From: Halichondria panicea
Lineage: Eukaryota > Porifera > Demospongiae > Suberitida > Halichondriidae
Reading direction: 5' to 3'
DNA length: 64,000 bases
Assembly (NCBI RefSeq): GCF_963675165.1
Contig: NC_087385.1
Coordinates: forward strand, 4,092,501-4,156,500
Shown here: positions 1 to 64,000 of the stretch, in pieces
Position numbering within the stretch: the first letter of the stretch is position 1
How the letters are laid out: each line of letters starts with the position of its first letter
The notes under the pieces: model-generated
Databases searched by the model: none
Told to the model about the DNA's origin: nothing
What the model saw: only the letters and a program-made list of their open reading frames with translations
Made by a program: the position numbers and the translations under genes

Positions 1-138
1 ATTTTGAGTACAATTTGAAGAGTAAGAAACAGTGGCGTGTGTGTATTGAGTATTGACTGTTACTGAATTTGATTGTTAATGTATGTATAATTATATGATG
101 GTATTATGTGGCCATGCAATAATTTTGTGGAGTCAAGT

Positions 139-1206
139 CTATGTGCTGTATCCACTGTGATTTATCCAACCATTGCACTTTGAACTTGTCACACTGTTTA
201 GACCTTCCTGTATGATATGCACAGGGCTAGGGACTGCTTGTATTAAATCTTCATGTTCTTTCAAATAGTACTTTAAGTAACTAAACAGCTCCTCAATGGG
301 GTTGTAGTCAGGGCTGTATGGTGGTAGGTACACAAGAAGAACGCCAAAGCTATCAAATAGGTCCTTGACTGCCTGTATGTGGTGGATTGAGCAGTTATCC
401 ATAATCACTATAGAGTGTCTGTCAGGGAATGGTTGAGTGACTGGTATTAAGCTTCCTCTCACAAAGTCTACAAATTTTTCACCATTGTTTGAACCAGAAG
501 TTAGTTCATAAGCCTCAACACCCTCAGATGACATAGCAACCACTGCAGATATCCTTTTCCCACGTGTAAAAAGTTGTGTACAAACAGCTGGTTGCCCTCT
601 TATAGCATACCCAAACTTGCGCAGCTGATCTCTTCTGTCTGTACCAGTTTCATCCACCCATACAAAAAAATCTCGAGGATACTGCAACATATTAGCCATG
701 AATGCTGCTCTATGTTCAAGTGATCTTTGAAGTGCAGCTTTGGTCAGCTTCTTCCTGGTAATCCCATTTCGATGGATTACCTTGCACACCGTTGAAGTAG
801 ACACTCTTACTCCCGTTACTTCAAAAATTTTTCCACAGACTTCGCGAAGGTATATTGCTGGATTCTCACAAATCAATCCAATGATATAAATCTCATGTAA
901 ATTATCTAGCTTCCTCAACTCATATCTTTCAGCTCTCTTCAAGGGAGCAACATCACCAGTTGATTCATACATTTGAAACAATCTGTGAGCTGTACCAACT
1001 GCAATCTGAAGCCTGTAGGCAATCTCTTTATAAGTGAGACCCATTCCTATTCTCTGCCAAACAACCCTCCAGCCAATGTCAGTGGAGTAAGCAGAAGTCC
1101 TTGAAGGCTCGGCAGAAGTCATATTATCTGTAGTCGTATCTGTAGCAAACTTTTTTTGAATCAACGAAAAACGGAAACGGAAACGATCACGAATATTCGA
1201 AGTCAA
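139..1206 (-). CDS. IS630/Tc1/mariner-type DDE transposase, intact 355-aa reading frame
   Basis: Cut-and-paste transposase of the IS630-Tc1-mariner superfamily. Residues about 35-160 hold a paired helix-turn-helix region (GLTYKEIAYRLQIAVGTAH, then a second HTH with REVCGKIFEVTGVRVSTSTV). The catalytic core follows: first Asp in VWVDETGTDRR, second Asp in IVIMDNCSIHH, and the PPYSPDYNPIEELFSYLK block carrying the Glu, with about 34 residues between the second Asp and the Glu (DD34E/DD35E type). The frame runs without stop for a normal family length, so it may be recently active. The far terminal inverted repeat would lie left of the window, and I could not define the near one right of 1206. 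It is not an endogenous host gene in layout: no introns and no neighbouring exons. Confidence 0.9.
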   Translation of the reverse strand: MTSNIRDRFRFRFSLIQKKFATDTTTDNMTSAEPSRTSAYSTDIGWRVVWQRIGMGLTYKEIAYRLQIAVGTAHRLFQMYESTGDVAPLKRAERYELRKLDNLHEIYIIGLICENPAIYLREVCGKIFEVTGVRVSTSTVCKVIHRNGITRKKLTKAALQRSLEHRAAFMANMLQYPRDFFVWVDETGTDRRDQLRKFGYAIRGQPAVCTQLFTRGKRISAVVAMSSEGVEAYELTSGSNNGEKFVDFVRGSLIPVTQPFPDRHSIVIMDNCSIHHIQAVKDLFDSFGVLLVYLPPYSPDYNPIEELFSYLKYYLKEHEDLIQAVPSPVHIIQEGLNSVTSSKCNGWINHSGYST

Positions 1207-1889
1207 GAGAAATCAACAGTAGCTCTCTTGATTTTGCCCCCGAGCTATTAGGTCTGGCCCCCAGACTACTACAAACCATAACAGGTCTGTTCCCAAGTCC
1301 TTCAAATGCCATCACTTCGATCACACACTACAGACAAAGATACTTGTGTTCCACTTTCTAATACCTAAACTGTGTCTTAGAGCACTTCAAACTAGATTAC
1401 CATGTACAGTAAGAGCAGGAGAGGTACGCAAACTTTCTGGACTTCGGACAAACGTTTCATGGTGCTGCTACTACTTCACTGCATTGAGAGCTGGAAAATA
1501 TGCTTTGTTCCATGCAGTTATAAACACACTTTAATTCTGTGAAACGTACATGTGTTTAAGTTATAAAATTATTTCATATTGGAGATATAGGTACATAAAC
1601 TGACAAATCGGTGTTTTTTCACACAAATCAAGCTGAATAAAAGAAAGCTGGGCACTAACATGGCAACTGTAGCTATCAGTAGTGCTAGGTGTATGTGTGC
1701 ATGATGCCTGATTGCTTTGAATTTCTCTTTTAGGCCTCCTACGAGAAAAATAAGCAGATATAGGGATCATTGTGTACTTTCTTGAGCGCAACTCGCCTCC
1801 AACCAGAGGGTGTGACGTCACACACTGCATTTACCTAGCATCACGTGGGGCGTTTCCTATCCTTTTCTTTCGTGTATATATCTATGGTT
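1207..1889. other. gene-free stretch
   Basis: No convincing coding sequence. The first 130 bp are probably the transposon's 5' flank, including a GC-rich segment with CCCCCGAGC and GGCCCCCAG blocks. The short open frames at 1346-1534 and 1561-1830 have no recognisable domain or splice context. Confidence 0.5.
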
Positions 1890-2576
1890 TAAACACCACC
1901 CCCATCTATATAATTATGTGGCAGTCTTAAGTTTACCAACATAATTAATACCCCACTTTTATGTTCAATACAAATGCAGTCAAAGTGATATATACAGGCT
2001 GGGGCCTCCCAGGCCCCCTTTGTGGCTGGTTTTCCTGAAAAAATTCTACTGTGTAATGCACTTGTCAATCTAATGCCCCACCGGGGATAAGTGGGGATTA
2101 GACCAATCACCTGATCTAATACCCCTACCTTTGGGCATGTTATTTGGTCTAATCCCCTAGTGGCCCCTAGTACAACATGGGGGTGATGTGGGGATTAGAC
2201 CTGTATCACACTCTAGCGAGAAGATAAACAGATTATTTGAAGTATCAGAATTACTATATAAATATTGGCAGCTATACTCCTATAGAGCTAGTGAAGTCAA
2301 GAAGGCAGAGATTGCTCAGGATCAATAAACTGTAAATTTTGCTCTCACTGTACTCAGCATGTGTTGGAAGGAAGAGTGTGGCAGACATCATGTGATCTTT
2401 AATTAATCGACCTTTGACCAATGCATGCATCAGGTAATTCCCCTAGGTAGGGGAGCAACTTCAAGTCTAATCCTCAACTAATCCCCACTTATCCCCGGTA
2501 GGGGGGAGGTGGGGCATTACTTTGACAAGTGCATAAGTGCTTAGTTTTGAGCCAAATAACCGTATCAGGATTTTTA
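1890..2576 (+). repeat. dispersed repeat copy 1, interrupted by a MITE
   Basis: A sequence running from ACCACCCCCATCTATATAAT to AGCCAAATAACC...TCAGGATTTTTAC recurs at 16001-16307 and 19635-20018. This copy is shorter in its first half, lacking about 110 bp present in the other two. It is split at 2056 by the PIF/Harbinger-like element at 2057-2533, so the other two copies show the uninterrupted state. I see no coding capacity. Confidence 0.85.
2057..2533. mobile_element. PIF/Harbinger-like MITE (477 bp) with TAA target duplication
   Basis: Terminal inverted repeats begin TGCACTTGTCAA and continue through the shared blocks TAATGCCCCAC and CGGGGATAAGTGGGGATTAG, with a short indel between the two ends. 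The element is flanked by TAA on both sides (2054-2056 and 2534-2536). The two paralogous host repeats have a single TAA and no insert at 16259-16261 and 19971-19973. A 3-bp TWA duplication is the hallmark of PIF/Harbinger. It has no transposase and is therefore non-autonomous. Confidence 0.9.
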
Positions 2577-2577
2577 C

Positions 2578-2626
2578 TAGCCTCGATCCCAGGCCGAGTT
2601 TTTGCTTTTATAACGGTTAGGCGAAC
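2578..2626 (+). mobile_element. single arm of the 98-bp palindromic element
   Basis: This stretch matches one arm of the perfect palindrome at 3885-3982 almost base for base, from TAGCCTCGATCCCAGGCCG to GGTTAGGCGAAC, with one difference in the T-run. The second arm is absent: after GCGAAC the sequence changes to AACTAGTTGTC. It is either a half element or a partly deleted palindrome. Confidence 0.8.
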
Positions 2627-2805
2627 AACTAGTTGTCTGCGCATGCGTCAACCAATTGGCCCATTCCCATTTTTATTTTCATTTCTGCGTCAACCAATTA
2701 GCCCATTCTCAACCCAACTCTTAATTTCACATGCTCCACAAAAATGGTACATATTAAGTAGACATTAGTGTTCTATACACATGTGTCTGCATGAGTTCAG
2801 TTGAT

Positions 2806-3084
2806 TCAAAAGTTTTGACGATGCCACTCGTTCAAACATTTGTGGGCATCACTCTGCTGCTTAGCGTTAGCACCACATGTATCCTTCATCCATTCTTTAA
2901 ACTCCGGTTCGTCCTTCTTTAATACAAGAAACTGGCCGAACGCAGCTTCAGCTGTTTTGACATTTTTCTCTGACAATCGTTTTCCTAGAACCTTTCCAAC
3001 TCCAGCTATTTCAGTAACTTTCTTTTCTCCCATGGGCTCTGCAACAAAGTCCTGGTGCTTTCGGGTAGTAATTCTATTCGCCAT
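2806..3084 (-). CDS. BANF1: barrier-to-autointegration factor, single exon
   Basis: A 92-residue protein of the BAF family, which forms dimers that bridge double-stranded DNA, binds LEM-domain proteins and histones, and shapes the nuclear envelope after mitosis. Hallmarks are the near-identical blocks [14 protein letters not shown], a helix-hairpin-helix region ([11 protein letters not shown]), [28 protein letters not shown] and the C-terminal LNEWHRQNF. Length agrees with vertebrate BAF (about 89 aa). The ATG gives the family's normal N-terminus with a Ser/Thr-containing tail (residues 5-8, ITTR) where VRK kinases act in other animals. No intron interrupts the frame. The flanks are repeats, so it stands alone. 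Confidence 0.97.
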
Positions 3085-3884
3085 CTAGATATGCATGCGT
3101 TGTGTGTGTGACGTGCATGTACCTCGTTCACTTTTGTGACATTTATATTCGTGTACTATCGTGTACAAAGTCAGTTCCCGTTTTATCGGAATGGCTCTTA
3201 GCTGAAGCTTCTCTCTTCTCTGAAGCTTAAAAAACATTATTCTGAAGACTGAACAACAAAGGAAGAGGTATAAAGCTTTGCCAAGCTTGTTAAGGTCAGA
3301 TATTTTTGTGTGGGCCCTATGCTATCATGCAAGTACGTCTTGTTCATGTTTATACGTTTGGCAAGATCTAGGTAGACTATAGTTTCATCATTAATATGGT
3401 GGATCAAGTGAAGAGTGTGAGCTAGAGAACTTGGTGTTGCCATCATCATCTCGTTGACAATGGCACTATAACCTGTTCAATACGAGAAATTTAATATGTA
3501 TATAGATAGGGTCCGAAATAATGGGAAAAATGAAAGTGAAGGAATCAGTCTCAAACTTCTGCTGTATACTCTAGTACATGATAGCAATACAGCTGCACCT
3601 TTAAATTCCAGTTTCCTTTACTCTTTTTCTTGCAGTGCAGTGGTGCTCCTTAATTTACAAAATTTGTCTGAAAGTTCAAAGGTCATAGCAGGCTCTAATA
3701 ATTTTAATAAGTGTCATTAATTTTTTTTAACATCTGATTATTAGATACTGTACACTCCGTGGATGTGAAACACTTCCGCCCACTACCAAAAGTCCTGAAA
3801 CACTCATTGCAACGGATGACACGGACGGAGTATCCGGAATTCCGTATAGTATACGGAATCTACTGCAGAAATAACATGAGTGAT
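3085..3884. other. BANF1 upstream region, otherwise featureless
   Basis: The first hundred bases right of the BANF1 ATG must hold its promoter, but I see no clear TATA box or other element. The rest is AT-rich with short open frames only. A small self-complementary block TTCCGTATAGTATACGGAAT sits near 3839-3858. Confidence 0.4.
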
Positions 3885-3982
3885 TAGCCTCGATCCCAGG
3901 CCGAGTTTTCGCTTTTATAACGGTTAGGCGAACGTTCGCCTAACCGTTATAAAAGCGAAAACTCGGCCTGGGATCGAGGCTA
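3885..3982. mobile_element. 98-bp perfect palindrome, TAGCCTCG family
   Basis: Two 49-bp arms are exact reverse complements with no spacer; the centre lies between 3933 and 3934. Outer ends read TAGCCTCGATCCCAGGCCG and its complement. Flanking 9-mers are ATGAGTGAT (3876-3884) and GTGAGTGAT (3983-3991), eight of nine identical, as expected of an ageing 9-bp target-site duplication. There is no coding capacity. It would form a long hairpin if single stranded. Confidence 0.92.
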
Positions 3983-3991
3983 GTGAGTGAT

Positions 3992-4563
3992 CAGATAACT
4001 GAAGCTCCCAGTCCAAGTTCTTCCAGTGCTAACTGATTCTCTGCGCAGGGAGAGCCAAGAGAGATGTTCATGAATGAAAGTGGAGATGCAGAAATCATAT
4101 TGGAACCTGACAAATCTAGATCTAGCTACATGTACACTGCTGACTTAATTTTTGTGATGACATTGTATATAGCACAGCATGTATGCACACAGAATAGTAT
4201 ATAGGCAGGCATCCATGCATGGAGATAGACTTAGTAATAGACAACTAAATGGACAACTAAAACTGATTTAAAGTTGAAGGAGGATTCTTCTTCGTCTTAT
4301 CGCTACTAGTGCTCGTATACTTGTTTGTTAGTCTTGCATCAGGGAATAATTATGCTCCTTTCCGCTTCCTTTGGTGATAGAGCATTACCTAAATTAAAGA
4401 TATGTATGTTAGAATGCACGTAATAATTTACTCCGGCCGCTGTACGATCATGTATGCATTATCATCATACAGTACGTTTGTATGAGTAAACATGTTCACC
4501 ATAAAAAGACACGCTTTCCTGAAATAATAAAACATTTACTGAGGGTCAAAATAGATTCTCCTG
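3992..4563. other. gene-free stretch
   Basis: AT-rich sequence without a supported gene, repeat or RNA. Nothing recognised. Confidence 0.4.
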
Positions 4564-4820
4564 GCAATGTGAAAAATTGCTAGGATTGGCCAGGGGAACC
4601 ACAAAAAAGCGTGGGAACAAGAAATCAGACAAGAGCATAACTCCAATCCGTTACAACGTCATGAACATGTACAATACATAGTATATTAAATAATAGACTG
4701 TGTTCCAGCTCTATCTATCAGCTTCCATCCACCACATCATTCCATGCAGGTCACCAGTACGTCCGTGCATGTTACTACGCATGGATGGACTGTGTGTATA
4801 CCTGTGCTCAACACTGCATG

Positions 4821-5434
4821 CAGTGGCGTAGCCAGGATTTTGGGAAGGGCAGGGCTCAAATCCATTGAGCAGGGCCAGAAGGCGCCGAATAGCTTGAAAT
4901 TTTACCTAGGTCATCACTTATCAGCAGTAAGCATGCGCATGTAGTTGGCCCTGCGCACATTTTCATTGAATGACATCATTCTAGTACCGTATAGCGGGTA
5001 TATTTCGAGGGTATAAATTTTCGCGGATGGACCATTACAAAGGATTTCGCGGATTTTATTTTTGTGGTCTGAGTTCCAGCCTTTTGGCGCATGCGCACAT
5101 CAACATGCAGCTGTTACCACCACACCGTTAGCCTCGAATCCAGGCCTAGCCTATAACGGTGAGGCACCTCTTATTGTCGATAGGTGTGGTCAATAATACT
5201 GAACACGCCTACTATTCAATAAAGATATAAATTTTCGTGGGTATAAATTTTCGCGGTAGAGGCTCAATCCGCGAAAACCGCAAACATTTATACCCTCGAA
5301 ATATACCCGCTATACGGTAACTACACATGCAGTACAGTGCAGAATAGATTGACAGATCAAGCTGAGTTGGAGTTGATGAAACACAAAAGGGGGGGGGCTC
5401 TAGCCCCGTCAGCCCCCCTCTGCCTACGCCACTG
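4821..5434. mobile_element. hAT-like non-autonomous element (614 bp)
   Basis: Ends read CAGTGGCGTAGCCAGG at 4821 and the complement of CAGTGGCGTAGGCAGA at 5434, followed inwards by G-rich subterminal tracts. CAGTGGCG-type ends are common in animal hAT elements. The flanks (ACTGCATG and GCACGTAT) do not form a clean 8-bp duplication, so family assignment rests on the termini alone. Confidence 0.65.
4987..5317. mobile_element. TA-flanked MITE with CCGTATAGCGGG ends
   Basis: The 331-bp element has terminal inverted repeats of over 35 bp, starting CCGTATAGCGGGTATATTTC. It is flanked by TA at 4985-4986 and 5318-5319, as for Tc1/mariner-type insertions. Inner repeats with TATAAATTTTCGCGG occur on both sides. 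A fragment at about 5129-5165 begins TAGCCTCGAATCCAGGCC and is bracketed by ACCGTTA/TAACGGT, probably another nested insertion. Confidence 0.85.
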
Positions 5435-5874
5435 GCACGTATTAGGAACATCAATTCATCACAAATCATCATGATTATGTGCTCGCACATTCCAAAATGG
5501 ATGTATAATAAATATATAGGGATTGGTCATCACTAAATTGCGTGGCATATATTGGCTGGGAAAACATGGGAAAACTACCAGTACATGTGATGTTGTAACG
5601 GATTGGAGTTATGCTCTCGTCTGATTTCTTGTTCCCACGCTTTTTTGTGGTTCCCCTGGCCAATCCTAGCAATTTTTCACATTGCAAATGTTTTTCTAGT
5701 CGGATCATACTAACTTTTGCACTGGATCGATTACTGAATTAACTGGGGGCATATACAGCACATATAAACCGAGCAAAGATTCTCACAGGTAGGCTAGTAG
5801 CATATAGTAGGTCATGTATTTTACTATTGTTGAATTTGCAAGTCTCGCATATGGTTTTCAGAAAGTACTATTTG

Positions 5875-6020
5875 TGGCTTACCAGGCCCTCAAGACAAAG
5901 ATGATTCTGCCAGGAGGATCTGGATCTGGATCTTGGATATTATTTTCTCACACATGGGGAATGACGCGCATGCGCCATAGGAATAATTAAAGGGTGTGTC
6001 CAAAGAGATAAATGGCTACT
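5875..6020 (+). repeat. dispersed direct repeat, copy 1 (copy 2 at 11285-11425)
   Basis: Both copies contain GTGGCTTACCAGGCCCTCAAG, a segment with TGATTCTGCCAGGAGGATCT, then CCATAGGAATAATTAAAGGG and GTGTGTCCAA...AATGGCTACTG. Copy 1 has about 30 additional bases after GGATCTGGATCT. Function unknown; it could be a short interspersed element. Confidence 0.75.
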
Positions 6021-6368
6021 GTAGGACTGGAAACCACTCCCCTTCTCTCGGGAGAAAGGGACTGGCAAGCTGCCGTGTTGAGAGTTGTCCCAGTGCGTGA
6101 GGAATGTCACGCTGCCACAAGAATGTAAACGTCACAAATACTCGTGTGCCACGGCCCACACGCTAACTATTACTGCATAAAATATTACCTGCCTCGAGTA
6201 TAAGTACATTCACTGGCGGTCTGTTATCGAGGCTGAACTAATATCACCCACGCATTACGCATTTTGTGGTTTGTTCTAATTGCATTCCAACAGGACAACT
6301 CTCAACACGGCAACTTGCCAGTCCCCAGAGCCCAGAAGCGAAGGGAGTGGTTTCCAGTCTATGCTACA
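6015..6368. repeat. imperfect inverted-repeat element
   Basis: Left arm 6015-6091 and right arm 6293-6368 are complementary over GACTGGAAACCACTCC and GACTGGCAAG(C/T)TGCCGTG and TTGAGAGTTGTCC, with a divergent stretch between these blocks. The roughly 200-bp spacer has no coding sequence. It probably represents a MITE; no target duplication was found. Confidence 0.7.
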
Positions 6369-8310
6369 TATATAGCTAGCCTCGACTCCAGCCCCTTGAA
6401 TAGTGGGCCTGGTATTTACTGTTGGCGCGTGGGTGGACAATTAATTTATTATTTACCGTATTTATCTCATTGAACGTTAAAACAGTATTTTATCTTATTG
6501 TGATAAAGAACAGAAAAAAGAAAAAGAAGAGGCTACCTCTCTGCATATACTGTAGACAGAGACAGCTAAGTAAAACATCAGCTCTGTAGATTTATTCATT
6601 AACTTGAGGCTTGGATCGGATACACACTCAGGCGACAAGTTAATCTCATAAGAAATTAGTTAAACCTGTGGGTAAAAAATAAGTACAGTGGCTGTGACGT
6701 AACATAATGTGAGGACTACTTATTGATTTACACAATAGATTTACCATTGAAAGCACTATCCATTAATACACACTCAAGCAACAAGTCCGGATACACACTC
6801 AAGCAACAAGTCCCTCGGATCGGATACACGGATTGTAAACACATTCAGGCCACACAGTTCTCGGATCAGATACCACGTACTTACTCTGTGACCAATTTTC
6901 GGCAAATGTCACAACAATACTTCCTTCCAGAGAGAAATGGCACTGAACGTCGAACAGACACACCAACACTTTGAAGATGGCTTCACTCAGAGAAACAAGA
7001 GGAGAAATCACCATCACAACACTTCTTTCAGAGAGAGGTGCACTGGTCCTGTCAAGCTTCACATCAATCAAGAAAGGGAGTGTCTGGAAAGCAGATGGAC
7101 TTGCTCTGGGACTTGCCATAGCCGGTCGGTACGGTACCCACATAAACACCAGCGTACAGACACTTCAACAGGGGCGATGCGCGCCGCAAAATTTAGACCA
7201 CGCCCACTTCCGGGATCACGCCTCCTTTTGTCGGCAACGCCCACTGTTTTCTAGATGGTGCACAGCCACAGTACTGACGTGACAGTGCCATCAGCAAATC
7301 AAGAATGTTTACGACCAGAAGCTCAATTCGCCTGGGATGGCAAACTCTAGCCAACTCTTCTTAAGGTATGTCAAATGTCAATGCAATCATGTCTAGTCTC
7401 TGTGTAAATGTAGAAGTTATTAAGTGATGATAAACGTTTGTTCCTTTGCTTGATCTGACGACAGTCTTGATTCTTTTCTTTTCAGGCCACTAAAAGATTG
7501 ATCAGCTTACCAGGAGGTGACAGGCAGCGTACAAAGTATGACCACCAGTACGTACCTTGATGTTGAGGAAAAGAGACTTTGTAGTTTACATTGCAAACAT
7601 TGATTATTATTATAATTTATTGTACATACATGTAGGTATACATGTAATTATATAATTATACTATACATTCATGTACCTGGATCCAAGAACCTTGTTGTGC
7701 TGCATGTTGTGAGGCAAGCTCAAGTGTTTGATACAGCAAACCACTTCCTGCTGCCTAGCCTTATTATTGAGCCCCTCCCCACTCTTTATTAGTTCCCATG
7801 GATATCCCAGTAACGATCGAATAAAATTAAGTTTTTTAGGCTAGCTAGCTAGATCTAACTGGTATAAAGTTATTGTAACTATCACTATTAAGCTGTAGAT
7901 AGCTGCAGTAAGTGTAGCTTCATTCTAGCCAGCCAGTGATGGTTGAACTATCTACTTGAGCTTCTCTGAGTCTGGATAGGGTGCTGGAGCACCAGAGCCT
8001 GGATGGGGGTGCTGGAGCACCCTAAGCACCACCTTGTGTACGCCCCTGCTTCAACGCCTCCAGCTGCTTGTCTTTCAAGACTAGACCTGGTATTCCAACA
8101 CAGGATAACGCGTACACAAGAGCAGAAGAGAAGGTAGCAGCCATTACACAACTTGGACTAGATTTCTTTTTTCAATGACATCATTATAAATGAAACGGAT
8201 ATCAATGTTTTACAAACTAATGCGGAATAAGAATACTGATAAATATACTGCAATTTACGATTACCAAGATTCTTGGTAATTCTGGCGCATGCGTAAACAG
8301 TGTATACCAG
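6369..8310. other. gene-free region with a short tandem repeat
   Basis: No supported gene. A 25-bp unit containing ACACACTCAAGCAACAAGTC occurs twice in tandem near 6770-6815, with a diverged relative near 6622. Overlapping frames at 6937-7282 lack any recognisable domain. Near 7980-8030 there are two copies of GGGTGCTGGAGCACC-like sequence. Confidence 0.4.
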
Positions 8311-8364
8311 GCCGCCTTTCTCAGCGGCTTGGAATCGAGGCTACATATATAGCTAACAAAAAGC

Positions 8365-8429
8365 TAGCCTCGATCCCAGGCCGCACTTTCCACTTCACTT
8401 CTTTTCTATGAAGGCAGTGAAGGAGGCTA
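8365..8429. mobile_element. 65-bp TAG...CTA element, subfamily II
   Basis: It runs from TAGCCTCGATCCCAGGCCGC to AGGCAGTGAAGGAGGCTA. The 9-mer ACAAAAAGC flanks it exactly at 8356-8364 and 8430-8438. A shorter relative in opposite orientation lies at 13636-13684. The arms are only partly complementary, unlike the strict palindromes. Confidence 0.9.
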
Positions 8430-8438
8430 ACAAAAAGC

Positions 8439-8485
8439 TAGCCTCGATTCCAGGCCGTATTTTAATCGGCCTTGAATCGAGGCTA
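8439..8485. mobile_element. 47-bp palindromic TAGCCTCG element
   Basis: Arms TAGCCTCGATTCCAGGCCG and its complement (one mismatch) surround a short AT loop (TATTTTAAT). It is flanked exactly by ACAAAAAGC at 8430-8438 and 8486-8494, so it shares one copy of the duplication with the neighbouring element at 8365-8429. The uninterrupted target is at 11461-11469. Confidence 0.93.
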
Positions 8486-8494
8486 ACAAAAAGC

Positions 8495-10925
8495 TAGCGC
8501 TTTAGCCCTTTCCTTGCCATTCGTGAAATCTGGAACAGGAGCGTCTTTAGGTCGATCAATTAGTGTGGATCCGGCCTCACCACGCCTCCATGTCATTCTA
8601 TTAGTCTAGATCCGGCTAGCAATTCTAGCTGGGACTCCCAGTTCTAGCTCCTTTTGTTTAGCGTGTCAGAGACTGGGAGAAGATGATTGGCACTCCCTGG
8701 CTCCTTTGGATGTACAGCTGTCCAGATCCCTAGAACATACCCTACATTCTGACGAGTTATCAGTGCATAGGGTGCTTACTAGATTCTTGCCAGCCAGTAC
8801 AGTTCAAGCTACACACAGCACCGCTCAACTATTCTCTACCCCATTATCTAGCTAAATCTGGTCCAACTAGACAGCAGACACAGCTAGTTAATTCAGTAAA
8901 GCCAGGGGTAGCCCTACTTCTACGGTTGTTCAGTACCCACGGTAACAATTCCTCTGGGCTGGGCTAACTAGTTGAGCCACGCCTCCCAATTCTCAAGGCT
9001 AGGTACATGTCTCTGTCTAGCTGCTTCTTCAGCTTCTTGCTCAGTTTTGTGGCTTAGAGAAAGGCCAGCTACTCAGGGGGAAGAGTCCAGATGAAAGTCT
9101 GGCAGCCAGGTGACGTCCAAACGGTCAGTTATTCTTTCCACCAACTTTTTAATCTAGTCTAGTCCTGCTTGCACTGCTACTACTACTGCTGCTACTCTTC
9201 CTAGCTAGTCAAAGGTTTCTTTTTTTTTTTTTTTTTTTTATAACTACATATGCACAAAGAGACATCAAAGCTTACATCAAAGGACACAGATTTTTAGCCT
9301 ACTTGACTGATAAGGCGGTTACCTAGACTACAGTTTGTTTGTCAGGGAGGAGCTCACATACAACTTCATCTAATTCATCATAACGATTCCTTACCCATTG
9401 TTGTAATTTCTACAACAGATTGCCAAGGAAAGAGTTAGTGCAAGGATGTTGAATAGAAAGTTTGTGCGGACAGATGATGCTATGAAAGATTCTGAAGAGA
9501 CTGCAACAGCCTTCAATGTGAGTCAAACCAAAGATATAGGATTGGCAACGGTAGAAAATTTGAAGTTATCCGTGACACGCTCTACGTCATTGGAATGCAT
9601 CACTTTGCCTCTACTTTTGTTGCCTCCAAACTATGGCAATAAAAATAACAGAGAGAACAAGTCCTTATTAACTCTGAAAGAAGTCATTGATGACAGATGC
9701 AAGTTGACATCCCAAGAATCTGCCTCAAGTTAAATACTGAGAGGGATTCTCAAAGTCAACAAGAAAGAGAGAAGCTCAGAAACAACACTTTAATACTTAG
9801 ACAATACTGCTTGTGTTCATGTCCATTCTCACATTTGATATAAGCTCTGGGCTTGTATGAACAAAAACTAGATAACATAGATAGACTGATAGTACTGTAG
9901 CCATTATCAATATTCTCTGTTACATGTTCTGTACGACATTTTATTATTACCAAATTTTAATAAATTATCAACATTTCACAAGTCATATAAACTGCTAAGC
10001 TGCACATAATGAACTGCTACTGCTGCTACTACATGAGGTAGAGCTGGTGCTATACAACTGTACAGGTCTTTTGCATGTAACAAAGTCTTTCATTTCGTTT
10101 TTTAATATGTAGCCCAAAATAGTCAATCAACTCTTCCTTCTTCAGCTTCATAAATTTCTTCCAGCATACTGATAGTACGATGAAGATCTAATAGTATGAC
10201 TGTGTATGTGGGGGGGGGGGGGCATATGAATGAGTTAGTAAAACACTGTGGCACTGACCTGGAGCTTTCTATCCCAGTTCTGTATAAGCCGATAATCAGG
10301 CCTTACACCTCCAGTCATATTTTCTGCAACTGACTAAAATTTAAAGCACAAAACCTGTACCAGTTGATGGACCTGACATTGATAAACACTCTCATGAAGT
10401 CAGTATAATTTTAAAAGCATTTGTGTTTCTTAAAAAGGGTGCATAAAACGTCAGATGAAATAAGCCATACTCAACACTACAACACATTCTAAATGGTATG
10501 AACAGGCGATTTTTGCCTTTCAGTAGATCAACCTACATACATACAACCAGGAAAACTTGAAGAATAGTAATATGGATGAGCACTGTTTCTTAAAAAGGGA
10601 TCAAACCTTGTAAAATTGTAGTTTTTCTGTAGTAAAAAGTCTTTGTTTCTTTAGTTTTACAAACTGGCAAGATAATCTAACTCTAAATAAAGCACAACAT
10701 CAGTGTAACACCATGAGAGGTCATGAGGCACTAAAGGAAGACCATAACAGACTTTTTCTGCTTTTCGCGGGCATTCTGGCAGGAAAACAGGCGAGTCACA
10801 GATGGTTTCATTACAAAACTGCAGAAACACATGTAAAACTAGTGTTCAAGCTGGCGCTGTGCTAATGCTGCCTCTCGCCATGATTTGCTTTCGCTCAAAA
10901 GTATAGAAGAGAAAGTATAGAAGAG
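8495..10925. other. gene-free region
   Basis: No supported gene. Bases 8746-8886 are an inverted paralogue of 14535-14740 and contain the empty site described for the element at 14544-14614. A T-run of about 19 lies near 9220. The frame at 9446-9733 begins in a dispersed repeat and shows no protein family. A G-run of about 12 lies near 10211. Confidence 0.45.
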
Positions 10926-11425
10926 GAAAAAGTGTATAAAATAATCTGTCTAAAACTGACTTGCAATTGTATAATTATGGTATCATTGTTGTGTTTTGTG
11001 GCTGCTTATACCAGGACCTCAAGGATCTAGGAAGCAACAAAGAAGAAGATTTTGTTTTCAATTAATTATAAGCGGAAGTGCATAATTATTTCATAAAGTT
11101 AGCTTATCTATATAAAGTCACTGAGAAGAAAAGACTTATTACATGCATCTATTGTTGTATTATGTGGCTTTAATACCAGGACCTCAAGAAAGAAGAAAAT
11201 TGGATCTGTAGTTCATGCAGTGTATAATTATAATATTTAAGAAGAAAAGACTTGTGTACATACATATTGTTATCTATAGTAGTGTTTTGTGGCTTACCAG
11301 GCCCTCAAGAAAAATATGATTCTGCCAGGAGGATCTGGATCTGGGGAATGAGCGCGCATGCGCATTACATCCATAGGAATAATTAAAGGGTGTGTCCAAT
11401 TTCACAAATGGCTACTGCTAGCTAG
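10926..11425. repeat. diverged tandem-like units ending in copy 2 of the 5875-6020 repeat
   Basis: Three similar stretches (about 10930-11060, 11080-11215 and 11235-11340) share GTGGCTT...ACCAGG(A/C)CCTCAAG, and two of them share AAGAAAAGACTT followed by CATCTATTGTTGTATTATGTGG-like sequence. The last merges into the dispersed repeat also found at 5875-6020. They look like serial insertions or an old tandem duplication of one element. Confidence 0.6.
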
Positions 11426-11496
11426 CTGTTTTAACAGGTATTTTCTGAGTCTTGTAGCTAACAAAAAGCTAGCGCTTTAATGCAAGGCTAACTCAT

Positions 11497-11980
11497 ATGT
11501 TGAATAGAAAGTTTGTGCGGACAGATGATGCTATGAAAGAATCTGAAGAGACTGCAACAGCCTTCAATGTGAGTCAAACTAGCCATAACTCGAGAAAGAA
11601 GCTTTAGTTTGCTAATCCACGAATCAAAATCCAAGAGAACGTGGCTAGAAGCCTATAGAAGCTGTTAGTTTTCGTCGCATTGCAACCGTTGAGCAGTTAC
11701 AGCTGGAACAGACACACAGACACACACACAGTCAGCTTTACCGTATCCCTCGTGCGGCTACGCCTCGAGGCATAATGATCACGTGAACCACTTCCGTTGC
11801 CAATCCTTCCCTCCTATATCTTTGTTCAAACTAGCCATAACTCGAGAAAGAAGCTTTAGTTTGCTAATCCACGAATCAAAATCCAAGAGAACGTGGCTAG
11901 AAGCCTATAGAAGCTGTTAGCTTTCGTCGCATTGCAACCGTTGAGCAGTTACAGCTGGAACAGACACACAGTCAGCTAGC
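11497..11980 (-). repeat. diverged copies of the GCCTCGGTGCGC family, partly duplicated in tandem
   Basis: Bases 11571-11735 recur at 11823-11975 (AACTCGAGAAAGAAGCTTTA, CTAGAAGCCTATAGAAGCTG, GAGCAGTTACAGCTGGAACA). These correspond to the interior of the abundant family seen at 43233-43813 and elsewhere, in the same orientation. A terminal block ACCGTATCCCTCGTGCGGCT...GAGGCAT ends the first copy near 11780, and a similar block sits alone near 14455-14495. Bases 9446-9530 match 11497-11580. Confidence 0.7.
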
Positions 11981-12984
11981 TTTACCGTTAGATGGGCGTG
12001 GCCCACCTCCAAAAGGGGAGACGGGTTGCAGCAGAGATTGAAGAGAGAGGGATATGAAACTTGATGACGTGTACATACAATCCGTGTTACCCAAAATGGG
12101 CGTGGCACATTGTCTTTACTGCAATTTCTATGTAAAATCATGTAAAATACTTTGTGGGACTGTATCTCTGGACTTGCTGCTACATATAGAACAAAGTTGA
12201 TATTAAATGCAAGAGTAGACCTTTGGGAAGTGCAACAGCTCCTCAGCTAAAGCCAAGAGACAGCTTGTTCGATCACTTCAACTTTTTTGACCTCTTGTAC
12301 TTGTCCTGGAGCAAAATTTTGCAAAATTGTACACTAAAAATCGATTATACTTTCAGCATCAGAGCGATCTAGCCTTTGAGACAGGCACCAGTACATAGAA
12401 TACATAGCTAACATTAAAACTCATCACTAAACCATCTTATGAAAACCAACTTGCTTTCTGCTACAGTCCCACAAAGGCTAGTATAGCCAATAAACCAGGG
12501 AATCTGGCGTTCTGGATTTTATTGCCACCAAATATATTAAAACAATCTGTGGCTAGTCAATTATATGATCATAACTCTTCAAGTGAGTCATCCAGCTTTC
12601 CCCATGGGCCTGTTTTGTTTTATTATTTTACAAATTAAACCGCCATTTTTATAGCAACACGGAGTGCCTAAACTTTTTACTCTGTTTTACATTGAGCACA
12701 TAAGCCCACGTGATCTAATTTCATATCCCCTTCTCTTCAATCTCTGGTTGCAGCCCTATCTAGCATTCGTTCTTGCTGCAGAAAAACATGCAGCACCAAT
12801 CAGATTGCAGACTGCCTACATTACGTAAGCAGTAGTTTGCATTCAGGAATGCATATGCACCAATCAGATTGTATAACTCTTACGTAATGCATTTTTGTTG
12901 GCTTCCCAGCCCCTCCCCTCTCTGCAGCAAGCTGAGCTTTGTGGTTAGAGGCGCGGCTAATATTAATGATTTCATAGTTAGTAC
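11981..12984. other. gene-free stretch with pieces shared with 14320-14450
   Basis: No gene supported. GGGCGTGGCC...CCTCCAAAAGGGGAGACGGG near 11994-12026 and GTTGCAGCCCTATCTAGCATTCG near 12747 are also present in inverted form around 14394-14455. They supply the empty site for the element at 14346-14391. Confidence 0.55.
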
Positions 12985-14315
12985 TAGCCTCGATCCCAGG
13001 CGGATCCGTCTCTAATTGAACGCTAGGTCGCCTCCTCGGCCTGGTATTGATTGTATCTGGGCGTGTATCTGGGCATGTGCTGTGGTTGCTGTGGTTGCTC
13101 AGGTATTCGCTAAAAAAGAGCGAATACCTGAGCAAGGTGGAGCGAATAGAACACTAATAGTGTATGTAAGCATACTTACTCCGTAAAATCACCGTTAAAT
13201 CACAAAGAACTCCGTGTCATAGGTCTATTCGTTTAGTTTGTCATAGATATAGGCTTAGCTAGCTAGAGTGTGAGGAGCTGTCTTGTGCGAAGGAAGAAGG
13301 AGCATCACTCTTGTGAAAGAACAGACCTAGGTTCTCAAGTTTCTGCTATCAGTGGCTACCTTTGATTGACTACACAATTTAATACAAGCGCTTGATTAGA
13401 CCATTGATTGCCAGATACACTTGGTAGAGTCTATCCTCAGACTCTGGCCATCGATCTCTTGTATACTATGCTCAGGGGTGTCCACAAGTGGCTGGGCCTG
13501 GGATGTATTGTCAAGGTGAGCGATATAAATCAATAATCCCCTTTCATCATTGGAAATTGTACACTATAGCCTATAGCCCAATCCTTGGTATCTGGATCAA
13601 GATATGACATTACGGCACTGGCACTGGTGTTGTGTTAGCCTCCTTCACCGGCCTTCAAGGAAGTGCGGCCTGGGATCGTGGCTAGTTTGTGTGGACCATC
13701 ACTGTGAGTTACAAAATGTATAGTGGAATGGTGAATTTAAGTTCATACTAATTTGTATACAGGAGCAAAATGGAACCTTCCCCTCCAACCCCCGTCGTAC
13801 TCCTCCTAGCTGATGGGTGTGAACTAATTGAAAGAGGATGCCCCAGTGCCACTCGTGTCCTTCCCAAGGGTCCGATCTTATAGAACTACCTGCACTAAAA
13901 CTACGGACGTGGAATGGCTCTTTCAACACTTGTGGTTGCTATCCTGACCAGTGACGTCAGGATTCTACTGTCTCTTGATGCACTGTGAACACACAATCTT
14001 TGTTATGCCACCTGAAGGCTTAGCAGGCATATCCAACGCAGTATTTATTAAGTCTTTCTGGAAGCTCTTGTTTGAGATCTTCGCTTCTAAACATCTGCAT
14101 TTATTATGGACGCAGTACTGCTGTGCACAGTATTAATTTCTAGTGTCATTATATCATTATATCGCTGTATTTTTAGCCAACTGTGATAAACTGAAGATTT
14201 TACAGTACATAGCTGATACTTACCAATTTCCGGTCACGCCCAGATACAATCAATACCAGGCCGAGGAGGCGACCTAGCGTTCAATTAGAGACGGATCGGC
14301 CTGGGATCGAGGCTA
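12985..14315. mobile_element. 1331-bp long-form TAGCCTCG element with 9-bp duplication
   Basis: Terminal inverted repeats of about 80 bp start TAGCCTCGATCCCAGG, include GATCCGTCTCTAATTGAACG and GGTCGCCTCCTCGGCC, and end with GGTATTGATTGTATCTGGGC. Exact 9-bp flanks AGTTAGTAC occur at 12976-12984 and 14316-14324. The terminal repeat is itself partly self-complementary (CCAGGCC near the tip, GGCCTGG about 45 bp further in). Internal frames (13699-13929, 13951-14136) have no transposase signature, so it appears non-autonomous. Confidence 0.9.
13636..13684. mobile_element. 49-bp subfamily II element nested in the 1331-bp element
   Basis: It reads TAGCCTCCTTCACCGGCC ... GCGGCCTGGGATCGTGGCTA, the reverse-orientation relative of 8365-8429 with an internal deletion. 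Flanking 9-mers (GTGTTGTGT, GTTTGTGTG) are similar but not identical, so the duplication is uncertain. Confidence 0.7.
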
Positions 14316-14345
14316 AGTTAGTACGCGATGCAGCAGAACGAATGC

Positions 14346-14391
14346 TAGCCTCGAATCCACGCCGATTAAAATACGCGTGGATTCGAGGCTA
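14346..14391. mobile_element. 46-bp palindromic TAGCCTCG element with proven empty site
   Basis: Arms TAGCCTCGAATCCACGC and its complement close on an AT-rich centre. Exact 9-bp flanks AACGAATGC lie at 14337-14345 and 14392-14400. The reverse-complement paralogue at about 12747-12780 has AACGAATGC once and no insert. Confidence 0.95.
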
Positions 14392-14543
14392 AACGAATGC
14401 TAGATAGGGCTGCAACCTGTCTCCCCTTTTGGAGGCAGGCCACGCCCATCTACTTTACCGTATCCCTCCTGCGGCTACGCCTCGAGGCATTAAAAGTTAT
14501 ATACTCTTGCTTTGCTGACTTGTAACACCGGACTAGCTGTGTC

Positions 14544-14614
14544 TAGACTCGCAAGCTAGCCGTCAGTGTTGCAGGTGAACTGTTCGCCTGCAACAGTGAC
14601 GGCTTGCGAGTCTA
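14544..14614. mobile_element. 71-bp palindromic element of a different sequence family, 9-bp duplication
   Basis: Arms begin TAGACTCGCAAGC, include GCCGTCA and GTTGCAGG, and close at a short GTGAACTGTTCGC centre. Sequence is unrelated to TAGCCTCG elements, but it has the same TAG...CTA ends and exact 9-bp flanks AGCTGTGTC (14535-14543 and 14615-14623). The inverted paralogue has a single uninterrupted copy at 8877-8885. Confidence 0.93.
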
Positions 14615-15185
14615 AGCTGTGTCTGTTGTCTGGCTGGACCAAGATGAGCTAGACTATAGGGTAGATCAGCAGTGCTGTATGCAGCTTACATTGTACTGGC
14701 TGGCAAGAATCTATGCACTGATAACTCGCCAGAATAGAGGGGATCGCTGGGGATCGGGTTGGTTAATGAATACTTTTTTTTATTTTTTTATATTCAAAGT
14801 AGCCAGAGAGATACATAAATGTTGCCTCTTCAGTCTCCAATGATCGTGCAACACCAGCTAGAAGTTTACATAGAAAATCCTTGTCAATTTCTGTGCCAGC
14901 TCAGCAAAAAAAGTGGTGCACGTGATCGTGTCCAACCTCCTCTGCCAAGCGCTCTATCAAGCAACTTTATTTGGTCATAGATTGAAGAGTTATTATGCAA
15001 AACGTTCGCTTTCTCCAACTGTTCAGAGGATACCCTGGGCAACTGTGTGGACCCTTGGAACAAGAATGAAAAAAGCAAGACTGAGTGTAACAGTACACTG
15101 GAAATGATACACGCTGTCATAATTATAGACCTACCCAAGAGACATTCAAAAGCAACCATGAGTTGTGGTTTTATTTTACGCTTGG

Positions 15186-15655
15186 TTGCGCATGCGCAGC
15201 GAGGTATACGGTAATTTTGTAACTGTTTGTGTGTCTGTGTGTAGAGTGTCTGATAAATGATGCAAGTAAAAGTTTCTATATAGGCTTTATAGTGACGTTT
15301 TTTGGTATAGCAATTTGTAAAATAATGCTTCGTTCTCGAGTTATAAGCTAGGTTTGCTTACTTGCATTGCAGCCTTTTCAGAATAGTGCATAGCAAAACT
15401 TGTCTATAGAATTAGCCACTAGAACGCTAGCATTCTAGTGGGTAACATGTATTGGTAGCTGCAAGAGTGAGAAAAGCTGCAAAGCTGCAAAGCTGCACTT
15501 GGCTGTTCATACAGCCATTAATTTTAACTTTTGGTTTCCTTTTTAGCAACAATCATAGTTGATCATTTCCCACTTTCTGCACCAATTGTAAATTGTAGCT
15601 TCATGTTTGGTACCTCTACCGAGGCATCAGCACCCGCGGTGTTTAGTTTCTACAT
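15186..15655 (+). repeat. GCCTCGGTGCGC-family repeat in unit A
   Basis: Recognised by GCGCATGCGCAGCGAGGTATACGG at the left, CTTCGTTCTCGAGTTAT and CTTACTTGCATTGCAGCC inside, and ACCGAGGCATCAGCACCCGC at the right. The same insertion is at the equivalent place in unit B (18847-19300), so it predates the duplication. Confidence 0.85.
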
Positions 15656-15687
15656 ACCTAACCCCCCCCCACACACACACACTACAG

Positions 15688-15821
15688 GAAAGCTATGTAT
15701 TGACGGCTACATTGCCTTGCAAGAGCTCATTGTACCCATTGTAGTGGGAGGAATCCTGGCTATCCTACTGGTGCTGATATTTGTGGCCTATATCGTAGAC
15801 TATATATCCGTAAAAGTATGA
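15688..15821 (+). CDS. LAMP-like C-terminal exon (transmembrane), partial gene, unit A
   Basis: After a good acceptor (CACACACTACAG) the frame reads a Cys-containing stem, then the hydrophobic segment LIVPIVVGGILAILLVLIFV, then a short tail ending YISVKV and a stop at 15819-15821. LAMP1/2 C-termini have the same plan: Cys, then (L/I)(V/I)PIxVGxxLAxLxLIxLIAY, then a short tail with a YxxPhi sorting signal. YISV would fit that signal. No complete luminal domain is visible upstream. A stretch at about 15010-15120 with NCS and NST sequons and several Cys could be a remnant of one. Probably a gene fragment or a gene with exons I cannot see. Confidence 0.5.
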
Positions 15822-16000
15822 ACGATTAAGCGAAACGACATACTGTTATTTTAAAGGATGTGGCAGTGTTTATATCACAATTCACATCTTCGAGCACTTT
15901 ATTCTATTGTGTGTTTAATCTATTGTGTGATCACAACCACTATAGTTATGATTGTATCAACCGTGTTCAATGTTGAAAGGGGACGCACATTATTCAATTA

Positions 16001-16307
16001 TACACCACTCCCATCTATATAATTATGTTGAGTCAGTGTTGTCAATAGTATCATCAAGAGTCCATAATAAATGGGACTCTAGCTGTATCTGCTTACACAA
16101 GCTTACCAGTAATCCATAAACTAACATTCATTAAAGTTCACCCACGTAATTAATACCTCACTTTTATGTTCAATACAAATGTAGTCAAAGTGATACAGGC
16201 TGGGGTCCCCCAGGCCCCCTTTGTGGCTGCATGGTTTTCCTGAAAAAATTCTACTGTGTAAGTGCTTAGTTTTGAGCCAAATAACCTTATCAGGATTTTT
16301 ACAGCAT
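16001..16307 (+). repeat. dispersed repeat copy 2 (uninterrupted)
   Basis: Same sequence as 1890-2576 without the MITE; TAA at 16259-16261 is the empty target. The matching copy in unit B is 19635-20018. Confidence 0.85.
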
Positions 16308-16863
16308 AACTGTTACTGTCACGAAAAGGGTAAATTCACCTGCATGGTTATAATTATAATCTACAGTTGCAATTAATTATGGGTACATGTGAGTCATTAT
16401 CAGTGTGACAAGTTTGTGTGTACATTTATATAAATAATAATTATACCCTTAATTCATGAATTTAACTCTATTGCGCAGCCTGAGAACCGTTTAAATTTTA
16501 GAATTTTAGACTTGAAAGTGTTTATAATGTCAGAATGTCAATCATGGATTAATTTTATGCCACAATCAGAATATATCAGTACATAATTATTATGCTTATT
16601 TTAGTTATTCTCACAACTCTTCATATTCACACTTTTCATAAATTCTAACATTTTAGTTTGTCAAATTGTTTTGGCCTCCGCTTAACATGATGTAGTCTTC
16701 AACTAGCTTGACGTATTAGTCTGACTTTGTAAAATTATAGCCTATAACAATACAGGATTAAACTCAACACATAATTGTGGCTTGCAGAAGCTTATATACT
16801 GCATGCTTACAAAAATTCATGAACATGAATTGCTGTAGAGTTCTGTATACATGTAGTTTGTGG
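16308..16863. other. AT-rich 3' flank of PPP1R3 copy A
   Basis: No gene on either strand. The sequence is colinear with 20019-20606, which has one extra insertion of about 100 bp. Terminator and poly(A) signals for the minus-strand gene probably lie here, but none was assigned. Confidence 0.4.
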
Positions 16864-18460
16864 CTAATAATTATAATCGAGTCCAACTCGGTATTTCTTG
16901 CCGGAATTATTGTCCCACCAACTCTTTCCATCTTCAGACTCCAAACACAAAGCAAAGTCAGTGCAGCCAGGGTTAAAGTACGGTAGGTCAAATGCGTATC
17001 TATTCGTTTGCTCTCCTTTGTAATTAGTCCTAATCAAGGTGGCTGAAATGTCTGCGCATGATTTCCATTCATCAAGTGTATAATGAACAAACAACTTTTT
17101 TGCTAGTACAGAGTCAGACACCCGTACGAATCCCGTGAACTCATTTCCACATCCATACAAGCAGTATTCTAGAGATATCTTTTTTCTGTGAACGCGGGAT
17201 GCAAAGCAACCTTCACGAAAGAGTGGATGATCAAACTGAAAGATAGTAGGACTTGAGAATTTGGTATCGATAACGATGTACAGAGGTTCTCGTTTGGTAA
17301 CACCCCCTTGGAATCTGTCCATATGATCTGCCAGGTCCTACATAAATGAGAGACACACTACTCAATATTTTTTCTATACCATCTTTTGTAACTTACTGGA
17401 TCATTCTGAATGCATAACATGTCTGAAACAGAGAGTTTCAATGGTTCGTCTTGCTCGGTGTTGCAAGGCAAGGAAGCATCGACAATCTCACAATGATCAG
17501 GCAAAGGCCGGCTGGTAACCTCTTGATTCTCTATGAACTTCTCGAGTTTTTCCAAGAGCTCAGCAGAAGGTATTCTAGGGATCACAACAGGTTCACTTGC
17601 TACACTCAGCATAACAGTGTCTTCATTGGTCTGAGATTCCGCAGGGAAAATTGCAATAAAGGGAAAGGTTAAAGCAATAACATCCAGGTCTTACTTGTAG
17701 ATATTCTTGATCTACTGTATTTGTGTGAGTGGAGGTATCAGGAGAGCATCTATCTGGTCCAGTGGTCCTTGTTGAACTAACAGTGGCTGCCACAGTGGTT
17801 GAGGTCTCACCATGAGCTGGCCCGATACTGGTCCTTGCTGAGGTAAAATGACTGGTGGTAGCAATCGCCGCTATTATAATAGTGGTGGGAGTGGGAGTTT
17901 CACTGTCAGCTGGTCCGATACTGGTCCCTGCTGAGGTGGAGTGACTGGTGGCAACTGCAGTGGTGGTCTCACTATCAACTGGCCCGATACTGGTCCCTGT
18001 TGAGGTAGAGTGATTGGTGGTAGCAACCACAGTGATGGGAGTGGAGGTCTCACTATCAACTGGCCCGATACTGGTCCCTGTTGAGGTAGAGTAATTGGTG
18101 GCAGCAACCACAGTGATGGGAGTGGAGGTCTCATTGATTGGCCTCTCAGCTCGATTTTTTGCAGACCTTGACATTACTTTTTGCTTGAGCTTTTCCTATA
18201 ATTTCACAAGGATAAAAAAAGTTATAGCTATAGGTCTAACACTATAAATTATAATCTCCTGATACTGTATACAGAAATGGCTAGTATATCTACTTATAAT
18301 GGTGTCAATGAATGATCACCTTCATTTTGGAATGTTTAGGATTTGTATCAGTTTGATTGTCATCAATGGGGATGACTTGAGTTGAGCAACCTCTACAGAA
18401 GATGATCTTGGTAACAGTCTTGATGACCTTCTTGAACCTTCGACGTATTCTTTTCCCCAT
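16864..18460 (-). CDS. PPP1R3-like glycogen-targeting subunit of protein phosphatase 1, copy A
   Basis: Coding exons, minus: 18320-18460, 17695-18195, 17397-17630, 16864-17337; all introns are phase 0; 449 aa. The family brings PP1 to glycogen to dephosphorylate glycogen synthase and phosphorylase. The first exon is basic and has KIIF (residues 18-21), a good match to the PP1-docking RVxF motif. Exon 2 encodes Thr/Ser-rich 27-residue repeats (about four, ending SIGPVDS). The last exon is a CBM21 carbohydrate-binding domain: FVRVSDS, HYTLDEWKS, FALCLE and the C-terminal WWDNNSGKKYRV. Family members usually have NY rather than KY in WDNNxGxNY, so this copy carries an Asn-to-Lys change. The ATG at 18460 is the first common to both copies; an upstream GTG-initiated extension is not conserved. 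Confidence 0.88.
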
Positions 18461-18846
18461 CTTCTTCTTGACAATACTTGCATGAATAAATGAAATTCTC
18501 TGCACGCTAGACTAATTGTTGCTATCGGAGACCACACAGGCAAACGCATGCGCGATGGATTCAAGTAGCACGTGATGTGTATCGTAACTCCACGCACATT
18601 GAGGGTGAATTATTCAAGCAACTTTATTTGGGCACAGATTGAAGAGTTATTGTGAGAAATGCAAAGCGTTCGCTTTTACCATCTGTTCAGAGGATACCCT
18701 GGGCAACTGTGTGGATCCTTGTTCCAAGAATGAAAAAAACAAGACTGAGGGTAACAGTACACTGGAAATGATGCACGCTGTCATAATTATAGTATATGAT
18801 ATACCCAGGAGACATTCAGCAAACAGTGAGGTGTTGTTTTATTTTA

Positions 18847-19300
18847 TGCTTGGTTGTGCATGCGCAGCGAGGTATACGGTAGTGTGTTTGTGTAGAGTGT
18901 CTGATAAATGATGCAAGTAAGAGTTTCTATAGGCTTTAGTGACGTTTTCTTTTATAGCAATTTGTCAAATAATACTTCGTTCTCAAGTTATAAGCTAGGT
19001 TTGCTTACTTGCATTGCAGCCTTTTCAGAATAGTGCGTAGCAAAACTTGGCTATAGAGTGTTGCTACTCTACTTAGTAATTAGCCAGTAGAGCGCTAGCT
19101 ACATTGTGGCTAGTGTTCTAGTGGGAAACATGTATTGGTAGCTGCAAGAGTGAGAAAAGAGCTGCAAAGCTGCACTTGGCTGTTCATGCAGCCATTAATT
19201 TGGTTTCCTTTTTAGCAACGATCATGGTTGATCATTTCCCACCATTGTATAGCTTCATGTTTGGTACACCTCCATCGAGGCCGCAGTGCTTTTATATTAG
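18847..19300 (+). repeat. GCCTCGGTGCGC-family repeat in unit B
   Basis: Orthologous to 15186-15655. It has lost part of the 3' end (the GAGGCATCAGCACC block is reduced to GAGGCCGCAG). Confidence 0.8.
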
Positions 19301-19342
19301 TTTCTACATACCTACCCCCCCCCCCACACACACACACTACAG

Positions 19343-19470
19343 GAAAGCTATGTATTGAGGACTACATTGCCTTGCAAGAGCTCATAGTACCCATTGTAGT
19401 GGGAGGAATCCTGGCTATCTACTGGTACTGATATTTGTGGCCTATATCATATAGCCTATATCCGTAAAAG
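19343..19470 (+). pseudogene. LAMP-like transmembrane exon, unit B, frameshifted
   Basis: Same exon as 15688-15821. Here one C is missing in GGCTATC(C)TACTGG near 19418, so the frame breaks inside the membrane helix (reads ...VVGGILAIYWY and stops). The acceptor CACACTACAG is kept. The copy cannot make the LAMP-like tail seen in unit A. Confidence 0.6.
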
Positions 19471-19634
19471 TATGAACGATTAAGCGAAACGACATACTAT
19501 CTTTTGTGTTATTTTTAAAGGATGTGGCAGTGTTTATTATCACAATTCACATCTTCGAGCACTTTATTCTATTGTGTGATCACAACCACTATGATTGTAT
19601 CAACTGTGTTCAATGTTGAAAGGGGACGCACATT

Positions 19635-20018
19635 ATACACCACTCCCATCTATATAATTATGTGGAGTCAGTGTTGTCAATAGTATCATCAAGAGACCAT
19701 AATAAAATAACGGAACTCTTAATTATTGCAAGGTTATTGTTATGCATGGTCAATATTCACTAATATGCACACGTAAAAAAAGCCTAGTAATTATAGTTAG
19801 CTGTATCTGCTTACACAAGCTTACCAGTAATCACATTCATTAAAGTTTACCCACGTAATTAATACCTCACCTTTATGTTCAATGCAAATTCAAATGCAGC
19901 CAAAGTGATACAGGGCGGGCCCCCCACAGGCCCCCTTTGTGGCTGGTTTTCCTGAAAAAATTCTACTGTGTAAGTGCTTAGTTTTGAGCCAAATAACCTT
20001 ATCAGGACTTTACAGCAT
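19635..20018 (+). repeat. dispersed repeat copy 3 (uninterrupted)
   Basis: Duplicate of 16001-16307 with an insertion of about 80 bp; empty TAA target at 19971-19973. Confidence 0.8.
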
Positions 20019-20606
20019 CTAACAGTGTTACTGTCACGAAAAGAGTAGATTCACCTGCATGGTTATAGTCATTATGAGTGTGGCAAGTTTGTGTGTACAT
20101 TATTTATATAAATAATACCCTTAAGTCATGAATTTAACTCTATTGCGTAGCCGGAACTTTATAATTTAGACTTAGTGCCAGAAAATGTCAATTGGATTAT
20201 TAATTTATGCCACAATCAGTACATAGTTATTCTCACAACTCTTCATATTCACACTCTTTATAAATTCTAACATTTTAGTTTGTCGAATTGTTTTGGCCTC
20301 CGCCCTCTTCGTTTTAATTAAAACTCCATCTGGCTCTATAATTATAATATTTATAGCTACTATACTCCTGCAATGTTGCTTATAATTATTATGCTCTTAT
20401 ATTAATTTTGTTAACATGATGTAGTCTTCAACTAGCTTGACATATATATTATTAGTCTGACTTTGTAAAATTATAGCATAATAATACAGGATTGAATTCA
20501 ACACATATAATTGTGGCTTGCAGAAGCTTATACACTGCATGCTTACAAAAATTTGTGAATATGAATTGCTGTATTAATAAGAGTTCTGTATACATGTAGT
20601 TTGTGG

Positions 20607-22311
20607 CTAATAATTATAATCGAGTCCAACTCGATAGTTCTTGCCGGAATTATTGTCCCACCAACTCTTTCCATCTTCAGACTCCAAACACAAGGCAAAG
20701 TCAGTGCAGCCAGGGTTAAAGTACGGTAGGTCAAATGCGTATCTATTCGTTTGCTCTCCTTTGTAATTAGTCCTAATCAAGGTGGCTGAAATGTCTGCGC
20801 ATGATTTCCACTCATCAAGTGTGTAATGAACAATCAACTTTTTTGCTGGTACAGAGTCAGACACCCGTACGAATCCCGTGAACTCATTTCCACATCCATA
20901 CAAGCAGTATTCTAGAGATATCTTTTTTCTGTGAACGCGGGATGCAAAGCAACCTTCACGAAAGAGTGGATGATCAAACTGGAAGATTGTAGGACTTGAG
21001 AGTTTGGTATCGATAACGATGTACAGAGGTTCTCGTTTGGTAACACCCCCTTGGAATCTCTCCATGTGATCCGCCAGGTCCTACATAAATGAGAGACACA
21101 CTACTCAATACTTTTCTATATACCATCTTTTGTAACTTACTGGATCATTCTGAATGCATAACATGTCTGAAACAGAGAGTTTCAATGGTTCGTCTTGCTC
21201 AGTGTCGCAAGGCAAGGAAGCATCGACAATCTTACAATGATCAGGCAAAGGCCGGCTGGTAACCTCTTGATTCTCTATGAACTTCTCGAGTTTTTCCAAG
21301 AGCTCAGCAGAAGGTATTCTAGGGATCACAACAGGTTCACTTGCTACACTCAGCATAACAGTGTCTTCATTGGTCTGAGATTCCGCAGGGAAAATTGCAA
21401 TAAAGGGAAAGTACAGTTAAGCAATAATTATATAATATCCAGGTCTCACCTGTAGATATTCTTGATCTACTGTATTTGTGTGAGTGAAGGCATCAGGAGA
21501 GCATCTATCTGGCCCAGTGGTCCTTGCTAAACTAACAGTGGCTGCCACAGTGGTTGAGGTCTCACCATGAGCTGGCCCGATACTGGTCCTTGCTGAGGTA
21601 AAATGACTGGTGGTAGCAATCGCCGCTATTATAATAGTGGTGGGAGTGGGAGTTTCACTATCAGCTGGTCCGATACTGGTCCCTGCCGAGGTGGAGTGAT
21701 TGGTGGTAACAACTGCAGTGGTGGTCTCACTATCAACTGGCCCGATACTGGTCCCTGCTGAGGTGGAGTGACTGGTGGTAGCAACTGCAGTGATTGGAGT
21801 GGAGGTCTCACTATCAACTGGCTTGATACTGGTCCCTGTTGAGGTAGAGTGATTGGTGGTAGCAACCACAGTGATGGGAGTGAAGGTATCACTATCAACT
21901 GGCCCGATACTGGTCCCTGTTGAGGTAGAGTGATTGGTGGCAGCAACCACAGTGATAGGAGTGGAGGTCTCATTGATTGGCTTCTCAGCTCGATTTTTTG
22001 CAGATCTTGACATTACTTTTTGCTTGAGCTTTTCCTACAATTTCACAAGGATGTAAAAATGTTACAGCTAACACTATAAATTATAATCTCCCGATACTGT
22101 ATACAGTAATGACTAGTATATCTACTTATAATGGTGTCAATAAAATAATGATCACCTTCATTTTGGAATGTTTAGGATTTGTATCACGGATACTACTATC
22201 AGTTTGATTGTCATCAATGGGGATGACTTGAGTTGAGCAACCTCTACATAAGATGATCTTGGTAACAGTCTTGATGACCTTCTTGAACCTTCTACGTATT
22301 CTCTTCCCCAT
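20607..22311 (-). CDS. PPP1R3-like glycogen-targeting subunit of protein phosphatase 1, copy B
   Basis: Coding exons, minus: 22156-22311, 21450-22034, 21141-21374, 20607-21080; phase 0 introns; 482 aa. The architecture matches copy A: basic N-terminus, Thr/Ser repeats, linker with LLEKLEKFIENQEV, CBM21. It has five 27-residue repeat units plus a tail (one more than copy A) and a five-residue insert (SSIRD) near the end of exon 1. The CBM21 motif is canonical here (WWDNNSGKNYRV). The presumed PP1-docking site reads KIIL instead of KIIF, because the TTC codon of copy A is TTA. Loss of the aromatic residue normally abolishes RVxF docking, so PP1 binding may be weakened, or may occur elsewhere. 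Confidence 0.88.
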
Positions 22312-22458
22312 CTTCTTGACAATACTTGCATGAATAAATGAAATTCTCTGTACGATGGATTTAATTGTTGCTATCGGAGACCGCGCACAGGCAAACGCTA
22401 GACATAGCATATGTGATGGATCACGTGGATGCGCATCGCGTGAGCGAAGTTGTATAGC

Positions 22459-22510
22459 TAGCCTCGAGACCACGCCCATTAAAATTTTAATCGGCCTGGT
22501 CTCGAGGCTA
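22459..22510. mobile_element. 52-bp palindromic TAGCCTCG element
   Basis: Left arm TAGCCTCGAGACCACGCC and right arm GGCCTGGTCTCGAGGCTA surround ATTAAAATTTTAAT. Flanks share ATAGC on both sides but not a full 9-mer, so either the duplication has decayed or a secondary rearrangement occurred. Confidence 0.8.
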
Positions 22511-22611
22511 ATAGCTAATGAGCAAGGCATGCAACGTTTTGTTTGCGCCACACAATACATGAACTTGATACCTCCAAGAGTTAGGGATTCTCCACAGATC
22601 TATAAGGCTCT

Positions 22612-22668
22612 TAGCCTCGAATCCAGGCCGATTAAAATACGTATTTTAATCGGCCTAGTCTCGAGGTA
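22612..22668. mobile_element. 57-bp palindromic TAGCCTCG element
   Basis: TAGCCTCGAATCCAGGCCG followed by ATTAAAATAC|GTATTTTAAT and a complementary arm ending GAGGTA (one C lost). Flanking 9-mers do not match. Confidence 0.8.
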
Positions 22669-22826
22669 GCAAGTGCATGTTGAAATAATGCCGCCAGAAA
22701 AAGTTTGCAAATACACTGATTTCGAACACATCAAATTAAGTTCATAATAGTCGGTATTTACAACATTCAAAGCAAACGAGAAATGTAAATCAGATCATTT
22801 GATTATCCCCGTTCAGTGAGTTCATG

Positions 22827-25800
22827 TCAGGAGGTTGTCTGGTCATCTCCTTTGAGTAACCTGGTTGCCTCCTCCTCACTGACTTGACTCCACCCACTTC
22901 CAATCACGAAACCAATCTCTCTCTTCTTCTGTTCCTCTTTTTCGGCCTCTAAATCTGCCCAACGGACCTGAAATGTAAAGAAATTCCCCATTCAGAACAT
23001 CTGTGAATACCTGAAAGTGCAACATAACATTTTGTACTCTGCTTGCATGAATAATTTAGTACAATCAGGCAAAGCAACCTATACCTGGGATAAGTAATAC
23101 AGCGAAAGTATGCAAGAGCTCAACTAGCCTCGAGACCAGGCCGATTAAAATACGGCCTGGTCTCTATTGCATGTGTAATTAATCATAGGCGTGGTCAATA
23201 CACGCCCATGTACTATCTACTAGTTACTGTGTATATGAAGCCTAGCTAGCTAGCTGTGGCACTCTATGGTGTTGTGGAGAAGGCTTGCACACTAGTCTGA
23301 AACCAGAAGAGGCTCTCATCTACCTCCATGATGGTTGGATGGTTGTGATGTTTTGAACTTGGTTTCTGTACAAATGAGAGCTTCTTCTGGCTTCTGACTA
23401 GTGTGCAAGTCTTCTCGACAACACCATAGAGGGCCACAGCTAGCTAGCAAGCCTTCTCGACAACACAATAGAGAGCATAAGCCACAGTTTCACAGGAGAC
23501 AATTAAAAAATTAATACGGAAAGAAACTAGTAAACAAACTAGTTTACGGTATAATTTTACAAAGGTTTACTATAAAGTATACGAGTCACCCAGATTCTGG
23601 GTGACTCAGTTTGCGCATGCGCATGTGCACTATCACCCATGCAATAGAGACCAGGCCGTATTTTAATCGGCCTGGTCTCGAGGCTAGAGCTCAACTGGCT
23701 ATCACTTAAAACATAGAGACTACCTTTCATGCTGTCAAACTTACAAGATCATAGACTGTCTGTGCATTAATAATTTTTACACCACCCCACATCCATCGTA
23801 CAACATCACACAAATACGCCTTACTTTTGTAAGCATGCTAGAGTTACTGTAGCCTCGATTCCAGGCCGAGTTGTTTCTAGCTAGGCCGACAACTAGGCCT
23901 GGTGTTGATTGTATCTGGGCGTGGTTAGGAACCAAAAAACAAGAAGCAGAGAGATTTGCAAGAACAACACACCTGTCGACAAGGGCCGGCAGTGTTGGTC
24001 CTACCTACTAGTTTGTAGTCCATCACAAAGGGCAGTGAGTGCAAGCAAGATACTTGCCATACCATGTTGAAAACCATGGCAAAGACGTTTCTTCCTTCTG
24101 ACAAGAGCTGGGCCTGTTCTGCAATGAGAGTGGGGCCTTCTTGTGAAGCAGACAATGTATACGTTAATCTGAACAACTTAAACTTGCAGTAGCTAGCTAG
24201 CTAGATAATCTATGGCTAGATTTCAGTTACTTCAGAGCATACACGGAGCTAAATTACGGTATTAAACTTATACGGTGAAATATGACAGGAAATAAAGTGT
24301 GAAGAATCTCTGCTTTGGTTTCCAGTTCCTGCCACACCCAGATACAATCAATACCAGGCCGTATTTTTCAATTTCGTTCTATTAAAAAAAATCGGCCTGG
24401 GACCGAGGCTAGAGTTACTGTAGATATTCTTTTTTTGTAACTATCTACCTAGCACTGTTGTATGTAGTACGTAGCGCTCCAATCACACTTTATACCTTAT
24501 TGACCTCTCATTTCTAGCAGTATTTTTTTACTTCGTGTTTTTGTCCCAGGAGTACCCTTGAGCAGCATAAAAAAAAAATTCAAAAGATCCCCAGGTAGTA
24601 CTTAGGTATCAGACACTAATGCTCACCCTCTTCCCTGCCGGGCCACTGTCCACCTCCTGCTTCCCCCTCAGGTACTCCGTGAGACTCAATCCCTCTTCCT
24701 CAGACTGGAGACGTCTGCGCTTACGAAACAAACCGACAGCATCCATCTTGTCTATAAGGGTGTGTGTGTGAGTGAACAGAGTGTGGATGCATGTGTCTGT
24801 AGAAAAAGGGGTAAGGAAAGCAAGAATGGATGTGAATGGAACAAACAATGGTATACACATTTTAATGTAAGTATATAGTATAATAATACACGGTACATGT
24901 ATAGTAGTTAAAATTGTACACACCTAGCCTGTATTCAGACGGGTCGTCCCAACGACTCTTAACGAGCTGTGATCGATGACAGCAACTTACGACAGTCATA
25001 CAGTAACATACATGGACGCAGTGCACACTCAAAAATACACGAGTCCTTATAACGTACGCATGGAATGTTAAAGCTTCTTTGAATCTTCTCTAGGGATAAC
25101 CTTTTAATAATTATTATACACTTACACTCATCCAATAAAGGCAACACAAGAGACGTACACAAATAATCATGTCAAACCTCATCATTATCATGGTTTTTTA
25201 CTGCCTTTTCATCATTCTCATTTTCGTTACATTCCATTTCCACCTGTGAGAAAAGCCAATGACCTACTACAACCATGTACGTACGAGCACACTAATCGGA
25301 GTCTACCAGCATTAAGAGTGACCAGAATGCTACATTTACAGGAGCTTGTAATCTACGTGATTCAGTTCTAAACTAGTTCCTGAGGCTTCTAAATGGCATA
25401 AAAACATTCTCAAATATGTAGTTCACTGAAGTTTAAGGATTGGTAGAGGTGTGCACTTCCACTGTTAACACACAAGTACAATGTAACAACCTCGTCGATG
25501 TTGGTGTTCGATAAGAGTGCAGTGACATCTAGTCTGGTGAAGTGCGGGGGTGTGGCCTCCCAATGAGATTGCAGCTGAAGGAGGGGGAGTATTTTGGTAC
25601 ACCCTACTATTACATGTATATAATTATATGAATAACACTTAGAATAAATAACTTGATGAAAAGGTTTGGGTAAAGGACATCACTAAAAATATATACACAC
25701 ATGTATGCAATAAAGTACCGCTGGTCTGGTGCTGATGCCTCGGTGGAGGTAATAACATAAAGCTACTAATAGCTTTTATACACACATCATAATTATCATG

Positions 25801-28800
25801 ATGAACATTTTTGATTTAATTATTTTTGCTGCATGCAAGCAGAATCCAGAATCACAGGGAAACTCAAAGAGTGGGTAACGATCGACCATGATGTTGTTAA
25901 AACGATCTATGCCAAAAGTTCAAGTCAAAAATGAATGGCCGGCTGCATCAGCAGAGCCTTGCAGCTCTCAACTAGAGAATGAAGCATTATTTTGCAAATC
26001 CAAGAAAACATGACTAGAAGCCTATAGAAACTCTTACTTGAACCTTCATTGATCCTTGAGCAGCTGTAGCAGTCTACACATACACACAAACCGTATACCT
26101 CGCTTGCGCATAGCACCGAGGAAGCATAATGACTGTGTAGAGCGTATAGTCTAGAGTGTACGCACGTACAGAATGAGTCTTATATGTACATGTGCATACC
26201 TTTTCTATCTCCTCCTTGGTTCTGTTGTGAGTATTCCTCTCGACGCACACATCGACGCTCTCGTCCAGTTCTGCTATGTATACCTGGAGAGGGAAATGGT
26301 CGGCAGCCACACTTTATTTTTACGTGACTGAACATGACATACAAACGTTTTGAGCTTGACTAACAACTTAGTGTACGCAGTTACCTGAAATCCTTTCATC
26401 TTGCCTATACTCCAGTAGCGATCAAAATGACACACCTACAAAAGTGTAGGACAGACCAAAACAGTAGACACACTACACTGCAGGATCCACACATAACATT
26501 TTGCCATGGCAAACACATCCATATACATAACATTTTAAACTTCAATGGCCCGATTATTAGTAATTTTATCACATAGTCATTTATATCCATCCGTCCTATG
26601 TACTGACTCATTTTACACATACCTAAAATTTGCTTATTTTCCCTCAAACACCTCCAACCACATGCTACATACATGTATCATCTCCAGCACACACAACACA
26701 TGCTACTCCCACACGTTCCCACTACACTGTATATGGTACACCATTCACTACCCACACCACTGACAATTCCACCCCCCCACACACACACACACACCTTCTC
26801 ATGCACAGCGTCCACTATGACCATTGGAAAGAACCCTTTGTCTAAGGTCGTATTGAAGCTCTTGAACAGACTGTTTCGATAGGACGGCTCCATCTCAGCA
26901 TCAAACTCATACTCCTCTACCTTGCGTTTCACTCTGGGAGGGAAGTGGATGATATTTTGATGCTGTAACTTATGATTTGTCATAACATGCAGGAACATGC
27001 AGGCTTGCATACTCAGTCCACATACAGATTAGGAATACTTGCATGCTTTACACGCACATACCGTATAGAGCGCAAAATGTTCGAGGCATTTAAATTTCGT
27101 GGAATGACATTTCGTTGAATAATTAAATGTTGTGGGTTGACTGCTTACCTGGAAGCATTCCCAGGCCACACTTTCAATCTTTGCCCATTACAGCAGATAA
27201 TTCTCTAATTAAAGAGCAATTTTATTCGTGTAGGATTGCTAACCCACGAAAACATCGCGCTATACGGTAATACTTGTGTCACATACATGTAATCAATTCC
27301 AGACTAAAAAAAAGAACTAAGTCTGCAGCTAACATTAGCTATATATGGACCTTGAAAAAGCATGAATCATGCAACAAATTCCAACTCTCTTCTTCACTCT
27401 CCACACACTAACTCACCTCCGACCAGTCTCTGGGTCTCTCTCTGTTTTCTCCACTTCGTTGAGAAAGTACAAGTCCAGTGCCAAGATACGAGGGGCGGGA
27501 GAACCACACCCAACCTCCTTGTCCTGAACAGGAGAAAATGTACACTAGCTCCTAATACATGTATCATAGTTGAAGCATGCCAATATCAACCTGCTTTTGC
27601 CATCAACTTTCATAAAACAGCTAACACCAACCTACATGTACATGTACATCTCGTTTACATTATTGTAGTGTAGGAGCGAACTGTTCCATTTTTTCTTACC
27701 ATGCACCCAAAACTGTACTAGCACATGAAAGTTCAAGAGGTTTGCAACAAATGTGGTTGAATTGGAGGGTTGAGGTACTTACATGTAGACTAGTACCAAA
27801 CCTTGAGAACTGGGTATGGGCAATTAAAGTGTGAGAACTTACTCTGATGATCTTTGCCAGATGACTTTTGCCAGATCCAGGCAGTCCTCTCAGCACAATG
27901 ACGATCTACAAGAGGAGTCAATACGTAATCAACATTGGTTGAAATGTCACTTAATCTGATACAAGAAAAATAAACTCACATGACTTGGTCGATCCTTTCT
28001 ACCTGGTAAATCAAACAGTTTTTCTGATGGCACAGTCTGAATTGTAGGCAGAGGGGGAAATACCACAGGAACCCTGTTGGGTAAGAGTGAGGGGGGAGGG
28101 GGGTGAAAACTTTCAAAAGCCCCTCTGCGGTTACTCCATTGACTCTCTCTTACAGGTGGTGGAAGCCTGTGAAAATTCCCCCCCATAAGTGGAGGAGGAT
28201 ATTGCAGTGTATTCCTGTAATTAGAAGGTTCTGTTTGATGACAGGAAGGATTTGATAAGCCCCTGTTATCATCTTGAGGACCAGGGTGAAAAAGAAGAGG
28301 GCGAGAGAGGTTTATAGTATGATGGTTATGGCCACCATCACGTTGGTAACCATGTTGAAAGGGTTTGTGAAGAGTAGTGTCGGTGTGACCCTCAGTACGT
28401 TGTAACCATGGAGGTAAATCGACACCGGCAGTAGATGACAATTGTCGTTCTTCACTTGGTTGATACTCAGAATGTGGGTTTGTATCTCTGTCAGTTGAGT
28501 CTGAAGTGAAATCAATAAGGGCAGAATTCTCGTGTCTTTGCTGCTTAAAGTGGTCTCTGTTATGCAACAATGGGGCATGGCCAGATGAATATGACGAAAG
28601 AGTCTGAGAGAGAAAAATCGAATGAAGAGTAAAGAATGCCAAACCACATTTTTCACACTTTGTTATCATTATAGCTTAGCACAATAATCATTTTTGGCAA
28701 AGAGACAAGACATGAGTGTAACATAATCAAGTATATGTATACACGCGTAATATGCTGCACAAAACCAACCTGTGAATAAGGCAATCTTTCACGAGATAAT

Positions 28801-29343
28801 TCATTACCATAATTAATTGCAGGGGGCCCTCCCCTGCTGGGAGCCACAGGAGGTGTGTCCACATATAAAGGGCGATCTCGATGTAGAGCACTGTAATCCA
28901 ATTGTTCGCTCGGTCCTAGAACTGGGGGCTAACAATACAGATGTGTATAAACTGTAACAACAAACAACTACACACAGTATCATACGCAACTATACACATG
29001 GCCGTTTTTAGAGTAATGCGCCTATGGAGATAACGATGTTGAGACACGACACACACACATACTTACTTGGAGTGGAGTTCGCACTGAATGGTGAGGAGGT
29101 GAGGGTGAAGGGAAGAGAGGTGGTGGGGGATGTGAGGGTGGTGGAGGTGGAGGAGGGGAATACGGCAACGGTGGAGGCAGAGGAGGATATCCACCTACAA
29201 ACAGTGTGTTAGCACAATCTTCATTTACGCCGGCGATCATACTAACAATGTAACATACCACTACGATTACCAGGTGCAGGTGGGTGGCCTGGAGGGAGTG
29301 GGGGTGGAGGCAGTGGGGAGCGGTGATGGTGATGGTGACTCAT
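22827..29343 (-). CDS. YLPM1: YLP motif-containing protein 1 (YLPM1/ZAP3) orthologue, 14 coding exons
   Basis: Coding exons, minus: 29259-29343, 29067-29194, 28770-28928, 27980-28603, 27843-27905, 27417-27523, 26795-26933, 26385-26435, 26200-26283, 25491-25574, 25178-25243, 24924-24957, 24627-24751, 22827-22967; 629 aa; phases agree throughout. YLPM1 is a nuclear, PP1-associated protein with a nucleotide kinase-like P-loop domain. Residues 1-70 are His- and Pro-rich; then come a low-complexity region and the P-loop RGLPGSGKS (about 338-346). The block DKEVGCGSPAPRILALD..., VEEYEFDAEMEPSYRNSLFK and GFFPMVIVDAVHEKVCHFD matches the human protein's C-terminal half. So do VYIAELDESV, WEATPPHFTRLDV, YRLDKMDAVGLF and the terminal RVRWADLEAEK...EIGFVIGS. 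It is much shorter than vertebrate YLPM1 because the N-terminal region is reduced. The start ATG is preceded by TCATAG, so an extra upstream exon is possible. Confidence 0.93.
23125..23686. mobile_element. 562-bp long-form TAGCCTCG element in the last YLPM1 intron
   Basis: Both ends are TAGCCTCGAGACCAGGCCG palindromic modules: each terminal arm folds on itself (GACCAGGCCGATTAAAAT...CGGCCTGGTC) and is the inverse of the other. Exact 9-bp flanks GAGCTCAAC are at 23116-23124 and 23687-23695. The interior has a second hairpin: about 75-bp arms near 23245-23320 and 23370-23450 (CTATGGTGTTGT...CACACTAGTC). No coding capacity. Confidence 0.92.
23850..24411. mobile_element. 562-bp long-form TAGCCTCG element with possible captured exon
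   Basis: Begins TAGCCTCGATTCCAGGCCG and ends CGGCCTGGGACCGAGGCTA, with inner inverted blocks GGTRTTGATTGTATCTGGGC as in the 1331-bp element. Exact 9-bp flanks GAGTTACTG are at 23841-23849 and 24412-24420. It has the same length as 23125-23686 but a different interior. A minus-strand frame (about 24060-24180) encodes an ordinary-looking peptide containing LIAEQAQLLSEGRNVFAMVF, then a GT that could be a donor. Confidence 0.88.
25725..26130 (-). repeat. GCCTCGGTGCGC-family repeat in a YLPM1 intron
   Basis: Right end GTGCTGATGCCTCGGTGGAGG is at 25732, and the left end CCGTATACCTCGCTTGCGCAT...CACCGAGG is near 26092-26120. The middle is internally deleted compared with 43233-43813. Confidence 0.85.
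27061..27267. mobile_element. TA-flanked MITE with CCGTATAG ends in a YLPM1 intron
   Basis: 207 bp; ends CCGTATAG(A)GCGC and the complement of CCGTATAGCGCGATGTTTTC; TA at 27059-27060 and 27268-27269. It shares the outer CCGTATAGCG with the MITE at 4987-5317 but differs inside. Confidence 0.85.
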
Positions 29344-31188
29344 CCTATGATCATGACAAAAGGACATTAATTTGAGACATGATAGGTACTAGCAGGAGCA
29401 TGTGCTCCTGGTACTAGCTACTAGATGGAGATATCAAATCAATTAATGAGTTGAGAACAGTGGGTGGGGCCTACAAAAGTACATGTGTGACAACTCTTTT
29501 ACCTTCAAACTTCACAACTGGCCAGTGGCACAGTGCTATAAATATCTAGCTAAGCTAAAAGCTCCAATGAAGAAAAGGTCAAAGGTTCAAGATATTAATC
29601 GAGGGCGACTTTTGTGAATTGTGTCTGTGCACAGAAATTGTGCAGACATGTGCAAACAAAAAAAGTGGCTAAGGGTAAACTACTACGTGTCTTTCCTACA
29701 CCTGTTGTGTGCATATCAAAATGTTATAATGTAAGCATGACAGCTTAGTAAAAACTGATATGTGTCTGATAGCAATAGTTATACAAGATGTTCCACCATT
29801 GGTCAATGATCATCAATCCCACTGCAGATATGACATGTTTCAGGTACTATTTGCCCACTCGATTCCAGATTGTAGAAAGTAATCTCACAGGTGGTAAACC
29901 AGACTGCAAGCGAAGTAGCTATACCCTCTCCTCTAGATATAAATCTTAAAGCCTACTAATTATAAGTCGTCAATCTGAAATAGTGCTCGCAGATGATATA
30001 ATTATATAGTACATGGCAAACAATAATCGCTATTACAAATTCCAAGTAATATAACGAGCCTCAGGCAATTACAAAAACACAAGTTAATGTACAATAGTCT
30101 AGTAGATCGGTGTCCATGGGTGGAGATCTAGAACACACAAAACTGAATAACCAATCAATTTATAGCATGAGCGCCCCAGGCTACAATACCAACTGTTTAC
30201 AATTGTAAGGCTATTGCGCACAAACACTCAAAATGTACATTGTTCCAATGCTTTAGTTTACTCTTATAAATAAATCATAATCATTCAGGTGTACCAAGCA
30301 AGCTGTCGCCCGAGCTAGCAACATGTTTGCTATCAGGTGACTCATGGATAATGACTTGGTGCAGTGGTGTAATCCGAGATGGCTGTGTTTGCTAGGATAC
30401 AACAGTGGGAGGGAGGTTGGTTACCATCGTTAAGCATGATGGCAATAGAAGTCTTAAAAATATTGTTACCAATCATCAACGAAATCATAATCCGGCATAA
30501 TCAGACCACACATTAATTGCCTAGAAAAGGTAACAGGATCTGTAAAAGACACCTGTAGTTCATTTTGGCAGATACAGTAGACTTACATTTATGAGTCTCC
30601 AATTTTAATGAATGGTAGCTTAGATGGTAGAACACATTAACAAAAATTCAAGTACATGACTGTCGAGCTAGTCACATAATTATATATCTATAGCAATTGT
30701 GTAATCATATTAAAATGTACATGATAATAATTATACTTTTTGTTGTGACCACAATACAAGATGTTGGGTCGTTCTGGCAATGTATTCCTCTAGATCTACA
30801 CTTAATGCCAGATGTGAGATTGTAAAAAGTTCTAATCACAGTACCTCTTGGCAAAACACTTGTTTACCACATGTGCACACACGTTTGCTTTTATCAGTGC
30901 ATGGACGGCCTTTGTGCAATTTAGCGCTATATTAAACTACAGTAACACCTATAGGCTATAGATATCATATGATACCTAATAAACAAACTGCTCTCACCCT
31001 CTGAAAGAAGAGTCACAACCGAAACTCCACACACCACGTGAATATCCTTTCTTATGACCTTTGAACCCACTATCAGGTTATTGAGGACTATGAATATGAT
31101 TACCTTGTCTAATTAGTATCAATTTACGGCTTGGCAATCTGTATCTAAGTGAACTTGCTATTCTGTCAATCTAGTGTGAGTGATCGCT
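29344..31188. promoter_or_regulatory. head-to-head intergenic region between YLPM1 and the PAK gene
   Basis: 1.85 kb without supported coding sequence. Both genes are transcribed outward, so their promoters and any 5' untranslated exons lie here. No TATA box or other motif could be assigned with confidence. The last bases include an in-frame TGA (31177-31179) just before the kinase ATG. Confidence 0.5.
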
Positions 31189-39010
<7,822 letters not shown>

Positions 39011-39734
39011 TGCTTTAACACTTTTTAATTTGTTTTTGTGTGGTGTTTGTGATTGATGCACTCTGTGTTTGTGAAGAGCACTCTTTTCTTGAATGAAACA
39101 TGTTCTCGTTACTTGTGCAATGTAAGCATATAGCGTGGTGATGTGATTAAATAGCACACAGCTGCATGCTATAGCTATAGAGACGCACACAATAATTATG
39201 AGCACCCATGCGCTGAGCTTCATCGCACAGCGGCAAAACAGATACTTTTACGTACCGTAATGCCTCTGGTAAGATGCAGTGTGCTGCATTAGCTAATTCA
39301 AGTAGTCTTATTGGAAAGTCATAATTGTACATGGATTTCATAGGTCTAAGTGCATGGGTAATTTTCATGGGCAAGCTGACCTCCACCCCACAAAAACATA
39401 GGCGTGGTTTACCGGAACGCATGCAACGAACATTTTTTATATACTCACAAAATTACTGTGTTGAACGAATTTTTACCACACGAAAATTACCCTCTTTACA
39501 GCAATACAAATTTGGTCAGTTCCCCATATGCAGTTAACTGCTTATGAAAATTGCTTAAATTAATGGTGTACGTGCAGTGCGTTATAATAATTATAGTGGG
39601 GTGGGAAATTGTATACATTACATAGAGCAAACACATGTAATGTCAAAAACATAATTATACATTGCAAACTTAGCAAACCAAAACTAAATTCATGTACTAA
39701 GCAAAATCTCTACTAAGACGATTTCTTGTGTGCC
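39011..39734. other. tail-to-tail interval between PAK and the RhoGEF
   Basis: 724 bp containing the 3' ends of two convergent genes. No additional gene or repeat identified. Confidence 0.5.
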
Positions 39735-42700
39735 CTAAGCTACCAAGCTACCATAATAGATGCCAGCACATACAACAATGGATGACACTGCAATTACACT
39801 CAGTACTAACAGTCCACTGCGTACACTCAGCCTAGGCAACCATCCACTGACCGACCTTTGTAGCCTCCCTAGTACTCCAATGTGTGCTGTCGATAGTGTG
39901 ACTATTGGCAATTCAGGATTAGTTTTGGATGTTTCATCTGGTTGTGAGGTTAATGATATTTCAGAGATACTCGATGGTTGGTGGCCAGAAGGTGTGCTTA
40001 TGGGTCGCTTTCGCAGTTCTGTACGTGGGAGGGTTGTCTCGGAAAGTTCATTCGTGGTTCCAATCTTTGTAGCCGATTCAGTTGATTCTTGAGCCTTCAG
40101 CTTAACATCTTGAATGTCCATTTCTACCAAATCTTGCTTCAGCTCATCACTGCTCACATTATCTTCAGGATATAATGTGACGCCGTCTTCTTTGCTCTCT
40201 TCACGTTTATCAACCTGTGGGACATCAGCCTTTATTTCATCTTCTGTGCTCAGCTCAGTCATTGTTTTGTGCGTTTCTTGAGTGCTCTCTATTGCTCGGT
40301 CCTGCACATCCAAATCAGTAGATTGAGGCTCATTATTAATAGTTTCTGTTTTGTTGTCACTGTCACCAGCAGGTGCATGATCTTCTGATGGAGCGGAAAC
40401 ATCTGCCTGTCCTGTTGGTATTGGTTCGACCGGCTCATCATTAATTGGAGGAGCTTCCAGTGTTTCAAGTTCCGGTGTGACTACGACTATAGACGCGATA
40501 TCCGAATCAGTAGACTGAGGCTCAATATTAATAGTTTCTGTTTTGTCGTCACTGTCACCAGGTGCATGATCTTCTGATGGAGCGGAAACATCTGCCTGTC
40601 CTGTTGGTATTGGTTCGACCTGCTCATCATTAATTGGAGGAGCTTCCAATACTTCAAGTTCCGGTGTGACTACGACTATAGGCGCGATATCCGAATCAGT
40701 AGACTGAGGCTCAATATCAATAGTTTCTGTTTTGTCGTCACTGTCACCAGGTGCATGATCTTCTGATGGAGCGGAAACATCTGCCTGTCCTGTTGGTATT
40801 GGTTCGACCTGCTCATCATTAATTGGAGGAGCTTCCAGTGTTTCAAGTTCCGGTGTGACTACGACTATAGACGCGATATCCGAATCAGTAGACTGAGGCT
40901 CAATATTAATAGTTTCTGTTTTGTCGTCACTGTCACCAGGTGCATGATCTTCTGATGGACCGGAATCATCTGCCTGTCCGATTGGTGGTATTGGTTCGAT
41001 CTGCTCATCATCATCATCATTAATAGGAGGAGCTTCTAATATTTTAGGTTTCGGTGTGACTAAAACTATAGGCGTGGCTTGTAAAGGTGTGATATCCGAA
41101 TCAGTAGACTGAGGCTCAATATTAATAGTTCCTGTTTTGTCGTCAGTGTCACCAGGTGCATGATCTTCTGGTGGAACAGAAATATTTTCCTGTCCGATTG
41201 GTAGTACTGGTTCAGCTTGCTCATCATCATCATTAATAGGAGGAGCTTCAGGTTCCGATGTGACCACGACTATAGGTGTGATTTGTGAAGGTGTAATATC
41301 CGAATCAGTAGGCAGAGAAGTGAACATTTCTCTGGAATCAAGAGGGAGTTCTTTCTCAGATAATGTTTTGTTTGTAGTAACAGATTGATGGTCTTCAAAA
41401 CTAACCATTTTCGTATCGTCACGAGGTTCACTGGGGTCACCATCATCACCAATGATTGGCTCACTTTCCAAAATATCGTCCAGACTTTTAGCAGCAAAGC
41501 TAGCCACAGGAAGTGATTGCGTAACCTCATAACTCCCAGGTGCACTCATTTGCCTGATTGGTGACATCTCGGGCGTACGTTGTTGCCGAGTGAACTCAAG
41601 CAACCGAGAGAATCCGTCAGCCCTTCGAGAAGCCGAGCGTGACAGGGTATGTGTACTCTGTGAGACGTGGGAGTTGGAGGAGCGAGAATCAATCTGGAAG
41701 TGAAGAGAAAGATCAGTTAAGTCAAATAGCTTGCTATTGCGAACTGCACCACGTATATGGAGAAGGACCAACACTATTCAAACCTAGGATCTATAGGCTC
41801 TAACAGAACTGCTATTAAGCGCACGCGCCTAGTAAGGCACTCTACGCTTATGAGACCTAACAAAGAAACTATATATAGTGTGCTATAATTATGCCTCGGT
41901 GCGCATGCGCAAGCGAGGTATACAGTAATGCATGTATTAGTAGCTTTATGTTATGTATATCGGATTGGCATATCCACCGAGGCATCAGCACCTGCGGTGT
42001 TTTCATTGCAATAGCAGGAATGCGCTTGGGCGAGATTTGTTGGATTCTTTTGATCTGGAGGCGTAACCCAAGAGTATATTAAACCATTTACTGTAGCCAG
42101 CGCTTAATAACGAGTAAACGCTTACACGTATTAGTTTACCTGACTCCTGGGTGAAAGGCCAACTTTGGAACGTTGTTTGCGAGGTAATGTCGTGTAGATC
42201 TCAGATAACTCTGTTGGTCGACCATTGAACTGGTACACATCAGGTGTCTCTACACTCTCCATGGGATCTGCAACTGTGGTGGAACTCAGGTCATGTGACT
42301 GGTCCTGTGGACTAGGGGAATCCCCTTTCCTCAAAGTATGAAAAAACTGTGACAGTTCTCCGCTTGACAGTGACTGATTCAGGTGATCTTCGTTTGTGCC
42401 CTGCAAAAAACATTGTACAGGGTTTATTTAACATAGTACATACGTGTAAAAAGATAGACCGTTGACCTAGAAAGTATGGGATGATTCATACGTAATTAGT
42501 GCAAACCAAACAACCATAAACCGAATAACAAACAAACAGGCAGTTCCCCAAGCACACACCTGCTCAGTTGATAGCTCTCCATCATCAGAGATTTGGCCGT
42601 GTGGTGGGGAATCTGTATCCATGGCAACCAGCTCTGAGGGCAACTCCTGAAAATAGATGATGAAAGTCAGTGAACCAAGCACATGACATAAAATACTTAA

Positions 42701-45700
42701 ACTGGCCAAGAGCTGTGTACCTCGAAAGAGTCTTCATCCTCCTCATCCTCTGAGTCACTGCTGTCCTCCTCGATCACAAAGTGCTCCTCTCCATCACTCC
42801 ACTGCTTATCTAAAAGGGAAATACAAAGTTTCGCCGTCATAATTATTATCTCTAAAATGCTTAATCAAGACCACACAAAATTATTATTAGCGTTCAAACT
42901 AAAGTTACAACTCAAGATGCATACCTCCTTGACTAACAGCCTCCTCTTGGTCATCAAGCCCCACCCCTGGAGTGGTGGAGTCTTCCAATTCTCCCAGTCC
43001 ACTGTCGTAGACATGCCCACTTTCAGAAGGTACATTATCCGTTGGGGAGAGGTCTTCTATTTCTATTTGGAATGTGCCAGTAGTGTTGGGACTGAGTGGA
43101 GGGGGACCTCCTGAAATGGTAATAATAACAACCGTAATTCAGTTGACATAAGCACAGAGCTCTGTGTGGGAATGACTATCCATTTCAACCAAGCTAATGT
43201 AAGTAACATGTGAAAAACAATATTCATAATAAAAGCACCAGGGGTGCTGATGCCTCAGTGGAGGTGCCAAAGCTACATAACATAAAGCTACTAGCTTTTA
43301 TACACACATTCATTATAAATATCATGATAAATATTTTTAATTTTGCTGCATGCAAAATCCAGAATCACAGGGAAACTCAAAAGAGTGGGTAATGATCGAC
43401 GATGATTGTTGTTAAAAACGATTGATGCCAAAAGCTAAAATTAATGGCTGCAAGTCAGCAGAGCCTTGCAGCTCTCTTCTCACTCTTGCAGCTACCAATA
43501 ACTAGCGTTCTAGTGCAGAGCTATTAAACTACTAAGTAGAATAGCAACACTCGGTGAACAAGTTTTGCTACGGACTCTTCTGAAAAGGCTGCAACGGCAT
43601 TCCAAGTAAGCAAAACTAGGTATAACTCGAGAACGAAGCTTTATTTTGCAAATCCACGAATACGAATCCAAGAAAACATGGCTAGAAGCCTATAGAAACT
43701 CTTACTTGCACTTCATTGATCCTTGAGCAGCTGTAACAGTCTACACACACAGACACACCCAACACACTACCGTATACCTCGCTTCCGCATGCGCACCGAG
43801 GCATAATTACTACGTGGATGCAATGTTTTAACAGTGAGAGCTGTTGTACGACGTGAAGTACCTGATGCATCTAGCTCAACACTCTGGTAGACAGAGTCGT
43901 ACTCCATGGGCTGGCTAGTCTCGTGGGCCGAACTATGCAGGTCGATGGAGGTTTGGGGAGTGCTCAGCAGTCTGGATAAGTTACTTTCCTCATCACCAGA
44001 CTGGTGGTCCCCTTCCAGCTCTAAAAGGGAATGGAAATATGAAATAGGTCAGCTCAGATCACTAAGGGGGACATTTAAAATGGAACAGACACGGTAGAAA
44101 TGGGATTGAACCTTGAAGAGTATGTACACGAGAGTGCCTACTACATACTGACCTGCACCAACATACATTACAACAGTGCCGTGGAAACTTTGAATGAAGA
44201 GAACAACTCACTACAACGTAGTGTTTCTGTACGACTTACTCTACACAAGGCACGAATTTCACACTCTAAACACACACTCCACATACATGTATGCACACAC
44301 TGTACTGAAACGCGCATACCATCCTCCATGCTGACGCCAGTACTAGTGGCTCTTCTAGTCTCATCGGCCCGTGCTTGAATGATGCTTGAGTAGGAACTGC
44401 TCGGAGTAACACAACTCTTCTTCACTTTTATTGCTGCCTTCCGTGTGAGTGTACGCTGGGTGGGGGGAATTTTTGGGAGAGTAGATGAACACGATTATAT
44501 TTATAAACATAAAAAATCCCTCAATAAACGCGTACTCACCCTTTAGGTGCATGTACATGTATGTATACTGCACATTGGTGGCATAATTACAGCTTTTGAA
44601 ATGGTGACCTTTTACCAGTTGGAACCGTTGTATGGATAAACTCAAGGGTCATCGATTTCATAACTCAATGTTCATGACACTGTTCATGACACTAGATCAC
44701 ATGGAAACAAAAACTACCACTTACCAGATGCAAGAGGCTCAATATTTTAGGCCTGAATTACATGTAGTTGTATCTCCATGTACATTACATGTTACTTATT
44801 GTTTCATATACATTGTACATGTAAGAAACTCATGTACTGTACATTGTAACTATAATGCCATTATATGTGGGCATTTATTGAGGGCTAAATACACTGAGTT
44901 TTGTACACAAACTTGTTTTGAATCTGCCTTTATATTGCAGTTAGCTTTTCAGGGGTGGCTATTGTACATATAGTTACCTTTGGAGTTGGTCTCTCCCCTG
45001 CGTCTGATAGAGGAGGACAATCCACTTCGTCTATACCCTCCACACTAGGCACACCCTCACCAGTCACACAGTCCACACCCAGCTCCACATCACCTAGCGA
45101 CAACAAACTATCACTGCTCTTGGATGACTTCATCCCCCTTGGTGGTGGAAACATGTTTAACAGGTTCGGATCATTCTCTACATCCGATTGGTCTGATACT
45201 CTGACGTACTTGAGGCTAGCCTCCTCAGGGTTCTGTGTGCTCTTCCCCACCACTGGGGGGTAGGGGGCAACAGGTGGACTCTCAGAAAGCTTGGTGACAC
45301 TCATCAGCTGCACGCCTGGGGGGAGAGGGGAAAGTGAAATCACAGTGATACTCATTACCACCTTCCTGAACAGATACAATGAGCATGTACTGTAAGACAA
45401 ATAATTATAACAAGATATGTGCATGAAGTTAATGGCAATTACGTGTGAAAAGACATGCTACATATTCTATCGACCAGCTACTCCAATGCGCGAATAAACG
45501 TACATATAATTATGTGTACATCTGTGATATAAATAACAAAAGCGACAAACAAAGAGTTCTCACTTTCTTCCTCTTCACGGAACATGTCTCTGATATCTGG
45601 ACGAGGTCTCTTGCGGGGACCAATCAGCCGTTTGCTATGACTGCTGCCATAGCGATAGCGGGGCTCCTCTGAGGAGTGTGATATACAGGGTAACTCATAC

Positions 45701-48700
45701 AGTAATAATATAACACAAAATCAGCTTGTATCTTTCGTAGCTAGCTGCTGGCAAATTCAATTGAATTTCGAGGGTCACTGCTAGAGTGCACACCAAACTT
45801 ACCATGGATGGTCATTGGTCGCCTTTTAACACTACGAGAACTTTGTTTCTGTGGAGAGCAAAAATGTTAGTCAGTGCATAAAAAGCACCACACAAAACAC
45901 CGTAATTATAGGAGACACAAGGGGGGAGTACAGCGCCAGCAAGTGAAAATATTGATTTGCATTCAACAAAACAACTACAGAGGAGGCTGCACTTTATTAC
46001 CCGAGGCGCGCGTGGGTGGCCATGGGTATAGTAGTAAAGTACGATAGCTAGCTCTACACGTGACCTTTATTCGAGGTAGATGTAGAGGCCTATATAATTA
46101 TAATTATTTGCAGGATTAGTGAACAAGGAAAGTAGAATTGTGGTTTGTTGCTTCTTTATTAAACTGAACACCCTTTCGTTTTTATAGATCTTTATTATTC
46201 ATGTGTCAACAGCCGAGGGTTAGCACTTCAGTGCTCTAGTTCATGTAAGTTAAGTACTTGTCCTATGTTACACTACAAGAGCCTGCCTGGCCACTGTGAC
46301 AGGGGGTTATAATAAACTCACCACTAACTTCTCAAACTCAGCGTCTTTTTGTCTCTTTATTATGGTGAAGGATTTGAGCAGCATTGTGATCTCGCTCACC
46401 CACTCAGCTTGCAACTGTAGGAGTGGATAATTCACAGCACTATCAGTTAAGTGTATCATTCTGTGTTTAGAATAATGATAGGGTAGGTAACCGTGTATAG
46501 AACTATTATAATATCTTCAAGACAAAACTGCTGAGTTGGGTTTTGTATTTATTAGGGACTCTAGATGTCACCCTCCCACTTGGTGTTGAAGAAGGTGAAC
46601 AGTACAAATGGCTGATTAAGCTATAGTTAACACTGTAAACAACCTGTTGAGGAAGCACTTAACACTAATAGGAATCTTTGTCCTATGCAATTCCCTGTAG
46701 CGTCTATTCCAATTCCGGCAAGCTATTCATGTGAGCCCACTGACCTTTGTATTGGCTGTCTCAACGACAAAGGTTTGACTGGGGTGGCCTCTAGAGAATA
46801 CTTTGAAGGAGGAGGTAGGCTTACTGGTCGAGTCCTTGCCAATGCATAGCTCCTGCGTCTGTGTGTGTACATGTGAATCATTACCTTATGACTTTTACAT
46901 GACGGATTGGGTTACTACGTACACTACATGTCTCCGTACACATATGCAGCACAGTGATTTAACACAAGCACACTATCAAATTTTTACATTTATGCATGCC
47001 TAGCTACTAGATAGCAGTCTTAAAGTACGCACAGTTTCTCATTCTCAAACAGCTATGAAGCTAGAATGACTATGGCTATACCTCACAGTTACTCAACTCA
47101 AGCAACAGCAGAACAATTTACAGATTATATCACAGCATCAAGGCACATAATGACCGACAAGAGTTACTCGAGAAGAAATTTAAACAGCAAGAGAGAGGAG
47201 TTTCACAACAGACAGAACACAATTACCAACAAATTGTGGAACTGAAGAGCTCATTCTAATAAAACTAACATCTCATTAACATGATAATTTCAATTCTTAA
47301 AAACTATAACTATCATTTCACAAAATCCGAAGGGGAAAGCATTAACCGTCTACAACGACAGAGGGGAGATTAAGCTTATAAGTTCATTACGTTCAGAAGC
47401 AAAAATTAACATCAGTCAAATTCATTTCACTTGACATGAAAACTCCAGCTACATTCTCCTACGTTAAGTTAGAGCTAATAAAGTAGGGAAATCATTACTT
47501 CATGTATATCCAGTGACATTATGTAACCAAGGATACGGTCACGATTACTAGTTCTTCCCAGCCAATAGCTAACTCAGAGTGGAATTACTGAGAGGCAGAG
47601 GCAATACCTAAAAGATGTAAAGCATCTACCTCAGTCATTGGCAGACTCAAAGAATGACCAAGAGAGATGCATACACAATATTTGTCCGGCCAGTCAAAAC
47701 ACCAAAATATATATCTAAGTGCAATGGTGTTAACAAAATTTCTTTTTGCAACACCTGATAATGGTTACAAGCATGCACGTTGATGCTTAACCACACCCAC
47801 CAAAATGTGCCCCTTGTAGTTGTATCTCTTGAGATCCTTTTTCTTAAGAATGAGCAGCAGTTTCTCAAACAGGATCACCTGACGCTCCACCCCTCTCTTG
47901 CCCACCTTGCAAGTGCTCTATAGAAGTATACAATAATTATTGGAAATAAATTCTGAAAGATTGTATGAGATACATGAGAAGGGTGCTAAAAGCAGAGAAT
48001 TTTACATTAGCTGTTTATTATGCTTACTAGTAGCAATGAAAGCACCGCAGGTGCTGATACCTAGGTGGAGGCGCAAAGCTTTACCACAATGACATCAATG
48101 ACTGTGTCATGTTGATATTGAATACCGTATATGCTTATCAGAGGCCGCTCTCAAATTATAGCCTCAGTGAACTTCAACTCTACCTGAGGCTAGCATTTCT
48201 GCACGTGGTAGCCATATTGCTAGCTAGGTAGCAGTTTGTTAGTGCTTTACAAAGACTTTCTCATGGCAGAGTTCGAGTTTGTGCAGGTGAAAAGAACTTT
48301 TGATGACAAACTAATTGTTAAATTAGCTGGGGCTAATAAGCGCCGCTCTTAAACAGTGGCCTCTCTCAAATTGTAGCCTCCTCTGTCAGCAAAATGAAAC
48401 ATTTAGCAGCCGTGGCCTCTGATCAAGCATATTCGGTACTTATTACATTTGCATGCAGAAATTAATGGTGCAAATGAGTGGGAATGATAGACCATGATTG
48501 TTGCTAAAAAGAATGCCAAAGGTTCAAAGTTCGTATTAATGGCTGAAGCTTTGCAGTTCTCTTTTCATTCTTGCAGCTACCAATAGCTAGCGTTCTAGTG
48601 CAGAGCTAACTACTAAGTAGAATAGCTACATGTAAGTGATGTCAACAGATTTTGCTATGCATGAGTCTGAAGAAACTGCAATGGCCTTCAAAGTAGCCAT

Positions 48701-50512
48701 ATAAACTAGCACTATTTTGCAAATCCACAAATTGAAATCCAAGAAAACATGGCTAGAAGCCTACAAAAACGCTTACACACAAACACACTACCGTAACCGA
48801 GGCATAATCAATCGTGGCAGGTACTTAACGACCACACCTACAGGATTACTCCTGGGTGGTAGATGCCAAATTCTACAAGACATGATAAGATTACTTACCT
48901 CACGAATGAGCCGTCCGTAAGCACTCAGATTCTACAAAATGGAAAACACAAAGGCGCTTAATTTCAATGCTAGATAGTCAAAACTAAACATTAGTACCGC
49001 TATTCAACAAACAGCCACTTACATCGCTCCAACCAGTGAGGCAGCTCTGAATGTCCTGAGCCCTGAGGGCATTCTCTCGCTGCTTCTTGACCTCATTGAC
49101 GTGGTTGGCAATGCGTACCATGGCGTTGTGGGCCTGGGAGAGACTACGGTGTGCAGAGAGGTTAGGGTCAAACTTCTTCACCAGCTCCTGCATGAAAGGA
49201 TCAATATTATTATGTTATACAGCACCACTTTTGGTCCCACACACAAACACACGTAAATGTATCACATAATTATAATGATGCTGTAGCCTGCCTCAAATTT
49301 GCTTCTTACTACACACTTGTACAAATGTTGATCTTACAACAACTGTACCACCCACTCACTTACACGTAACAAGAGATGGTACCGCATGATTCTCTGCACT
49401 GGCTTGATGAGGTATGAGGTCAGTGGCAGTGGATGCCCGAGCTTCTTCTGACACGAGAGGAGAAACTCTTCCATGTCTCGGTGCTGTTTTAGCAGCTCAC
49501 TGAGAGTTTCCAGAGATGTATCGTAGTTAGTGCAGTATGTACTGTACAACTGGAACCTCGTCTCCTGTGTTGGTGGTGGTGGGGTGGAAATGGCTCAAGT
49601 GTAGCCTAAAATCTCTATGTGGATAGTTGATAAGGAAAGACACATGCAACCTAGGCTATGAGAGAGTACAAAATAGCCTAATAGTGCAGAAATTAAAATT
49701 GATGAGGGACACACACTATTATAGTACATTGTGTTGGTGACGTACATTGTCAGAGAAGATCTTGCCAAACTGGTGAGGGTCTCCTTCGGTACTGTTCAGC
49801 TGATCTAACAACCACCTACAAAGGAGAGGACATTATATCGGTTACATCATCGATCAGGGCCGGAAGTACTCGGATATAAACCGGTTCCCTTTCTGCTTTC
49901 CTCTATTCCGTACACACACTGGCTAGCCTCGCAACCCCATTATACGTACGCACTCACTTGTGCAGAGAGTAAAGGTCCTCCACATTACTGAATATTGTTT
50001 GCACAATCTTCTGACCTTCATTCGTCATTCGTAGCCTCCCAGATAGGGGATTCTTATAACCCTGTGTGTTTGAAGATAATTATTTCACTGACTCACTCAG
50101 TGTCAGTATTGATCAGTATTGAATGACACAACCTGCAGCATTTGCATACTGAAACATTCTGAAGCCAAAACATGTACTAAAATTGAGGAAGAAACCATAC
50201 CGTATTACTAGAATGTTTTGCAAGCATCAAACGTATGCGGATTGGCTTCACAAAAATAAAATCACAAAAGCCTATACTGGCACATGTATCGCATCACGAT
50301 CCTTGGCCAGAACGCAAAAAGTGAGATAGCAAAGTGTTAAATTTTTTGCTGATTTGGCTCATTCGCAAAGGTTTTTCACTCGCAAAACAGGTAGAAAGAT
50401 TTCTTGATAATTATGAATCCAGATCAACAAAAGTATCCACATAATAATTATTATGCCTCGGTGCGCATGCGCAAGCGAGGTATACGGTAGTGTGTTTGTG
50501 TGTGTATGTGTG

Positions 50513-50593
<81 letters not shown>

Positions 50594-52033
50594 CTGCTAC
50601 AGCTGCTCAAGGATCAATCAAGTGCAAGTAAGAGTTTCTATAGGCTTCTAGTCATGTTTACTTGGATTTTAATTCGTGGATTTGCAAAATAATGCTTCGT
50701 TCTCGAGTTATGCCTAGTTTTGCTTACTGGCAAGCCTTTTCAGAAGAGTGCGTAGAAAAACTTGTCCATCGAGTGTTGCTACTCTACTTAGTAGTTAGCT
50801 CTGCACTAGAACGCTAGCTATTGGTAGCTGCAAGAGTGAGAAGACAGCTGCAAAGCTCTGCTGATGCAGCCATTACTTTTAGACTTGAACTTTGGCATCG
50901 ATCGTTTTTAACAACAATCATGGTCGATCATTATACCTACTCTTTGCTGGATTCTGCCTGTATGCAGCAATTAATTAATGCTAGATTAAGTATACGATAA
51001 AAGCTATCAGTAACTTTATGTTATGTAGCTTTGGCATCTCCACTGAGGCATCAGCACCTGCGGTGCTTTCATTCATATACACAGTACATACATGCAAGTT
51101 AAATGAATTCACTTAGCTCAAATGAATACGAAAACAAACAACGTACATGTATACATTATACATGTACATGTTACATCTGTTTAGGGACTATTATTGCTAT
51201 AGTTAAAGCTGACCAAAACAGGCTAGCTATGGCTATGTCAACACAAATCAAAATGCACCTCATCACTCTGCTATTCATGTGACAATTCATGTGACAATGA
51301 AAGCACCACGGGTGCTGATGCCTCAGTAGATGCACCAAAGCTATACGACATGAAGCTACTATTTGGTGCAAAAAGTGGGAAACAATCGACCACAATCGTT
51401 GCTAAAAAGGATACCAAAAGCTCAAAGTCCATAAAATTAATGGCTGCTGCATGAAACAGCTGAGTACGTGCAGCTTTGCAGTAGCTCTCTTCTCACTCTT
51501 GCAGCTAGTGTTCTAGTGCAGAGCTAACTACTAAGTAGAGTAGCAACACTCTATGGATAAGTATTGCTACGCACTGTTCTGAAAAGGCTACAATGGCATT
51601 CCAATAAGAAAATCTATTACTAAATATACTATTATAAAGTTTTGCAAACCCACAACTTGCAATCCAAGAAAATGTGACTAGAAGCCTTTACTTGCACGCA
51701 CTTTATTTATCATTGAGCAGCTGCAGCAGTCTACACAGACAGACAGACAGACACACAAACACGCTACCGTATACCGAGCTGCGCATGCGCACCCGAAGCA
51801 TAATAGTACAATTGGCCAATTTGATAGGCTCACTAAAACCTCACATATGCACAAACTAGGCAGTTAGAGAATGCCCAGTAGTAGTAGTACTTACACAATG
51901 CACTTCCACTCACCTCTATAATGTCCCTGAGTGAAGTGAGGTAATCCCTCTCTGTAGTGAGGATCTCGTTCACCACATAGGCACACTCCCGAGGCCAGTT
52001 AGTGAGCAGCACTGATCTCACATACGACTCTAT

Positions 52034-52092
<59 letters not shown>

Positions 52093-52390
52093 GTGTGTGT
52101 GTGCGTGTGTGCGTGTGATGTGTGCATGTGCATTAGAGAAAGTGCAATAAATAACGCTTTTCTGTCTATTGTTTCGGATGAAGTGCTATAACTTGCAACA
52201 ATGACATCAAATCACTCAATACTGTTAATACTAGTAATACTGTTAAAGCAGTATTTACAGTGTTTATTACACAGCTTCGCATTAACAGGTCAGGAAGTTA
52301 CAACTTACGAGAGTGCTCATAGAGGGTGGAATCACTCAAGGGGCGAGGTTTTGTTGGAGAGTCCACTGCATCTCTGGCAGGCTGGGACAT
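39735..52390 (-). CDS. PLEKHG-like Rho guanine nucleotide exchange factor with C-terminal membrane anchor, 21 coding exons
   Basis: Coding exons, minus: 52309-52390, 51914-52029, 49958-50061, 49746-49815, 49364-49564, 49023-49187, 48899-48931, 47801-47917, 46825-46852, 46745-46788, 46322-46414, 45803-45848, 45564-45668, 44978-45315, 44320-44455, 43862-44020, 42925-43110, 42721-42809, 42560-42646, 42140-42400, 39735-41693; about 1472 aa, phases consistent. The DH domain (about residues 40-235: YVVNEILTTERDYLTSLRDI, LPLTSYLIKPVQRIMRYHLL) activates Rho-family GTPases. The PH domain (about 240-345) has VILFEKLLLILKKKD, YNYKGHIL, QTFVVETANTK and LQAEWVSEI. NLSAYGRLIRE and the order of blocks fit PLEKHG1-3. 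The long acidic/Ser-rich tail includes tandem 63-residue repeats (about 40310-41290). Near the stop is a hydrophobic helix (LLVLSVIAVSSIVVCAGIYY), unknown to me in PLEKHG proteins. The donor of the 47801 exon could lie 9 nt further on (47792). Confidence 0.9.
40310..41290 (-). repeat. in-frame tandem repeats in the RhoGEF last exon
   Basis: About five units; the clearest three have a 189-bp period (63 codons), others carry extra codons. Unit core reads STDSDI...VVVTPE, then LEAPPINDEQVEP, then SEDHAPGDSDDKTETINIEP. Period and near-identity at the DNA level indicate recent expansion or homogenisation. Repeats are acidic and probably disordered. Confidence 0.9.
41889..42009 (+). repeat. internally deleted GCCTCGGTGCGC-family copy, both ends present
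   Basis: About 120 bp: GCCTCGGTGCGCATGCGCAA at the left, CCGAGGCATCAGCACCTGCG at the right, nearly all interior lost. It helps define the family termini, which share GCCTCGGTG in inverted orientation. Lies in the last RhoGEF intron. Confidence 0.85.
43233..43813 (-). repeat. full-length GCCTCGGTGCGC-family copy
   Basis: About 580 bp, from GGTGCTGATGCCTCAGTGGA to CGCATGCGCACCGAGGCAT. Contains the family blocks AACTCGAGAACGAAGCTTTA, CATGGCTAGAAGCCTATAG and a short CACA tract near the left end of the consensus. No open frame. Sits in a RhoGEF intron. Confidence 0.88.
48030..48810 (-). repeat. GCCTCGGTGCGC-family copy interrupted by a TA-flanked MITE
   Basis: Ends near AAAGCACCGCAGGTGCTGAT and ACCGTAACCGAGGCAT. 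The copy carries the 312-bp MITE at 48125-48436, which explains its excess length. In RhoGEF intron 7. Confidence 0.82.
48125..48436. mobile_element. TA-flanked MITE, CCGTATATGCTT ends
   Basis: Inverted ends CCGTATATGCTTATCAGAGG and the complement of CCGAATATGCTTGATCAGAG; TA at 48123-48124 and 48437-48438. Subterminal CTCAAATTATAGCCTC is repeated inside. Third sequence type in the window sharing CCGTATA-like tips. Confidence 0.8.
50452..51078 (+). repeat. GCCTCGGTGCGC-family copy with expanded (TG)n
   Basis: Left end GCCTCGGTGCGCATGCGCAA, right end GAGGCATCAGCACCTGCGGT. The family's short TG tract is expanded here to about 80 bp (50505-50590). In RhoGEF intron 2. Confidence 0.88.
51294..51803 (-). 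repeat. GCCTCGGTGCGC-family copy, opposite orientation to its neighbour
   Basis: Runs from GAAAGCACCACGGGTGCTGAT to CTGCGCATGCGCACCCGAAGCAT. With 50452-51078 it forms a tail-to-tail pair about 215 bp apart in the same intron. Confidence 0.85.
52032..52120 (+). repeat. (GT)n microsatellite
   Basis: About 90 bp of GT with a few GC interruptions, directly adjoining the RhoGEF exon 2 acceptor, so the transcribed strand has a CA-rich tract in place of a normal pyrimidine tract. Confidence 0.95.
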
Positions 52391-53029
52391 CTTGGAGAGA
52401 CTGTAGATCAACAAGTACATACCAAAATTAGGAATCGTGCTTTTGCGATTAATAAAATTACATGCTTACCAATAATATTATTGTTATTGAGAATACAGCT
52501 GGCCAGTGGGATATTTAACTCTAGCAGACTAGCTCAAGCACACACTTTAAAATGGGCCTCATGGTACGTGGTTAAGGTTCGTGACTGTACTAGTTCGTGA
52601 CTATTATACAGTACAGGACGTACATCGACACAGTATAGTTTAATAAAGTGTATCTAGCTAGCTAAGGCTTAATATAAAAATCTCAACCAGAACAATGTTA
52701 GTATGGCATAGAGCATACCGCTTTCTTTCACTGTTGTGAAGCTACACACTCGACAGTGCAGTACAGACACTACGTACACGCTCGAGCTCCAGAAGGAAAG
52801 AGAACTTGGTCAGTCGCAACTTAAACCGCGGCGAACCGAGGTTGTGTTACAGCTTCAACTGAGGCCGCGGCAGAAGAACTGACACCAGTGAAGGTTCAAA
52901 GTGCAAGCAAGGGGGTTTCCCTCGGACAGCCCCCCCCCACGGTGCACAAGCCACATTGTTTACCTCATATCAACCAAGCAACTCACACAATTACAAATCA
53001 TTGAAGAGACTTGGGAGACTAGATATCTC
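52391..53029. promoter_or_regulatory. divergent promoter interval between the RhoGEF and the MIB-Roc-COR gene
   Basis: 639 bp between two outward-facing start codons, likely with 5' untranslated sequence of both. A CTACAG just above the RhoGEF ATG could be an acceptor for a noncoding exon. No core promoter motif assigned. Confidence 0.5.
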
Positions 53030-56000
53030 ATGGCTAGATCTAGCATCAGTCTTGATTCAGAAATTGGCTGGCAAAATGCTTCGTTGCTGAAAGAGCTGCA
53101 AAAGTACCACATCAATGAAAACGATGATGAGCCTATCCGAGGAGTGAGAGTGGCCTACTACAACAGCAGTGATCCCTCAGAGTCAGACCATTCTGATGTG
53201 CACAATGAGCACTGGAAAAAAGCTCTCATTGATAAGCCTAGGTCTCTGGAGGTAGGTACGGTAACTGGGTTTGACTTCGGAGAAGGAGTTGTGTCTGTGT
53301 TTTGGGACTGCGGAAACAAGATAACCTATACGTACGATCGCTGGAAGAATTTGACAGTGTACAGCCTTGGGCCAGCAGGTAATTTGGGAATTGTAAACTT
53401 GTTTACATGCATGTATTGTATAGTTTCCAGGCCGCACAAGGCCTGGGATCGAGGCTAATTAAAGATGGGTTTGTATGGTGCAAGGTTAGCTATATCGCAT
53501 GCAGTCAGCAACCGGTTCACTCATCAGCTAGCTATCAGTAATTGCATGTGTCCTCTCATTATTTTGCTGTTGCACTCATTTATAGGTTATCTTGGTCAGA
53601 TGGTATTCTGTGACAAGTGTCTCGATCCATCAAAGGGCCTTGCCTTCAGGCTGGCTAGGCAAAACACAAGTGTGGGAGATCTTTACGACCTCTGTGTTCA
53701 GTGCTACAATGAAGGAGACGATGAGCATATAATGAGTCATTTCCATTGCAACATACCAAGTGGGAACATAGACCAAGATGATGACGATGTGTAAGTATTT
53801 ACACTTATTTCTTGTATTGACAAAATCTAGTGTATATTATTTTGCAGCAAAAAAGTATCTTTACCCACACGAGAAGAGTCAAGTAAGTATTTACTTGTGG
53901 GAATATTCAAGCACGCTACTGTTGAGGCTCATAGTGACTGCAACTCAGCAAGTAGTACAGGTGATTATACTCAGAGTAATATTACCGTCAATTGTGCACA
54001 TGCATTGTATTACTGACAAGAGAAAATGTTAGACCATTTGACGTTAGTGATTCAGTACATTAATTCACTTATAATAATTATTATGTATATACTTGTGGTA
54101 GTTTCATTATCACAATTTGTGTGGCACCTGGAATTTGGCACACACTCAACTGTTGAGACCAAACTTCATTAAACGGTAACAGATCAAAGAAATAACCAAT
54201 AGGTTCATTAATCATTCAAATGGGATTACACAGAGTAGCTTTTGTGTGTGAAATATTGTTTGAATCTTACAGGTGAAGTCCTTAGCATTGTTCATGAGAA
54301 AGGGAATCACAATCTGAGAAAGGCTAAATACTACGTAAGTTAGCAACTAACTGTTGTTCAATACTTTTATTTCTCTATAGCTATGCTTACAAGAACTTGT
54401 ACGTTAACGAGCCCTAGCTGAGCTAGTACAACAGAGCTTTTACAGCTAGATTTAAGAAGTGTTTACACTAGCCTCAAGACCAGGCCATTCATTTGGAAAG
54501 AACGCCTGGTCAAGTTCCTATGTAGAACTCATGTAATTGGTCGCACACCCACGATCGGTCATTATTATGAATCGATCACATAAACTAGGAGTGCATTCCT
54601 GCATGAATCTATCATACCAAGAGTTCAAGAACAGTAGGTATTATTGGTCACGTGCGGTCATAACCTACGCAGTTAGGAAATTCATAGATTACAAACGTGT
54701 AAAACGTCATTACCATTGTGGTTTGTCTTCGACATCACAGAAACAGAGCACTTATGATATAAAATAAGCAGTGGAACCTCCATTTATACGACCATTTCCG
54801 AAGAGCAACCACACGCTATAAAACAGCCAAGAGCTCAGATCCGGAGAAACTACAATGACTTCAATGTAAAGCAACCTCTCAGGAACGGCCTCCATATAAT
54901 TATAACGAAGCTTTCTAGTCCCCAATCAGCTTTAGCAAGGAAAATCAGGAAAATAACCTCCCAGAACGAACAGGCCACACCCAGAATTAGCAGAAAGTTT
55001 TTGCTGAGATAGCATTATTTAATTTCCACAATCCGTAGCTGTGTAGCTTGTCCCTATAGCTTGTATATGAGCTAGAAAAGCAGTTAGCAAAGCTCCAAGC
55101 AGCAGGAATTGACTCAGAGCATACATGTAGTTGGCAATCGAACCTCTCAACAAAGACCACCTTTTTAAGAAGCCTGGAGCCTTATGTACGTACGTTCTGT
55201 ATTTAAAAGAAGCAATCAACCACAATTCTAGCTTTCTACTTTAGGGACCCTGAAAATACACACTTCAAATAAAAGCCGCGTGAAGTTAGCTAGCCATGCA
55301 GCCAACGTGCAAGTTCTTAGCTTTTAAAAAGCCAACGGACTACTATACCCATGGCTGCCCATACAATTAGATCTTAGCCGACAAGTTTGCTTGAGTTCCA
55401 TCGCTAAGCGAAAAGGCACCCGATAATTGAGTAGTATAATCAGTGTGTGTACTTATGTAAACCATACGAAATCATTCTTGTTAAATAAACTATTCAGGAA
55501 TGCTGTACCAGAGTTCCAGATCTTAGCCGACATCGCTGTATAAAAAAATGTTGCTGTTTTATAAACCACCCCACCACCTTTGGTTGCCACATGATATGTT
55601 TTAGATCAGTCTTTTACCTACACAATTGGTATCAGTAGAAATGTTTCAACAGTCACACATTAATAAGAGCAAATGTGTGTTTTTATTTTTTACTCTCTAG
55701 ACTAAAGGCACTGTAGCATTTTCCCAACACTACTTTGCTAGTGACAATGTTGATCTCTTATCAGGACTCGTGTGCTGAGGTCAAACTCCAGGACGGCTCG
55801 TCGCTGGTCTACTGGGAGGCTGGGAGTGGCGGGAAAGTGGAGCTTAAAGCCGTCAAACCTGGAGAAGCCCCATTTCCGGTTGCTATAGACCACTTTATTA
55901 AATTTGGTAAGTGATTGCAATATGTGTTGCATTTTAATCATGCCAATATTTACTCTCAGTACAAATGAATGCACATTTACAGTTACGTATAGCTCTTAAG

Positions 56001-59000
56001 AGTACGAGGCTAATAGTCCTATTCGTTTAAGAGCCTGGAATTTTGATTGCTATTTGAACGCCCACTAACTACTTCCTGTATAGCTTCCGCAGTAAAATTG
56101 TGCTGAGCTGGCACACCCTTTAACATTGAAGTCAGAGGAGGGAGGACACGATTAACCTTAGCTCTAATTAGCTAATTATCGCGACCTTTTAATTACATTC
56201 TTTGAACGATTCATCTTTTCTTTCTTTATAACCTCTACATATTGGACACAAGAGCTAGAGCCTTTTCTCCTACTGGAGGTACCCCTATGGCCAAGTTGTC
56301 AGGACCTGAAGGTAATAGGACCTATAAGAAGCACCTCAAGTACTCCTATCTCTAAGATCCCTGTGAGAAGCATCCCAGGCACTCTGATCTTGTCTCTGTG
56401 AGAAGCACTCTTGATCCTGGAGACAGGATCCCTATGAGGAGCACCCCAGGCACTCCTGTCTCCAAGATCCCTGTGAGAAGCACCCCAGACACTCCTGTCT
56501 CTGTGATAAAGCTGCAACATGGAATTGTTTAGTTCAGAGTGTCTCCAACATGAAGAACATCAATGACACTAGCAGTCTCAGCTTCTAGCACCCCTTTATT
56601 TGTATGGTTTGCTCTGTCTGTGCCTGCAAGAATTGCTTGTCACTCATACTACAGTACTGTTCTGTGTGTCCCAATATATAGAGGTTATAAAGAAAGAAAA
56701 GATGAATCGTTCAAAGAATGTAATTAAAAGGTCGCGATAATTAGCTAATTAGAGCTAAGGTTAATCATGTCCTCCCTCCTCTGCATTGTAAAATCAATGT
56801 GTTTTTGCAGCCTCTGCATTCTGCAATGCATGCGGAAGTTTGTGAAATATTGAAGTAAGAGCTACACAATGGTTTTTGTCCCAGAGAGTGTTTGTCAACT
56901 GTCAGTGAGCTAGCTGGTCTTGAAGATACCTACTATACACACAGTAAGTGCAGTAATAGTAGATCTACATGTAAGAGGTAGTCTAATGCTCAAGGATGAT
57001 GGAACATCTTATGTACATAGTAGGCATCTGCAGAATTGTGTAGAGGAGATGTTCCACCATCTTTGAGCATTAGTTTACCTCTTAGATCTACTACTACTGC
57101 ACTATACTGCACTTACTGTGTATATAGTAGGTATCTTCAAGACCAGCTAGCTCACTGATAGTTGACAAACACTCTCTGGGACAAAAACCATTGTGTAGCT
57201 CTTACTTCAATATTTCACAAACTTCCTTTATTTAGAATAATAGCACATGCATTGCAGAATGCAGAGGCTGCAAAAACGCATTGATTTTACAATGACTTCA
57301 ATGTAAAAGGGCATGCCAGCTCAGCACAATTTTACTGCGGAAGCTATACAGGAAGTAGTTGTGGGCGTTTAAAAAGCAATCAAAATTCCAGGCTCTTAAA
57401 CGAATAGGACTATTAATATTTTGTCTCTTCGCTATAGGGGATATCATTCTCAAAGAGATGTACACATACAAGACGAAGCTTACAAAAATGAACGAGACAG
57501 TATTGAGCTATTGCTTCATGCGAAATAAGCCTGATGGCACTTGCTATTCGCTCACAATCAGTGGAACAGAATTGACACAAATTACCGATACCGAAATCTG
57601 GCGACGTTGTAAAGACCTGAAAATCGTAATCTTGTTGATGAATGAGCTAGACTCATTGCCTGCCAAGGAATTGCTGAAGTATGCATCTACCATAGAGCTT
57701 GTTTGCATCCAAAATAACAAATTCATAGCCGTTCCACCGATTATCTACAAGCTGACCAATATCAAGCACCTCAATCTCCACGGGAACCAAATCTCGACAT
57801 TTCCTTCTGAACTGCAATCTTTAAAACACCTTGAACGCCTTAAATTTGGCCATAACAACCTGTACTCTCTTCCAGACATATTTTGTGGCTTCAAATGCCT
57901 CATTGAAATAACATTCAACAACAATTTTCTAACTAGACTTCCTCCATCATTTGCCGAGCTCACAAGACTAGAGTGTATTGATCTCACAAACAATTCATTT
58001 ACCTGCATCCCGGCACCTTTACTCAAGCTACCGAATCTAAAATCTATCTATATGAGGTTCAACAGAATCCACAGGCTGTCTCCGCTTGAAGACATAGAAG
58101 GAAAGAACACTCGTGCTCTATTGCTGAAATTGGTTACACTTTCACTTCGAGGAAATCCGATCTATATGCGACTCAAATTTTTACCAGGTAAAACTAAAGC
58201 TTTAGAGAATGTTAGAGCTAACTTCTTAAAACTTGGCCAGATTCCTGGTCAAACTACAAAAGCTCTTCGTGTGCTTGTACTAGGCTCGTGTGGTGCTGGT
58301 AAAACTAGCATCGTAGATGCTTTAAGCTTTGAGAAATATGTGACTCCAACTTCTGAAATGCACCACGATCACACTGTCGGCATCGATCGGTTTTCAATTC
58401 CAGTGAAAATGAAAACTATATATACTGAGGACTGCATTGTTGAACTCCGCCTATGGGACTTTGCTGGAGAGAGAAGCTACATCATGATGAATGACCTCTT
58501 CATTACAAATGGTACACTAATTTGGATAGCCATAAATTTCCAAAGATATGAGTGCACACCCAAAAGTTTTAAGCTGTATGTAGCTAATTGGTTACAGCAA
58601 ATTATGATCAAGAATGTTAGGCCTATTGTATGGATCATCGGTACACACACAGACAAATGTGAACCACAAGACGTTCAAAACAAAGCTGAACATATTCGGA
58701 GCATGATTGAAGATGAATGCAAACTGTTTCGTAAAGAACTAAAGAATGAGCTCGAAACGTTGAGAACAATAGAAGCAACAAGTAAATATGGAAACCGATC
58801 ACCGAAATGTGTTCAAAAAAACATTAAACATCTCAATGATGTCAATGAAAACAGCGTACCTTGTTTTGTTTTGCATCATTTGAAAGTACTTCATCTGACA
58901 AATACGCACACATTATCGGGATTTGCTAATTTGAAAGATAATCTTGCTTGCTTTCTTGACAATGAATCTTTTGCTTATCTCACGTTACCACTCACTGTTA

Positions 59001-60888
59001 ATCAGCAAAAAGCAGCCGACGTGCTTCGATATGAAACTGAAAAGCTTCTGTCAGATGGACAAGCCCCTATTTTAGAAAAATCCCGAGTGCTGGAATTTAT
59101 CAGGAATGAACTAGGACAACAATCAAGCGATAAAGAAGCGGCATCGTTTCTTAAATACCTCCATCAATCTGGCCACCTGTTAGATTGCGAGTCAAACGTT
59201 GTCGTGTACGTCATAATGGATGTTGATTGGTTGATTGATTTGTTGAAACAAGTGTTTCACCATGATTTTTCAGCGATGGTAGCTGAGAAAAAGAGAAGGT
59301 CTGCTTTTAATCAATTAACTGATGAAAGCATTCAGCGGGCTATTATGATTCAGAAGCAATCAGGAGTAGTTGAGCAGCCATTGCTCAAAGCACTGTGGCC
59401 ATTAAATCCTAACGTTTTTAAAGATCTGGTAAACTTACTTCAAACGTATGGACTGGCTTATGAAACAACTGATCCATCTGGTTATTTATTTCCATGGTTA
59501 GTGACGGAAAGCAGTCCCAATCTAGTACCACCCACTCTTGCTGCCTTTGAAAGTCGAATCATGGTATCGTATGAGTTTTCACCTTGCCTTCCAATATGCT
59601 TCCTACAGCAGCTAGCAGTTAGGTGTAAGGAGGGTGTTTCTATTAAGAATGTTTGTACTAATTCATTCATTGTATACGAATCAAAACAGCTATCTCCAAT
59701 GGAAGACGAAATAGCTACGCACACCGTGCTGGTTTCAATTAAACACGAGAAACAGTGTGGGCAAATTAAACTGTATGCTACCACAGATAGAAGTAAGGAT
59801 AGGTCATTAATGAAGGAGTTGTGGTTCATGGTAATGCAAATAGTTAAGAAAATGGAAACACTTTTGTGTAATTGGACGTTTTACAGTAAATTTCAAAGAA
59901 AGGTGTGCTGTCCTCTTTGTACCGTGTCTTTGATTGATCTGCAAATTCAGAGACAAGTTGGATGTCTACAGCAAGGACGTGAATGCTATAAATGTGCCAG
60001 TAAAATTCCATCAGGCTACATAGTTCCACCAGCCGAATACCAAATAAACAGATTTGTTGATGGTCAGGATCCCAGTTCACCATCAACACCTCTCTTGCAG
60101 CGATCAACATCTATTCCATTGGATGCTGCTGTTACAGCTGATGAAAGACGTACGCATCGGTCATATTCCGTTCCTTGTCCCTATGGCCTCAAGCTTTTAT
60201 CGATTCCAGATCCGGAGCAACATGAGTCACCACTTCATCATGCCTCACATTCTTGTCCTGCTAGGAGATGTCCAGTCCTGTCACAATACCACAAGCAAGC
60301 CGCCTTCAATACACACCCTACACAGTTATCTGATAGTATAGCACCAATCCAGGAGGAAGGAGATGACCTATTTCGTATGGAAGCTGATCGTGATGCAGAA
60401 CCAATTCAAGCTACTCCTGACTTTCCACAACTGTCATCAGGTAAGATTTTAATGCACATGCACACATACACATGTACGTAAATACTAATTTGAATACAGA
60501 TACGTCGCTCGCCTATGCTGCTGTCAAGAAAATGGTACTGCTGCACAGCAATCATGTTCACAAAGCTCATGTTTACACCAGACGTATAAATCGGAAAGAT
60601 CAACTTTTATTAGCGTATAATTCCACTGATTGTGATTGGAAAGGCCTACTGGCAAATCTAGGCATATCTCACATTCCTAATATTGAGAAGGTAATTCTGT
60701 CTCGATCTGATGACGGTAGTGGAGAGCCCCCATTAAGAAATGAGCTCATCTATCAAGTGCTGTGGGAGTGGATGACCAAACAAGGATCGAGAGCCACTGT
60801 TTCCGGTCTGGCAACAGCCGTAATTAACTCAAAAAAAGAAAGTTTCTGGGATGATGCATTTGCACTATTATTCAAAAGCAATCGTTAG
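53030..60888 (+). CDS. MIB/HERC2-ZZ-LRR-Roc-COR-Death protein, 7 coding exons
   Basis: Coding exons: 53030-53378, 53586-53790, 53848-53882, 54273-54334, 55765-55906, 57438-60440, 60500-60888; 1394 aa; every junction is GT-AG and in phase. Order: MIB/HERC2 domain (about 35-117; GVRVAYY...VGTVTGFDFGEGVVSVFWDCG), ZZ zinc finger (about 120-175; FCDKC...YDLCVQCY...SHFHC), and an unassigned segment. Then leucine-rich repeats (about 325-510), Roc GTPase (P-loop GSCGAGKTS near 547, switch II LWDFAGE, GTHTDKC), COR (about 785-980; VDWLIDLLKQVF), a Cys cluster (about 1087-1125) and a C-terminal Death domain (about 1305-1394; DWKGLLANLGI, LIYQVLWEWMTKQG). Roc-COR modules are dimeric GTPases; Death domains recruit partners in cell-death or immune signalling. 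No kinase domain was seen. No ATG opens the large exon before 57458, and the open frame upstream of 57438 is transposon sequence, favouring one spliced gene. Confidence 0.85.
53427..53458. mobile_element. truncated TAGCCTCG element in intron 1
   Basis: CCAGGCCGCACAAGGCCTGG core plus right arm GATCGAGGCTA; the outer part of the left arm is missing. A weaker relative starts TAGCCTCAAGACCAGGCC near 54471. Confidence 0.7.
54335..55764 (+). other. intron 4 of the MIB-Roc-COR gene
   Basis: No coding sequence found. Near 54775 is CAGTGGAACCTCCATTTATA, a start typical of some animal DNA-transposon ends, without a visible partner end. A TAGCCTCA-type half element is near 54471. Confidence 0.45.
56012..57414. 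mobile_element. compound inverted-repeat element filling intron 5
   Basis: Outer arms 56012-56134 and 57293-57414 start AATAGTCCTATTCG and are nearly perfect inverses. Between them lie two further hairpins side by side: arms about 56135-56250 with 56666-56785 (GGAGGGAGGAC...TATAACCTCT) and about 56786-56995 with 57035-57292 (TTGCAGCCTCTGCATTC...). Almost the whole intron is therefore self-complementary. No target duplication found; no coding capacity. Confidence 0.85.
56318..56515 (+). repeat. minisatellite in the loop of the compound element
   Basis: About four to five degenerate units of roughly 38-50 bp built on GATCCCTGTGAGAAGCACCC and CAGGCACTCCTGTCTC. Confidence 0.8.
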
Positions 60889-61315
60889 TTTCATTAACAC
60901 AATATCAATGTCAACTCAAAGTCTTTACACGCTAGAACACAACGCTATGCTAGCTAATTGTCACTAGGAAATAGGAAACTCTGAATGTTTAGTAAATGTC
61001 ACTTACAAACACCGACAAACATGTACAACACCTCCCTCGCCCATTTTTTGTGTCCCCGAACACAGCACCCCCTCCTTATCACGTCTAGCAGATCACCAGG
61101 GTGAAGATAATATTATTTCATCACTTGAATTTGTTCAAAGCTGTAATTGTATACATGAATCGAGACTTAATTTTAAAATGGCCATTACAATACATGTTTG
61201 TGTACTTGTATAAAACATGGTGACTCCGCCCACCTCCTGCAATATTTATAATAATCTTAACAATGGAGATCGTTCTCATTGTAACCGTCAGCAACGTCAC
61301 ATAATGCCACGAAAG
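60889..61315. other. intergenic stretch
   Basis: 3' flank of the MIB-Roc-COR gene. No gene or repeat recognised; it separates the gene from the truncated Helitron end. Confidence 0.45.
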
Positions 61316-62290
61316 CTAGAAAACAACTTCAAAAAGTACACAGAATAGCAGCCACTGAGCTTGTTTAACGTGCTCTTGATCAGGGGAGCTCTCTGCAATA
61401 ACTGTGTTAGCACTAGGAGGGTGTGGGAAGCGAAATCTACACGACTTGTGTCGCTTACAGTAGCTAGAATGTCTGTGTTGCTGTACTGCCAGAACTTGTT
61501 TCAGTTTACTACACTCGTCTCCTGGGATTGCACAAGTAACGTACTGATCAATAAATGCACATATTATGTCAGTGTTACTGGCGACACCATACAGGGGAGC
61601 ATCTTTAACCCAAAGCACACAATGAGCATGTGGTGACCCCCTAGATTGAAACTCAATTCTAACAACTATTTCACCCGAGGGGCTTAGCTTTACTTTTGAT
61701 AACATCTTGAAAGAATGTCGTCAATCTATAATGGAAATGTCTAGCTGCTGTTACAGGATTGCACCTCAACCATTTGCTTTTGTCCTCGAACGACATTGCT
61801 TCAATTTGTGCATCTGTAAAGTGGTGACCATACTGCCTACCGATAATCTGAATAATGTCTGGCCATTTCATGTACCCAGCTGTCTTATCATTGCTAGTAA
61901 ATCATAAAATGTCCGCTGGTAATACGGGGGTGAACCTCTAACATTTCTGTATGCTTTGTCGGTACGTATGTGTAGACTTAGGAATGCTGAGTCTCGCACC
62001 TGTGAGGCTGTAAACGATCTATAGAGCTGGTTTCTGTCTCCATGCAAAATTGTTTACACTCAACAATGTACTGGGATACAAACAAGTAGTCTAAATCTCC
62101 CGTCAATGTCTAACAACCGTGCATTGAATGTACGTTAGTTTTCTAGGCCTTTGCTTGCTAAAACCACCAGTACCAAAGCAAAACTTGTCAGGGTTATACA
62201 TTAACTCAAACTGTGGGTCAGACATAATAAACAGTGGTTTCTGGCCTTCAGCTGGTGCTACACTCACTATCTGTTCAGGGTTCTCAAGTG
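61316..62290 (-). pseudogene. Helitron replicase region, frameshifted and truncated
   Basis: Helitrons move by rolling-circle replication using a Rep-helicase protein. Pieces in order on the minus strand: VSVAPAEGQKPL and FELMYNPDKF (about 62130-62280); a decayed stretch; then WPDIIQIIGRQYG, SFEDKSKWLR, NPVTAARHFHYR (61671-61871). In another frame follow FQSRGSPHAHCVLWV (the HxH Rep motif) and CKRHKSCRFRFPHP (61316-61705). A one-base shift separates the last two frames near the PLG/GEIV junction. The helicase half is absent: similarity ends near 61400. This is a dead copy. Confidence 0.88.
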
Positions 62291-62439
62291 ATAGAATGCT
62301 AGCATGCGTACGGTACCACCGGTAATTTCTAGTGCATGTTGATCGCCTTCTGCTATTGTTAAATCATCAATCTCTATGTCTCCATTACAGTCGTTTGTAC
62401 TGGAATCAGTGGCACAGGTACGACTAACAGTGGTTGGAG

Positions 62440-63080
62440 GTGTGGGAGTGCTAACAGATAGTGTAGGTACGGTTAGCTCGTCCAGGGCCACAAAAATGTT
62501 TTTTATGAGTAGACCAAGTTTAATTTCATGTTCACCAAATTCATGAAAAGTATCAACACGTGTACCATCTGGATATGAATGAAACACTAAGTTTAAGATT
62601 AAATAGCTGGCAATCAGCTACTAATGTAATGGGATCACCCTAAGCACCTTCCCTTAACCTTGTTAAATACTTTTGCCAACGTAAGTCGTGCTGTACCACA
62701 GGGTTTGCAACTGACTCGATGTATGCATCCTGCTGATCATTCAACTGGGGTACAAATTAAACCTGCTGTGGTCAGCACCATGTTCATCCAAATAACGTAC
62801 ACACATTTGCTTTAGGGTATACTGCCATTCAAGATTTCAGCTGATATGCAAAGGAATTAAACATACCATCCCTAGGAACATCATGTACTGTGACAGTTAG
62901 ACCATGTTGTTGCACCAATTCTTCTAACACTTTAGCACATACTGACACAGGATCATTACTGTTAGTACCAAAATGGATGTTAGTACATTCATTGCCATCG
63001 ACTACCATAGGCTGGGGGTCACTCGTGTGATCTACTTCACTGTCACGGTATATAGTTGCACAGGCAAGACTAGAGTTGGT
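62440..63080 (-). pseudogene. second OTU-like module of the Helitron, degenerate
   Basis: Parallels the first module: VTVHDVPRDGM replaces the OTU motif VPGDGNC (catalytic Cys lost), then WQKYLTRLREGA followed by a stop codon where the first module has Trp, then GEHEIKLGLLIKNIFVALDE and a Thr/Pro-rich linker. Stops and shifts show no selection for function. Confidence 0.75.
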
Positions 63081-63793
63081 CAATGTTGGGGTGGTAACAG
63101 GCCTAGGTATTGTAGGTGCATCTAAACCGACAAAATGATACTGCATAATAAGCCCTATGTTGGCTTCATGTTCACCGCAAGGATTTACAGTGACAACATT
63201 TGTACCACTTTAATTGAGAGTGAACGTGTTAATTTTCGAACTAAATAGATTGGCAATTGTCGTCAATGCAATGTGATCACCCCAAGCACCGTCACTCAAT
63301 CTGCGCAGATATATTTATCCCAGTGCAAGAGTCGCTGCTCTTCTGGGTCTGCAAGCAAGGCAATGTGTGCGTCTTCCTCGTCTAAGGGTTCGTTGTCAGA
63401 ATTGTAACCATCATTGCTGTCTACTGACTGATGTACAAAATGGCTATATCAGTCACCGTTGTCGGTAAAATAATCTACAGACATTTCTCTTAGGGTACTG
63501 GCGTTGACGTCATGCCCCAGATGTTGAAGCTGATATGAAATTGAGCTGAATATGCAGTTGCCATCACCTGGCACATCGTGTATCACTAAGCCGTGTTCAC
63601 CTACAAATTGACGTAATAGCTGAGAATGCACTGATATGGGATATCCGCTGCTAGCAATGTCAGCGCTAGTGGTAGGAACGTCTAAAGCAATTCTACCAAG
63701 TTTGGTGGGGTCAGGCTCATTGGTGTGACTATCAATATTACCATTGCCATCAAGTTTGGTGGGCTCAGGCTCATTGGTGTGACTATCATGCAT
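63081..63793 (-). pseudogene. first OTU-like module of the Helitron
   Basis: OTU proteases cleave ubiquitin chains and are fused to some animal Helitrons. The N-terminal block keeps the catalytic signature HDVPGDGNCIFSSISYQL with Asp and Cys in place (about 63505-63590). After YFTDNGD an in-frame TGA interrupts; further on RLSDGAWGDHIALTTIANLF (the His-containing part) is in another frame. The module ends with GEHEANIGLIMQYHFVGLD. A short peptide repeat, DSHTNEPxPTKL, opens the frame. Confidence 0.8.
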
Positions 63794-64000
63794 AGGCTCG
63801 CCTTGCTCTAACCATGCATACTAGTAGATTGTAAGGATTAGTAAAGCCTCAATGTGTCTATCTATACTGCCCGCACAACACAACCACTGTTAGCCACAAG
63901 ACTATAAATTAATACCTGCAATTAAGCTGCCATATCAAAAGTCCTAAGGTACCTAACCCTAACACATGTCCCCTCAGCTTGTAAGGACACACTACATGAT
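63794..64000. other. window end, upstream side of the Helitron frame
   Basis: Nothing further recognised; the element's 5' terminus could lie beyond the window. Confidence 0.4.

Follow-up and report, generated by a model that had tools for sequence, protein, structure and literature searches.

How do two elements of 65 and 47 bp come to lie side by side, separated and flanked by three copies of a single 9-mer? The question is posed by positions 8356-8494 of the window, the 64,000-nucleotide stretch of Halichondria panicea DNA analysed here, in which the order is ACAAAAAGC, 65 bp, ACAAAAAGC, 47 bp, ACAAAAAGC. The original prediction described two mobile elements inserted into one target, and the coordinates of both elements and of the three 9-mers are confirmed.

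8356..8364, + strand: target duplication copy 1, ACAAAAAGC
8365..8429, + strand: 65-bp element with unlike ends (TAGCCTCGATCCCAGGCCG... / ...GGCAGTGAAGGAGGCTA)
8430..8438, + strand: target duplication copy 2, ACAAAAAGC
8439..8485, + strand: 47-bp near-palindromic element
8486..8494, + strand: target duplication copy 3, ACAAAAAGC
11455..11479, + strand: 25-bp match to the empty target, TAGCTA-ACAAAAAGC-TAGCGCTTTA

The single ACAAAAAGC copy at 11461-11469 had been proposed as the pre-insertion site. It is present, but the shared match is 25 bp in all and both places diverge beyond it. The perfect terminal repeat of the 65-mer is 7 bp. A 19-base version of the end has 19 matches in the window at up to 3 mismatches, against 0 in 100 shuffles. 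These ends belong to elements of very different length, the nearest of which stops 12 bp before the first ACAAAAAGC.

3885..3982, + strand: 98-bp perfect palindrome, duplication ATGAGTGAT/GTGAGTGAT (8/9)
6377..8343, + strand: 1967-bp element with family ends, 10-bp duplication CATATATAGC at 6367-6376 / 8344-8353
12985..14315, + strand: 1331-bp element, duplication AGTTAGTAC
14346..14391, + strand: 46-bp palindromic element, duplication AACGAATGC, fold z -9.6
22459..22510, + strand: 52-bp palindromic element, without a clean 9-bp duplication
22612..22668, + strand: 58-mer-like palindrome, right end damaged (GAGGTA), no duplication noted
23125..23686, + strand: 562-bp element, duplication GAGCTCAAC
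23850..24411, + strand: 562-bp element, duplication GAGTTACTG

Duplications of the window elements with family ends are 9 or 10 bp. The predicted size range of 46-100 bp is too narrow: it is exceeded within the window by the elements of 562, 562, 1331 and 1967 bp, and pieces of 35 and 36 bp with perfect duplications lie below it elsewhere in the genome (L077, L009 and L014, loci outside the 56-site test given below). At 35-106 bp, the small elements have no room for a coding sequence. The ORF listing has frames over the 1077-, 1331- and 1967-bp elements, those in the 1967-bp element reaching up to 121 aa.

The same ends recur throughout the genome (131,455,214 bases, 39 contigs). One end variant, at up to 2 mismatches, gives 3988 forward and 3950 reverse matches in the whole genome, while its reversed control gives 0 and 2. 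Pairs of perfect 9-bp ends occur 538 times at 20-50 bp and 570 times at 51-81 bp, with no control matches in either class; the first 50 places listed for each size class all lie on contig C1. Many of the listed 20-50 bp places fall in an amplified region of C1, at about 1.1-2.4 Mb.

For the duplications, 72 micro-elements representing 56 distinct sites were chosen by their own sequence regardless of their flanks. A 9-bp duplication of at least 8/9 is found at 44 of the 56 sites and is perfect at 41, as the original prediction of mobile elements with 9-bp target duplications had it. Left and right 9-mers match much more often than when the right flanks are permuted; the mean number of matching sites over 1000 such runs is 0.86, mostly chance fixed points (44/56, about 0.8), and the maximum 6. 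Perfect flank matches have k=9 in 41 cases, k=8 in 1 and k=10 in 1, which excludes a 17-bp duplication that includes GCTA/TAGC. A tandem repeat in the host sequence, suggested at the outset as another source of the ACAAAAAGC copies, is rejected because the shared 9-mer differs between loci. In four of the 12 sites below 8/9 (L095, L099, L106 and L165) inspection by eye finds the 9-mer, or 8 of its bases, after 1-3 extra bases; in L095, L099 and L106 these are 2-3 bases (TA or TAG) that separate one end from an otherwise matching duplication.

The TAGCC...GGCTA elements are a large, non-autonomous DNA-transposon family with 9-bp target duplications, and a very compact variant of a known transposon type. 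They have the inverted terminal repeats, fixed-length duplication and very high copy number of short MITEs, whose usual size is about 100-600 bp. They differ from MITEs in the 58-bp unit that has been amplified, in the pieces of 35-47 bp, and in the stacking of unlike elements in one 9-mer. Besides the duplications and the copy number, the genome holds this 58-bp unit, a palindromic target motif, and second elements that recur one duplication away from the first. Our main reading, to which we give a probability of roughly 0.75, is a MITE-like cut-and-paste family that is moved in trans and whose elements are stacked by target mimicry. A trans-acting enzyme would join the element ends across a 9-bp stagger. 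The case is strongest in the amplified 58-bp unit and in the way that end sequence, target motif and stacking agree with one another.

The 58-bp unit is a near-perfect palindrome with 30 exact copies on 14 contigs. Perfect 9-bp duplications surround 20 of the 23 copies that were fetched and comprise 15 distinct 9-mers. Six of these 20 copies share one 9-mer within repeated flanks and so represent a single site in a host repeat. The two arms of the exact copies differ, one carrying TTCC and the other TTCAA; when one mismatch is allowed, the complete list further includes 11 double-TTCAA and 2 double-TTCC places. The excess of mixed-arm copies argues for spread from one source, although the matched arms look clearly like the product of conversion between arms as well. 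A unit of this length in 30 exact copies, with clean duplications around most of those fetched, is relevant to how small a DNA a transposase can still synapse and cut, and raises the question of how two ends meet on so short a duplex.

The 47-mer at 8439 equals the 58-mer minus 11 central bases and has 7 exact copies genome-wide, the window copy included. Since both mirror-image deletion forms are found, the 47-mers may have arisen by repeated collapse of the palindrome at its centre, and pieces below 50 bp in general may be deletions of the 58-mer. We infer such a descent for many of them, whether or not they are still mobile. A stronger version holds that elements below 50 bp never moved as such and arose in place by deletion within longer insertions, the duplication being spared. 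This has a real chance of being right, somewhat short of even, and is compatible with the main reading. Beyond the two mirror forms, it draws on the varying deletion points among the listed 20-50 bp matches, on L133, where a piece resembling the 58-mer is shortened to 38 bp while the 9-mers beside it are intact, and on the sites below 40 bp, where 1 of 6 distinct sites has a clean duplication. Against it, six of the seven exact 47-mers lie in different perfect duplications (the seventh follows one extra base), a pattern that recurrent deletion could nevertheless mimic. The loop of the 47-bp forms reads TATTTTAAT on the assembly + strand in 15 of 17 places, a count to which one repeated host site contributes 3, and in forms with other arms its orientation is 3 to 2. 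The bias is odd, as contig orientation should be arbitrary; a consensus error at hairpins or chance are possible causes.

It had also been suggested that an element below 50 bp that is nearly all arm might move as a hairpin. The description suits the 47-mer (single-stranded DNA folding, z -10.0) and not the 65-mer, which folds like its shuffles (z -1.3; 20 of 200 fold equally well). Strong hairpins are also formed by the 46-mer (z -9.6) and by the 58-mer, an almost perfect DNA hairpin of -27.4 kcal/mol (z -11.6). If palindromic micro-elements moved as extruded hairpins or cruciforms, their ends would meet without bending of a short duplex, and the near-perfect fold of the 58-mer, together with its many exact copies in different duplications, speaks for such movement. 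We consider it unlikely. The 65-mer, which does not fold beyond shuffles, and the long elements carry the same ends and 9-bp duplications, and palindromes can also arise from the fusion of two terminal repeats. Since the predicted fold of the 65-mer is no hairpin, this structure is no general requirement of the family. Both ends of the 562-bp element at 23125 are hairpins with the loop ATTAAAATA/TATTTTAAT, like the 47-mers, and are a plausible source of the palindromes.

The main reading calls for an enzyme in trans. An autonomous element with TAGCC...GGCTA ends, proposed as a check on the family, was not found in the stretches read around MULE, Merlin, hAT and P domains. Domain matches number 31, 24, 32 and 46 genome-wide, and surroundings were read for 30, 4, 3 and 2 of them, mostly part-way to the ends of the locus. 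Around the 30 MULE domains, covered for about 1.5 kb on each side and in 7 cases also by stretches of 6.3-7.2 kb, no family end pair encloses the domain; the long inverted repeat at L114 is of different sequence. Two of the four Merlin loci read have ends GGTTAGGCTGACTA and 8-bp duplications. Of the others, L061 has a long repeat with other letters and in L060 no family ends were recognised. Family ends were likewise not found at the three hAT loci read or in the two stretches read around P domains. A 25-base end pattern has 0 matches in genome_contigs and the 19-base end 0 in viral_contigs. Two side observations come from these loci. At L111:6450-6490 a lone right end, flanked on either side by a partial GGGTTT repeat, lies about 2.8 kb from a MULE domain and looks like an insertion whose left end was lost. 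Eight P-type transposase domain matches share a score of 92.4 bits, five of them in 570-aa open frames, which suggests recent copies.

MULEs make duplications of 8-11 bp and hAT elements of 8 bp. The duplication found here, 9 bp and in some cases 10 bp, falls within the MULE range and outside those of hAT and of the P superfamily (7-8 bp). As summarised in PMC4486113, the foldback element MuTAnT of Medicago shares with the present family 9-bp duplications, a foldback form and a restricted choice of target; the target here is a palindromic motif around 9 bp instead of a TA microsatellite. A further difference is that no MULE transposase with TAGCC ends was found in the stretches read. Palindromic target motifs that reach beyond the duplication are summarised as general for Drosophila TIR transposons (PMC3276498). 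The summaries for the P superfamily describe the same feature in the P element (PMC7776569) and in Galileo, whose palindromic motif extends past the duplication (PMC4168063), and in this the family resembles them.

The original prediction inferred a target preference or tandem insertion from two hits in one 9-mer. A preference is now evident as a palindromic motif, about KYWN-[R N7 Y]-NWRM, in the empty targets of 46 distinct perfect-duplication sites. Flanking the 9 bp, C stands at -3 in 26 of 46 and G at +3 in 23 of 46 (P 7e-12). Sites flanked by GGCTA/TAGCC were dropped in building the motif, which biases against the motif when it is later compared with those flanks. The ends of the elements, GCTA/TAGC, are a near-optimal form of the motif's flanks. 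In leave-one-out scoring against window positions, real sites reach a mean of 18x background (median 5) and sites made by an insertion 43x (median 26); an element flank next to random host DNA reaches 7x. The window target, GCTA-ACAAAAAGC-TAGC, lies outside the training set and scores 162x, in the top 0.04% of window positions. Among other array targets, six score 14-410x and L063 0.2x.

Because the ends fit the target flanks, both copies of the duplication would become better targets after an insertion. The termini would mimic the half-sites on either side of the target; each insertion would then turn one target into two better ones, where later elements may stack. Two elements in one 9-mer recur at other places. 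The facing-end pattern TCGAGGCTA-N(0-30)-TAGCCTCGA has 96 places genome-wide, and in the 50 of them listed gap 9 occurs in 15 (11 of 40 distinct spacers, P 4e-8) and gap 4 in 6 of 40 (P 0.002). Gaps 17-18, with 7 of 40, are not predicted by the motif; they look as though two different duplications abut. With 7-bp ends and gaps of 4-14 there are 159 places, and gap 9 is found in 24 of the 50 listed (19 of 40 distinct, P 3e-10), gaps 4, 6, 8 and 10 in 4 distinct each. The P values assume a flat gap distribution and are rough, and the two lists overlap and come from the first contigs only.

Slid along the edge of a resident element, the motif gives 64x at gap 9 and 5.6x at gap 4, the best values among gaps 0-14, and 4.5 at gap 15; the 64x includes training sites, hence the leave-one-out figure above. 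The predicted ratio of gap 9 to gap 4 is about 11:1 and the observed ratios are 11:6 and 19:4, gap 4 being prominent in the 96-place list only and not in the 159-place list. With the motif, 5 same-site doubles are expected for 4000 elements and 21 for 8000; without it, 0.1 and 0.5. A rough extrapolation of the observed doubles gives about 60 distinct ones, above the motif expectation. Mimicry would therefore explain the stacking within a small factor. It offers a simple quantitative account of stacking, and is the opposite of target immunity.

Stacked P element insertions have reportedly been seen, and tethering or hybrid-end transposition is said to occur in Drosophila P elements. A transposase bound to resident ends could in the same manner guide second insertions here, in place of the motif. 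The apparent surplus of doubles over the motif expectation and the strength of gap 4 in the 96-place list speak for such guidance. The motif, however, was derived from sites without GGCTA/TAGCC neighbours and still puts gap 9 well ahead of all other gaps of 0-14, with gap 4 in second place, which makes guidance by resident ends improbable. We give a still more cautious reception to an extension that combines hairpin and mimicry, namely that the 58-bp palindrome is a complete substrate moving as a hairpin or cruciform and that the ends of the family evolved into copies of half the target, whereby the insertion site would propagate itself; it is quite improbable, and if true would describe a transposon growing its own landing pads.

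The structure of individual arrays bears on how they arose. Outer flanks are readable in eight gap-9 arrays (the window, L014, L063-L067 as one, L068, L071, L072, L074 and L077), while in L069, L070, L073, L075 and L076 one outer end falls beyond the sequence fetched, and reading further stretches for L070 and L075 did not reveal it. Three matching 9-mers are present in six of the eight, and two only in L074 and L077. One base is changed in one copy in L071, and in L068, which has three elements in a row, the three-copy 9-mer holds for two. In L079 a 10-mer is present three times, with one base altered in one copy. The MULE copies L009 and L011 contain a single 36-bp element in GGAAGTTGC; L014 is 99% identical to L011 over 2959 bp and has an extra, different 57-bp element in GGAAGTTGC. 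L011 and L014 are a before-and-after pair for a second insertion.

Tandem duplication of an element with its 9-mer by slippage is disfavoured for most resolved arrays and very improbable as a general cause, as neighbours are unlike (65+47, 57+36, 98+58, and about 1.09 kb and 103 bp in L072) and L014 gained a different second element relative to L011, though it fits L079, with near-identical neighbours of 77 and 79 bp, and L133. In L133 (25-147), three GTACACCTT copies surround the piece truncated to 38 bp and a 58-mer; both have the uncommon centre ATATGTATTTT, which fits slippage, or else a second copy with one end lost in place. Tandem MITEs are also known from the coral CMITE arrays, in whose summary (PMC2872659) elements and spacers are alike and slippage was inferred; in the present arrays the target duplication itself forms the spacer, and most of the neighbours that were resolved are unlike each other. 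Titles and abstract openings of open-licence papers gave no description of a TAGCC...GGCTA family or of target-mimicking ends.

The gene content of the window, with LRR-Roc, PBD and kinase domains and a DDE_3 transposase, points to a eukaryotic genome. The DDE_3 domain lies in a 355-aa open frame at 139-1206 on the - strand. A 1040-aa open frame at 57359-60481 on the + strand contains leucine-rich repeats, a Roc domain and a weak COR-A match.
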